This document shows, one piece after another, positions 1-64,000 of a DNA stretch of 64,000 nt (the stretch's first letter is position 1; each line of letters opens with the position of its first letter). The notes beneath the pieces were generated by a model. That model saw only the letters and a list, made by a program, of their open reading frames with translations. It had not been told where the DNA came from and made no database searches. This DNA comes from Druceiella hillmani. Its lineage: Eukaryota; Arthropoda; Insecta; Lepidoptera; Hepialidae. The translations under genes were made by a program, and so were the position numbers. Location of the stretch: NCBI GenBank assembly GCA_039881145.1, contig JAYKKI010000004.1, forward strand, positions 47,768,001-47,832,000. The letters are read 5' to 3'.

Positions 1-140
1 GCACAGTGGACACGATGCACGCAACTCGGCGCGGCGGCAATCTGCAGCGGGCGCGGCGGCCGAGCGGCTCGTCTAAATGCAAATGCGGCAGCGCCCCCGC
101 TCCGCTAATGACGATGGCGGCATTCAATTTGCGAATAAAC
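1..140. other. CpG-rich segment, possible exon edge or regulatory DNA
   Basis: The first 140 bases are strikingly GC- and CpG-rich (runs such as gcgcggcggc and cgggcgcggcgg) against an AT-rich background. They contain an octamer-like ATGCAAAT near position 78 and a TAATTAAA homeodomain-type core near 153-160. No long open frame supports coding. I infer a conserved noncoding or exon-proximal element, but nothing here decides it. Confidence 0.3.
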
Positions 141-284
141 AATTTCCTCACTTAATTAAACCGAATTATTCGTCGGCGCCGGAAGCGGTCGGGTGGCGCT
201 AGCTGCGGCTCTCGCGAGTGTTTTACGGGACGGTAAGGGTGATTTTCCAGAGTAAAGGGAAATAGCGGGAATATTTTAGGCTCT

Positions 285-425
285 GTACTGATGTTTTTAG
301 TATTACGTACCTCAAAAGGGAAAACGGAACTCTTATAAGCACACTCATGTGTCCGTCTGGCCTGCATCACAGCCGTTTTTCTCAAAAAGTGCTTGACGTA
401 GAAATTTGAAATTCTACACGATATT
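285..425 (-). repeat. dispersed insect repeat, 'ggacagac / gggttccgtttt' family
   Basis: Read on the minus strand this gives agcactttttgagaaaaacgg, then gccagacggaca, then cttataagagttccgttttccc and ttttgaggtacgt. That order is the one I recognise from a very abundant lepidopteran repeat. Further diverged copies lie at about 4220-4345, 12770-12890, 35400-35475, 51770-51900 and 55440-55610. The copy is old and has no coding content. Confidence 0.5.
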
Positions 426-430
426 AACGC

Positions 431-819
431 ATATTAACTCGCATAACTTCAATAGATAATATTAAAAAATATTTATATAGAAATTTTAAAAGAGAAAAAG
501 TACTCAAAAAAAAATTATATTTCAAGGTATAGTTTGAAATGGCTCGTTGTAAGAATCTCAAGCATATTTATTAATTTTAAATATTACGTCTTCGGAGATA
601 TATGCAAAAATATGCTATGAGAGCATATTTTTGCACCATTTTTTATATTACTGACCTTAAAACTAGGAAAATATAGAATTTTTAGAAGCCTACGCAAAGT
701 TTGTAAAAAAATATAGCAGTGATTCTAGACATCATATGTTTTTAAGTAATTGTCATGTTTTTACTTATGCTGTCAAAAAATAATATCTGTAAATAGTTTA
801 ATACGATAATAATTTCATT
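431..819. other. AT-rich DNA, nothing recognised
   Basis: Low-complexity AT-rich sequence with short A and T runs. No open frame, repeat or RNA signal stands out. Confidence 0.6.
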
Positions 820-1318
820 GACAATGGATTGTATATGGCTAATAGGCGTTACTTCAGCCAAAGAAATTAAAAAAGAAAAGTCTAAACTTTTAAAACTGGA
901 AACAAAAATTAATAGTTATACTACAATTATTAGACCAATAATTCTGTATGGCAGTGAAAGTGGCCTTTAACAAAAGTAGATGAAGATAGACTTCTTATTT
1001 TTGAAAAAAAAAACTGCTTCGTAAAATATTTGGCCCTGTCAAAGAAAATAATTTCTAATAATTTCTAAAAAAAAAATAAAAATAATCAGGTGGTTTGCGC
1101 ACATTTTTAGATTTGAAGACAACAACCCGGTCAAGAAAATGACCTTTGCCAATGCGGAGGGCACCAGAAAAAGAGGAAGACCTCGCACAAGATGGATCGA
1201 TTGTGTCGAGAATGATTTTAAACTTTTAAAAATTCAACGATGGCGGGCGGTTGGCCCTGACTCGGTCATATTAGAATATTTAGACATTTCATTAAATAAT
1301 TGGAGGTACTTACACTAA
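820..1318 (+). pseudogene. LINE reverse transcriptase 3' end, decayed
   Basis: Three collinear pieces match the C-terminal region of non-LTR (RTE/craniofacial-type endonuclease-RT) polyproteins. Around 828-850 the frame reads MANRRYFS, at 870-960 SKLLKLETKINSY then IIRPIILYGSES, the usual 'tlIrPvllYGsEtW' block. At about 1090-1260 it reads FRFEDNNPVKKMTFANAEG, then KRGRPRTRWIDCVENDF, the C-terminal G.R.RGRPR.RW.D.V signature. The pieces sit in different frames with stops between them, so the copy is dead. Only the last ~170 codons are present, which fits a 5'-truncated LINE insertion. No poly-A or target duplication is visible at the 3' end. Clade assignment is from motif memory; a protein search would settle it. 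Confidence 0.75.
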
Positions 1319-1330
1319 AGATGAGTTGGC

Positions 1331-2919
1331 GCATCGTTTCGGTTAAAGGGGTTTAAAAGTAAAATAAAAAATCTTATTTAAATCAATTTTAATCAGTCAG
1401 TTTTATTATGTAAGTCGAAATTATAAAATTACCCTAAACAAATAACATATATTTATTTGTTGGCACAGGCAAACGTTTATGGCATCTGCTCTTGCATAAA
1501 ATTTTAATTTTGGTACACGTACATGTTTTGCTGGAACATTGCATAGCAGAAACTTTGCATGTCCATTCCGAATAACCTTCTCCTCCACGATACAATTTTA
1601 TAGCCACCTTCAGTGTTCAGTGACATACGTTTATCGTGCACAATTTCCTCTAAAACGAGGACCGTGGTCATATTGATGATCTAAAAGAAATACATGTCAT
1701 CGATATCGATGCTGAGAAGCATATTTCATTCCGGTACATTTTTTTTCGGTCGCAGCTTTATTTTATTACGTAAATCAGTTCTGAGTTTTTGTATATTTTT
1801 TTCCTTTTTACGCAGAAGACAAGACATAATAATATAAAAGGCAAAATGTAAAATAAAATTGCGTAATCCACAACGCTATATAGGATTTCCACGTTGGAAG
1901 AATATATGCAATAAATAAGAATTTTGTTAGGATCTGTGTCGTCTCCTTTTATAATGATGGCAGGTCCTTCGTTTATGTCAATGCGATTACTTTTAGGTGC
2001 CATAGCTTGTTCACGGTTTGATATGTTTTTTTATCATTAGAGAGATTTGAAATGAGCTCAATATTTTCTTTATCGCTTACTAAATTATCTAGCACATCTT
2101 CAGTCAACCTTCTTATCTATTATTAATTACTTTTTTTTGCAATACTATCTATCTTAATTAACGCCAGGAAGATTCAGATCAAGTGTATTATTTTGTTTTC
2201 CGTTTAGTAAGTTTTCTAACTCTTCTTCTCTTGCTATATGAGTTGCCAGTATATTGGAATTATAGGTGAAGCCAAGCTAAGTTTTGGATTAATACCAAAT
2301 AATTATTTGTAGGGAAAACCACAAATCGGTCTATGAAGTAACCTTTTCTTCTGCCCATGAACGAAATGTAGACTTACAGAAAAAATTCTACAAGAATTAT
2401 TTGACAGCCAAGCAACATCCTCTATTACTTGAATCGAACCCTCAATACTTCCTTGTTTTTGAAGTTATATTATAACGTTTATTTTACACAGCAGATTCAT
2501 TTGTTAAAATTTATTTAAATAAATAAGACCAAGAATTCTACAATAATATAATCAACCGAATGTGATACGTGAAAACAATTCATTTTAATTACCTAGTCTG
2601 CATTTATCTCCATAATTGTGTTTGCGAGCCCGACGTGTTGCAACATGCCGCACGCAGTATGCACTTAAACTATTTCGGCGGCCGTATAACATACCCTATA
2701 ATGTAAAATTATATTAATAATGTTGTATCAAATAAATATGCTTCATAGAAAAATAAATGTTTAAGAGCGTATTTAGATGCAACAAATAAAAGAAAACAAA
2801 TAATCGTACGTGTTGTATCTGGAGAAGTATAACATTTATATTTAAATTAAAACGACAATTTGTGTTGTTTTTCTCAATGTATCACTAAGTGTCTTGCTAA
2901 TAATTTGTAACTTTAATTA
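1331..2919. other. AT-rich spacer with one short open frame
   Basis: Mostly unstructured AT-rich DNA. On the minus strand, 2003-1758 reads as an 81-codon frame whose second half has a hydrophobic stretch (ILFYILPFILLCLVFCV) followed by KRKK, like a single membrane helix with a cytoplasmic anchor. I do not recognise it, it has no neighbours supporting a gene, and it may be chance. Confidence 0.4.
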
Positions 2920-2920
2920 A

Positions 2921-3095
2921 CTTAGCCTAACCTAACCTAACATAGAATGGTATAGCACAGCAGAGTACAGTAGAGCAGAGCAGGGTATAGCAGAACATGG
3001 TAGAAAACAGCTGAGCATATCAGAGTAGAGCACAACATAGCGTAACTTACAACACTTAACAATATCCAAACCTAACTTAGCTAAACTAATCGGAT
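2921..3095. repeat. interstitial (CCTAA) block plus diverged pentameric repeat
   Basis: 2926-2940 is three tandem CCTAA units, the insect telomere pentamer read from the C-rich strand. It is followed from about 2950 to 3050 by a diverged period-5 tract (gagca, gagta, cagta, tagca, gagca and similar), and then cctaacttagctaaactaa near 3070-3090. The telomere-like part is too short to be a functional telomere. Confidence 0.5.
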
Positions 3096-3104
3096 CTAAA
3101 ATCT

Positions 3105-3742
3105 AAATATTTTGGACTAATAATGTGTTTTTTATTACAGCAAAAGCCCAACGCCTACTTGCACTTCATGAAGAAACTAAATGTTTTAGATATATGGTGT
3201 AAAACTCGTCCAGCGTGCGCTGCTACGCCATGTGTTTAGCTATGCTACGCTAAGTGCGTAGACTTTCATGAAATGCTGCTTTACGCTACGAGACTACGAT
3301 ATGTACAAATATAAACGTGTAAGTACATATATTGACACTTGTATTAAAATGTATTTGTTTAATCTATTATATAATACCGGTGATTGCATTTGACAGCAAC
3401 AGCCTTATATTATTTTTTTGCTAGCGAGGGTAGGTTTGTCTTTGCAATGTTTACTATATTTACTATAACGTGTTTTTTACGATTTTTCAGATGCGTAGTT
3501 AAATAATTAGAAGTGTAGGAGGTGGGGGTGGGGGAGAATTGGGAACCTTATTTTATGTTTCGTTAGTATTTTGCAAGATTTCTTGTATAACTCACGTACG
3601 TACTTATTAAATAAAAATTACGTTATGATTTGTCAGAACATGTGGCAAATTCGAAATAATACATGGAATTTTAATATAGTTTAAAACACCAACTACAATG
3701 ACACTAATGTACGATACCTAAAGAAGACGTTTGATTAAGGAA
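3105..3742. other. spacer, nothing recognised
   Basis: Between 3205 and 3300 there are several short 'gctacgc' and 'gtagc' words suggesting a worn inverted repeat. Otherwise no coding or RNA feature is visible. Confidence 0.5.
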
Positions 3743-4104
3743 TTTCCATAATCGTGTACATTCCCTGTTTATATATTTTTGTAAATAAGTTCATCATCCT
3801 TTCCTTTTTATTTATTTTTGTAAATAAGTTCATCAACATTCCGTGTTAATGTATTTTTGTAAATAAATTCATCATCAATCCGTGTTTATGTATTTTTGTA
3901 AATAAGTTCATCAACATTCCGTGTTCATGTATTTTTGTAAATAAATTCATCATCAATCCGTGTTTATGTATTTTTGTAAATAAGTTCATCATCATTCCGT
4001 GTTCATGTATTTTTGTAAATAAGTTCATCATCATTCCTTGTTCATGTATTTTTGTAAATAAGTTCATCATCATTCCGTATTTATGTATTTTTGTAAATAA
4101 GTAT
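3743..4104. repeat. 39-bp minisatellite, about nine units
   Basis: The word gtaaataa recurs at 3781, 3820, 3859, 3898, 3937, 3976, 4015, 4054 and 4093, a constant spacing of 39 bp. The unit is ttcatcatcattccgtgtt plus catgtatttttgtaaataag with a few substitutions. Because 39 is a multiple of three, one minus-strand frame stays open as a 13-residue repeat; I treat that as a by-product rather than a gene. Confidence 0.95.
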
Positions 4105-4219
4105 CATTGGATATATCACAAACATGAAAATAATCGACCTCATTTCATATTTCAGTAAACATTAAACATTTTTTTAAAAATATTTTTCTACATATTAACT
4201 GAGATCTTCATATGAAGCA

Positions 4220-4345
4220 TTTATACATATAGAAACTCCGAGACTATGACGAATAGGAAAGGACAGACAGTTAGACGGACATATAGAAATAATAAGGTTT
4301 CCGCTTTTGTCATTTGGTTACTGAACCTAAAAAAGAATTATGTCA
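4220..4345 (+). repeat. dispersed repeat, 'ggacagac / tttccgcttttgtcatttgg' copy
   Basis: Contains gactatgacgaataggaa, ggacagacagttagacggac, then ggtttccgcttttgtcattt and ggttactgaacctaaaaaa. The order matches the repeat at 285-425 and 55440-55610. Confidence 0.5.
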
Positions 4346-4950
4346 TTTAATTGATAACAAAATTATTTAAAATATATAGATACTAGCCATTTCTTGCTGC
4401 CTACCAATAATATACAGAAAGGTAGTGTAAGAGTATCAAGATATCAAGCACAACGAATAGTGATTACCTAATTAGTTCCAAACAAATGGTCAGGCAACAA
4501 ATTTCAGCAAATCTTAAGGACATTTTCGGTATATACCTTTATTGGCAATCAGCCAAAATGCTGTTGAAAGGGGGATCATTTGGAAAATGAATCGCACACT
4601 CGGGGCGGGAACTTCCGTTACAACGGACGACAGCTTTGAAATTCAATGGACGGTTCGTACTAATCTTCAGATTGGTGTTATGATTTATTACAAGATATAG
4701 GAATTGATGCCGGAAGTACCAAGTAATATTGCGCATCTACTTAAATTCCGGCAAAAGGCGAATATCACTTTGAAATGATGAAGGAATAGAAACTGTGCAA
4801 AACGAGAGTCCTACGTAAATACGTTGCTGGTATATTACGTCATATTTTTTCACTTTATGAAGTTGACACTTCGTTGGCTCACCTTGTTAAATTTTTATGG
4901 AAAAATATTTGCGAATTCGCGTTACGTCTTGAGCTTGATGTGTTTTAATA
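4346..4950. other. spacer, nothing recognised
   Basis: Moderately AT-rich sequence. Short open frames exist on both strands but lack any recognisable domain or coding bias. Confidence 0.5.
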
Positions 4951-4955
4951 TCCTC

Positions 4956-5008
4956 GACGATAGACCGTGTACAAACGCGAGGACGATAGACCGTGTCCAA
5001 ACGCGAGG
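4956..5008. repeat. 26-bp tandem duplication in CpG-rich block
   Basis: gacgatagaccgtgt followed by a/ccaaacgcgag occurs at 4956 and again at 4982, two adjacent 26-bp copies differing at one base. The surrounding 4950-5130 is CpG-rich (cgtcgagcggtcgag, gcgtgacgcgcctcg) compared with its flanks. Confidence 0.85.
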
Positions 5009-5381
5009 AACGTCGAGCGGTCGAGTATAATATTGTTTGCGTTCGGAGTTCGCATCACACAGCGTGACGCGCCTCGTGTATATTTGACGGTGGGCCGAGT
5101 ATACCCGAACAAGAGAGTAGTCGGGCGAGTGAATAAATATATATTACATACTCTTCCGTGCTCGGGACATACTTAGTATATAAATCCACGTTTAAAAAGG
5201 ATATGTATATTTTTTCTTTAGACAAATGCATTCATTTATTATATAGTGTATTTTGTATGTCATTGCATAACTTTCATAAACTGCTTGGGCACATTTGTAT
5301 GAGTTAATATCTAATATTTATTAGGATATAATTAATATAATTAGTTTTATTTATTTTTTAATTTTCATATTCTAAATTTTC

Positions 5382-5424
5382 CACACACACACACACACAC
5401 ACACAGACACATACAAACACACAC
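5382..5424. repeat. (CA)n microsatellite
   Basis: A run of CA dinucleotides, slightly interrupted by cagacacatacaaac. Confidence 0.95.
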
Positions 5425-5429
5425 AGTGC

Positions 5430-6282
5430 ACAGTAATATTGGTTGACAAAGTCTTACTTCTAGCGTGTGGTATTAAGTACACCCATTTTCTGTTTTACTT
5501 CTTTTTTTATTTACTCCGTTTTCATAAGTAGGTATAATTTCAGTTTGTGCATTGTACGCGACTTGAAAATATAATATTCATGCATATACAAAGTGTCAGA
5601 GAAACAAGTGTGCAGAGGAAAGCATTGGAAATTTTGGCAAATTTTTTGTACGTGAAAACTGCGCTATTTGGAAACGTCTGTTTTAGTTTTACTTATAAAA
5701 TTATTTTATATCGGAAAATCAACTAAAGCACCTCACGTATTTGGGTAAATAAATTAAACGCCTAAGCAAAGCGGATTAATATCTTTTTAAACTATGGTAA
5801 TAAAAAAGGTTATCAAAGATAAAAATATTTTCTTGTAGAAATTATAGATTTGTAAAAATTTTCATAATTTTTAAAAATGTTTCCGTAATCCTGCTATATC
5901 AATACATAAGTTTATAATGTAGCTTTTAAATGTAGAACAAAAAATATTAATGAGACTAGTTTTAGAACAATTCTATAATTATTAATTAAATAATACTGAC
6001 CTCTCTATTGAATAAACATTTTTTCATCTCTTTTTTAATAGTAACATCATAAAACTCCTCTATATATAATAATGACATTATAGCACACCGACTTTATGTC
6101 GGGGTACTTGGGGTATTCCGAATATGGAAAGGGATTAGGTTTCCTTAAGTGCAATTTGTTAGTATCATGTGAAAAGAAATTCTAATTTAGTAGCGTAAAT
6201 AAATAGAAATATAATTAAAAAAAAACAATTGTTTGGTGCTACCATTGTTTGTTTTTAATTAATTAATTCATTAATTTTTAGA
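5430..6282. other. AT-rich spacer, nothing recognised
   Basis: No open frame, repeat or RNA motif stands out. Confidence 0.5.
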
Positions 6283-6935
6283 ATGCCGCCCTCGCAGACA
6301 AGCGGCAGCTCAGAAAACTATTTGTCGAGTTCCTCTTTCAATTGTGAGAGGATCGCTTTCGTACATATTCGGCCTTTCTTGAGTTTTTCTTGTTTCAACC
6401 ATTTTTCTTTCAATCAGAATGCGATGTTTGTACTGAAGAGTGCTATAAGGCGGTACGTCTCCTGTTTGGAAAATATCTTATAGCAGATATCTTAGCACGA
6501 CGAGTAGGTCGAGCATTATCATGATTTAAGTCGTAATAATAATGCATATCTGTAATATTTGTTCTAGAAATATTGCAGAAAATGTTTACAAAAGTATTTC
6601 CACTACTTTCCTCCATCCCCGAATTTTTTTCAAAAATCGGCGCACCGTTTGTAGGTGTCGTTCCGCAATCATTTTATCGTTTGAGCACTGGCTGTACACA
6701 CGATGGACAGATTAGCGTCGCAAATAGCGAGCTGGGACTGGTGACAATCTTTGGAAATTCTATTAAGCCTAATTATCGCTTTATAGAATTGAGAAAGAAT
6801 GCAAATGATATGAGTGTTTTGCACCTTTTCTATACAAAATTCAGATTGTCTGACTATCCAAGAATTATTTCCCGGTCCAATGATTCGTCATTAGCTGTGA
6901 TCTCTATCAACGACGAAAATATTGACCGGGTATAA
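6283..6935 (+). other. two adjacent open frames, unrecognised
   Basis: Two open stretches lie close together: 6283-6483 (66 codons, serine-rich start MPPSQTSGSSENYLSSSS) and 6573-6935 (120 codons, MQKMFTKVFPLLSSIPEFF at the start). Their frames are not joined and I recognise no family. The 120-codon frame is long for this base composition, so a decayed transposon or host fragment is possible. The minus strand of 6290-6480 is also partly open, and I cannot tell which strand, if either, was coding. Confidence 0.2.
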
Positions 6936-6939
6936 TAAA

Positions 6940-7655
6940 TACATACATTTTGGAACGACCCATTTTTTTGAGTTCTAATATGCATGATCGGTGGAGACAG
7001 AGGAATCATCAACAAATTCCAACATCAGAGCAACTTCAGCAGCATCACTTCTTCAGAGAAATTCGGTAAAATATATTTCATCACTCTCATCATCGTACTC
7101 TCTAGTCATTTCCCCAAAAATATATATGAATTTTCAATATATTACGTACGCATGTGTAAACGAGTCTGCGTGTGCCTGCTGTGCTATGTGATCACTAATT
7201 TCGAATACTCAAAACTGCAAATAGTAAAGCCGCAGATAGCGGGCGATCATTGTACTATTTTTTAAAAGACGTGGAAACTATCGGGGAAGTACAGTCGACA
7301 ATTTATTCGATAATCGTTATCGAGTGTGGAGGATCCCATATTGGCCGCGAAATAATGTCTAATTTATCGACCAACACGGGATACTAATGTCATGGTATGC
7401 CAATATTTCACTTTGAGCACTGACTAAGATATTTTATTATTTTTCTCTTAAATTAACCCTTGTGGTATCCGACCAGGTCTAATCTATATTATGGTCCTTT
7501 ATGTTTATCCTTTTGAGAGAACTGCTATTCAATGTCGACGTTGAAAGGCAGAAGAAAAGTGTAGATACTGTTTTTCCGTTTTAAATTCGTCAGTTTATTG
7601 TTATTCAAGTTGCTTGTTCCGACTTCATTTTGTTTCAATAGATTTTGTTTATATA
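6940..7655. other. spacer, nothing recognised
   Basis: Includes a short inverted motif tcgataatcgttatcga near 7306-7322. No supported gene. Confidence 0.4.
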
Positions 7656-8045
7656 ATACTTATTTACGACTAGCTGTTCCGCGACTTTGTTTGCATAGAA
7701 TTCGGAGCAAAAAAGTTATTAGGACTTTTTTGTGTTTTCTTTCTTTTTTTTTCTCAGAACTCTATGGGCATAAAGTTTACTAAAACGCTAATAGATGGTG
7801 TTGGCAGCCAAATCGGTTCCACCGGTTCTGATATTAGCGTGCACAACGGATGTAAACTAAAGATTGGCGTATCTTTTGTCTTTGTGAACCGGTTGAAATG
7901 ACTACTAAGCCTAAATGTTCGCCAAAACTAACCTAAATACATTACTGAAAACCACATTCAAACCGGTTCAGCCGTTGCTGAGATTTGCCTGCACAACGAA
8001 GGTGTGCATAAACAGACAAACCGACAAAAATTCTAAAAACTGTTA
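7656..8045 (+). repeat. lepidopteran LINE/SINE-like dispersed fragment
   Basis: It opens with gactagctgttccgcgact at about 7668 and closes with caaaccggttcagccgttgc, then aaacagacaaaccgacaaaa at about 8010-8030. This head-and-tail pair (ctagctgttccgcg ... cggttcagccgttgctgag ... acagacaaa) is one I recognise from a common lepidopteran repeat. No reading frame is preserved. Confidence 0.45.
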
Positions 8046-8555
8046 TTTAGGCTTAGGCTAAATCACGCTGTCTTTAGTAGGTAGCACTTAGTTTTATTTA
8101 AAAATATTAATGTGTAGACTCAGTTTTTTATGATTTTATTGTATGTATATATTAATTTACTATTGATGTTTTATTATTATAGTAACATAAAAATCTCATT
8201 AAGAAAGGCGCACTAGCAAAATGGCTACATGCAACCTGAGACTTTTTTGTAGATGTCATCGTAGTATATAATTCTTTTAAACATTGTTTTATTTATTTAA
8301 AGCGATTTTGTTTGTTTGAACTCATAAATATTTCTGTGGTTTGAACAGAAAAGTGGTTATAACAGGAAAATGTATAGTAGTTAGCAATATAAAGTATTCA
8401 TTATTTTGTAAACTTTTAATTTATAACGGTTTAAAAATGCGCCCAACGTATTTCGACTCTTCACTTAAACCGTTATTTTTCCCGTATTTATAACATAGCG
8501 AAAATTTGAAGCCAAATGTGTTTGTAATCATCTTTGTAAAAACCCGAAGAAAAGA
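8046..8555. other. spacer, nothing recognised
   Basis: AT-rich and featureless up to the target duplication at 8556. Confidence 0.5.
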
Positions 8556-8567
8556 AACAAAATTATT

Positions 8568-9375
8568 CACAATTAAATGAAACTACGTGATGTAGTATTA
8601 TTTCTACTTTCTTTAAGTTCTTTACTACGACCTAGGTTTCGATGTATTACAACATCTTCAAGTGGGCTATTAGCAAAGATTAACTCTTTGGAACATCCAA
8701 CAGCATTTATATGTTTCAAACACAATAGCGGAAGCCGGGTTCGTGTCGGTTTTCCCACTGCTTATGTTAGTGAGTTTATTGTAGGGGAGCGGTGTAGGCT
8801 TTATTATATTTCCGAGAGTTATACGATATACCAGTATTTTACTGAGGGTAATTAATTCAATTGTTGTTATTATATGAGGTTTGTTTGCATTGTACGCAAA
8901 TGTTCCGGTGTACATAATAAAATTAAATGGAAGTTATTCTATAGAATAAAATTAAATGGAAGTTTTTCTATAGAATAACTTCCATTTAATTTTATTACGT
9001 ACACCGAAACATTTGCATTGTACAACCTCATATAATAACAACAATTGAATTTGTTACCCTCACTAAAATACTAGTATATCGTATAACTCTCGGAATATAA
9101 TAAAACCTACACCGCTCCCCTACAATAAACTCACTAACATAAGCAGTGGGAAAACCGACACAAACCCAGCTTCCGCTATTGTGTTTGAAACATATAAATG
9201 CTGTTGGATGTTCCTAAGAGTTAATCTTTTCTAATAGCCTACCTGAAGATGTTGTAATACAACGAAACTTAGGTCGGTAAAGAACTTAAAGAAAGTAGAA
9301 ATAATACTACATCACGTAGTTTTATTTAATTGTGAATAATGAATTTCTACAAAATTAACGCCAAAAGTATTCAAT
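8568..9375 (+). mobile_element. palindromic hammerhead repeat, copy A (long-arm form)
   Basis: An 808-bp element that is almost wholly one inverted repeat: arms of roughly 385 bp meet near 8960-8975 in a short centre around tttttctatagaa. The left arm starts cacaattaaatgaaactacg, and the right arm ends with the family tail (gaatttctacaaaattaacg then ccaaaagtattcaat). The flanks carry a 12-bp target duplication, aacaaaattatt at 8556-8567 and aacaaaatcatt at 9376-9387, one mismatch. Compared with the other copies, each arm has about 270 extra bases (8690-8960 and its mirror) without coding. Both arms carry a hammerhead-like core; the right one (CTGAAGA 9243-9249, GAAA 9264-9267, GTC ending 9275) has a worn helix III, and the left minus-strand one has lost the invariant C3. 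A transcript would fold into a very long dsRNA. Confidence 0.85.
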
Positions 9376-9389
9376 AACAAAATCATTAT

Positions 9390-10255
9390 AAAATTAGCAT
9401 GATTGAAAGAAGAAATAGTTACAAGGCTAAAAATACTGTTGTGGTTTTTTAACATATCATCTTTGATCACATTACAATGCTCATATGATAGGGTCACAGT
9501 GACTTTATATTATCGGAAATAATAAAAAAGTTATGTAGTGGAAAAAAATAGCTTTCTCATTGTGTAGTCAGGAAACAGCAAAATACGATAGTTTTGATTT
9601 GTGTTAGTTTGTTAGATAATTGAGTCGTGACTTATTGACGGGGCGAGCTTATCAGTAGGGGCATCTCGTTCTGCCATGTCATCGGTGTAGGGTCTCTCAG
9701 CATTTGTGGTTCCGCGGGACGTTACAAAACATTTATTTTTTTTCTGTAAGCTTTAATTGTGCACTTTGTTTATTCTTTGTTTGTATTTGTTGATATTTAT
9801 TTTCAAAAGTATTTATTTATAATTTTGCCATTCATGATATTACCAAATTTTCTTGTGGTCGAAGTATATGTTATACAGTTAGGTTATGTTTTTGGAGAGT
9901 TTTCCATCATCGTTTAGTTGTAGGCGCGTTCGCGAGAATTCAATTATTCAGAGTTGTATGTAACCTTGAAGATTCTAATAACCTTGGAGAATGTATTTCT
10001 CCTCACGTGTCCTATCAAATCAGTAGGAGAAAAACTACTTAGGCTCGACTCAAATAACAGTTTTTTGGTCAATGCTTGTAGGGTATTTTGATGGCAACCG
10101 TACTAGCTAACATAATAGTACTAACGGCACCACACGCTCCGTTACGTAAACGCGTATTCGAATTCTGTAATAGACCAAGTCCTATCTTCATTCTTATCAC
10201 AATGTCACACCGATTAAGGTTGTTGTCACGTGGGCCTGTGTTTACTACAACAGTC
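9390..10255. other. spacer, nothing recognised
   Basis: A slightly GC-richer patch (9620-9730) holds words such as gacggggcgagcttatcag but no recognisable gene. A 71-codon frame at 10088-10303 is unremarkable. Confidence 0.4.
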
Positions 10256-10352
10256 GATAGTCGGCCGACTGACTATAGAATGTCGTCTGACTATATACTA
10301 TAGAACTGGCGATCTATCTGACTATAAACTATATAGGTCTCACTATAGAATA
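10250..10352. repeat. cluster of 'ctgactata' words with a GC palindrome
   Basis: agtcggccgact is a perfect 12-bp palindrome near 10258-10269. It is followed by four spaced copies of ctgactata/ctcactata with intervening actatag. This could be the end of a worn MITE, or simple-sequence drift. Confidence 0.35.
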
Positions 10353-11690
10353 TGCTAATTAACGAGAAGAAGCGTTGGTTAAAATTTTATTGTATTACAT
10401 CTGACCTGAGTACATTCTTATAAAAGTGTTAAATTTACAGTAGATTTTGTTGTATAAGATATTTCAAAAAATTAACCAACAATTGATATTGACTTTTTAA
10501 TAAAAGAGGTAGATAAATAATTTTTGTGTCAAATTATATAACAAAATATATTAACAAATATAATTCAATGAAGTTAATAAACAGCCTATATCATAAATCA
10601 TCTAGCGCAATAGCTCATTTAGAACTCAGCAGCGACATCAAAGAAGCAGTTCAGTAGCGAAACTTGTGTCGTATGAGCAAGGCTTTAAAATAAAATCGAA
10701 AATTAATTTTAAAATACGATCTTTGCTAGAACATTTCCTTCCCTAATGGTGAGATTCAAAAGTGTGGTGCAGTGTATCCCCACTCTTTTAACTTTTTAAT
10801 CATACATGTCAAAAATGTGAAAAAATCGACATTTACTGAAAAATGATTTTGGTCGACTTGCATTATTAAATTAGTGAGAAATTACCACGTAGTTTTATTT
10901 TCAGCTCATGAAAGATATACTAAGCGATACTGTTAAACTTTTGTTTATTAATTTTAAATGTTTATATGTTTCTAAATGTGTTTGTGATATTCCAATCTCT
11001 ATAGCGCAAGTTTTATTCGTTTTATTATTTTTAGCGTTGTTGGGAATATTATCGTGAATATTTCGACAGATTAAAAATCGATATGAAAATAACATTATAA
11101 AAACAATATATGAAGTTTACCACTGTTCCGATGTACATAATTGAATATTTGGTAACCCTACATCGATGTTTCGTGTATGGCCTAGTGTATATCACAGATG
11201 ACGTGGCGCTTTTGTGCGTCCGTTTTGTGTCTGTCGCGACGTCGATGGAAAGTTTGACAACATTCATCCATTTTGTATCGGATTCAAGTAATAAAGTGAT
11301 TATTAACGTTGTAACTTAATTCATTTTGCTTTACAGAGTCTTAAGTTTGTGTTTGAGTATTGGTAGATATGCAATAACCTTAATTTAAGTAATTAATCAC
11401 TTTTTCGCCGTTTTAATTATTTCGATTATATTTACCTATTCTTTTAGTAAATTCAATATATTATTTTTTAAATAAGTTATTAGATTTCGAAAAGTTTTGA
11501 ATAGTTCTTTGTTAGCATAGTATAATGCTCTCTACTTTACTGCGTACATATCATCTAAACAAATATCCCAAAAGGAAAAAAAAAACTATCAAGGCGTGTA
11601 GAACTCGACTGCGAGGGTTTCATGTATATCTAAGCTATACAGTATTCCCATTAAAATATTTAAAATATTAATTTTTCAAAATGCGTAAAT
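10353..11690. other. AT-rich spacer with a diverged dispersed-repeat scrap
   Basis: 11576-11650 (aaaaaactatcaaggcgtgtagaactcg and the sequence after it) resembles 51394-51480 (ctatcaagcatgagtggaac, then tcgcagtctgtacac), so a shared old repeat is likely. The rest shows no supported feature. Confidence 0.4.
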
Positions 11691-11695
11691 TAGTA

Positions 11696-12575
11696 TTAGG
11701 TTGCAACTTATAAACCACCGCTTTTTCGACCGATTTCTGGAATGTTATAGAAGCTTCTAGAATTGATATTATAGGGTATATAAAGAGTGCGGCTTTCGAA
11801 CTTCTGTTCAGTTTGCAAATGAGTAGTCGGCGAGTAAGGAATAAATTAAAAATGGAAGTATTTCGAAGTGAATTTGGGGGACTCTTCCTTCATGAATGTC
11901 GTTTAGGGCGAAAAACCAGCAAAGCGTCGCTCAATATATACATAAAATGTAAAAATTTAAAAGTAATAATAAACACAACCAAGCGCTGGTTCCAACGATT
12001 CAAAAAAGGGAATTTTGACCTGTCCGACAAATATCATCTAAAGCGACCTCCTACAATTAATTTAGACAATTTTAAAGCCTTATTGAAGCAGATTCCAGAT
12101 TAAGATTGTATTGTTTGACAGAGCTATTTTCATGACCTTGTACTGCAATGAAAAAACAAATTTCATGCTTTTTCAACACCCTTTCAACTTCAGAGGAGAG
12201 CTAATGTGGAGCTCTGAGTTCTGACTTCTCATCGTACCAACGAGAGGCTAAAGTATCTGGTTACAGGAGATGAAAAGTGGGTGGCTTATGTTAATTTTTA
12301 GCGTAAACGCCAGTGTCTAGGAGCAGAAGAAAAAGGGGTACCTATACCAAAATATAGTATTGGACAAAATAAACTTTTAAGTGCATTGTGGAGTATACAT
12401 GGAGTTATTCATTGGGAACTCTTTCAAGATAACGGTACAATTACAGCTAACATTTAATGTGAACAATTGAGCAAAGTTACTGCTAAACTTCCTTAAATCG
12501 AAGCAAAGTTTATATTTTACATGACATTGCTCGACCCTACGTAGCAAACATTTTTTTTCAGTATTTAGTATGTCC
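11696..12575 (+). mobile_element. mariner (DD34D-type), 3'-truncated
   Basis: The left end ttaggttgcaacttataaac follows a TA dinucleotide at 11694-11695, as expected for a mariner TIR. It leads into a transposase-like coding stretch ending at about 12570. No matching right TIR was found. At 12551-12620 the transposase breaks into a 34-bp tandem duplication (cagtatttag at 12559, cagtatatag at 12593) and unrelated sequence, so the 3' third of the element has been lost or replaced. Confidence 0.7.
11813..12575 (+). pseudogene. mariner transposase, decayed
   Basis: The N-terminal part (11813-12103) reads through a mariner-type helix-turn-helix: HECRLGRKTSKASLNIY, then TTKRWFQRFKKGNFDLSDK, then RPPTINLDNFKALL. 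After several frame breaks the catalytic region resumes at 12252: YLVTGDEKWVAYVN carries the first aspartate. Then come SALWSIHGVIHWELFQDNGT at about 12385-12440 and HDIARPYVAN at about 12520-12550, with the second aspartate. The third aspartate block (SPD..P.DYHLF) is absent. Stops and at least three frameshifts make it nonfunctional. The family usually has about 345 residues; here roughly 250 are traceable. Confidence 0.8.
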
Positions 12576-12769
12576 ATTCTAAATTTTTTTTTCAGTATAT
12601 AGTATGTCCATTCTAAATTTTTCATGCAAATATTTTTCAATATTATCCACTGGTACTCTGTGGCTTAAGAAGTTCCATTACTTTATCAAATTTGCGGTTT
12701 GTATGTTAAGCGTAGAAACTTGAAATTGGGTTAAAATTAAATTTGCTTAAAATGAAAAATTTGGCTGAA

Positions 12770-12890
12770 AGTTTCCGAGAAAGACGGCTATGACGGACAG
12801 ACAGAGGTTCTTATAAGTAGATCGGTAGAGGAATTCAGAGACTCTTACAAGGGTTCCATTTTTTCTTCGAGGTAAGGTTATAAAATTACT
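12770..12890 (+). repeat. dispersed repeat, 'gacggacagacag / gggttcca' copy
   Basis: Reads gagaaagacggctatgacgg, acagacagaggttcttataa and later tcttacaagggttccatttt then ttcttcgaggtaaggttata. Same family as 285-425 but plus-oriented. Confidence 0.5.
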
Positions 12891-13280
12891 TAAGTTTTTT
12901 TCGTCTGTCTGTCAATTGCACTCGTTTTTCATAGAAATAGATCGACAAGAAACTTACAATTTAAGATGTTGATATAGCATATTAAATCCTATAATAATTC
13001 ATCTGTCCCGGGAATTGTCTTCAAAATTCTGCTTGTAAGAACTTGAAAAATAACTTTCTCCTAAGCTTATACAGTTTACCTCCGGAGATATTGTTAAAAC
13101 CACGTGGAAATATTATATTCCCCATTAATTTCCGAAACTGCAGAATTAAAAATTTATTAAATTAGAAAGGTTTATGGAAGCAAAATTTTCCAAGAAAATC
13201 GATTGATGATTATTCTAGATTTCAATACTTTTTTTTGTGAAAGATATATTAGTCAATTTAATCATGGGGAAAAAATTATT
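12891..13280. other. spacer, nothing recognised
   Basis: AT-rich DNA without supported features before copy B of the palindromic repeat. Confidence 0.5.
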
Positions 13281-13292
13281 TTTATATTTCTT

Positions 13293-13531
13293 CACAATTA
13301 AATGAAACAACGTGATGTAGTATTATTTCTACTTTCTTTAAGTTCTTTACCACGACCGTAATATTTGCCGTACGTAATCTTTGCTAATAGCCCACCTGTA
13401 GATGATGTAATACAACGAAACCTAGGTCGTGATACAGAACTTAAAGAAAGTAGAAATAATACTACATCACGTAGTTTCATTTAATTGTGAATTATGAATT
13501 TCTACAAAATTAACGCCAAATATATTCAATA
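13293..13531 (+). mobile_element. palindromic hammerhead repeat, copy B
   Basis: A 239-bp copy. The left arm starts cacaattaaatgaaacaacg. The right arm ends catttaattgtgaattatg, then atttctacaaaattaacgcc and aaatatattcaata. Flanks are a perfect 12-bp target duplication, tttatatttctt at 13281-13292 and 13532-13543. The left arm lost its ribozyme segment: cacgacc at 13351-13357 jumps straight to gtaatatttgccgtacg. The right arm keeps the ribozyme region but reads CTGTAGA at 13396-13402, changing the invariant A6, so this copy should be inactive. Confidence 0.85.
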
Positions 13532-13544
13532 TTTATATTTCTTT

Positions 13545-15765
13545 TTAATTTAATAAACATACTAAATACCTTTCAATGTTATAACTTTTATTTGTACCTA
13601 AGTATGTTGCGAACCCTAGTAGGCGAGTCTAGTCGTATTTAACAGTTTTTATTGTGAGATTAAATAATAAACAAATAAATAAGCAAACAGACATATAATT
13701 TTAAAAGTATATAATAATAAAGTTCTAAAATTTAATACGCAGAAAGGATCGGTTCACAAGTCCATAAGTCCATCGGGTAAGTCTTTATTGGACGTCTTCA
13801 TTTTACATGAAGACATATTTTTAATAGTTTGTAGCGAAATAAATAGAAGGATGACGTATTTTTGGAATTATTCATTTAAATAATATCATTTATATTAAAA
13901 GCATAGCTTATTTTTCTGTATTTTTTCTTATTTTCTTTGAAATATTCTGGTCGGTGCTTATTATCCTTGAAATATTAGTTAAATACCTAATAATTTAGAT
14001 ATGTTCTCATAGATATTGTAAAGGAAAGTAAGTGAAGTATTTTTAAAAAAATGTCAATTTGTTTTGTCGAATCTCTTTCATTTTATGCCATATTTTTTAA
14101 ATCAAAAAATAATTTCCCTTAATGGTAAAAGAAAATATTGGAATAGTCATCAATTCCCACCTGTGTAATTGGACATTATCTTTCAGCGAATTTGTCAAGA
14201 TCGTAGTGTGCTAGATCAAAATTAAGGATCTATAATAGCGAAAACTGACGATTCTAAAAGAAACATGAAAACCATTTTTTTCAAACTTTCCTTACAGCTT
14301 TTTTATTTTAATGACAACTCGCCTCTTTGACAGTAATCGCTTGCCTCTCGTTTAGTTTCCGAGTTTTACTCTAATTTCAGTAAGCGTAATTTTTATAATT
14401 TTGAAAAATTATTATTTTCAGGAAAAAGTATAATTTTAATTTAAAAATTCCGGTTCTTCGAGACATTAAAATATTGAAAGCTACATTTTTAAAGCGATTT
14501 TTACAGAAAATTCAAAAAGGATCTAACACCGCCATTTTTTAAACCTCAGTGAAGAAACCAAGGTAAAGAGAAAAAAAGGTGAGTTGAAACCTCTTAGTGA
14601 ACTGAAAACGTCGTGTAGTTACTGCGTTCTCGATTTAGGCAAGGGCCCATTTTGCGTCAGTGGCTACCGGGAAACGGTTGTGTCAAAAAACGGACTGAAA
14701 GTAAAGGAAAATGGGTAATTTTGCACCCTCTCCCAATAAAAATGATTAAATTTATTAATATTAAGAAGTAAAATCATCCCCCTAACCCTCTCTACTCGCT
14801 ATAATGAGTCGACGGTGCATAAAATGACGAGTGACGCAATCAAGGAGTGAGCATGAGGAGGAGCTTTTCAATCAAGGAGTGATTCATGTGGCTGAATATT
14901 TCAGAACATTTAGCGCAGTATATTCAACAATTGTCGAAGTGAAGTCCATCATCGCATACACGAGACGTTAGAAATATGTTTGCTATGTGAATATAAATAA
15001 TACTCACCTGAACATGCGCATATTTGTTAGCAGCATCTTCAAAATAAAAGGCTGTAATATTTTCCATGATTTTAGGTAGATCAAATTACAGTTTTTTTGT
15101 AATACGTTAATAGGAGTTGCTCAGTGGCCCAATATATTAGACTTTGAAATTGCAGGTATTTGGGTTAACAGTGAGATGCTTCTTTGTTTAGTTTTAACAT
15201 ACATCAGTTTGGATTGATTTTAAAATAGATTCCATCTTTGGTTGAAAGATAAAATACGATCAAAAAGACCACTAGGAATATGTTTATGTAAGCTGGGAAT
15301 AAACTGAAATGTCGGCACCTTTTTTAGCATGACGTAGCAAACACTTGAAAAATTGTTAAAGAATGCATGGGAGGGTGTATCAAGTGAGTATTCTTTTCAG
15401 AACTACCATCATGGATCATAAGATAAGAGAGGCTGTATTACAAAGAAATCTTAAGAGAATATTTGGCAACGCAGAAAACATTAAAATCATCTTAATATAT
15501 GACAAAACATATATTTGTATTTACAAAAGTCCAACTTCCTCTTACAAACATAATCTTATAGACTGAAAATCGCATTTAAAACCAGAAAGAAATACGGAAA
15601 TTCATTAAAATAATTTGTCATTGTTTGCACAGATGGGTACATTTTAAATATCTAAAGATAATGCGCAGCTATCAAATCTGGCGCCTAGCATTTTGAGCAC
15701 TTTTGCGACAAATGTAAATCACCCGATAAGTCGGTTTTTGGAAAATAACGAGGTCTTTATATTGA
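13545..15765. other. long AT-rich spacer, nothing recognised
   Basis: No retained frame or repeat. Two copies of 'aatcaaggagtga' sit near 14836-14884 (about 32 bp apart) in a short GC-richer patch. Confidence 0.4.
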
Positions 15766-16290
15766 ACAGAGCTATCAGATTCTATAAAGGACTTAGAATT
15801 TTGTGATTATGAAGCCCTTAAGCCGCCATCAGAAGTTCCACGTCTGACTGAATCACGGTTGGTTTCTATAAGACGTTGGGTGGAAGTAGAGGTCAATGGC
15901 CGCGTCAAACGTGATTTTAAACTTCTGTGACATTATTTTACTAGGCCTACACAACATGTTGAAAAATTTAAGATTAAATCTTTAATATTTAAACATTCTC
16001 ATCTCCCTATTGAAGACCATAGAGAAAACCATCAGCTCTTTCTGAATTTGAGCAACGAAAGGATCGAGGTAAACAACTTATTATATAACTACATAGAAGA
16101 AAATAATCTCAAGAGACGCGGGGTTGATTTTAAACGCTTGGATGTAAATCTTCAACAACTTTAAGCTTTTGCACATTTACCAGACGACGTAATTTTCCTT
16201 GCCTTAGGTTTATACCATATGAAGTAGGGGAAATCTTACCGCAGTGAACGTTCTCAAGATGGTTTACATGAGATTGAAATCATTACTTAA
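15766..16290 (+). pseudogene. decayed coding stretch of unknown family
   Basis: In one constant frame from 15766 the translation runs about 175 codons with only three internal stops (TGA near 15928, TAA near 16162, TAG near 16225). It starts TELSDSIKDLEFCDYEALKP, then PSEVPRLTESRLVSIRRWV, and later carries NHQLFLNLSNERIEVNNLLY and RRGVDFKRLDVNLQQL. Hydrophilic, ordered amino-acid composition and preserved frame argue that it was once a real protein. I do not recognise the family. A host pseudogene, a transposon accessory protein or an endogenised viral gene would all fit. Confidence 0.4.
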
Positions 16291-18261
16291 TCTACTTGTT
16301 TTTAATACACGTACATACGATGTATGACTGCTGCGTGGAAGAATGCAGTCAAGCCACCTAAGAGTAACGACATATTTTAGCTATATTTCAATTAACCGAA
16401 ATCAAGTTGGGAGAAACTCGATAAAAAGAACCTTATTGCTCTTGTTTAACCGGTCTACATACCGTAGAAACATGCGTTCATGTTATATCTATAGTTTGGT
16501 ATTAGGGACTTAGGAGATACCAAATGTTTATAGCTGCCGCTTGTTTTTAAATGATTTAATTGGAATTGACGAAGTTGATGATGAAAAATAATAAATATTT
16601 TTTGAAGTAAAATATTAATTATTTTACTTTACTTAAAATTCAATATTTATTTCAGAGTTTTAAATGATATTTGTTGTTTCCTGTAAAATATAGCCTGAAA
16701 GAATGCCAAATTGAGACTTTTGTGATGATATGAGCCCAGCACCCATAAGTTTCTTTTCATTTTTTTATGAAAAATATTGTGGGAGGCAATTCGTCGGTAA
16801 AAGTTTGCTTTGAAAGATCGTGACATTCTTTCTAAGAGGGTTAATTTGTCAAGTTTAACAGGACAGTATCGTTTTTATAGGTTTTCAACCTATTTTGGGA
16901 TTCTATATAAGCAAGAATTATAAAAAATGCATAATCTTTTGCATCTGGGTAATTTGACAGACCATGTTTTAAATTACCTCGTTTGAAAAAAATACTGATG
17001 GTTTGCGGTGTGGTTTTGCATGAAAATAATTTACATTAATGTTTCCAAAATACAAAATAAATAGGTTTAAAAGGTGAATGGGGGATGATTAACATGGAGA
17101 TTCATTAAATTTCCATGATAGAAATAACTTCAATATTTGCTATATCCTCGGGACACCGCTTTTCTTAATTATGTTTCACTCGATTGGTTCATAGAAAAGA
17201 AATTATTTGATGCCAATGAATCTTCAACACTACTCAAGTCTTATAAAATTTACTGCATGATGATACAATTGAGTTGTGTCCCATTCAATTCCGAATTGAT
17301 GATAAAAGAGACCCGACACTTGGTTTACTAGTTCGATATTTTTATTTCACTGTTTAAGTAAGTATACATTTTTAATTATACGAAGTTTTGTTTAAAATCA
17401 GTACATTTCCTTATTTTCCCATTAGTGCTCAGATGATATCACAACGTATATAAAATGTAATTTGTAATGTTTATTTTATCATAAAACCGTGATCTAAGTT
17501 GAATGATTAATGTCTTTTGCGTGATCACTTACGGTTTATTATAGAGCGCGACCACTGCAGGGTTAAAATTGCCTCAAGCAACTAGCATAACTCGTACTAC
17601 GTGCCTCAATAAAACTAACATGACTTTTTTCTATAATTATAAAAGTATCTTAGATAAATATACATTAGAAGCAAAATATGTCTTAAATAGTAAAGAGTTT
17701 AGCATAATAACTGCTCAGAAACTGACAGAGTAATCGTAAAACATAATGAAAAGCAGGTGTGCGCTATGACATAGACTGAAAAAGACTCGTTAGTGATAAA
17801 AGCCCTAATTGCGCACACTAAAGGTTACTCATATTCTCATTGAACGCCAAATAGTTCCGTCGGTACTATAAGTCCGTCATTCACACGAAAAAGGTTCACT
17901 GATAATTTCGTTTCAGATGACACAATCAAGTCTACGAGAAATGCTAACTGATCTGAGTGGATACGTGAGGAAGGTTTCAACCTTTTTGTTGTATAGTTCA
18001 AAATTCACGAAATACCATTACAAAAGCACAGACTTTATTACATTTAGACAACCGTTCATCGAAAATGGCTTTAACGACACAGAGTGTTAGAAAAAAAGTG
18101 GTATGGGTTAGCGTATTTGCTCGTCACACTACACACAAAAATTGCAGCCAACGGTCGTGGTATTTTCTCTCCTATAGAAAAGTTTACTAATATAACCTGT
18201 GATAATAATGTTTGTAATTTTTAAAAATAAGAATAATTGCGTAATTGTATATGTAATAATA
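16291..18261. other. long spacer, nothing recognised
   Basis: AT-rich DNA with short open frames only. No repeat boundary or RNA signature seen. Confidence 0.45.
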
Positions 18262-18850
18262 TTAGGTCACACCAATCAAATATGCGCGTACATGTTCGGT
18301 TCCTGTTTTGACAGGTCGTGCGAAATATTGATGATTATGTTTGGTGATTCTTTAGTGCACTTTAGTGTGTCTATCTGTCAACACATATTTTACATATATT
18401 TTAAATGGATCGAAATAAATAAATTAATTCAATTAGTTAGTTTGGCTAATGCAATTTTATTAAACTTGGTATTTTTTTAGACAAAAGTGCAAATTACATT
18501 CATAAAGATCTTGTAAAACTAAGAACCAGGTATTGACTTGGGACAAGCCACGGTGCTCTCCTGATATAATGCCCCCGGATTATGGTCGGTTTCAAAGTTT
18601 AAATCGTGCACTGAGTGGCCGTCACTTCGACGAGTGGTCAGACCTGTGCGGGGCACTGGAAGTGGAAATTCACGAGGGAAACGAAAGAGGTATATTCCAA
18701 GGGGTTCGAAGGCTACAGGGGAAGTGGACTGTTGAAATTGAAAAATATGGACGATACTAATAATTGTATTTATATTAAAATAAATATTTAATAAGATTTG
18801 AGAATATAATTGAGATAATATACGCACAAGTTTGCATTGTTTTGTAAAAA
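18262..18850 (+). mobile_element. internally deleted mariner, about 590 bp
   Basis: The left end ttaggtcacaccaatcaaat follows TA at 18260-18261. The right end read in reverse gives tttttacaaaacaatgcaaa then cttgtgcgtata, which aligns with ccaatcaaatatgcgcgtac of the left end. The interior keeps only a possible start region (atggatcgaaataaata near 18403) and the transposase C-terminus at about 18536-18760, so most of the gene has been deleted. Right boundary is approximate because the TIR has drifted. Confidence 0.6.
18533..18760 (+). pseudogene. mariner transposase C-terminal fragment
   Basis: The frame reads RCSPDIMPPDYGRFQSLNRA, then LSGRHFDEWSDLCGAL, EGNERGIFQGVRRLQGKWTV and EIEKYGRY. These correspond to the mariner block SPD..P.DYhLFrsl..aLsg.hF, followed by ..ffarGi.kLp.rW.k.v...G.Y. 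The third catalytic aspartate (DYGRF) is kept. The first two catalytic aspartates are absent with the deleted interior. The stop codon comes just after the usual C-terminal GKY-like residues. Confidence 0.75.
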
Positions 18851-19027
18851 TTGTTTCTGCTCTTTTCAGTCTCCCTTACTATGCCGGGAAATATAATTTT
18901 CATACATTGGAGTAGAATTAATTAAAAATTTTAAACCTATTTGAGGCAAAAAATTACGTGACAATAACTCGTGAAATTATTACGAGATTTTTAGCAAAAT
19001 TATGTAAAATAACAGTAATTTTCGCAA

Positions 19028-19200
19028 AAAATGATTTTATTAACCCACTTCAAAAAACGAGGAGGTTTTTAATTCGACTGTATTTTTTTTGGATATGTTA
19101 CTTCATATATCCGGCATTTATCAATTAATTTGGATGTTCCAGTAGGGTGCCATCAAATTTTGGATAACGTATGACTATGGAAATTAAAGATATACAATAG
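19028..19200 (+). repeat. lepidopteran 'acccacttcaaaaaa-gaggagg' repeat fragment
   Basis: Reads aacccacttcaaaaaacgag, then gaggtttttaattcgactgt and attttttttggatatgttac. This word order is one I recognise as widespread in Lepidoptera. It is a principal clue to the organism. Confidence 0.5.
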
Positions 19201-19485
19201 AATCCCTCAACACTGAACAACACAGACACGGTGATTGTGTTTAGTGATTGTGTTTAGTCTAATGATACATATATAGGTATAGGTCTAATGATAATACAAT
19301 ACAAATAAGGGCGGTATGAATTGTTTCTTTAGCAAAATCCGGGCACAATGATGGAGCCGGAAGGTGGCAAAATGAACTCTTCAGTGACGAGAAGTAAACT
19401 CATCGAGTTTTAACTCGTTTTACTTGTTTTGACGTAGCAGGATACATACAATGTAATTTAAACCATTGTTCCATAAATCCTGATG
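19201..19485. other. spacer, nothing recognised
   Basis: Contains a short direct duplication (gtgattgtgtttagt twice near 19231-19260). Confidence 0.5.
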
Positions 19486-20215
19486 CTGCAGATGTACTGC
19501 TACGGGATTTGAAGATCTGCTGTTTCTATGTTAGTATTGTGGGTCTCAAGAAGAGAATCTGTCACTGAACTTCGGGTTTCAATACCTCAGTATTCATGTC
19601 GCATGGGTAATTTTTGCCTAAACCGTGAGACTTGAGGGTCTGTTGTTTTTAAACTGGTGTTGTGTATTTCAAGCAGACTCTATAATTGAAAATTGGGTTT
19701 CAATTCTTCAGTGTTGATAGTGCAGGAGTACTTTCAGCCTAACTGTGAGACTTGAGGATCTGGTGTTTTTAAATTAGAATTGTGGGTGCCAAACAGAGAC
19801 TTTTCTACTGAACTTTGGTCTCCAAATCCTTAGTGTTGATGGTGAAGGGGTACTGCCTGCCTAAACCATAAGATTTGAGGATCTGATGTAATTATGTAAC
19901 TCAATAATTTGAGTATCACACAGAGACCCAGGCATTGAATTCCAGGTCCTAATCACTAAGATTTGACGCTGCAGAATCATGAAACTCGGGGATTTCCTGT
20001 TTTTAATTTAGTATTGTAGATCTCAAGCAGAGTCTTTGCCATTAACCTCCAGGTTTCAACTCCTGAATCTTCATGCTGTAGGTGTACTGCTCGTTTAAAT
20101 CCTGAGATTTGAAGAGTTGCTGCAGTTCTTTTGTGGGTCTCAAGCAGAGACTCTGTCATTAAACTCGAGATTTCAATTACTTAACTCAATGCCGCAATAG
20201 CATGAGCTGTTTTGT
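19486..20215. repeat. degenerate ~120-bp tandem array, about six units
   Basis: The landmark ga(t/c)ttgag followed by gatctg and the tail ..tctcaagcagag.ctctg.cattga recurs with the landmark at 19506, 19629, 19749, 19872, about 19991 and 20105. The spacings are 123, 120, 123, 119 and 114 bp. Units share gtgggtctcaagcagagact, then gggtttcaat and cagtgttgat. Identity between units is only moderate, so the array is old. No unit-long open frame is conserved. Confidence 0.8.
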
Positions 20216-20337
20216 AATTTCGCTTCTCATTATAAAGCGATTGGATGATTATTTTTTTATTTAAATTATCCTTGTGTAGAAACAATTGATTAGAATTTGA
20301 TCATAGAATTCCAAGGTATATCAGATATATATGTAAT

Positions 20338-20362
20338 AGTATATATATATATATGTACATAC

Positions 20363-20409
<47 letters not shown>

Positions 20410-20424
20410 CATATATATATACAT

Positions 20425-20461
<37 letters not shown>

Positions 20462-20473
20462 CATATATATATA
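20338..20473. repeat. (TA)n/(CA)n microsatellite, left side of the gypsy insertion
   Basis: Alternating TA with a central CA run at about 20424-20444. The tract continues on the other side of the retrotransposon at 25249-25312, showing that the element inserted into it. Confidence 0.9.
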
Positions 20474-20830
20474 TGTAAAGAAAACCTATAGGTATCCTTT
20501 CATTTAAACTTTGCCGCGTTATCTATGATAAGTTCCATAGAGGTCACTGTTAGCTTTCGTATCAAACGTCAAAAGATTTTGAGAGGTTAGATTTGTTTTT
20601 GATTCAGTATTTTATTGTAAAAAGCTTACCTGTCGAATTCAGATGATAAACCCGAAATAAGGGCTTTAAATGTTGTTTCTTTTATCCACAGGTGAGTAAA
20701 TGTTTAGTTTATAAGATAATGTTACTAGCAAATTGTAGAAGGAACGTTTTACAAGTAAATAAATCTTTTATCCACAGAAACGCAATTACGTCTTTATTTC
20801 AACAAGTTCGAAACAGAATCCAATAAAACA
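20474..20830 (+). repeat. left LTR
   Basis: Begins tgtaaagaaaacctatagg and ends ccaataaaaca. It contains the word tcttttatccacag twice, ending at 20691 and 20777; the first copy is followed immediately by gtgagt. This looks like a splice acceptor abutting a strong donor, then a second acceptor 86 nt on. Confidence 0.95.
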
Positions 20831-20869
20831 TTATAAAACAACATTTTCTGCATATATTTCGAGAGAATA

Positions 20870-21922
20870 ATGGATAAGTTAAGATTTGATTTTGCTGTGA
20901 AGACAGCATCCGAGGGAAAAACCAACATTTTATGCATAACCTCAATTGCCACAACTAGTGGTCAGATCTATGGAATACCACCGGAATATCAACCAGTGAA
21001 TCAACACAAAGCAATGATGAGAACTACAAACTATGCCAAAATAATAAAAAACATTGCAAAGAAGACACCAAACAAGGAAAATTTGGATAACTTTGACAGA
21101 TGATATATCGGATGATATGTGGATGAGGCTCAAAACTTGCAGTTTAATGATGTTTATCTAGAAGAAATAATAGAAACTGAATGTGATCCAGAGTCTAAAT
21201 CTAGTGGCTCAAACGACTCTTTGGAAAAACTGTTAGAAAAATTACTCGAAGAAAAAGAACAAAAATCAGAAACTCAAAATCTAGGCAAGATAGCGAAGAA
21301 TTTTATGATAGAAAAGTTCACAAGTAAAACCACTAATGCCCACCAGCGGATTAATAATTTTAATAAAGAATGTGAACGTTTCAAAGTCAACGAAGACAAA
21401 AAGAAAATAGAGATTTTGAAAAATTTTATGAAGTCGTCAAGTGTACATTGGTACGACTGTATGCTAATAAAATACACAGTAAAATCAGAGTGGAACAAAT
21501 GGGAGAAATGCTTTTGTGGGACATTTGCAAATAAAGATTGGTCATCCATGAGATATGCTCTAGGTTTTAAATACCAAGCAGGTCCGTTACTCGAGTACGC
21601 TCTAAAAAAAGAGAAATTACTACTGGAAGTTAGGAAGAACATTGATACTGGGACTCTTATTGATCTCATAGCATTCGGCTTGCCTAATTTTGTTGCCGAT
21701 AAAATCGACAGAGAAACTTTGCAACAAACAGAAGATTTGTATAATGAAATAGGAAAACTAGAACACCTCGTTGGGAAAACTAAGTATGAAAAAAAAGGAT
21801 TTACAAATTCTGACCTTAAACAAAAAAAAATTGAAGAAAGAAAACCATGCCAAATTTGTGCCAATGAAAAAAAAGGGAAACGCTATCACCCAGAGGAGAA
21901 TTGCTGGTTTAAAGACTATTAA
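20870..21922 (+). pseudogene. gag-like region with a zinc knuckle
   Basis: One frame runs from ATG at 20870 to the stop at 21922, about 350 codons interrupted by two TGA codons (21101 and 21113). The longer second part is acidic then basic, as in gag proteins. It contains a matrix/capsid-like stretch (FMKSSSVHWYDCMLIKYTV, then WNKWEKCFCGTFANKDW) and ends in a C-x2-C-x9-H-x4-C knuckle, CQICANEKKGKRYHPEENCW, at about 21850-21907. That spaced knuckle is the form I associate with insect Ty3/gypsy gag. The product would bind element RNA and build particles. The stops block it. Confidence 0.8.
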
Positions 21923-24895
21923 TGGTGAGAAAAAAACAAAAGGTATGGTTACATTAAAAATTAAAATATATAATGTAGAACAAAACATGGATATTTTTGT
22001 CATAGACAAAGAAAATTTTAAATATGATTTCTTAATTGGTTTAGATTGTATAAGAAAATTCAAGCTTATTCAAAATGAAGACTTAAAAATAACACAAAAA
22101 GGTCAGAAAGAAGAGCTTAATATAAAAAACGATACAAATGTCCACATTCCTGAAGTACTAGGAGACAAAACTGAACCAAGATTAGGAAGCCCTAGAATGG
22201 AGAAGGTGAAGAACGAAATAAACTTCAATGAACATATTAAAACTGATAAATTTGAAAAGATCGTTAATCATCTAGATAAACAACAACAATTAGAGATTGA
22301 CGAGCTCATAGACAAATTTAAGACTGTCTTTGCTAAGGATAAATATGATGTCGGCACTGTACGAGATTATGAAGCTCATATTGACCTGATGGTGGATAAA
22401 TACTGCTGCAAACGTCCATACAGATGTATAGCTGGAGATAGAAGAGAGATAGAAAAACAAATATCAAAATTATTAGAGAAAAATTTGATTGAGGAATCAT
22501 ATAACCCGTTTGCTGCCCCAGTAACTCTGGCTTATTAAAAGGAAGATGAACGAAAAACAAGACTTTGTATAGATTTCAGGTAATTGAACAAGATAATCGT
22601 CCCACAATCACAGCCATTTTCATTGATTGAAGATCTAATGACAAAAACAGTAAACTGTAAGTATTTCTCAACGTTTGATATTAATTCAGCGTTTTGGTCA
22701 ATTCCATTGAAAGTACAGGATAGGTACAAAACGGCCTTTGTTACTCAAGAAGGTCATTTTCAATGGACATGCCTTACTATTTGGACTAAAAACTGCTCCA
22801 GCCATTTTTCAAAGGATAATGACTAACATCATAAGAAAGAATAAGCTCTCTGATTTTGCAGTAAGTTCCAAAAACCTTTGAAGAACATATATCACGGTTA
22901 CTGGAGGCAATACAAACGGAAGGGTTTAGACTAAAACTTACCAAGTGCATATTTGCAAGTAGTTATGCCAAGTATTTAGGCCACATAATAGAAAACAATT
23001 TAGCGAGGCCTCTAAAAGATTATTTGGTAGCAGTAAAAGACTTTCCAATACCAGAAACAAGGAAAAATGTACGACAATTCCTAGGAAAAGTAAATTTTCA
23101 TCACAAGTTTGTGCCACACAGTGCTATCATCTTGGTCCCGTTACACAATTTGTTAAAGAAAGATGTGAAATTCGTGTGAACTGAAGAATGTCAAAAATCA
23201 TTTGATAAAATGAAAACACTACTGTGCTCTGTACCAATTCTGAAAATTTATGATCCAGAATTACCAATAAACATTTATACAGACGCAAGTGCAAAAGGAA
23301 CAGGCGCAGTGTTAAAACAGCCTGATAAAAATGGAGACAATAAACCAGTTGCTTATTTTTCAAAAAAATTAACAGATACACAAAAAAAGAAGAATATATG
23401 GCAATATACCTAGAATGTTTAGCAATAAAAGAATCTATAAAATACTGGCAGCATTTGCTTATGGAAAAGGAGTTTACGGTGTATTCTGATCATAAACCAC
23501 TAGAAAACTTAAATATTAAAGCAAGAACTGATGAGGACCTCGGAGACCTAACATATTATTTATCCCAATACAATTTCAAAATTAAATATAATCCTGGAAA
23601 AACAAATATAGAGGCAGATTGTTTGAGCAGAAATTCAGTCCTAGATCCAAGTGAAAATAATGATGATGATGCTTTGAAAGTGGTAAATTTAATAACTATA
23701 GAAGAAATAAAAATAGATCAAAATTCAAATCAAGAAATACAAAAAGATAAAAATGGACTTATACTAAGAGATGAAATATACTACAAGAAAAATAAAGGAA
23801 GAAACAAAATTATACTATCAGAAGGATTAAGCAAAACATTGATAAAAAAGTACACATTACTTATTGCCACCTAGGAACAACACAAATGATAAATAAATTA
23901 ACACCATACTATTTAGCGAAGAATATCATAGCAAAAATTAAACAGACTTGCGAAGAATGTGAAATATGCATTAAAAATAAAACAAGGAGAAAGCCGAAAT
24001 ATGGATTATTGTCACATTTAGGACCAGCAAGACACCCATTTGAAATTGTATCATTTGATACAATTGGTGGTTTTGGGGGATCTCGGTCAACAAAAAAGTA
24101 CCTGCATCTTTTAGTTGATAATTTCACTAGGTATGCTTATATCTTGACGTCAAAAAACCAAAGCTCTAACGATTTTATTAAACTTATTCAACAAGTGACA
24201 CAAAGTCATAAAATTGATATGATATTAACGGACCAATATCCTGGTATAAACTCTAAAGAATTTAAGGGATTTCTGAAAGATAACAGTATAAGAATAATTT
24301 TTACTGCGGTGGACACTCCTTTTTCAAATGGGCTTAACGAAAGTTTGAACCAAACTTTAGTTAATAAAATAGATGCCAAATAAATGAAAGCGAAAGAAAG
24401 ATTGCATGGAGAACAATAGTACAGAATTGTGTAAAGAAATATAATGAAACAGAACACACTGTTACCAAATTTGCACCAAAATACCTATTGGAAGGAGAAA
24501 ATGTAAATATTCTTCCATCAGAACTAAAAACAAGATGTTCAAATGAAGATCTGAGAAGAGATAGAAAATTAGCATATATAAATGTAATTAAATCTCATGA
24601 GTATAATAAGAAGAGATATGACCTATCAAGGAGGGAATATGACTTTAAAAAAGGAGATAGAGTCTATGTGGAAAACGGTAATCGACTAAATAGGAAGAAA
24701 ACAGATGAACTGAGAATTGGACCCTACGAGATCTTGAAAAAAATTTCTAATACAATTTATGAAGTAGATGCCGGTAACAAGAAGGAAGAATCAAATTTGT
24801 TTCATGTTACAAAACTTACTCCATTGTCGATTGAGAAAAGAACAATTACGTGCAATCACACTTGTAATTGTTCTTCTCTCGGCGGGGATATGTAA
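21923..24895 (+). pseudogene. pol: protease remnant, RT, RNase H, integrase; multiply broken
   Basis: Only the C-terminal protease half survives (FLIGLDCIRKFKL near 22027-22065); the DTG/DSG active site is missing. RT begins about 22335 (VRDYEAHIDL). LCIDFR at 22562 and STFDINSAFW near 22670 are visible, with stops at 22536 and 22579 and a frameshift near 22775. The YxDD box is deleted at about 22858-22872. RNase H shows YTDAS (23277), LECLAI (23408) and YSDHKPL (23483), split by a frameshift near 23392. Integrase has the HHCC finger (23845-23970, frameshifted at its start) and all three DD35E residues: SFDTIG at 24051, LTDQYPG with D at 24231, NGLNESL with E at 24339. It ends with the GPY/F-type block RIGPYEIL near 24713. 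Frameshift and stop at about 24380. Confidence 0.92.
24881..24890 (+). promoter_or_regulatory. polypurine tract before the right LTR
   Basis: ggcggggata immediately precedes the right LTR start tgtaaag. The purine-rich part (24881-24888, one C) is in the position expected for plus-strand priming. Confidence 0.55.
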
Positions 24896-25247
24896 AGAAA
24901 ACCTATAGGTATCCTTTCATTTAAACTTTGCCGCGTTATCTATGATAAGTTCCATAGAGGTCGCTGTTAGCTTTCGTATCAAACGTCAAAAGATTTTGAG
25001 AGGTTAGATTTGTTTTTGATTCAGTATTTTATTGTAAAAAGCTTACCTATCAAATTCAGATAATAAACCCGAAATAAGGGCTTTAAATGTTGTTTCTTTT
25101 ATCCACAGGTGAGTAAATGTTTAGTTTATACGATAATGTTACTAGGAAATTGTAGAAGGAACGTTTTACAAGTAAATAAATCTTTTATCCACAGAAACGC
25201 AATTACATCTTTATTTCAACAAGTTCGAAACAGAATCCAATAAAAAC

Positions 25248-25248
<1 letters not shown>
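24891..25248 (+). repeat. right LTR
   Basis: 358 bp, matching the left LTR except seven substitutions (four of them G in the left and A in the right copy) and one extra A near the 3' end. The doubled tcttttatccacag words end at 25108 and 25194. Confidence 0.95.
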
Positions 25249-25311
<63 letters not shown>

Positions 25312-25312
25312 T
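25249..25312. repeat. (TA)n microsatellite, right side of the gypsy insertion
   Basis: TA dinucleotides ending in a short CA run (acacacacacat). Continuation of the tract at 20338-20473. Confidence 0.9.
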
Positions 25313-27690
25313 ATATATTAAGCAAAAAAATAAATTGGTAGGCAAAATGAAAATATGGAAAGTGACGTATTTGAGAGAAGAGAGGAGGTCAACGTGGCAA
25401 AAATCTGTAACAGTAATAGTACTTTACAAATTTTCTTATATTCGGATACGATATTGTACCGAGGAAGATCTAACTAAGTACTCATATTTTCATTATTTTA
25501 TAATTTTCAGTGTGTTTCTTATTCAGTGGTTATTTGAAGACGGTTCAGTTTTTCGTAAAAAAGTTTTATTTTATTCTGTAAATATATATCATACTGTCTA
25601 CTAAAATAATATTTAGCAAGTATTTAATAATATTAGCTGTGAGTGTGTCTTCGATCGTGTGTGGACTTTTAGAAAATATTATTAAACGTAATCATAATAA
25701 ATATGAAAGTAAACCTTACAGGCTATGTTTTTAAATAAAATCACTTTGTATTGAAACGTCAAATTGACATATCTTCTTATTAGTTGGTCGATTACAATAA
25801 AACATACTTTATAGATTACCCCAGACTCAATAGAATTCACCAGTGAAAACTTCATCTAAATCTTTTTATCTATTCTTATGTAATGGGTGAATAAATAAAC
25901 AGGCTCGCAAATATATGGACAATCATTGCATAAACAATATTTCACGCTTCAGTTACTTTTGTTATGTTATCTTAAATATTTTTTTTCGTAATCTACAAAC
26001 AAACCTATTCCACAGTTTTATTATATTCACAGCACGTAACAACCAAATTTATACATTCTAATACTAAAATTTACCAAAATAATTAATTTTCGATTATTCA
26101 TGACAGATTAAGATTTTCAACGAATTTAGGAAACAAGCTTATGACAAATAAATCCAACAAAGATACATTTTATGTGTAAAAGACAACCGGCAACGTCATC
26201 TGTTCTCAAACGTCTGCTCATATTCGGCTTACTTAAACACACCCCTCCCGCCCCACTCCTCCATCTGAATTGAGTTAATAATTATGTGATGTTTGTACAA
26301 ACAAATACACAAACTATCTAATTGTGTATTTATTTGGAAGACAAATAGACAAACAGATAAAAATTCCCCAAACAATATTTTTGTGTTCTATTACTTTTAT
26401 TATGTGCCCATGAATTATTTTCTCGTAAATATCTCCAATGTACAGATAGGTCAATTTTTGAGTTTTATTTATCTATGGATAGCTACAAAAGTATGATTAT
26501 ATACACTTTGGAACTATTCATGCTTGCAGTAGGGCATATTCACGAAAATATGATAAAGACATTTATAACTTTACAATATTATCATGAAAATAAAATTAAT
26601 AGTTTAATCTATCAAGCAAAACTTTGAGTACATACCAAATACCGAAACGGAGAAGAGGCTTGCATATAGATCACATGTCGATGTTAAATTCAAGATGGTT
26701 TATATGGCGTTGGTGAAATTTCCATTAATTATGAGTATCATGAAATATATTAATGATTCAAAGTTATGTGTAACATTTCCTTCTTCGGGACTAACACATC
26801 GAATAAATCCATTCCCAAAGGAGTTTATTAATACTGCACAGTCCCTTGAAAATATGGTTCAACTTAATAGTGTCTGCTGACTGTGGGACGCCTCTATCCG
26901 AACAGCAAACAGCGGGACAAGGATCATGTTTCTGGTGAGTAGCTTTCGGAAAAGTTTATAGGATTGGGATAAAACATACACATGCGGATTGTTTATCGGA
27001 TTTGATCTGTCATCATTTTCATATAGAGTGGCGTCTGGCGTTAGCTTTTTAAATTTTTATAAAATTACGAAAATAATAATATTTCAGTTTTATTTTTCAA
27101 TCCATGTTTTTTAGTTGCTCAATGCTATAATTTTCCAATAGTAAGGATGTTCATAAATGTAACAATGCATTTAAATATAACCTTACATTTTTAGAAGTAA
27201 AAGTATGAGAAGATACGTGATTTCAAAATTTTGTAAATTGTTTCGATAATTCTTAAGTTAGCATAATTAAATATATTTTGATTTAAAACTTCAGGTAAAT
27301 ACAATTTTTTTTTTAATAAATAATAACGTGAATTTTACATTTTTTTAACATGATTGAAGATATTATGTAGATTTTGAAAAAAAAACAAACATATTTTTGG
27401 TCTCGTACACCGAAGCAAGAAAAAAGTTGAACATTTTAATGGCGATAAAAGCAAGTGTCCGATACATTTCTTATCAAATATCTTCATTTGTAGAGTTCCT
27501 TACCTTAAATGGCAAAAATGAGCAGTTATAAGATTAGTGTGTCTACCTGTCAGCAATTTTATCAAAAAACATGCCAAGTACAAATTTTATATTTAGTATA
27601 CTAATACTTCTTAAAACTAAATATTTTGCATTAGCCTACTTTTTCTAAAATATTCAGTTAAGAATTGAAGAGGAGGTGAACAAAGCACTC
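25313..27690. other. AT-rich spacer, nothing recognised
   Basis: Short open frames only (for example 25335-25604, 26293-26496, 26695-26880), none with a recognisable domain. A textbook splice donor ctg|gtgagtag occurs at 26931-26938 but no exon leads into it. Confidence 0.4.
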
Positions 27691-27692
27691 AA

Positions 27693-27747
27693 AAAAATAT
27701 TATTTTAATTTTACATATGAAATATTATTTTAATTTTACATATGAAT
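27693..27747. repeat. short direct duplication
   Basis: aaatattattttaattttac followed by atatga is present twice in tandem, about 27 bp apart. Confidence 0.7.
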
Positions 27748-27894
27748 TTTACAGATGGCTTATTTATAAGTAATTGTTATGAAGAATATATTTTTTTCCT
27801 AATATTAAAATGAATATTTAAAAAGATACCCTAAAAGGTATACGGAAATAGAGCATTCCATCCTTCTTTTTTAAATTACTGGACCAAAGTGACG

Positions 27895-27945
27895 AACCTA
27901 CTAGCCAAATTTTACCAACTCTTGATAAAATTTGGCTGGTAGGTT
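27895..27945. repeat. 20-bp inverted repeat, hairpin
   Basis: aacctactagccaaatttta (27895-27914) pairs with taaaatttggctggtaggtt (27926-27945) with one mismatch, which is G-U in one transcript orientation. The loop is 11 nt. It could be a MITE core, a small-RNA hairpin or an old snap-back duplication. Confidence 0.75.
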
Positions 27946-30559
27946 ATAAGAAAACTATAACCATTATCCTAGATATTATAATTTTTTGAATATGCATCAC
28001 TTTTTTTACACCAGTGATTGATACGATATGTAATACCTTTACATTGGGAGAAATTAATATTTCTGAAGACTTTAATAGAAATTCCATGCACGCTCAAATG
28101 TTTATAAAAGCCTAAACGTGTGCGGAATGCTAGTAGCTTGAGTTCTGTTTGTGCTTGACAGGTTTTTTAAAATAATGGTGAATTTAAGGGAAACGCTTAT
28201 TTTTAACTAAGGTTCAGAATTGTTTTCGATTTGAATAGGAAATTACTTATTAATTGGTTTTTGTAATCGTCTTAATTTTCCTTTTTTGAATATCAGAAGT
28301 GCTGAATGTAATTTGAATTTTTTCTTTTTATCTGTCATTGTATGGTGTATTCTCAAAGTAGGTTCTTTCTAAAGTAGGAAAGTTAATAATGAGAAATAAA
28401 GAATTGTACAAAAAAGCGAAAAATTATCATGAGCCCATAATTTTTTAATACACTTTACAAAACCAAATTTTAATGTTTACTGATCCAATAATTTACAGCT
28501 ATGGTGATTTATATTTTATTTATAATAATTAACTACATTTTGAGTAATTCATAGCGAAGATTACATACAATAAAACTGCTATAATTTAAATACAAAGTAA
28601 ACTGTCAGAAATATTAAAATTTTTTCTGAAAACAAGTAATAGATCTTGAACATATTTTTTTTAAAACTTAAAGCCTATATATTCTCTATAATGTTACAAA
28701 TAAAAATATGTATTTATTTTATCCCCGCACATATCGACATCAATAACCAAATTATATCGAAATTCTCCACTTTTACACTTACTTTTTACGAAATTCTTCA
28801 TTTTTTCACGGTACGTAACAGCTCAACCACCTGATCCCAATTGCACCATATTGGGATAATAAAAATCTAATACTCGTACATACGTGGTATTATACTTTTT
28901 CCTCGTGGTTTAGCCAGGTATTGCTGTATTAGTAGAATACGAAACGAAGTCTGAACAATCACCGCTGTGGCTGAGAACGTTTGTATAATTTTTAATATGC
29001 TTTGTATATCCGACATACTTTATACAGGAAGAGTTAAAGCGGTTCGAACTGTGGAAATAGATGAGAAAACAAGATTTTTTTATCTCATTGAATATTTGTT
29101 ACTAGGATTGGTAAACTCTATAGTTGTGGTTGGACATTCACGGAAAATCCACTGAATGCCACTTTTATTGGAGAACAGTGGCAGTGAGACTAGGCGACCT
29201 GCTGTAGCTACGCTGATAGGCAATATGTCTGACGATACGCTCCTACTGCTACCTATATTGCTATTTTTAAGGAAAATGTGATTTAGATGAAATACATCTC
29301 TTGTTTCATTGAGGTGGTAATAGTAAATAATGGAGGAAAATTAAAATGTTTGATGCCATCGATTAATTTTTGCTTTAAAAAAAATATGTGGAAAATCGAT
29401 TCGAATGTATTAACAGATAAATAAATCTATTACGTGGGGAAGAAACTCATATAGGAGTGGTTTTCATAAATTCAGGTATGTATAGAAAGTACAATTTTTA
29501 GGTTATGTAGCATTTCTATTAAACTATTTCTAAATATTGACATTAGTCTCCTAAATGAAAATATTTCGTCTAGCATATATTTTACAGTCGTAAGAAAAAT
29601 AACTTAGTTGCCTGTATTTTTTTACTGGCACCAGATGCTAAAAATAGTTTTGCTATTGAATTATCAATTAAAAACTTAAAATGGATAGGGAGACCACCGC
29701 AATGCACTTTGGAGACTGATTCGTATCTTGCGAAGGAAACAGCGCACCGAAGATTATAACAATATCCTTCAGATTGTATTTTAAAATACGTCTTTAACGA
29801 CATTCCACTCTATAGCGTCGGTAAGAAAAAAAATTATGTGGATACCTCCACATATGGGGATACTTAAAATAAAATAAAAAATATATTTTTTCTTTATTTC
29901 TAAACTCTTGTTTATTTCAATAAATTAAATAATTTAACTATGTCTTCTTGTTAAATTTCGATGCAACTAGTCATAAACTGAGGGTTATAATGAAGTGATA
30001 TATTTGCCAATTTACAATGGAATCCAAAAAAAGAAGAAAAAAAGCAATACAAATTCCATCATTCAGTGCTTAAATCGCTGGACCAATTCGGATAGTATCC
30101 ATAGAGGTTTTTGTAAAGTGTTTAGCTACAAATTTTTCGTTACCTATAATACAAAAAAAAATTAATAAACATATGTTTTGATATGAACAGCTTGAATTAT
30201 TTTCTACTTTTTTTGCATATTTTTTAGCATTTTATAAATCCAACAAAATGCTATCGTTTTCCTCAGAAAAAATTCGATGAGGGTAAGTTTCATACAAAAT
30301 TTAATTAATTTGGCACATTCCTGTCTCGATAAGAGGGTTCGACGAAAAGTGGCCTGCGCTACAAAGATAAATAATTTATAAACATAAAAACACTAATAAA
30401 ATTTAAAAAAATGTTACTACGAACTTACAAAAGACTTACTAAAACTTTCCGTTTCACGAAAAATTACTGATTCAAGCTTGAGTGATTTTTAAGCAGCAAA
30501 GAATATGTGGTATGTTTTATAGGTTTTGAGGATCGGATCTATTACCTCCCATTCGCTTG
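27946..30559. other. AT-rich spacer, nothing recognised
   Basis: A GC-richer patch at 29165-29265 and a partly open stretch at about 29585-29820 are unrecognised. No RNA gene or transposon boundary is visible. Confidence 0.4.
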
Positions 30560-30725
30560 TTTCTGATTTCACCATCTGCACGAATGATCCGGATGAGGGC
30601 AGCCGCTAGTGTCCGCGAGCGGCGTTGACAGAAGATGAATCGCAAACTTTCGTCACCTGGCGGGATGCTGGTGATGTGTCCATAAATTGCGGAGACGGCA
30701 TTGCTATAAATATTTATGCAAGTAA
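30560..30725. other. GC/CpG-richer patch, possible conserved element
   Basis: Contains gcagccgctagtgtccgcga, gcggcgttgacag and later ccataaattgcggagacggc followed by attgctataaatatttatg. A 66-codon plus-strand frame starts at 30625, but no domain is recognised. Composition is unlike the flanks. Confidence 0.3.
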
Positions 30726-30948
30726 AAATAACTCAACAAACTTTATGACAGAAAAGGGTTCTGTGATCATACTAAGATTAACGAGGGGTTCAGATAGGTT
30801 GAGGTATAGTGGGCGGCATACTTAGATAGGCTATGGGTTTTTATCAAAAGGCGATTGTAGCTGTGTATTTTAGTAATTACCATTGTATGTTTATACATGT
30901 ATACATAAGTATGCAGATATGGGTGCGAATACACGTTCCCGTACCCAC

Positions 30949-30969
30949 TAATATATATACATATATACA

Positions 30970-31056
<87 letters not shown>

Positions 31057-31058
31057 AT

Positions 31059-31093
<35 letters not shown>

Positions 31094-31095
31094 AT
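30949..31095. repeat. (TA)n microsatellite with A-rich interruptions
   Basis: Long TA runs broken twice by ataaaaaaataaaatata-type interruptions, so the tract is a triplicated TA-A block. Open frames across it are simple Tyr/Ile repeats and not genes. Confidence 0.95.
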
Positions 31096-32262
31096 ATAAC
31101 AAACGTCTTATGCATATATGCACGCAGGTACGTTTATATTCGTACCGTTTGAGTTATGCATATAATTTGGAAATATAATAAAATATTAGTACGTACTGTA
31201 TATATTTTTTAACAGTTTCCTTTGTCAGTTTTATATAACTACTTATGTCTACTTTAATTAAAAAAAGGTTTTGTTTCTCAGTTTTTTAATTTGATTTGTA
31301 GCATTTTGAACATCTAATTACGCGTTTGGAAGGAGTTAAAATTGGAGCTGTTTGTCTTGTCGGCTAGTAGTATTATTAAAATTAATAAATATATCTTCAA
31401 TAGCAATCTATTATATATAAGAAATATTTGTGGAAAAATTATTTTAATGACAATAAAATAATAAAATAATATTAATATTTTATTATTACCAACTATCTCA
31501 ATATTTGCATTTTCGGTTTTAATTTGTTCAAATAAAAACTTAAATATTTCACATCTTCCAAGCGTTCCATGACGTCTCACAACTTTTTCTTAAGAAACTC
31601 TAGCTTCGCTTTGATAATATAAACAAAGGTATGTTGGACAAACGATGGTAACGTTTTAAAAATGTCCTGTAATAAAATACTTTGGTCATTTCTGTCTGTC
31701 TGACTAGATGTCTCAACATCACAGATCTCGTAGTTTAGGATCGGTTGTAATAAATTTTTTTACAGAAAGACTTAGCTGAATTATATGGACACATAAAAAT
31801 AAACAAAATAGTATTTTAATTCTTTTTAAATACTTACCTCGCTATTCATGGTGCATGGGGATAATTTAAATAATACCAGATTTTGTTATGAGTGGGTTTT
31901 TTGGGGGATTTTAATAATATAGACTCCATCGAATAAGTTACAATTAAATTAACCGTTTAAAGAGTAATTGACAATGTGAAATATGTTTTAATACAACGTT
32001 TCCTTCATGACAAATGCGTCACTTACTTATTAACCACGTATGTGAGAAGAATTATGAAAATTAGATCAGTGGCATTTAGTAAGTACTTCAATGCAAAATG
32101 ATTTCGGTTAATTTACATAATTAATTAAAGGGATATATGTGACTTAGTTATTTGTTTTAGATACATATATACTAGGCAACAGTGAAAAGGATATTAATAT
32201 CATGTACTTTTATTGCCTTTATGTAACCTCTTAACCCTATATTAATACTTAACAGGTTTATT
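31096..32262. other. AT-rich spacer, nothing recognised
   Basis: No supported feature. Confidence 0.5.
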
Positions 32263-32292
32263 ATATATATATATATACATATATACACACAT

Positions 32293-32331
<39 letters not shown>
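32263..32331. repeat. (TA)n/(CA)n microsatellite
   Basis: TA run, CA run, TA run. Confidence 0.95.
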
Positions 32332-33296
32332 AACATTTGAGTCGAAACGTTATTTGATTTCGTTTCCACTATATAATTATATATTATTTTGTTGCTATTT
32401 TGATCACATCCATGAATAAAAACAAAATTTGGCTAGCTTACATTGGTAACAGAAATGAAAAAAAAACTGTCAGGCACGAGTGGAGTTTGCACTACAAGCT
32501 TAATGTTAATTTTCTACAACGTAAATATATTGCAACGTATTATATACTTATCATCCACAGGCGTAAAAGCATGCTGCATATTTGAAAAATGATAAGATTT
32601 AGAATAATATAATAGTTTTCCTGTAATTTTGTAGTCACATTTTATAAATTCAGTATGGTAATGATTTCTGGTTTAGTATCTTCAGAAATGGGAGGGGAAG
32701 GGGGTGGGGCAGAAGAGGTGGTGTACTCTATTTTCGTACATATTTTAGAATATTTTTACAATTATGCATTTTAAAACTATGGTACCTAAACTAACTACCT
32801 AAAACTAACTACTCAATATGATATATTGAATTAAAAAGTTGGACTGTCACTAGAAAGAAAATAAAATAAAAGTCCAATTGAAAGGTTCTTAAATGAATTT
32901 TACAATTGTTTGTTTTTGTTAAAGGCGCGTCTCCTCCGCCGGTGGCCATCCGCTGCTGTCTTTCCCTTGTCAACTGTCTTTCCGCTTGGCTTTTATATTA
33001 ATACAAAGTCGGCACAGTTGATTTTTTTTCCTAAAGAAACAAATAAAGTACACGTTTCATAGCACATTATTAAAAAAATAAATAAATTACATTCGTGCAA
33101 ACAAATGAATTCTGTATTCATCAGACAAATTAATTCTGACTTCATCTTAGACGGAAGTATATACATACTGTGAAATCCAACCGCAGAAATTGAATTTGTC
33201 ATTAAGATGTACGGAGAAAAAAGCGCTGATCTATTATATTTATATAAAATCACACATACGCATGTCGATTGTCCCTATCTCCGCTCTCTACTTAAG
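32332..33296. other. spacer with a scrap of a dispersed repeat
   Basis: 32463-32590 (gtcaggcacgagtggagttt ... aggcgtaaaagcatgctgca, then tatttgaaaaatgataagat) resembles 34078-34140 (gtaggtgtaaaaacatggtg, then catatttaaaaaaatataag) and 51394-51555. These are probably one old family. No gene is seen. Confidence 0.4.
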
Positions 33297-33308
33297 TTCA
33301 ACACTCGA

Positions 33309-33495
33309 TTTCGTTGTATTACAACATCTTTAGGTGGGCTATTAGCAAAGATAAACCTATATCAAAGATAGATCCTAAAACCTAGGTCGTGATAAAGAAC
33401 TTAAACAAAGTAGAAATAATACTACAGCACGTATATTCATTTAATTGTGAATTCTATTGTAATTCCTACAAAATTAACGCCAAATATATTCAATA
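33309..33495 (+). mobile_element. palindromic hammerhead repeat, copy C, 5'-truncated
   Basis: Starts inside the left arm at tttcgttgtattacaacatc and runs through the centre into a shortened right arm and the normal tail (ctacaaaattaacgccaaat, then atattcaata). It is flanked by a perfect 12-bp target duplication, ttcaacactcga, at 33297-33308 and 33496-33507. The target duplication proves that the truncation happened during insertion and not later. The right-arm ribozyme core is deleted; the left-arm minus-strand core reads CTAAAGA, losing G5. Confidence 0.88.
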
Positions 33496-33507
33496 TTCAA
33501 CACTCGA

Positions 33508-34476
33508 CTCAGATCCCGTAAACCATTGCAGAGATTATTAGTACTACAAGTTTATAACAATAATACTTCTTTTTATAATTCCAAAATTCGAATGTGCCGA
33601 TTGCAATATTTTCAGCCAAAACAACGCTCACAGCTGTCAGTAAATAATTCGATATGTCAGTTAAAGATGTGCCTGTAATTAGCTAACGATTGATGCGCAG
33701 TACGTACTGCGCCGGCGACGGAAAATAAACATATTTATATCTCACTCTAAAGATGGGCAGAAATGCTGCGCGGAGAGGCCACCTAACGGTTAAATTTTTT
33801 TAACACTTTGAACTTTCTACCCTTTGATTTTACTCCTTATACAATTACATACCGGGCGCTACATATGAAAATCGATTCTTAAGGGGTAAACTCCGAAAAA
33901 ATTAGCTCCTTTATTTACTTTGTCTTTATATCTAACATAAATATTTTAAAAAAGGTATCTAGTAAAAATATGTGGAGTAAAAGATATGTTATATACTAAA
34001 GTTCAAGTTACTATGTCGGATGGGTTCTTAGAAGTTATCTATGAATACAGAGAAATGTGAATTTATTGCCCATTACACCTTTCGTAGGTGTAAAAACATG
34101 GTGCATATTTAAAAAAATATAAGATCCGGAATCATTGCTATAGTATTCCTATAGCTTTTGCGGGGGCTCCTAAAACCCTGTACTCTTTCATAATTTAAAG
34201 TAGAGTAGTTTCGGAAATAAGGGGCGAACATTTTTAAGTAAAATAATAATTACGAAAATTTGAGATAGTTCAAACCCTTACGACTAGCCCTATGAAACGA
34301 TGCGAGATATTTGGAATTAAGAATAAATTTCAAGAATAAATGAATTAAGAATAAAATTGAGTTATGAAACTTAAAAAATGGGTAATAATGTAATATATAT
34401 TAGTGAAATATATACTATGTTCATATTAAAATAAACTGAATGTAATACTCCTGGGAGGCCACATCCATTTTAACTT
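33508..34476. other. spacer with an 18-bp perfect palindrome
   Basis: gcgcagtac followed by gtactgcgc at 33695-33712 is a perfect palindrome in a short CpG-rich context (gcgccggcgacgg). No gene seen. Confidence 0.5.
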
Positions 34477-34690
34477 TTACATATCGGTTTTCTTATAAAT
34501 CTCGGAAGTGTCGCAACCGTACGTAATAGCCCGTCCTCTCTCTACATTCATACGTACGAAGCGAGATGCGCGAAGGTCCATCAATCCTGGCCACTCAAGT
34601 ACCTCTGGCCTAGAGTGCAAGAGGCTAAGATGGATTGAGGGACCAGAACGATGAGATGGGCACGTCGTAGACGCTAATTGTGACACAGTT
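34477..34690 (-). other. GC-rich open stretch, exon or conserved-element candidate
   Basis: On the minus strand the frame is open for 69 codons from 34686 and includes PSIHLSLLHSRPEVLEWPGL, then MDLRASRFVRMNVERGRAIT and YGCDTSEIYKKTD. GC content is clearly higher than the surroundings. I do not recognise the protein and see no clear flanking splice pair, so it could be an exon, a transposon scrap or a noncoding island. Confidence 0.25.
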
Positions 34691-35594
34691 GACGGTATCT
34701 TTGAAGCGTAACAATGACGTCAAATAACTTGGAACGATGTTACATTTATTTTGATAGGTATAATATTTTAGTCGCACTTCACCCGTGGATAAGTGAAGAA
34801 AGGACTCGGAAAGATAATATTATTGCTGCTTCTATTAGTTGGCATATGATAGTTAGCCTTATATATGATACTTACGGGTAGTCAATGGATATAAGCGAGT
34901 GGGGTTTTGGGGAGATACGAATATAAAATTTATTTCAATTTGTTGCTGATGGCGTTAAGAAAATATTAATTAATAAAGACATTATACTCATAGCGGTACA
35001 ACCAATTCGCCGGCGTACAGCGGGTTTAATGGAAACGCCATAGGAAATAATTTATGGCTACGCATCCGTAACTCAGAACGGAAGTGAAGTTAACGGAAAG
35101 AAAAGTAATCGTCCCTCTCGATCGTTCTATTTTACATGTGTAAATAAGATAAAAAGATACACGAGAATTACTTGAATTTCCAATTATTAGTATTACGATC
35201 GAGAAGTGATAAAACTATCACTTTCACTGTCCACTGTAAAGTGACTGCTAGAGAGGAGTCATAGCGCTATGCATCGTGTTATAACTTTTTTAACAGTTTT
35301 CCTTCACGAACGATATGTAATTATATAAAAAGGTATGTATTAGAGGCGCTTTTAATCACCTTTCACGCTTGCCTTTTTACATAAATTACACATTGTTTTT
35401 CTTTTTAAGGTTTCGTACCCGAACGTAATCCTATTGCTCTCTCTCATTTGTCTGTCTGCCTTTCAATGCGCCCTAATTGCTAAACATTAACGCTATATGT
35501 GTAATGTTTACACCGATTATGAAAATAACAAAGAAAAGCAAACTAATTAATAATTGGGCAAAACTAATTTTCTGAGGCGGGGGGATTTTCTTCT
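34691..35594. other. spacer with a probable dispersed-repeat copy
   Basis: 35400-35475 (aaggtttcgtacccgaacgt ... atttgtctgtctgcctttc) looks like a minus copy of the 'ggacagac / ggttccg' family. Nothing else supported. Confidence 0.4.
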
Positions 35595-35793
35595 AACTAT
35601 GTTACACAACGTCGGAAAACTAATCAAACTATTTTTAATCATTCCCGAGATTAAAGTGAATTGGCAAATAGATGTTACTGTTCAAATACAGTTTTATTGT
35701 TTCAAATATCGAAAGTAATAATAAGAGAGACAGCATTTCGTGTCTTATATAATTTATATTCAGCTTGTGAAATCTCCATTCGTAATTTAAACT
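35595..35793 (+). repeat. left arm of a 2-kb inverted-repeat pair
   Basis: aactatgttacacaacgtcgg at the outer end and aatctccattcgtaatttaa, then act at the inner end align with the reverse complement of 37409-37624, roughly 85-90% identical by eye over about 200 bp. Confidence 0.85.
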
Positions 35794-37107
35794 GATGAAA
35801 AACATGCACGTTATCGCAAAGAGCGCTTGAAGGAAAGTTGAAAATTTTCTTTCAAATTTATCAGTTGTTATTTAAGCTTGGGGCACTCGAAAAGATTAAA
35901 AATTTATTGCCATTATTTTAATATTTCGTATCGTTTTCGTATTTTGGTACCGTTACGGAGAAGAGATCCAGGTTTAAAAAGTGCGAATGAAAAATTATAT
36001 AGCTACTGACATTCGAGTACAAATTGATTTCAATTCATTTTGTTTGAAGATAATCTATTCGTTTTCTATATTTTGTGCACGAATTTGGCAGAAAATCAAT
36101 AAGTTCCTAATTTAATGAAGCTTTAATTATATACGATGTTCCTCATTTTGTGCTCATTTAAATTTTAAGTATTGTTGAATTGGATTAATATTTTATATAT
36201 CTTTAGTTTAGCATAGTTATTATTACATACCTGATTACAGTATAACAATTATATAGATAGTATTAGTTACTTTTATAACTTTCTCAATCCAGTATTTTTT
36301 TAAATAAGATTACGTATCAATCATTCTGAAAGGCTCTGTCGATATGCATATATAATATTAGGATGTAAGCTTCTGATGTAAGTAACTCATGTAAGTCTAT
36401 TTACCTATCAATAGGAACCTAATGATTTAATAATATTGTTGCACGTTTCTAATTGCTCCAAATTATCTCACGAGTGCGAAATGCAATGAAGTCAAATAAA
36501 ACCTCAGTGTTACACTTTTGATAGCCATATTTTTAATGAACATACTGATGTCATAATTTCGATAAACGGATTTTGATTAATAAACAATGCATTCAACGGT
36601 AGGCAAATAAATTAAAACATATATATTAATGCGTTTACGTACGCTGAACATAAATCAAATCTTTGACACTACCCAATTACCCATGTATTAAATTTGCCCA
36701 AGAAATAAGCAAAAGATATTATATATTATTATATATAGGTGACATTATTATAAGAAGGCATTAATTTTTTTTGTACTCAGTTGAACAGAGTTTTTTGTTT
36801 CATAGAAGTTTTGCTTACGATAGTGAAGTTTTTATAGGTGTAATTATAATTGAGGAAATGTTAAAAGTAAAAAAATTGTTTTATAGAAAAGTTAATTATT
36901 TATCCTGCACAAAGGCTAAAATAAAAGTTTATTGATTGTTTTCATCTTATATCTTCGACAGGAATACTGCACTGTATTGATTAAACAACATATCTCAATA
37001 ATAACATTCGAAAATATTGCCTTTTTCATCGCCTTGACTGAAAACTAGTAAAGTGTCCAAAAAGGGAGCATAAGTCTTTTATTATATACGTATACATATA
37101 TATATAT

Positions 37108-37162
<55 letters not shown>

Positions 37163-37408
37163 TATTTATACATACGAACAAACATTTCGTAAGAATACCT
37201 TTTATGTTACTTATAAAAAATTCTTTCGTAGTTCTGTGAATTATGTAGGCCTTAGGGACAGGGCCTTGGAAACGATAATGTATATCGTCATATCCGCCTC
37301 AAGATCAGATACAACATCCGCATTGCACGTACCGGCCACAGTAATAGATTAACTTTGTCTATTTTTCATTTCCTAAAGTTATTCTGGTTTAAGGCCTTTC
37401 ATATTATA
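35794..37408. other. DNA between the inverted arms
   Basis: About 1.6 kb of AT-rich sequence without a recognisable transposase or other gene. It includes a (TA)n microsatellite at 37091-37157. If the arms are TIRs this would be a non-autonomous or gutted element. Confidence 0.45.
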
Positions 37409-37624
37409 AGTTTAAATTAAAAATGGAGATTTTACAAATTGAATATAATTTATATAGGACACGAAATGTTGTCTCTCTTATTATTTCTTTAAATATTTGA
37501 AACAATAAATTCAAAACACTTAATCTATGTACTTGGACAGTAACATCTATTTGCCAATTCACTTTTATCTCGGGAATGATTAAAAATAGTTTTGGTTGGT
37601 TTTCTGATGTTGTGTAACATAGTT
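37409..37624 (-). repeat. right arm of the 2-kb inverted-repeat pair
   Basis: Reverse complement of 35595-35793 with substitutions and a roughly 15-bp length difference near 37505-37530. Key shared words are attcccgagat, gaattggcaaatagatgtta and aataataagagagacaacat. Confidence 0.85.
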
Positions 37625-38958
37625 ATTTTGTAGGGGTGCATATTATTGTAAAATTAAATATAATACAACTTTTTACCAAAATAATTGAGATCCTTCAAAA
37701 TATCGTCGAGTAAAAAACGCAAGTATAAAATTACAAAAATACTAATATTAATTGCAACTTTTGCGGTAAAATATCGTTTCCGAAAATTGTAAAATACTTC
37801 TACTATTGCAGATTTTTTATTAATAATAATATGAGTATTTAGTTGAAACTTTTGCGGCAGGACACTTTTCCAAATTAGAATTACCTTTCCAATTAAAATT
37901 TAATACATGATTTACTTTCAAAGTTAAAGATTTCTGTAACCGAAGTGCAATGTGGCTCTTGCATGCCTGTCCATATGTATGTAAGTGAAATAGACGTCGG
38001 TATTTGGCTCTAAAATCTATCTTAACTCGAGTCGAAAGCCCGTCAAGTACTTATGCTGTGTATGTGGGTGTGCATGTACGTGAGATAAAGTCAGAAAGAG
38101 AGAGAAAGAGAGGGAGACGTCGATAGTATCTAATCATCACTTTTTACTTAGTACTGATACCAAAAATCTCTAAAACAATAGCAATATGCACGAAAACAGT
38201 ATTTAACGCAAAATGTCTAATTAATAAGGATTTCTGTATTATTTTATTCTTTTCCCTGCAATTATTATTCAATATTTATTTGAACCTGGCCCAATGTTTT
38301 TGGTTAAAAAGTTTTATTTTTCGATTTCCCGAATGTCAAGAATTGGGAAAAATTTAATATCTAATTTATTCAAATCGAAATAGGCGTTTGCGGAATTTAA
38401 TGAAAATTAATACATTTATACGCACCTAAATATATATATGCGTGCTTACATACATACGTAAATACTTACATACGGATATATCAACAACATTACCCTCGTT
38501 AGGCTTCTCATTAGTCGTGTAAAATTATTCTATTAATGAGAGTAAGTGTTTCTGCTCAGCGATAGATGGCGCCTATTTCATTTTGTTCTGTCAGATTTGA
38601 CACGAAACCACCTGATAGCAAGATATAGTTAAAAATGAACAGACTAAGACTATTTTAGGTAATTACATTACTTTCTTCCTTATTATGTATCTAATGAATC
38701 TAGTTACGTCATCCATTTTTGTTACCTACCTGGTAAGTTTGTTCTTTAAATATATACCTACTCAATACCCTAATTGCTTCATGCTATTGTGTATACCTAT
38801 ATCTACCTGCCTGCCATCAACTCAATTACTCAATATCGTTGTATGTATTCGTACCTGTACATATGTACAGTTTAGCTACCTTGCTGCTTTACTTTGTTCT
38901 TCCTTACGTCAATATAATTTAAACGAGTTCAAATTCTATTACTTTACTCCTCAGTACT
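37625..38958. other. spacer, nothing recognised
   Basis: AT-rich sequence. A 91-codon frame at 38685-38960 is rich in Tyr, Leu and Cys and shows no domain. Confidence 0.4.
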
Positions 38959-38959
38959 A

Positions 38960-39440
38960 GGGAATTCATGTCACTATCTTTTGGCACCATCATAGGATCG
39001 TGACCACCATTTGTACTTAAAGGGCATGTCGAACTAGTCAAACGTGCTCAAAGCCTATAAACCTACCCTTCGTCATTAAGGAGTCCCTGTCATCATCTGC
39101 CGGCTCTACCAACAGTCCCTGGCTGCCACTTATGACCAAATGAATCATCAAGAGAAGTCAAGTGAGTTCAAATATAATGAATATACTTTTCACCCATTAA
39201 GCAATTTCTGTTCTTGCCTTCCAGTTACATCATCAAATTCATGACTAAAGGACTCATCAAGATGACTCAAATAAGCCCAACTACATGAAACTATTTCTCA
39301 CCATCGAGGAGTACTGGCATCACTTTTCGGCTCCATCATCAGACCCTGGCTATTGCATGTGACTAAAAGACTCATCAAGGATATTGAAACTAGTGGAAAC
39401 ATGATGAATCATCTTCCATTGTCAGACCCTTGTAACTATT
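38960..39440. repeat. second degenerate ~120-bp tandem array, four units
   Basis: Units begin at about 38960, 39080, 39201 and 39308 (spacing 120, 121, 107), with a partial fifth near 39420. Shared words include ggctccatcatcagaccctg, gtgactaaaggactcatcaag and actatttctcaccatcgag. It is unrelated in sequence to the array at 19486-20215 despite the similar unit length. Confidence 0.75.
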
Positions 39441-39518
39441 TGAAACAATTGAACTCGTAAAGCCAAGCTAAATGAAAAATAAAACGTAATTTATAAAACG
39501 ATGCACTCCGTAAGAAAG

Positions 39519-39660
39519 TGAACTCGCTTGGTTGATGCCGCTGGGAGTCGAGTTTACCCGAACACGTAACTCGCTTGACCGATGCCAAAGGTAGCTGAGT
39601 TTATCCGATTCAGCGTTACCGACCCGAGCGTGATTGCTCAGTTTCGTTCACTGCTCAGAA
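39519..39660. repeat. degenerate ~47-bp tandem repeat, about three units
   Basis: aactcgcttg at 39521 and 39568 begins two units (aactcgcttg.ccgatgcc...gtcgagttta.ccga). A third, worse unit starts near 39616 (taccgacccgagcgtgattg). GC-richer than the flanks. Confidence 0.6.
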
Positions 39661-39994
39661 AAAAATACATACGCTTTGAAATTAGAACATGCTCCTTTAT
39701 CGAAGTTGGTTAAAGATTGATTTAAAATAAAGGTCAGCTAGTTTCAAAGTTGTTACATACTTCGTGAGAGTGGGAACGTCCTGTTAATAAATGAAAATTC
39801 TTAACTAACTTTATTGCAGTCAGTCTTTTGTTGGGGCAAGATAATTGTGAGACAAAATCTTCATAAGAAAATGGCTGGGTAGAACATAAAAAGGAAAAAG
39901 TTTCTACACCTCCTGAAATATGTTCATTAACTTGTTTCTTATAGCACAATATATTAATAATAATGAGATTACATTAATACATTTATTACAAATT

Positions 39995-40076
<82 letters not shown>

Positions 40077-40496
40077 TGGTTTAGTGATAAAACGTATTGA
40101 TCCTTATGTATTTCATTTTTGAAGTAATCGCATTTAAAAAAAATGTGCGTGTACTTATGGACGTGCGTTAGAAGTTATACTACGTTAGCATAATACAAGA
40201 ATAACTTTATTTAGCATGCAAATAATTAATGGAACTTAAAAATAATAATTTATAATTTATAATGCAAATGAATACCGAAACTTAATCTTACTTAGCATAA
40301 TACACCTAAAATATATTTCCAAAAAGCATAATTTCTACCACGAAATTTTATATTAAATAAATGTTTTTTATTACATGGATCAATATTAAATTTCAATAAC
40401 TAAAATATTATTTAAAAGCATAGATATAACTCAGATTTGTGTGAATATAAAAGACGTGTTGTGTATTTACAAATACCTCAGTAACTATCATGAATA
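39661..40496. other. spacer with a (TA)n microsatellite
   Basis: 40001-40073 is an uninterrupted TA run. Otherwise AT-rich and unremarkable. Confidence 0.6.
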
Positions 40497-40587
40497 TAGA
40501 TAGTATCAGCAAATACATGCATTTGCTGATACTATCTACTACAAGTTGCTCACTAACTTATAATTACTATAAGTTAGTGAGCAACTT
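40497..40587. repeat. two adjacent perfect hairpins
   Basis: Hairpin 1 has an 18-bp perfect stem, TAGATAGTATCAGCAAAT at 40497-40514 and its complement at 40521-40538, with a 6-nt loop. Hairpin 2 has a 20-bp perfect stem, AAGTTGCTCACTAACTTATA at 40543-40562 and its complement at 40568-40587, with a 5-nt loop. Only four bases separate them. Perfect stems in otherwise decayed DNA suggest recent origin or selection. Confidence 0.9.
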
Positions 40588-41207
40588 CATCCTGTCGATT
40601 TTGTTGCATCGTGCGCACGCACCGTAAAATTTCAATCACATCATTTTTTTATAACGCGCCTAAAGAAAATAACTTAATTTTTTTTCTATTTCGTGTAGGA
40701 TATCAGTTGAAAGAGAAATTGATATATAAGACATTTCTTAATATTATTTTGGAAGCGTCCACAAAAAATATTCTCATACGGGCTAAGAGATCTTACGAGG
40801 GTTCAGTTTCTTCGTTCTGAGGCATATTACTTTAAATTAAAATTGAACACTAATTAGATATAACGAAACTTTTGCTGTTCATATAGTCTGATGCAGGAGA
40901 ATGTTAGACGTCAAAGCCATTTGTCTGATCACATTTTGGTTATTTGCACAAATAAAATGTGTTACTGCAATGATACGTGTGATATCTGTACGCAATTTTA
41001 AAATATTGCTTGCCTTGTCAATCATTTTTGAACCATTGTTTGTCTGCATATCTTTCATTTTGTCCAAAATAGTATTCAGAACGATCAAAGGATATTAAGC
41101 TGTAAACATTATGGAGTCCATTGCTGATTATAGTATGTATTTCACTTCATCTCAATATTTCAAAGCGTTCCGAAAATATCAGGAAAAATGAATGAAGTCT
41201 TAATAAA
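40588..41207. other. spacer, nothing recognised
   Basis: 40901-41098 is open on both strands, but no domain is evident. Confidence 0.45.
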
Positions 41208-41336
41208 AAGGGTAGGTGACCCCGAGTAGCCCCGTCAGGTGTTACTGGTTCCACGGGCGTCTGAAGGCGTGGGCGAATATTTTTCTTGCATAAATGTGGC
41301 CCGGGCGAAGAAGTTTCAAGCAACAGCTAGTTTGTG
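41208..41336. repeat. GC-rich dispersed repeat end ('cgggcgaag ... caacagctagt')
   Basis: Contains gtaggtgaccccgagtagcc, ccgtcaggtgttactggttc and cacgggcgtctgaaggcgtg. It ends gcccgggcgaagaagtttca, then agcaacagctagt. The terminal words match a common lepidopteran repeat end. Confidence 0.45.
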
Positions 41337-44227
41337 CGAAAATTCATGTGGAGCTTTTCGCGTGGTTTCTTATTCATACATGATATAATCTCATGAAAGC
41401 CTGATTGATCCTCGCGAGGTGACAAGATGAAATTGCTTCTAGTTATAGGTGCATACATATTCGTAGTATTCGGATAGAATAGGTGATACTGTTGGATTAG
41501 CTGCGAAACATGCTCAATGTTGGTTATTATATGATACGATGAAATTACTAGTTAACATATATTCATCGAGAATGAAGTCTGCATTCGGTTTTTAGGGTTG
41601 TGTAGTCAAATTGCGTCCTTTCGTAATGTTATCATGTACATATTTCTGTTCTTGGGTCAGAATTTTACAGTAGATGCTGCAGAGATCTTAATTTACATGC
41701 AGTATTAATATCTTTGAGGTATTTAAGGTACTCATACATGTGAAGTGATTATTGACTAATAATCATTGGATAGTTATTTCAAACAAAGCTGAATCATTAT
41801 TTACGAAATATTGAGCTTTCTAATGTAGACTCCTTTAATTTCTGAATTAATCCCAAAAAAAATATTGAATGAAAAATGTTAAAATATTGTATAGTGGACA
41901 TGTTCATTTAATATTATTTTGGGCATACAAATGTTACGATGGTTACAAAGTTCGTTTTGTGAAATCACTACAGAACTCTACTTTTGTGTGCTTCGATACG
42001 TACTTAGTTGGTTTTTATCCATTGTACCTAGTTCTTTCAACGCTGACCCTGTGCTGTTGGGAGATCAAGAAGTCATGTTTTGATATTAGCATCATGCACA
42101 TAAGGATGCAGGGCAGATCAGGTGGATAGGGACAACGTGCACTTTTGAAAGTGACAATTAATATTTAAGTGAGGAAATGCCGTTACCCATTCATTATCAT
42201 CAACACCTCTAATAAATTGTCTTCCTTTTTTCTTTATTAATAAACTAAATACATTCCGTATTTCAATCTCCTTTCCAGTTATGTAGTAATAAAATAGCGT
42301 AGCTCTTCTCATCGTAATAAAATATATTCCCTTTTTAATTATAAGAACAAAGCTAACTTCATTTATTTCAATTTGCATCATCAAAGATTATGTACATCTG
42401 TGCACGCGCACATGTCACGCTAATAAGCATTACATTTCATTACCGATTTAGTATTTAATATTTTAAGATAGTCTTTGTAAGATTCAGGAGTTAATTAAAA
42501 TGTTTGAAGTACGAGAATTGAAATTAGTTTCATTGTGTCTGCGGCTATTCACGTTAATGAAATAAATTGGCCAAAATCTGTATCTTAGAATTGCCTTGAT
42601 TTAAGGCTCAGAGATTTCTTGTAGCCCTGTAATTTATTCTGGGGTGGACAGCCATTTAATGCACAAGTTTTTAGTTCATTGTAATTAAATCTCATAAACA
42701 GGCTTATATTATGCAGTAAAATACTTCTAAGAAAGTAAAGAAAAAAATTAATAATAAAACTTAGCAGCGTGGGGAAGACGAATTATATTTATTAATGATA
42801 TATCAATGATCATGCGTCACCACAAAATAGGATAAGATTCGAATATGCGACTTAAGCTTTTATGTAAATAAGTACATAGCGAAAGATCGCACATAAAGAT
42901 GTAATCAATTTCACTGTCAACTTAACGTCGTCGTAAATGTTCATACATTAAGTTTACTGGGTAACTTACATCATCAATAATTAAGACCATCGTTTAACAG
43001 GTCGAAATCTGATATTGATGCGGCTGTAAAGTTGTACAGGGGTATTTGGCTTAAACATATCATTCGTTTGTCAGTCTTGGAACAGTGTACTCGAAATTTT
43101 GCAAGCAGATCCTTCTTCAAGAGATCTTAATTGAAAAACCTATAAAATTGAGAAAAATTACCCCACATGTAAAGGGATGTATTTTTTTAACAGACCTCAC
43201 TGAGTAAGATATCTTCAAATAAGTTTTTAAAAATAAACAGAAATTTAACTTTTAAAGTTCTATTTGCGAAATACTAAGCTTCAAATTGACGTGCACTGTG
43301 TCTCCCTGTTATTTTTACAACATAGTTTTGGAAAGTTATAATTTTCAAAATGCTATTTATTAGTATTTGATTACAATTCTCAATTAAAATGATTTAGTTA
43401 ACTTGTAGCAACAATTTTAAGAGATACCTACAATTATAAAAATCTACGTCATACTACAACCGCACTATAAATATGACACTGGGAATAAGTGTTTACTATT
43501 TGGCGCGAAAACATGATCAATATTGTGCACGATCAGGTTCAATCTTGTAAATTGTTTATTTCTTGCGGGTCTTATGCGTATTTTGACAGGAGCTTGACAT
43601 TTTTTTATGGTTTTTGCATAAACGATCAAACGTCTCAGTATATGCAGATAATCAGAGATTACAGAGTCGAATCATAGCGCGCGTATTGCTTTGCGCAAAA
43701 CGAACAATATAATGTTTTATTTTTAAATGAAAAAAATTATTTTTTAATATAAAAACAAAAACTTTATTATCAGAGATCTGTACCACAAATGGAAAAAAAA
43801 CGAAATTTTGTTAAGATCAATTACTTATCACATTTTGTCAGAAATCGTTTGACGAAAATACTTAAAATTTAGCATAGTAGTTAGGCATAGTGATAAAGCC
43901 TTTTAACTCGCATATATTTCTATAATTAACACTCGAAAATATCTATACGGAAAATTTTCACGAGGTTAATAAAGTTTTTAATTTCGTATATTGTTTGAAT
44001 AAGTTATAAAGATTTCTAAATCATTTTTTACAATTTTATGTTAAAGACTTCTTAAGATATTATTGAAAAGGTCCACAAAAATAAAAAAAGAACAGCTGTA
44101 GTTACTAGGAGTATACCTAAAGTTTACCGAAAAACCATTGCAATAATTCTAAATTTGAAAAATAATTCCAAGTTTTTGAGATACTCAAGATATTTTTAAG
44201 TCTGTAAAAGGTGTACTGGGCGATACA
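41337..44227. other. long AT-rich spacer, nothing recognised
   Basis: Short open frames (41869-42129, 43489-43677) lack domains. No repeat boundary seen. Confidence 0.4.
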
Positions 44228-44238
44228 TTTACTGTTTA

Positions 44239-44416
44239 CTGTTACTGGGATATTAGCAAAGATCTTTGCTAATATCCCACCTGAAGATCTTGTAATACAA
44301 CGAAACCTAGGTCGTGATAAAGAAATTAAAGAAAGTAGAAATAATACGACATCACGTAGTTTCATTTAATTGTGAATAATGAATTTCTACAAAATTAACG
44401 CCAAATATATTCAATA
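44239..44416 (+). mobile_element. palindromic hammerhead repeat, copy D, 5'-truncated
   Basis: The left arm is almost absent. The element starts near its centre, which here is a 32-bp perfect palindrome (44247-44278, centre gatc). It continues through the right arm to the standard tail. Target duplication tttactgttta at 44228-44238 and 44417-44427. Truncation with an intact duplication again implies incomplete copying from the 3' end. Confidence 0.88.
44277..44317 (+). ncRNA. hammerhead ribozyme motif, copy D
   Basis: CTGAAGA 44281-44287, GAAA 44302-44305, CC-TA-GG and TC with the predicted cut after C44313. Helix I pairs CAC with GTG. Helix II has one C-C mismatch at its base (tcttgtaatacaac), so activity would be reduced. 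Confidence 0.55.
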
Positions 44417-44429
44417 TTTACTGTTTAGT

Positions 44430-44911
44430 TTGCAAGTGACCAAAAATCCTCCAAGGAAGAAATTTTATCTTTACATACACGTTGGCTACAAGTAATAGAT
44501 AGCAATGGTGCTTACACAATTGAAGATTGATTTTCATCAATTGCGTATAAAAAATAAAATATTTCTTTGAAGTCACATGACAGGTTTATAAGTTACCAAC
44601 CTATTTTGGTCGTAAATTGCAGATAATTAATATTCTCTATTTTGTTATCAATTTATGTGTCTAATTTGTTATTAATTTATATTTCTTTATAGATTTTGTT
44701 ATGTCATGACTTCTTCTTATTGGTTTTATGAATATTTTAATAGAAAATATGTGAAATAGGCATCTTTATGTGAAGCTGTTTTATTGTTAACTTGCAATTT
44801 TCAAGTGGAATATTTTAAATGATAAGTACATTTTATATATTTCAATATATTGCATGTCTCGTTTTCATAAATATTTACAAATTAAATGTCAACAAATATA
44901 AATAAAAAAAG

Positions 44912-44974
<63 letters not shown>

Positions 44975-45688
44975 CAAATGAAGCGAGTTATAGAACGAGA
45001 GTTTAAAACGTTTACCTTCGTAGGAGTAACAGAAATTAAATAATTATAGGCCTCTAAAATTTTAAGTGTGCCCAGATCAACGTTGTATCTATTAGTAATT
45101 ACGAAATATTAATCTATAGAAATTAACTAAGCAATCGATCAACATGAGACACGTATTTAGCAAAGATATTGTAAATTAGATGGCAAGTACTTTGTCGCAA
45201 TAGAACGTAAGTTGCACGGTTTAGTTCGAGAGGAATTGCAACGATCGGTGCATCAAGTTGCAGTAAAGAAGTAAAAGCGAAAATCCATTTTGAGAAGCAT
45301 TTACTCGAAAATATTAATCAAAAGATTTTTTACGGTGAAATCAGTAAGAGTTAATAGTTTCACTAAAGAAAAAATGAATGATATTTAAGATAAACTTTTT
45401 AGGTTTTCCCCAGCTTCAGATGCAATTGAAGTTGAGAAATCCGACAGTGAACATCAGATTGAAAAAATTCTTGCAAGTGGCTTAAAATTTAGCGGAATCT
45501 TTTAACCATAATGGATGTCAATTTTTTCGTTACTGTAAGCAAAGGTCTTCAAATATTGATACGTTTGACTGATTATATTTACACTAGATACGCCTTTGTT
45601 GCAAGGAACTCTGGACCAAATTCGACAAGGCGCACTATTCACGACTAATTTCAAATTTTCCTTACAGGAAAGACCTTGAAGTATCATA
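44430..45688. other. spacer with a (TA)n microsatellite
   Basis: 44917-44972 is a TA run. 45150-45680 may hold more of the pogo-type gene detected downstream, but I could not align it. Confidence 0.4.
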
Positions 45689-45689
45689 A

Positions 45690-46050
45690 GTCAAAAAGGT
45701 TGAAACGGAGAAGAAAGAGGATGAGAATAGAGCAAAAAGAAATTGCGAAGAACTAGAAAAGTAACAAAACCATAAATAGAAAAAAAAATGACAAAAAGCG
45801 AACACTCAGAGTTTACCACAGCACTGACTTCAACAATGTTTACAACAGATTGGTTTGAAGACGTAATCGAGAGCAATAGCAATACAAAAATACACAACTA
45901 TACAAATGCTGTGTGTTTCTTCTGTAATGGTGAATACATTGAATGTAGGAGAGGGGTGTGTTCAATGCGAAAGGTGTGAAATAAGGATGTGCCCACTGCT
46001 CGTGTTGATTATGTATTTAGTTACTGTATACAAGATGTCGTATAATGTTG
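45690..46050 (+). pseudogene. pogo/jerky-type transposase tail, decayed
   Basis: The frame reads KKVETEKKEDENRAKRN near 45692, a basic coiled stretch. It is followed at 45788-45960 by HSEFTTALTSTMFTTDWFED and VCFFCNGEYIE. After a frameshift comes GEGCVQCERCEIRMCPLLV and, at about 45998-46040, VDYVFSYCIQDV. The order 'C.fC...y......GE.WvqC..C..W.H..Ca' is the C-terminal cysteine-rich tail seen in insect pogo/Tigger-like transposases. The catalytic DDE domain was not found upstream. It is broken by one frameshift and substitutions of zinc ligands. Confidence 0.5.
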
Positions 46051-47079
46051 CATAGAATATATTAACCTAGTTAGTCTTAGAGTATTTCAATTGGTAAATA
46101 AATTGTGATCTTCAATATTTCTTGAATTATCGAAAATATTTTGAATATTGTTCTTTTAGTTTTTAATGATGATTTAGTTTTCCTTTAATATTAAGAATTC
46201 CCTTTAATATGAGAATTTTTGTCGTAATTTTAAGTAGGCCATGGGATAGTCCCCAGCCGGAAAATATTAGAAAAATACATTTCTCTGCCCCTCTATTTCT
46301 GCAGCTATTAAATCTACAAACATAAAATTTCGAGGTAAATTTAATTAAGTTTCTCGAAATTTACATAGAGTTTATAGAAAAAAAATAGAGCGATTATTTC
46401 TAGGTTTCATAATTTTATAGTATCTGAGAAACTAGCGACATTTTGCATTCGTGAAAGACATTTTAGGCGATGGTACTACACGACGATAAAACAATAATAT
46501 TATTTGAAAATAATAAACAGTACAAAACACAAATTTTTACAAATTTATATATGTGCTTAAATGTGTACAGGTTTCGCAGTCGTAATTTTGGTGCGAATTT
46601 ACTGGTTCTTGGCAGACTTTTTATATTGAGATACCTAAATAAAAAAAAGTATTTCAAGCATAATCAGAATATTATTATTTTAATGATTTAAATAATTTGT
46701 AGTATCCTGATTCTAATTACCTGCAATTTAAGACGAACGTCACATCCTGGGTTTTTGTTATCAAATTTTGAAGTAATTTTCAGTTTACAATTTGTATTAT
46801 TTTTATTCGTTATTATAAATGATTAGTTCGTTAATTATTTTGCGCAATTTTCTTTAATATACACCTTAAACTTTCAGTTTGAATCCTCGAAAACAAAGTA
46901 GTTGCTCCATTATGTTGCACTTTATCTAATTGCTTCCAATAACACGTACGTAAAGCTAATATATCAGCACTACCTTGAAAATCTTGTAACGTGTAGCAAA
47001 GTTATCCCATAAATCTTTATAAATCAAGCGCAAAACTCAGGACGTCACTTGATTCATGAGGGTAGAAGTGTTGTCGTAA
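46051..47079. other. AT-rich spacer, nothing recognised
   Basis: No supported feature before the proposed MULE end. Confidence 0.5.
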
Positions 47080-50000
47080 GGGATGTGCACTATCGATTAA
47101 ATTAAACTATTTACTATTTTAATTAATTATGTGCAATAAATATTACTAAATCATATTTTTGTCGGGTGTTAATGAATTAAACTGGTTTAACCAAATATAA
47201 TTTAAATAATACAATTTGATCAAGACGAAAAGGATATTACGAATATTTGAAATTAATATATTTTTCAAACATGAAGAATCATTATATAAAAACATATTTC
47301 GTAGAACTCAAAATGCAGCTGAGTTTCGTACCATAAAATCACTCGAAATACCGTAATGGATGTGTTAAACATTAATTTCCCCACTTATGTACCAGCATTA
47401 ATACATGCATATGTATTTTATGTATTTATTACGAAGTATCCAGTAAAAAATATTTTATACATAATGTATAATATCATGCAATTATTCGATTTTATTTTCA
47501 CGTAGCCCGCAATTATTTATGGGTATCAATTAAAAGGTTAGCAGAGTATTCTTATTTTTGTGAACAGAAAAATGTATTCGGTCAGCTAAAATGGCTAGTC
47601 GGTTAGTAACTTATGGTCAGCAAACATTTTTATATCAGTCAGCAATTAATGTCATACTGGACTGCTGTAAATTGTTTTGATTAGCATATTAAATATATAC
47701 GTTGTATTGAGGGACCCACATTTAATCAAATTTTAATAAACAATCAGCGGATAACAAAACATTTAATTTCGTTCATCAAATAAAAATAGCAGTAAAACTT
47801 TACTGTTCATTCACAAAATGGGCGCAACTCTTACAAAGATCATTATAATATACTCTCTTTGTTTGACACATTGAATACACCCAGCATTCAAGTAATATAA
47901 ATATAAATAAAATAAATAATTTGTTTTATTTTTATAATTATGTAATCGAAATCAAAATGTTTACGTACATCAAAGTAACAACATTAATATGTTTGTTTAT
48001 ATAACAATTATTTGAACAATTAGTTTTATTTTTATTGTACTATCAATGTTCGCTTTGCCTTTGAGGGACAACCAAATTTTCTGTTTTCCCCTATGGGAAT
48101 ACTTTTAGCTTCAGACGGAGGCACTGTACACTTCAAGCGATGCATTATTTTGTGCTTGCATGTACAGAAATTGAAAAAGCTGGACAATCACATCTTCCCT
48201 TTCTCCATTCATTTTTCTCAATTGGTAGTAAGACGCCTGTCTTTTTTTAATTTACTGAAATTTTGATTCTTAAAATCATCAAAACTTTTCCACTGTGCAT
48301 CATAAATTTCACAATTAGTTGCTGGACCAGCAGGAATTTGGTAGTAATTATAGTGGTCATCTTTATGCACTACAGTCACCTCTTTGGGTAGTTTTGCCCA
48401 CTGGTAAACATCTGTCCAGTCTTTTGTAGTTAAAGAAGGTATTTTGGCAAAGTAATTGTCTTCTGGATTAGCAATATATTTATTGGACTACTGGCTTACC
48501 ATTTCTTGTGCAACTACCAATAACCTGGACAGAGGGTAACATTCTCGAAGGGTATCGCTATCCTTTATTACTCTGTTAAAAGACTCCAGAGTGTTGTTGG
48601 TTGAGAATTTGGAGCCGCACCCAAAAACCAATTGCGATTTTGTACTAACCGCTGTGCTTTAAAATAAGTGACTAATTCAATCTGATCTTTATATTTTTGC
48701 AGAAAAGCTTCAGAAGCTGTATCAAATATATTCTTATATGTTATAGAATGTAATGTGTCAACATCATTCAGGATGTCATTGCGCAGTTTCTTGTTTTTTA
48801 TCCTCTCTACCCTCTTGAATTTTTCTCTTTGCGTGTGCCCGACACAAGCGAACTACCACATTTTGCCCAAAAACCTCAAGAAATGCATTTTTAATATTTT
48901 TAGCAGCATCGCAAACCAAAACTTTTGGATTCCATGAATTTTTAAAGATTTCTTATATTTGGCTCTTAAGTCCTTTGAACATCAATTTGAAATCTTCTTT
49001 TTGTTCATTGCATGGTACCGTTAAAAAATAGGGTAGAATTTTCGGTTTTTATCGGTGGTTCCACATACCAAGATAAGGAAACCCTTCCAGATAATTTTGT
49101 ATGTAGAATCAGCGTGAACAATGCTGGCTTCTTTTGCAATTTCAATTAAATATTTTGTTCACATAACAAAGCGAAAAGTGGGATTCATCAATTTGGTAAC
49201 AAACCATAAAAACTTCATGCAGATCAAAAGGAAGGTTTGAGTGTGAATGTATCCAAGCTTCAAGCTATCGTAAACTTATAGTCAACTGGCCGTATGACGT
49301 CGACTGGCCGCATGATGTCGATCACTCAAGTAATTTCTTAACTGAGTCATTTTAGGAACTCTTTGTGAGAAAGGAAATTTTTGTGAGACTTTGCATTATT
49401 ACTTTTGCTTTCATTTTTAAATCAAATAATTTATTAATTTCACTCTTCACAGTATCAATCAAGTCGTACGACGAGGTACACTTATTTTTTTAATCATGGT
49501 CGTGATCAGCATTAGTCTTGAACATTAACACAGAATCTGAAGTGTTTTCAAATAATAAATGCATCATGCAGAGCATCGTGGACCACGTCTTTTCAACTTA
49601 TTATACCTATAGCACCTTTATTCCGTCTTTAGTTTCGTGACGAAAATGTCATGACCAAGTATCATCAGATTTAATGCAATTTCAGCTTGTTTACAATTAT
49701 CATACTTTTGAATTAAGTTCCAATCCAAAAACAACTTTGTTTTCTTAACCAGTGGTGCTTCATTGTCATTGCTGCGGCTCGTGTCCGATTCATATTCGGG
49801 AATTAGTCATATCTTTTCTTCTTCGTTTTTATCATTACTATTATTATCCATTTTGCACCTCCCATAATCACAAAATACCAAAACGAATAAAAATCACTGT
49901 CAAACACGTTAATAACACTGCAATTTGACTGCTACTAAACGCCGAATGACAATACACGCACGCGATTGGCTGCTCGTGTCGCGCGAACTATTATTTTAAT

Positions 50001-50337
50001 ATGCACACCTCTCAAATAAACTGCTCATAGACATGTTTTCTCTGCTGACCAATTGTGAAATCTTGTTGACCAAGTAATTATTTTGCAGCTAGACTGCTTA
50101 TTAAGCAGACACATGATAATACAAGCGGACTGATATTGGTGAAATTGTTGACAGTTTGTAACATTGTTTGCAGAACAAGCGTTGCAGCCTGATTTTTGTT
50201 TATTGCAAGTAAAATCTTTGTATGCTGTCCAAATGACTTATTTTTTCTGCAACTCAATTTTAATAACGGCAAACCATTTATTTACTTTCCATTATTTATA
50301 TGTTAAGGTTCAAAACTGATTTTAACGTGAACATCCC
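47080..50337 (-). mobile_element. MULE DNA transposon, about 3.26 kb
   Basis: A Mutator-like transposase gene (48032-49851, minus) lies between proposed terminal inverted repeats: gggatgtgcac at 47080-47090 and the complement of gtgaacatccc at 50327-50337. Further inside, additional inverted similarity exists: tatggtcagcaaacattttt near 47610 against the complement of 50040-50066, and cagaaaaatgtattcggtca near 47567 against the complement of 50230-50255. This fits the long, loosely matched TIRs of MULEs. A 9-bp target duplication is not recognisable, so the exact ends are tentative. Confidence 0.65.
48032..49851 (-). pseudogene. MULE transposase with FLYWCH-like and SWIM zinc regions
   Basis: Read from ATG at 49851 down to TAA at 48032. 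N-terminus MDNNSNDKNEEE, then a FLYWCH-like zinc region (RRGPRCSAC and, in another frame, FKTNADHDHD). The MULE domain shows all three catalytic acids: VHADSTYKIIWKGFLILVCG (D at 49108-49110), NPKVLVCDAAKNIKNAF (D at 48908-48910) with CRAHAKRKI, and NNTLESFNRVIKDSDTLRE (E at 48594-48596). C-terminally a SWIM-type motif CDCPAF..NFCTCKHKI is followed by VPPSEAKSIPIGENRKFGCP and SKAKRTLI, the conserved end of this family. At least five frameshifts or stops disable it. Normal product: transposase that binds the element ends and cuts and joins DNA. Confidence 0.85.
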
Positions 50338-51002
50338 TTAAGCAATTGATAATTGAATAACAACTTATTTGTAAGTTTAAATTCTTTCAGAATAAGTGTA
50401 GATTAGGTAAATGTAAGATAAGAGTAAAATTATATAATTATTTACGTTGCTACTTCTTTAAATCTTTATTTTAGCTTTTATTTTTATTTCATTGTCGTAG
50501 GGAAATTCCAATAATTTAGTGAAACCATTGGCGGAGTGCGAACATTTCTTTTTAATACAAACTTACATATTATCTGATTCATGATGTACTCGTATACTTA
50601 CATATTACCTGATTCAAAAGGTGTATATAATACATTTATTTATACCTGTTGAATTAAGTTATGAAAAAAAAAAATTCAAAATAACACATACGTAGAATAA
50701 ATCAACAATTAGTCACTGAAAAAAATCATTTTAATCTATTGAACTATTCAACTTATTGGAAAGAATAGTTTTTAATTTTCGATTTGAAAATGATCGATTA
50801 CTCTAGTGTTAATTCACATCCCCAGCTGTAGAGAAAGTTCTTACCGCAGCGATCTGTTTACTTGTTACTATTCAGTCGACGATATAAAAATTTTGTTATT
50901 GTGCGTTTCGAACTATTGGCTAGAGGTTTCTTCTAATCTCGTCGAGATTCTTTATCGGTCTTTCGTTGAAACTTTTCTGTATCTAATAGATGAACACACG
51001 AT
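50338..51002. other. spacer, nothing recognised
   Basis: AT-rich DNA. The word tattacctgattca/atctgattcatg is partly duplicated near 50568-50610. Confidence 0.45.
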
Positions 51003-51210
51003 TACTAACTAGCGAGGCGGCACGGCCGGCGACCTCCTGCGGGTCGATCTTGGAGTAGGGACACGTCGGCAGCGAAATTCTGATGATTGATGACTGCGCT
51101 GGTTTGGATACTCGCTGACGCGGAAACACGGTAAAGATCTTTGTGACGTACGCGATATCCAATAGTACGTGTTTATATATGTCGAGTTTTTCGCTGATCT
51201 AGCACACCTA
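51003..51210 (-). other. GC-rich open stretch, exon candidate
   Basis: The minus strand is open from about 51200 to 50985 and reads AYVTKIFTVFPRQRVSKPAQ, then SSIIRISLPTCPYSKIDPQE and VAGRAASLVSNRVFIY before a stop. Most third positions in 51010-51060 are G or C, unlike the flanks. The plus strand also reads well for a shorter stretch (SEAARPATSCGSILE). I recognise neither and see no definite splice partner. An exon, an untranslated first exon or a conserved element are all possible. Confidence 0.3.
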
Positions 51211-51359
51211 TTTTACAGGGCGTCCCAAGTTAAGGGAAAACAATGTTAAAATTAAGTGTTTTTGTCCAAATGTAGAGCTGGAAAAATATCTCGGATATTT
51301 TTCGACATTTATTTCACAGAAATGTTAGACGTAGCCGAGGCAATTTATAATTAAACGGG

Positions 51360-51560
51360 GAAAATAAAATAATAATTTACCTAATTTAAAAAAAAAAACC
51401 TATCAAGCATGAGTGGAACTCGCAGTCTGTACACATTTAGGCGTTTATAAATATTTAATGGTATACAATATTCCTAACATTCGAAACACAAAAACTTAGA
51501 ACGAACGAATTGCCTACTAAATCTTTCACAGGCGCATATTTAAAAAAGTATTGTTTATGA
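51360..51560 (+). repeat. old dispersed repeat fragment
   Basis: aaaaaaacctatcaagcatg, agtggaactcgcagtctgta, cacatttaggcgtttataaa and aatctttcacaggcgcatat. Parts resemble 11576-11650, 32463-32590 and, for cacatttaggcg.atata, the satellite unit at the window end. Confidence 0.4.
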
Positions 51561-51769
51561 TATAACTACAAATTAACGATTTACTTTACTTGTGCTTTGA
51601 GACCTTCCTTCTTGCTCAATTTCACGATTCTAAGTCAACGGGAAGTACCCTTTAGGTTTTGATTTATTTGTAAGTATCAAAATATGCGGTATAAATAGCT
51701 ATATTTTTTATTACGTTGACTTGGAAGCTTGCTTTTTTTACAACTCCAAAGGACCGCAGATAAAAGTAT

Positions 51770-51902
51770 TTGTTATTAATTTCAGTTTGACACCTCCACG
51801 CGTTTTTGACAAAAAGGGTCACAAACAGAGAGACAGAGGTATAACGAAATGATTCTATAAGGGTTCCTTCTTTCCTTTTGAGGTATGGAAACCTAAAAAT
51901 TG
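51770..51902 (+). repeat. dispersed repeat, 'ggtcacaaacagagagacag / gggttcc' copy
   Basis: Reads aaagggtcacaaacagagag, acagaggtataacgaaatga, ttctataagggttccttctt and tccttttgaggtatggaaac then ctaaaaatt. Best plus-strand match to the 285-425 family. Confidence 0.55.
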
Positions 51903-51904
51903 GC

Positions 51905-53099
51905 AAGGTATGATTTGAATCAGTCTGTGATCACGTGATTACGTTGGTGTATCTATAAATCCAATTTCGAATTATAAAAAGTACTACTGAACTAATATAA
52001 CAGTGTTTCCTGGTCAAAATTAATGGAATCTAATTCATATGTATATTTTGATATAAATAATTCTTATAACTAAACAAAAACTAGCATTACTATTTGTGAG
52101 ATTGACGCACTAGAATTTAAAAGTTGGAGCCTCATCGGAAAACAACAGTGCGACGACTGCATATATGACAGTCGTGGCTTGATGAGTTTGTGGTGTTTAC
52201 ATAACAGTGCGCATGCGCTGTGCAGCCCCCACCACAACCATTACCCTCACCATAGAGTGATGTTTACATTTTATTATAATTTTTACGCTATATGCACAGT
52301 GTAATTTATTTTGCAATAAAAAATTAAAGTGATATATTTTTAGCCAGTTTACTTAAATAAAAGTTCGGTTTTTTACTAATAAGCCCGATGAAATTGAAAG
52401 ATTTATTAACTAAAGAAGTTCAATGAATCATGTGCAGAATTTTTCGACAGTGATTTTGAAAATGTATATATTCGATTGAGACATCTCATAAATTCTTATA
52501 ACATATTGTCAACAGTTTGATCAATATGCAGTCAGATTAATTTTAAACTTATGCTCATTTACAGAGGATCTAATTTATTGATTTTTGAAACGACCATATA
52601 ATCACAAAATATTGAACATACTATATTTTATCCTAGTTACATTTTTTCTTATATTAATATACCGTAAGTATTTTAGTCTACAAAAGAAATGGAGATCCGA
52701 ATACATTACATTGGTCATCCGATTAATAAAAAGTTATAAAAACATATGTGTTTAATGAAATCTACAAGTGAACAAATAAAATACAGCCAGGAGCAAGTCA
52801 AACACTACACGAAAGGTTCCGTGGCTCGAAATAATATTAAACTTATTTCTTGTGCAGTATATTTTGCCTTTGGAGGTATAGTCTGACATAGTGGTTGGGG
52901 GTGACGAATTTAGAAGTACATATTTTATTATCAATTTTTGACTTAAATAAAGTTATAAAAATTAAAGTTAATACTAAATTTAATAATAATTTGCAGTCTT
53001 TTATTTTTGCGCTGAACATAGTTCCCAAATATAAGACACTTAAAGTATGCCTTTCTTAAATCAATTATTTTATTAATGTGTACCATCGTGTTATTTAAC
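51905..53099. other. spacer, nothing recognised
   Basis: AT-rich sequence with a CpG-poor patch. No gene or repeat boundary. Confidence 0.45.
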
Positions 53100-53101
53100 T
53101 A

Positions 53102-54421
53102 CAGGTTGTCAAGTGGCAGATTTCAAAGTTTGAACAAACGTAGTTTCTGAACGCAACACATAAGAGGGGCGCGGGGGATGTCGTCAGAAGCGCAAGCGGT
53201 GCGGCTGTTTTAGTAGCCATGGAACAATGGAGCGGAGAGCACCGCGCTTTTGCCGTCGAGGCGTACATTTCGAGTAGATTTTCGCTGTCTGTAGCACGCC
53301 GTCGATTTAATAATCGTTACAGTATTCGTCGATTACGTGATGGACCATCGATCAACCTCATTCAGTCATGGGTAGCAAGGTTCAGAGCTACAGGACCAAC
53401 ATTAAATAGGCCCAGGCCAAGACCTATACCATTGGTAGCTACGGATGAAAATGTCGAGCGTGTTATGGTTTCTGTCGTTGAAAATCCCCGTTTATCACTG
53501 CGTACACGTTCATAGATATTGGGAATCCCGAAATCAACTTTACAGGTAATAATGCGAAAAAAGCTCAAATTCCATCCATATAAAATTCAAATTGTTCAAG
53601 ATTTACACGATTCTGACTTTAAATTAAGAAAAACTTACGCGGAGGTGATGTTGTTGAGATTTCGTACTGCTACCCGGATGGGCAACATGTTCTTTAGTGA
53701 CGAAGCTCACGTTCACATTGGAGGATATGTGAATAAGCAGAACTTTCGTTACTGGGATGTCCACAACCCAAGACAAATGCATCAAGAGCCTTTATATAAA
53801 CCTAAAGTAACAGTCTGGTGTGCCATGTCTGCATCTGCAATCATAGAGTCTTATTTCTTTGAAAATCAACGTGGCCAAACTGTAACTGTGAATTCGGAGA
53901 GATATGCCAAGATGTTAAATTACTTTTTCGGAGTAGAACTATAGAACAGTCCATCCTTCAACCAAAACAGATGGTTCCAGCAGGACGGGGCTATAGCTCA
54001 CACTTCTAATGTGTTCATGAATGCAGTGCGCCAGTTATTTCCAGAAAAAAACATATCCCGAAACGGTACCGTATCGTGGCCACCTAGGTCACCCGATTTA
54101 AGCCCATGTGACTTTTTCTTATGGGGATACTTAAAATCCGTTGTTTACAAAACAAATCCGAGCACTGTGACACAACTTAAAGAAAATATTCGAGCCGAAG
54201 TCAGTAGGATACCCCAGTCGCTCTGCAAACGCGTTTTTGAAAACATGCGTGCTAGACTCGAAGAGTGTGTCAGACTCGATGGCCGCCATTTGGAAAACGT
54301 GGTTTTTAAAAAATGAAATCCGCATTTGTTTTTATAAAGTTAAAATAAACCTACTTTGTATTAGAGGGGTAGTTTTTTTTTACAATTTTTCAAACATTGA
54401 AATCTTATATGCGTGCCCCTG
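53102..54421 (+). mobile_element. mariner-type transposon, DD41D, 1.32 kb, with TIRs
   Basis: Bounded by TA at 53100-53101 and 54422-54423. The left end is CAGG, 13 bases, then gatttcaaagtttgaa. The right end read in reverse is CAGG, 13 bases, then gatttcaatgtttgaa. The equal 13-base spacing supports these as true TIRs although the middle has diverged. The element contains one long transposase frame and nothing else. TA target and terminal layout fit Tc1/mariner. Confidence 0.85.
53219..54316 (+). pseudogene. DD41D mariner transposase, two internal stop codons only
   Basis: A single frame runs 365 codons from ATG at 53219 to TGA at 54316 with just two TAG codons (53513 and 53942) and no frameshift. 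The N-terminal helix-turn-helix region includes SVARRRFNNRYSIRRLRDGP and LIQSWVARFRATG. The catalytic core shows FFSDEAHVHIGGYVNKQNF (first D), WFQQDGAIAHTSN (second D) and WPPRSPDLSPCDFFLWGYLK. Counting from the second D to the D of CDFFLWG leaves 41 residues, hence DD41D, the spacing I associate with the rosa/visitor lineage rather than classic DD34D mariner. Near-intactness suggests recent activity. Both lesions are single-base nonsense changes. Confidence 0.9.
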
Positions 54422-54530
54422 TAGGTTTGTGATAGCGGAATAAAAAGTAATATATTCCGGCTTTATAAGTAAAATTCCCAAAAATATTATCATGATGTGT
54501 TCCTCCTCACGTGATAACACATGAATATAA

Positions 54531-54764
54531 CAATTAAATGAAACTACGTGATGTAGTATTATTTCTACTTTCTTTAATTTCTTTATTACGACCTAGGTTT
54601 CGTTGTATTACAACATCTTCAGGTGGGCTATTATCTGTTGTAATACAACGATACTTAGGTCGTGGTAAATAACTTAAAGAAAGTAGAAATAATACCACAT
54701 CACGTAGTTTCATTTAATGGTTAATAATGAATTTCTACAAAATTAACGCCAAATATATTCAATA
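54531..54764 (+). mobile_element. palindromic hammerhead repeat, copy E
   Basis: Left arm starts caattaaatgaaactacgtg, lacking the first two bases. The right arm ends with the standard tail to aaatatattcaata. Target duplication catgaatataa at 54520-54530 and cataaatataa at 54765-54775, one mismatch. The centre lost the gcaaagat/atctttgc junction. The right-arm ribozyme is worn (gatactt replaces gaaacct), whereas the left-arm one on the minus strand is intact. Confidence 0.88.
54586..54627 (-). ncRNA. hammerhead ribozyme motif, copy E left arm
   Basis: On the minus strand: CTGAAGA (54622-54616), then T, the perfect GTTGT-AAT-ACAAC helix II, GAAA (54601-54598), CC-TA-GG and TC with the cut after the base opposite 54590. 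Helix I is weak, CA pairing with the GT of GTAA only. Confidence 0.6.
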
Positions 54765-54812
54765 CATAAATATAAGTTATTGCCGCAGTCGGCATCGAAA
54801 TTATCCCATATT

Positions 54813-55113
54813 CACAATTAAATGAAACTACGTGACGTAGTATTATTTCTACTTTCTTTAAGTTCTTTACCACGACCTAGGTTTCGTTGTATTACAATAT
54901 ATTCAGGTGGGATATTACCAAAGATAAGCTAATGGGCCATTGGACCTGAAGATATTGTAGATTTGCTAATAGCGCACCTGAAGATGTTGTAATAGAACGA
55001 AACCTAGGTCGTGGTAAAGAACTTAAAGAAAGTAGAAATAATACTACATCACGTGGTTTCATTTAGTTGTGAATAATGAATTTCTACAAAATTAACGCCA
55101 AATATATTCAATA
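54813..55113 (+). mobile_element. palindromic hammerhead repeat, copy F
   Basis: Left arm cacaattaaatgaaactacg to about 54925, an enlarged centre (54926-54962) that holds an extra partial ribozyme word (ggacctgaagatattgtag), then the right arm and tail. Target duplication tatcccatatt at 54802-54812 and tatcccatatc at 55112-55122, overlapping the final ta of the tail. It lies only 48 bp from copy E but has its own duplication, so the two are separate insertions. Confidence 0.88.
54973..55014 (+). ncRNA. hammerhead ribozyme motif, copy F right arm
   Basis: CTGAAGA 54978-54984, GAAA 54999-55002, CC-TA-GG and TC with the predicted cut after C55010, helix I CAC/GTG. Helix II carries a C-to-G change (aatagaac) that breaks one pair. 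The left-arm counterpart on the minus strand reads CTGAATA and has lost G8. Confidence 0.6.
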
Positions 55114-55439
55114 TCCCATATCTCAAAAACTAGACAACATGTATTATTTAAACCAATTTCGTTGACCGTTCATTTTAAGCTCTACTAGCTCAATTTTGTT
55201 CGAATTTTACACACTCTGTTGAAAAGTTAGGGGGTGGGGAGGTGCACTCTTTCAGACTTTATAAGCTTGCATATCACTGAAAATTCACTTAAATAAGAAA
55301 AATTATTTTGGAACCTCTACATAATTGTTAAGACTTGTCTAACGATACCCCACACGCCTATGTGCACTGGATTTTTTTTCATCACTCAATTACATGCAAG
55401 AAATTCTTCATTATATTGTAAAAAGTTCACACTACTTCA

Positions 55440-55610
55440 TTTTATAGCGATTCATAGAAGACAACTACCGTTTAAATTTCATGTATATAGTGCCAATAAT
55501 CTTCGAGTAAAATGGCTGTGATATACGGACAGACTGAGGGATAGACGGATAGGACGTAATTGCAAGGGTTCTATTATTGTCATTTGGCTCATAGGAACCC
55601 TAAAAAGGCC
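55440..55610 (+). repeat. dispersed repeat, 'gtcatttggct / ggaaccctaaaaa' copy
   Basis: Reads aaaatggctgtgatatacgg, acagactgagggatagacgg, gcaagggttctattattgtc and atttggctcataggaaccct then aaaaa. Closest in the window to the lepidopteran form of this repeat. Confidence 0.6.
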
Positions 55611-56053
55611 TCTGAGGTATTTGGTCCGATTATTTTAACTTCTTTAACATTTGACTGTTATGTATAGATTTTTAAATTAATTTATTAATGGCTATGTTTG
55701 CAAAACTATTTATAGATAACTATTTAAATACAGTTTTTATTCTCAAACATAAAGACGGTCATAATGGTAACAAATAATGTGCTTTAATCTTGTTGAATTT
55801 CTGTTAATCCGTTATTAAAATGTCTGTGGAAGTTTTGATATCATTAAATTAGCTTTGAAGCTCCTTTTTTTTCTAAAGTATTGATGAAAGTTTAATTATA
55901 ATAATATGATTGCGACAAAATTTTCATCTAAATAACAAATAATAAAACCGTGGAAACTGAATACTAACAATAAAAACTGAGCGATATTTATATTTACAAT
56001 AATAAACAGTGTGGAGCGGAGGTGAAGTTTAAAGAATGAGGTGAAGGTTATTT

Positions 56054-56058
<5 letters not shown>
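55611..56058. other. spacer, nothing recognised
   Basis: AT-rich, featureless. Confidence 0.5.
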
Positions 56059-56107
<49 letters not shown>

Positions 56108-56117
56108 TATATGGTAT

Positions 56118-56194
<77 letters not shown>
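56059..56194. repeat. (TA)n microsatellite
   Basis: TA run interrupted by a short atggtatggta. Frames across it are Tyr/Ile repeats and are not genes. Confidence 0.95.
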
Positions 56195-57230
<1,036 letters not shown>

Positions 57231-57259
57231 TATTTTATACATTATTTGAGAAAAATAAC

Positions 57260-57760
57260 ATCATTTTAGAATAGAAGCGGAGAAGAAATCCCCTGGAGAG
57301 ATATCGCTAAAAGTGATACTGAAATAAAAAATTTCATTAAAACAAAAAGAAACTAAGGGGTTAACTTCCTATTATGTTTCACCTATGAGTATCAAATATG
57401 GACACCAAATAACCTTAAAAATATTGGATCGTCTGAAACTTTATAAGTAAGTTACATTTAAACTTAAAAAATGAAGAAATTAGTTAGAAAATTAGGAAGA
57501 AAGCCTAAGTAATAGATATGTTTTGAAATGTGGAAAAAAAAGAATTAAGTGGAAGTGGGTCAGACATATAGACGTTTTTAAGATAAGCCCTGGGCAAAAG
57601 TGACTACATTTCGGAGTCCTGAGGGATAATAGAAAACGGTAGGTATTTACGGCATCAGAAACACGAACAGCAGATAAAGGACGGGGAAAGAGATTCAAAA
57701 CTAAAGAAAAAGAAAAATGTTGAAGGAGCCCCATATCTTAAAAAGATTATCAATTTGGAA
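57260..57760 (+). pseudogene. second LINE reverse transcriptase 3' end, decayed
   Basis: Around 57360-57440 the frame reads LTSYYVSPMSIKYG-like and, in another frame, TYEYQIWTPNNLKN, matching 'mtYGcqtWtltk' with losses. At 57543-57590 it reads ELSGSGSDI-like versus LKWKWVRHIDVF, and the latter matches 'lkWkWaGHiaR'. Further on are TTFRSPEG and GRYLRHQKHEQQIKDGERDSK-type words, corresponding to 'W.pr.g.r..GRP..RW.ddi'. The fragment is badly degraded with several frame changes. A different LINE lineage from 820-1318 is likely, because that copy has RGRPRTRW while this one has the WxWxxHI block. Confidence 0.5.
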
Positions 57761-57764
57761 AATA

Positions 57765-58139
57765 TCTCTTATTATAATGATCACAAAATATTAACTAAGT
57801 GTAATTAAGAATTGCCAACGTTTGAATTACTCAAATTCAAGAAAAATTTAGATATATACGGAAAATTTTAATTTATTATTTGAAGTTTTTAAAAATTTGC
57901 TCTGCTTCAACCCGCCCAGGTCGAGCTTTAAAGTTTTGGTGATTTGAGAATCCTTGCCTTCATCTAGCTACGTAATTGACATGTTCGACATGGTGTTATT
58001 GTTACCACGTTCTTGAATGGTAAAGAGTATTAGATTTATTATTTTCTCATCAAAAACATGTTCTAGCAGCATTTTACTTAAGTGCTACTTAATAACGAAA
58101 TAACTTAATCCGAAACAAAATAATAAATCGTATATATAT
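57765..58139. other. spacer, nothing recognised
   Basis: AT-rich with no supported feature. Confidence 0.5.
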
Positions 58140-58520
58140 TACGGTTATCCCTATTAACGGCACGTTAATACAGCCCACATTTTGTAACTGACACTTTGAA
58201 ATTTCGCATTACACGAGCGACCGCGATTTATCATAAACCCTTTATAGCGGCGACAAATTCCAGATTTACCGCATTCGAAGGAAGTAATAAAATACAGACG
58301 ATGGAGTTTTAACTACAACCCCATTTTCGCATTACGCCTCCATAAATTGTCACCCTGTACATTATTAGCAGGTACGGGGGAGGAAGACGAGCGGCCCGCG
58401 CCCTCAAACTCCCGTCTCAATGTCTCATTTACGTTGTGAAAACGTCTTTTTACGTTAGAGGCGCGGGCGGGCCGTGTGTCGCTTCGTGTTTTATGCGCGC
58501 TCGGGGCATCTGTGTGGGGC
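58140..58520. other. CpG-rich block, candidate conserved regulatory element
   Basis: Base composition and CpG density rise sharply (gcattacacgagcgaccgcg, gacgagcggcccgcgccctc, gaggcgcgggcgggccgtgt). It also holds AT-core words typical of homeodomain or caudal-like sites (tttatcataaacc, cctccataaattg, ctttatagcggcg). No long frame with coding character is present. I infer a regulatory island or promoter-proximal DNA. Confidence 0.35.
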
Positions 58521-60785
58521 TTTATGTCTATGTCTAAATTTAACCCATAACGGTGTTTGAAAGATAAAATGAAATATACAATATCGCTGAAAGCAAGTAG
58601 CGGGATATACCGTTCTCTTTTTATTATGCAATACAGATTGTCGTTTTATGTACGATCCGGATATAACGTATGTCATGTATTTTAATTCATCTGCTGACGT
58701 CTCTTTGTTCGCTGACCCTTGCGGTGGTTTTAATAGGAGGTATTTCAACGGTCTCCTATTTAGACCAACATAAACAAATTACCTCCTAATTAAGTGACTA
58801 AATAATGTGACTTCCTAAACTAAGTAGCGTTTAGTATCTTATAAAAAAATGATGTGCTTAAGGCAACAATGTAGAAGTGATCATTGGCAGCCAACATAAC
58901 CGTACTATAGACAAAAATAACAGCATAACTAGAAATTTTGAATAGAAGGCGCACCACCTAACTACTTCACGACCTTAACTCTAATTCCTTGAATTGAATA
59001 TAAGGCAAGCTGAGATGCAACCTCGCTTCCAATACCGAGTTAAACAGACTTAGTATTTAGTTAGCATGCTGCTCAACACTTATTGAAGATACAAAGAGTG
59101 TAATCACCAATAATGTGGCGGACGATAGTTAGGCGATATTGGTTTACAAACGGAGTGGTGATAGTAGTTCCGGTCATAGAACTTACAAGTAACATTTAAG
59201 CGTGTGGGAAGCCTAGATGAATGTTTATTTGGTTTATCGTTTATATTAATACAATTATCGTTGACAATAATTAAAAAATATCGATATAATTTTTAATATT
59301 GATGCAATTAATAATAGTCGAGTCGAATCTGGGACGAATAAGAATTTATTTTATCCAAATCACCCAAACGCAGCACAGCGTGACATTAGCATCGTTTTTA
59401 GGTAAGCCTAGTTTTATTAATTTATTATTCCAACAAAATTTACATTCATTATGAATAAATGCGAGGCTAGTCATAACACTCTTTTCATTTGAAGGGATTA
59501 TATTCTCAAAATGAAAAGCGGGGGAAACGCATGGACGATATAAATTAATTTTGAAGTAGGAAAATTGATTGAATTTTCTTACACATAAGAAAATAAGATA
59601 CGTCAAACAGAGATCGGACTTATCATATGTGTCCCATATGTTTAATGTGTTCTATAAAAGTTCACATGACACAAAATTGAGGAGGACGTCAGGAAACTGA
59701 GTTACTTTCAGAATTTTATTAAAATTTTTCTTCACAGTTAAAATTGAATATTGGGAAATCCATTTAACACCATTTTCACAAGAGTTCGTGGTAACGAGGT
59801 CATTTGATGACTTTTTTGATTAAGTGATGAACTTTCTGCTTGGTTGAGTTTTATCTTTGCACTTACTTTTCCTCGTAGGTTCGTATGAATTTTCGATTAC
59901 GGCAAGTTTACATGCAGGTTATAGCTTTTCGACCAATGTATCTCGGAAGCCCAAAATCTAAACCTACAAGAGACATATTTAAATAAACATGTGGGGTTAT
60001 CCATTGACATGAAGTATTCCTTTTTTATTAGTAAAGAAAAACACTGAGTTTCATTCAAGTATTTCATTCCCAAGTTGCTTGAATGATACAATAAAATAAA
60101 TAAATGATACTGATCATATTTATCTATATTCGTAATTATTAGTCAATTATTAAAATAATAATATAAGATTTCTTTTTACGTTTAGGCAGGATCTTTAAAT
60201 CTAGTCAATCGATTTATATATTACTTTCGACTTAAATTAATGAGTCGCTCCGATTCGTGATTAAATGATTCAAACGAATTTAAATAACATTTGATATTTA
60301 TTGATACTCGAAGTTGTCTCCTTGAGTGTTGGAGAACTTTGCTTTCTTAGGTTCTAAATATATATTGGTTACAATTTTGTTTTATGTATCGTGGTGGAGT
60401 AGTCATCTGGCTAACACGTGAAGCGTGTTGTGTTACAGGATACTCTTAATTGCAACAGGCACGGACCCTTTTGTCGTCTTGCCCCATTTTATTCACTATT
60501 ATGTCTGAACGTTGTATTTGTGACATTTCATTTTACAGGCGATTTACTTTTAAGGATTTAACTATTTGTTTGGGAATTACTACGAGCTATAAAAGTTCCT
60601 GTCTTCACAATCTAGAAAATTGGGACAATACTTTTTCTAAATAATGTTCTACAGACGTTTACTCTTGAGGAAATACGTGTCATAAAATAAAAGTTTGTTT
60701 TAAAGTTATACAAAACTAATATTACAAATGGTACTGCATAATACTAATTATTTGAATAAAATGTGAAGTTGAACATTTAGATGGC
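58521..60785. other. long spacer, nothing recognised
   Basis: AT-rich DNA; 60390-60440 contains an accidental tRNA-like word series (ggtggagtagtcatctggct) without a cloverleaf. Confidence 0.45.

Positions 60786-60880
<95 letters not shown>
60786..60880. repeat. (TA)n microsatellite
   Basis: Two TA runs separated by acacac. Confidence 0.95.
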
Positions 60881-60881
<1 letters not shown>

Positions 60882-61141
60882 CCATATGTGTGTGTACACA
60901 TATGTTTGTGTGCTTTCTTTGTAATAATACATTCACTGTCTAGTGTTAAAAAATATCACAACGTCTTCACGGTTTAATATAAAAGTTTATTATTTCAATG
61001 ATATAAAAATATATAACTTAAGTCTTTATACGTTCGTTACTTTTTTTAAAAATAAAAATAAAAATTCAATTTAATTTGAGTAATTTAAAATTAAATTAAA
61101 TTTGCGCATTTAAAAATAAAAGCTTCTTGTATTTGTCTTAA

Positions 61142-61275
61142 CTTCAGGTGGGCTATTACCAAAGATAGCCCACCTGAAGATGTTGTAATACAACGAAACC
61201 TAGGTCGTGGTAAAGAACTTAAAAAAAGTAGAAAAAATACTACATCACGTAGTTTCATTTAATTATGTATTATGA
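61142..61275 (+). mobile_element. palindromic hammerhead repeat, copy G, truncated at both ends
   Basis: Begins inside the left arm at cttcaggtgggctattacca, crosses the centre and continues in a well-preserved right arm to agtttcatttaatt. Its 3' tail has drifted into attatgtattatgatatag and lacks the ttaacgccaaatatattcaat end. No target duplication is recognisable. Confidence 0.8.
61169..61210 (+). ncRNA. type I hammerhead ribozyme, best-preserved copy (G)
   Basis: All expected parts are present in order. Helix I 5' strand CCAC (61170-61173), invariant CTGAAGA (61174-61180), one extra T, helix II GTTGT-AAT-ACAAC (61182-61194), GAAA (61195-61198), helix III CC-TA-GG (61199-61204), T61205, C61206, cut, then GTGG (61207-61210) pairing with CCAC. 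The extra residue after A9 is known to be tolerated in natural hammerheads. Helix III is too short to close well alone, but ACCTAGGT is self-complementary, so two transcripts could share an intermolecular helix III, as in dimeric hammerheads of retroelements. The motif sits in the arm of a retro-inserted repeat, so it probably processes that repeat's RNA. Confidence 0.75.
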
Positions 61276-63404
61276 TATAGTTATTTTTAGTTATGTGATT
61301 TGGATAAGAATTCAGCTGTGTTTCATTCGCAGTTAATAGTTTAAATGCATTTTTATATCGAACAATTGCACCAATTTCTGTCAACTGTCTACATTGCGTT
61401 CAAAAGCCCCTAAGAGGATACTTTTTACTTTTTTCTTCAAAACTTTTATGAAAAAAAAATGAATAAAAACCAATGTTGCTTTTAAAGTTATAACAATTTT
61501 AATAAATTATTTAAAAGTTGAAATTATTTTTAAAAATTAAAATATTTTCGCTTTTTTTCCTATCTTTTTAATGAAATAAATTAAATGAGAATGCAATATT
61601 TTTTACTAACGAAATTCAAACACTTTTTCCACGTCATGTTATAAACCTATACTTTGTTTTTGTCTATCTTCCAATACATATTATTAAAACGAAAAAAATG
61701 AAAAAACAATAATAAACCATAATGATAAAATTGTTTAATCAAATAACACTGTCATGTCATAAATATATACATCATGTCATATAAGTATGTATGAGAAAAC
61801 ATTTTATCAAATTAGGACTGGAGAAAAATTAGAAATATGATAAATTGGAGTATATTAATAAGGCGATGTAGATAGTCTAAATATTAAAACCATTACATCA
61901 AAATCTGCTTCTATAGATAGGTAATTACTAAAACATTGAATGAAAGTCCGAATCTAACAGAAACATTTTCAATTATGTTTCAGACTCATTGAACTGATGA
62001 AAATCGGTTTTTCGCTGTAAAGCTGAGTAACATTGCGGCTAAAGCATCTAAAAGTTTTAGCTATCTGACCTTTTGTTTTCACTAAACTGCCTTTGTTTCT
62101 GGTAGTTTTGACTGTTGACTCGAACTACGTAGATACTTTGAGAGGATAACCATTATCTATCTAAATATTTAACTCGTGATAAATTCGAAAATTGGTTTGA
62201 AATTAGCCACATAATCCATAGTTAGATATTCTTCAACACAAATGCTGTAGTCCGTTGATAGAATACATAGAAGTGGTCGTCAGATGCTATATGAACATTA
62301 CGTTACGGATATTATGATTTCTCTACAGATGGTTCAGGACTGTAGATTGTCAAGATCTTTATTTGAATGAAATTGAGATCAACTTTGGTGTGAAATCGCG
62401 ATTTTTTCAATTTAAAATTTCGCGAACCTATAGGGAAAATAACGAAGAGTTCTTTCTGTATAATGAATGAAGAATGTACATAAATAGCAAAGTATTTATT
62501 TCTTAAAAATTCTTCTGCATTCAACATCTATGTGAAAATCTTAAATTTAGGCTAAATTCACATAAATTTTAATTTAACTCTTTGAAGTATAGTTCGTAAT
62601 TAGTTATAGTTCATAATAAGTTTATAGTTTTATAAGTCAGTTATAAATATTATTTATTTTAGTTTTTTGTGTACAAGGTTTTGTTTTTGCAAAATAGCAA
62701 AAAGAAGACCTTATCATTTCGTTACGTCTACATGTCTTAACATTACATTTTCTTCAATTTAAGGCCGATTATGGTGCAATTTTACAGGAAGATATAGTAT
62801 AATTAAGAAAACACAAAGAGAACGGTTTTAAGTTTCTCTTTTAAATCCTTTTCATACATTAAACTTGAGGATGATTTTTTTTCTCATAGACCCTACATAA
62901 TGGGATGTCATTTAAGTGGTATCTAAAAAAAAGAGTGAAAATACGTAGCAATATTTTAGGATCTAACGTCCTTCGTGAGATATGTAGTGAGTCTCTAAAA
63001 TGTTTTGCAATTTATTTCTATAATTATATAAACTATTTAATAAGTATTTCAAAGCAAAATTATTACGTCCATTTGCATCGTAAGAGTTATAGGTAAACCA
63101 TGTTTTTTGCACGTGTCTTCTTTTGAAGGCTTAGAACAGGTTTACAAAAGAAGTTCACTCATGGTGAGCAGCTCGCAAAGGGTTAATGCTTGTAAGTGGG
63201 TCGTATTGTGCCATACATTCGTATAATGTTTGTATCTGCTAAAAGCCATTTTAAGCGTTTCTAGGTTAACTGTAACGTATACTTTTGACAGCTCTTGATC
63301 GGAGATATTGCATTGTCAATTCGAGTGGCGCGCGGCTTATGTGCACTGAGAATACTTGCTGAGAATACTTTGCAGTAAATACGTATTTGATTATATTTGA
63401 GCGA
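61276..63404. other. long AT-rich spacer, nothing recognised
   Basis: Poly-A and AT-rich runs. Short frames (62312-62527, 62905-63096) without domains. A short duplication gagaatacttgc/gagaatactttgc occurs near 63349-63372, just before the satellite. Confidence 0.45.
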
Positions 63405-64000
63405 GAATAGTTTAAAATAAACTTTGTAACTAAGTATGAACACAATTGACACTACGAGAGTACACATTTTTTTATAAACATTTAATAATAGTTAAAAATA
63501 AACTTTCTAAGTATGAACACAATTGACACTACGAGAGTGCGTACACATTTAGGCGCATATAAACATTTAATAATAGTTAAAAATAAACTTTCTAAGTATG
63601 AACACAATTGACACTACGAGAGTGCGTACACATTTAGGCGCATATAAATATTTAATAATAGTTAAAAATAAACTTTCTAAGTATGAACACAATTGACACT
63701 ACGAGAGTACGTATACATTTAGGCGCATATAAACATTTAATAATAGTTAAAAATAAACATTCTAAGTATGCACACAATTGACACTACGAGAGTACGTATA
63801 CATTTAGGGGCATATAAACATTTAATAATAGTTAAAAATAAACATTCTAAGTATGAACACAATTGACACTACGAGAGTACACATTTTTTTATAAACATTT
63901 AATAATAGTTAAAAATAAACTTTCTAAGTATGAACACAATTGACACTACGAGAGTGCGTACACATTTAGGCGCATATAAACATTTAATAATAGTTAAAAA
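63405..64000. repeat. 85-bp satellite array with 77-bp variant units, runs off the window
   Basis: cacaattgacactacgagag recurs at 63441, 63518, 63603, 63688, 63773, 63858 and 63935. The steps are 77, 85, 85, 85, 85 and 77 bp. The two 77-bp units share the variant tacacatttttttataaaca, while 85-bp units read tacacatttaggcgcatata after gagagtgcg/gagagtacg. The first variant recurs 417 bp later, suggesting a five-unit higher-order period. The array is unfinished at base 64000. Confidence 0.97.

What the first reader, a model, noticed from the sequence alone, without database searches (positions are those of the whole stretch)
61142..61275. A complete hammerhead ribozyme sits in a mobile palindromic repeat
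Copy G carries every hammerhead element in order: CCAC, CUGAAGA, U, GUUGU-AAU-ACAAC, GAAA, CC-UA-GG, UC, GUGG. Invariant core residues, three helices and a permitted UC cleavage site agree at once, which chance does not easily give. Hammerheads are known in Penelope-like elements, retrozymes and some satellites, usually with a minimal helix III as here. Seen: the sequence and pairing. Inferred: that it cleaves and serves retroelement RNA processing.
Basis: partly seen in the sequence, partly recalled or inferred. Interest (0 to 1): 0.88.

Follow-up and report, generated by a model that had tools for sequence, protein, structure and literature searches.

The report
Hammerhead-like ribozyme in Penelope-like repeat
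A small mobile repeat, scattered through what is probably an animal genome, carries what looks like a minimal self-cutting RNA (hammerhead ribozyme) shaped to work as a pair; this kind is already known from Penelope-like jumping elements, so it is a new example rather than a new thing.

Summary
The motif is real and in the stated place. At 61170-61210(+) the hammerhead (HHR) core letters, a 4-bp helix I, a 5-bp helix II and a self-complementary helix III (ACCUAGGU) occur in order, with C61206 as predicted cut site. Chance is unlikely: 0 of 76 matches elsewhere to the core skeleton have helix I or II of 4 bp or more, and two cores fold together as the known double hammerhead. Against it: 14.6 bits with Rfam Hammerhead_1 (gathering 34) and an extra U before helix II. 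It lies in one of 14 arms (7 units) of a repeat inserted as head-to-head pairs. Five of 7 units share flanking words of 8-12 nt, and a tail of about 40 nt is on one arm only. That fits Penelope-like terminal repeats, but no Penelope protein was recognised and the host genome could not be reached. Only copy G keeps every element, and its own inverted fragment pairs with the core, so this copy is probably silent in read-through RNA. None of 14 arms starts at the cut site; 7 of 12 short arms start 19-24 nt upstream of the core, as if uncleaved RNA had been inserted.

The parts
61170..61210 (+). hammerhead-like motif of copy G: helix I CCAC/GUGG, core CUGAAGA, extra U 61181, helix II GUUGU-AAU-ACAAC, GAAA, helix III ACCUAGGU, predicted cut after C61206
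61142..61166 (-). short inverted stub of the same repeat (25 nt), complementary to the 5' part of copy G including CUGAAG
61163..61275 (+). copy G arm, without the 3' tail (start by nhmmer; its overlap with the stub is a matter of a few nt)
8561..9373 (+). unit 1: minus arm 8561-8680 and plus arm 9224-9373 (with tail) joined by further inverted sequence of about 270 nt per side; shared flanking word AACAAAAT
13288..13533 (+). unit 2: minus arm starting at GGTC, plus arm with tail; shared flanking word TTTATATTTCTT
33310..33496 (+). unit 3: truncated minus arm, plus arm with tail; shared flanking word TTCAACACTCGA
44252..44417 (+). unit 4: short inverted stub, plus arm with tail; shared flanking word TACTGTTTA (9 nt; ATTTACTGTTTA when the left flank is read further by eye)
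54530..54765 (+). unit 5: minus arm and plus arm with tail; weak shared flanking word (7 exact nt)
54812..55115 (+). unit 6: minus arm and plus arm with tail; shared flanking word TATCCCATAT

Best explanation
The motif is a minimal type I hammerhead in the terminal repeat of a Penelope-like retroelement, present here as short head-to-head copies, mostly 5'-truncated, with no coding part recognised. Shown: the motif, the family, the paired inverted arms, shared flanking words in 5 of 7 units and the one-sided tail. Inferred: the source element's RNA carried direct (tandem) terminal repeats, in which two cores pair through the 8-nt palindrome ACCUAGGU into a double hammerhead and cut after GUC; and insertion was target-primed, with a template switch that gave the inverted arm. 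The copies in this window are decayed passengers, and copy G, although intact in letters, is locked by its own inverted fragment in read-through RNA.
For: Motif intact in copy G and in the family consensus. Skeleton matches elsewhere lack the helices, 0 of 76. The dimer MFE is exactly the double hammerhead, -23.0 kcal/mol, against a monomer MFE of -7.2 each; with core letters kept and the other letters shuffled, at least half of the pairs form in 1 of 500 and all pairs in 0 of 500; with all letters shuffled, at least half form in 0 of 500. Shared flanking words of 12, 12, 10, 9 and 8 nt in 5 of 7 units (p 0.0005 to 0.02 against random flanks). Tail of about 40 nt on 6 of 7 plus arms and on none of the 4 minus arms that reach the 3' end. 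Literature: minimal type I HHRs are reported in Penelope-like elements and Terminons, and axolotl HHRs cleave much better as dimers (PMC7229834, passages); Aedes repeat HHRs have palindromic stem III proposed to act as dimers (PMC3088659, passages).
Against: Rfam Hammerhead_1 14.6 bits, gathering 34. Extra U between A9 and helix II. The monomer prefers another fold (-7.2 against -3.8 for the HHR). The dimer energy alone is not unusual: 97 and 90 of 500 shuffles are as low or lower. The 41 nt vary more than the next 55 nt of the repeat (16 of 326 against 11 of 440 sites in 8 of 12 arms), so no sign of constraint in the copies. No arm of 14 begins at the cut site. No Penelope reverse transcriptase or GIY-YIG context was recognised in the window by motif patterns, a weak test. 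No direct tandem pair was noticed in the window, and inverted pairs would sequester the core. Perreault et al. tested an Aedes candidate that did not cleave under their conditions (PMC3088659, passage).
Confidence: 0.7

Rival explanations
1. The motif is a relic or look-alike: the repeat descends from an element with a hammerhead, or resembles one by chance, but this version with the extra U does not cleave.
For: Sub-threshold Rfam score, extra U, more stable competing monomer fold, no excess conservation, 5' ends not at the cut site.
Against: All elements plus a palindromic helix III coincide in the consensus; 0 of 76 skeleton matches have the helices; the dimer folds as a double hammerhead.
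Confidence: 0.17
2. A metazoan retrozyme: a small non-autonomous element with a type I HHR, transcribed as circles and moved by another element's enzyme.
For: Small, no coding part recognised, type I HHR, flanking words longer than 4 nt, low GC, as described for animal retrozymes (PMC7229834, passages and sections 14 and 17; PMC4918200 section 10).
Against: Animal retrozymes are described as direct tandem repeats of about 150-450 bp; here all 7 units are inverted pairs or an arm with an inverted stub, and no direct tandem pair was noticed. Helix I and II are minimal, as in the variants reported from Penelope-like elements, though mussel retrozymes also lack most loop-contact nucleotides.
Confidence: 0.09
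3. A fold-back or miniature inverted-repeat DNA transposon that happens to contain the motif.
For: Inverted arms flanked by shared words.
Against: The two ends differ: the tail is on one end only; the left arm ends at different points in units 3, 4 and 7; the flanking words vary from 8 to 12 nt.
Confidence: 0.04

Closest known systems
Minimal type I hammerheads of Penelope-like elements (Cervera and De la Pena 2014; paper not held, known here through citations in PMC7229834 and PMC4918200)
   Same: Small type I HHR in the repeat of a Penelope-like element; minimal helices; inverted terminal repeats and one-sided tail (the last two recalled from the Penelope literature, not read here)
   Different: Extra U at the base of helix II (whether other Penelope hammerheads have it was not seen); no coding copy seen; source species not known
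Aedes aegypti repeat-type hammerheads (Perreault et al. 2011, PMC3088659, sections 6 and 8 and passages read)
   Same: Animal interspersed repeat, palindromic stem/loop III, proposed dimer
   Different: Their stem III gives 10 bp in the dimer; here 8 bp
Newt and axolotl hammerheads (PMC7229834, passages read)
   Same: Very short helix III, act better as dimers
   Different: Loop 1-loop 2 contacts and tandem repeats there; neither seen here
Metazoan retrozymes (PMC7229834, abstract, sections 14 and 17, passages read)
   Same: Small non-coding repeats with type I HHR and target duplications longer than 4 nt
   Different: Direct tandem repeats there, inverted pairs here

Membership tests
Hammerhead ribozyme, type I | Core CUGANGA ... 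GAAA ... UH before the cut | tested here: met
   61174-61180, 61195-61198, 61205-61206
Hammerhead ribozyme, type I | Helix II directly next to A9 (pair 10.1-11.1) | tested here: not met
   Extra U61181 before G61182-C61194; the register without a bulge gives no hit
Hammerhead ribozyme, type I | Helices I, II, III around the core | tested here: met
   4, 5 and 3 pairs in copy G; the family consensus is the same
Hammerhead ribozyme, type I | Rfam Hammerhead_1 at gathering score | tested here: not met
   14.6 of 34 bits for copy G, 12.8 for the copy at 54975-55013; no hit at gathering in the window
Hammerhead ribozyme, type I | Loop-loop contact between helices I and II | not tested
   none evident by eye beyond the 4-bp helix I
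Hammerhead ribozyme, type I | Self-cleavage | not testable with these tools
   needs RNA
Double (dimeric) hammerhead | Self-complementary helix III letting two cores pair | tested here: met
   ACCUAGGU; dimer MFE is the double hammerhead
Penelope-like element | Terminal repeats in inverted or direct order with a one-sided 3' tail (recalled) | tested here: met
Penelope-like element | Target duplications of variable length (recalled) | tested here: met
   8-12 nt in 5 of 7 units; unit 54.5 kb weak (7 nt, p 0.08), unit 61.1 kb none
Penelope-like element | Reverse transcriptase with GIY-YIG endonuclease | tested here: inconclusive
Metazoan retrozyme | Direct tandem repeats of about 150-450 bp each with an HHR | tested here: not met
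   The 7 units are inverted pairs or arm plus inverted stub

The most novel reading that the evidence does not exclude
In this family the ribozyme is not used to mature the RNA that gets inserted: the inserted RNAs start at a fixed site 19-24 nt before the core and keep the ribozyme uncut. The frequent formation of inverted pairs then silences it, so the hammerhead (a variant with an extra U after A9) would act only in the tandem-repeat form, as a dimer-dependent switch between active source and dead copy.
Probability: 0.13. Interest if true: 0.5.

Novelty: new member of a known kind. Interest (0 to 1): 0.3.

Why it matters
It adds one more probable dimer-type hammerhead to Penelope-like elements. 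It also gives a small set (14 arms in 7 insertions) where the question 'what does the ribozyme do in the Penelope life cycle?' can be put to the sequence: the 5' ends of the copies do not fall at the cut site. If that holds genome-wide, it argues against ribozyme cleavage as the step that makes the inserted RNA.

Tried and rejected
Rejected: a canonical register without a bulge (no hit); chance origin of the whole motif; terminal-inverted-repeat DNA transposon (asymmetric ends); the sub-threshold Rfam matches other than the hammerhead (18 of 28 are microRNA models, mostly lying on the hairpin; SNORA15, 26.2 bits on the other strand, gathering 47).

Led nowhere: exact and near-exact searches of viral contigs for the family motif (0 matches); the wider pattern found 76 loci, none with the helices; a PDB search with one transposase-like reading frame (0 matches). 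Translating the inner arms of unit 1 gave no recognisable protein by eye. Motif patterns in six frames gave 8 scattered matches, none to the GIY, GSxLSP or WxR-VDD patterns; this scan also recognised no reverse transcriptase in the gypsy-like stretch, so it is weak.

Full report
What is there. The 41 nt at 61170-61210 hold CCAC, CUGAAGA, U, GUUGU-AAU-ACAAC, GAAA, CCUAGG, UC and GUGG. A descriptor for type I hammerheads (helix I >=4, helix II >=4, helix III >=3 pairs) finds no site in either strand of the window in the standard register and one site, this one, when one extra nucleotide is allowed after CUGANGA. In 200 first-order Markov sequences of 64 kb (one strand each) the mean was 0.005 hits without and 0 with the extra nucleotide.

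A control with real DNA. The skeleton CTGAAGATG-N7..17-CGAAAC-N4-GTCG was sought in the prokaryote genome collection (70 matches) and in viral contigs (6 matches). Of these 76, none has helix I of 4 or more pairs and none has helix II of 4 or more pairs; the 12 that were printed passed only for their helix III letters. Some of these matches are relatives of each other, so 76 is not a number of independent draws, and their base composition is not that of the window.

Rfam. At gathering scores the window has no match to any of 4227 families. With relaxed thresholds on 61166-61220 the only match (after clan competition) is Hammerhead_1 at 61170-61210, 14.6 bits, gathering 34, E 0.25 for that 55-nt search; the printed alignment passes over helix II. 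A second copy, 54975-55013, gives 12.8 bits. On 61100-61300, 28 weak matches were listed, 18 of them microRNA models; SNORA15 on the other strand had 26.2 bits (gathering 47, E 0.0044), and the listed hammerhead match was HH9 at 12.9 bits, gathering 52. I do not take it as refutation, because the hammerheads of Penelope-like elements are described as atypical minimal variants (PMC7229834, passages), but it lowers confidence.

The dimer. ACCUAGGU (61198-61205) is self-complementary. Folding two 41-nt cores together without constraints gives exactly the double hammerhead as minimum, -23.0 kcal/mol; a single core prefers another fold (-7.2, against -3.8 for the hammerhead) (a 48-nt stretch likewise folds otherwise). 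In 500 shuffles that keep the core letters, at least half of the double-hammerhead pairs form in 1, and all pairs in 0; in 500 full shuffles at least half form in 0. The energy alone is not unusual (90 and 97 of 500 as low or lower). Better cleavage of short-helix-III hammerheads as dimers is reported for axolotl (PMC7229834, passages) and proposed for Aedes aegypti repeats with palindromic stem III, where the candidate tested did not cleave (PMC3088659, passages).

The extra U. U61181 lies between A9 and helix II in 9 of the 9 arms that hold both the CUGAAGA region and helix II (3 of 12 rows, truncated or joined there, were left out), so it belongs to the family and is no accident of copy G. 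Perreault et al. describe an insertion after A6 with low activity, one in GAAA that could point outward, and others near C3 (PMC3088659, section 8; passages); I saw none after A9 in what I read. Its effect is unknown.

The family. nhmmer finds 12 copies in the window; with two further stubs at 44.2 and 61.1 kb they form 14 arms in 7 units. In the units the arms stand head to head. The longest unit (8561-9373) has further inverted sequence of about 270 nt per side between the arms. Shared flanking words that look like target duplications are TTTATATTTCTT, TTCAACACTCGA, TATCCCATAT, TACTGTTTA (ATTTACTGTTTA if read further by eye) and AACAAAAT in 5 units (p 0.0005, 0.0005, 0.0015, 0.005 and 0.02 against random flanks); unit 54.5 kb has 7 nt (p 0.08) and unit 61.1 kb none (5 nt, p 0.57). 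Unit ends had been set by eye. Cross-unit comparisons of flanks gave 4-7 nt, with one value of 9 (42 comparisons). A tail of about 40 nt follows 6 of 7 plus arms and none of the 4 minus arms that reach the 3' end. Inverted terminal repeats with a one-sided tail and uneven target duplications are, from recall, marks of Penelope-like elements; no Penelope paper could be opened to check this.

State of the copies. Of 12 arms, 5 keep all core letters, and copy G alone keeps core and all pairs (the alignment of the arm at 9.2 kb is uncertain at a 2-nt gap). Over 8 arms (4 of 12 dropped as truncated), the 41-nt motif differs from consensus at 16 of 326 sites, the next 55 nt at 11 of 440, the 14 core positions at 3 of 112; without copy G it is 16 of 285 and 8 of 385. 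So there is no sign of selection on the motif in these copies, as expected for dead copies.

Copy G in its place. Folding 61142-61222 gives a 16-bp hairpin that takes in CCAC and CUGAAG (-34.8 kcal/mol, z -6.8); the probability of helix I then rounds to 0.0, and stays below 0.01 when the RNA starts at 61155 or 61163. Copy G is therefore a poor place to expect cleavage in read-through RNA; the tandem-repeat form of a source element would be the right one, but none is in hand.

5' ends. Walking upstream from the motif, 7 of the 12 arms outside the long unit begin 19-24 nt before C3 of the core, the others at -13, -9, +4, +22 and +29; 0 of 14 begin at the predicted cleavage product end, the nearest being 4 nt off. 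The walk allows mismatches, so each value is good to a few nt, and the two arms of one unit may not be independent. This suggests a fixed RNA 5' end before the ribozyme and insertion of uncleaved RNA. It does not exclude cleavage of other transcripts.

Setting. The window is AT-rich (31% GC) with simple repeats, a gypsy-like stretch with an integrase core (rve, PF00665), a Mos1-type HTH_48 frame and a transposase-like frame with DUF4817. It looks like an animal genome, probably an arthropod; that is inference.

Verdict.

Noticed in passing
63406-64000: Tandem array of an 85-bp unit (7.1 copies, 90% matches) running to the window end; no hammerhead descriptor hit in it.
   Followed up: partly
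8562-9340: Large imperfect palindrome (arms 92% alike) whose inner part of about 270 nt per side has no other blastn match in the window; it may be the sequence upstream of the repeat in the source element.
   Followed up: partly
53144-54316: Transposase-like frame broken by two stops; first piece matches DUF4817 (and HTH_32 below its cut-off), the other two no Pfam family; two of the palindromic units lie just downstream.
   Followed up: partly
21116-24895: Gypsy-like element remnant: integrase core and H2C2 zinc finger, protease below cut-off.
   Followed up: partly
11714-12103: Frame with the Mos1-type HTH_48 domain.
   Followed up: partly
3759-4107: Tandem array of a 39-bp unit, 8.9 copies.
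   Followed up: no
whole window: The tail-bearing arm is on the + strand in all 6 units that have a tail; possibly coincidence.
   Followed up: no
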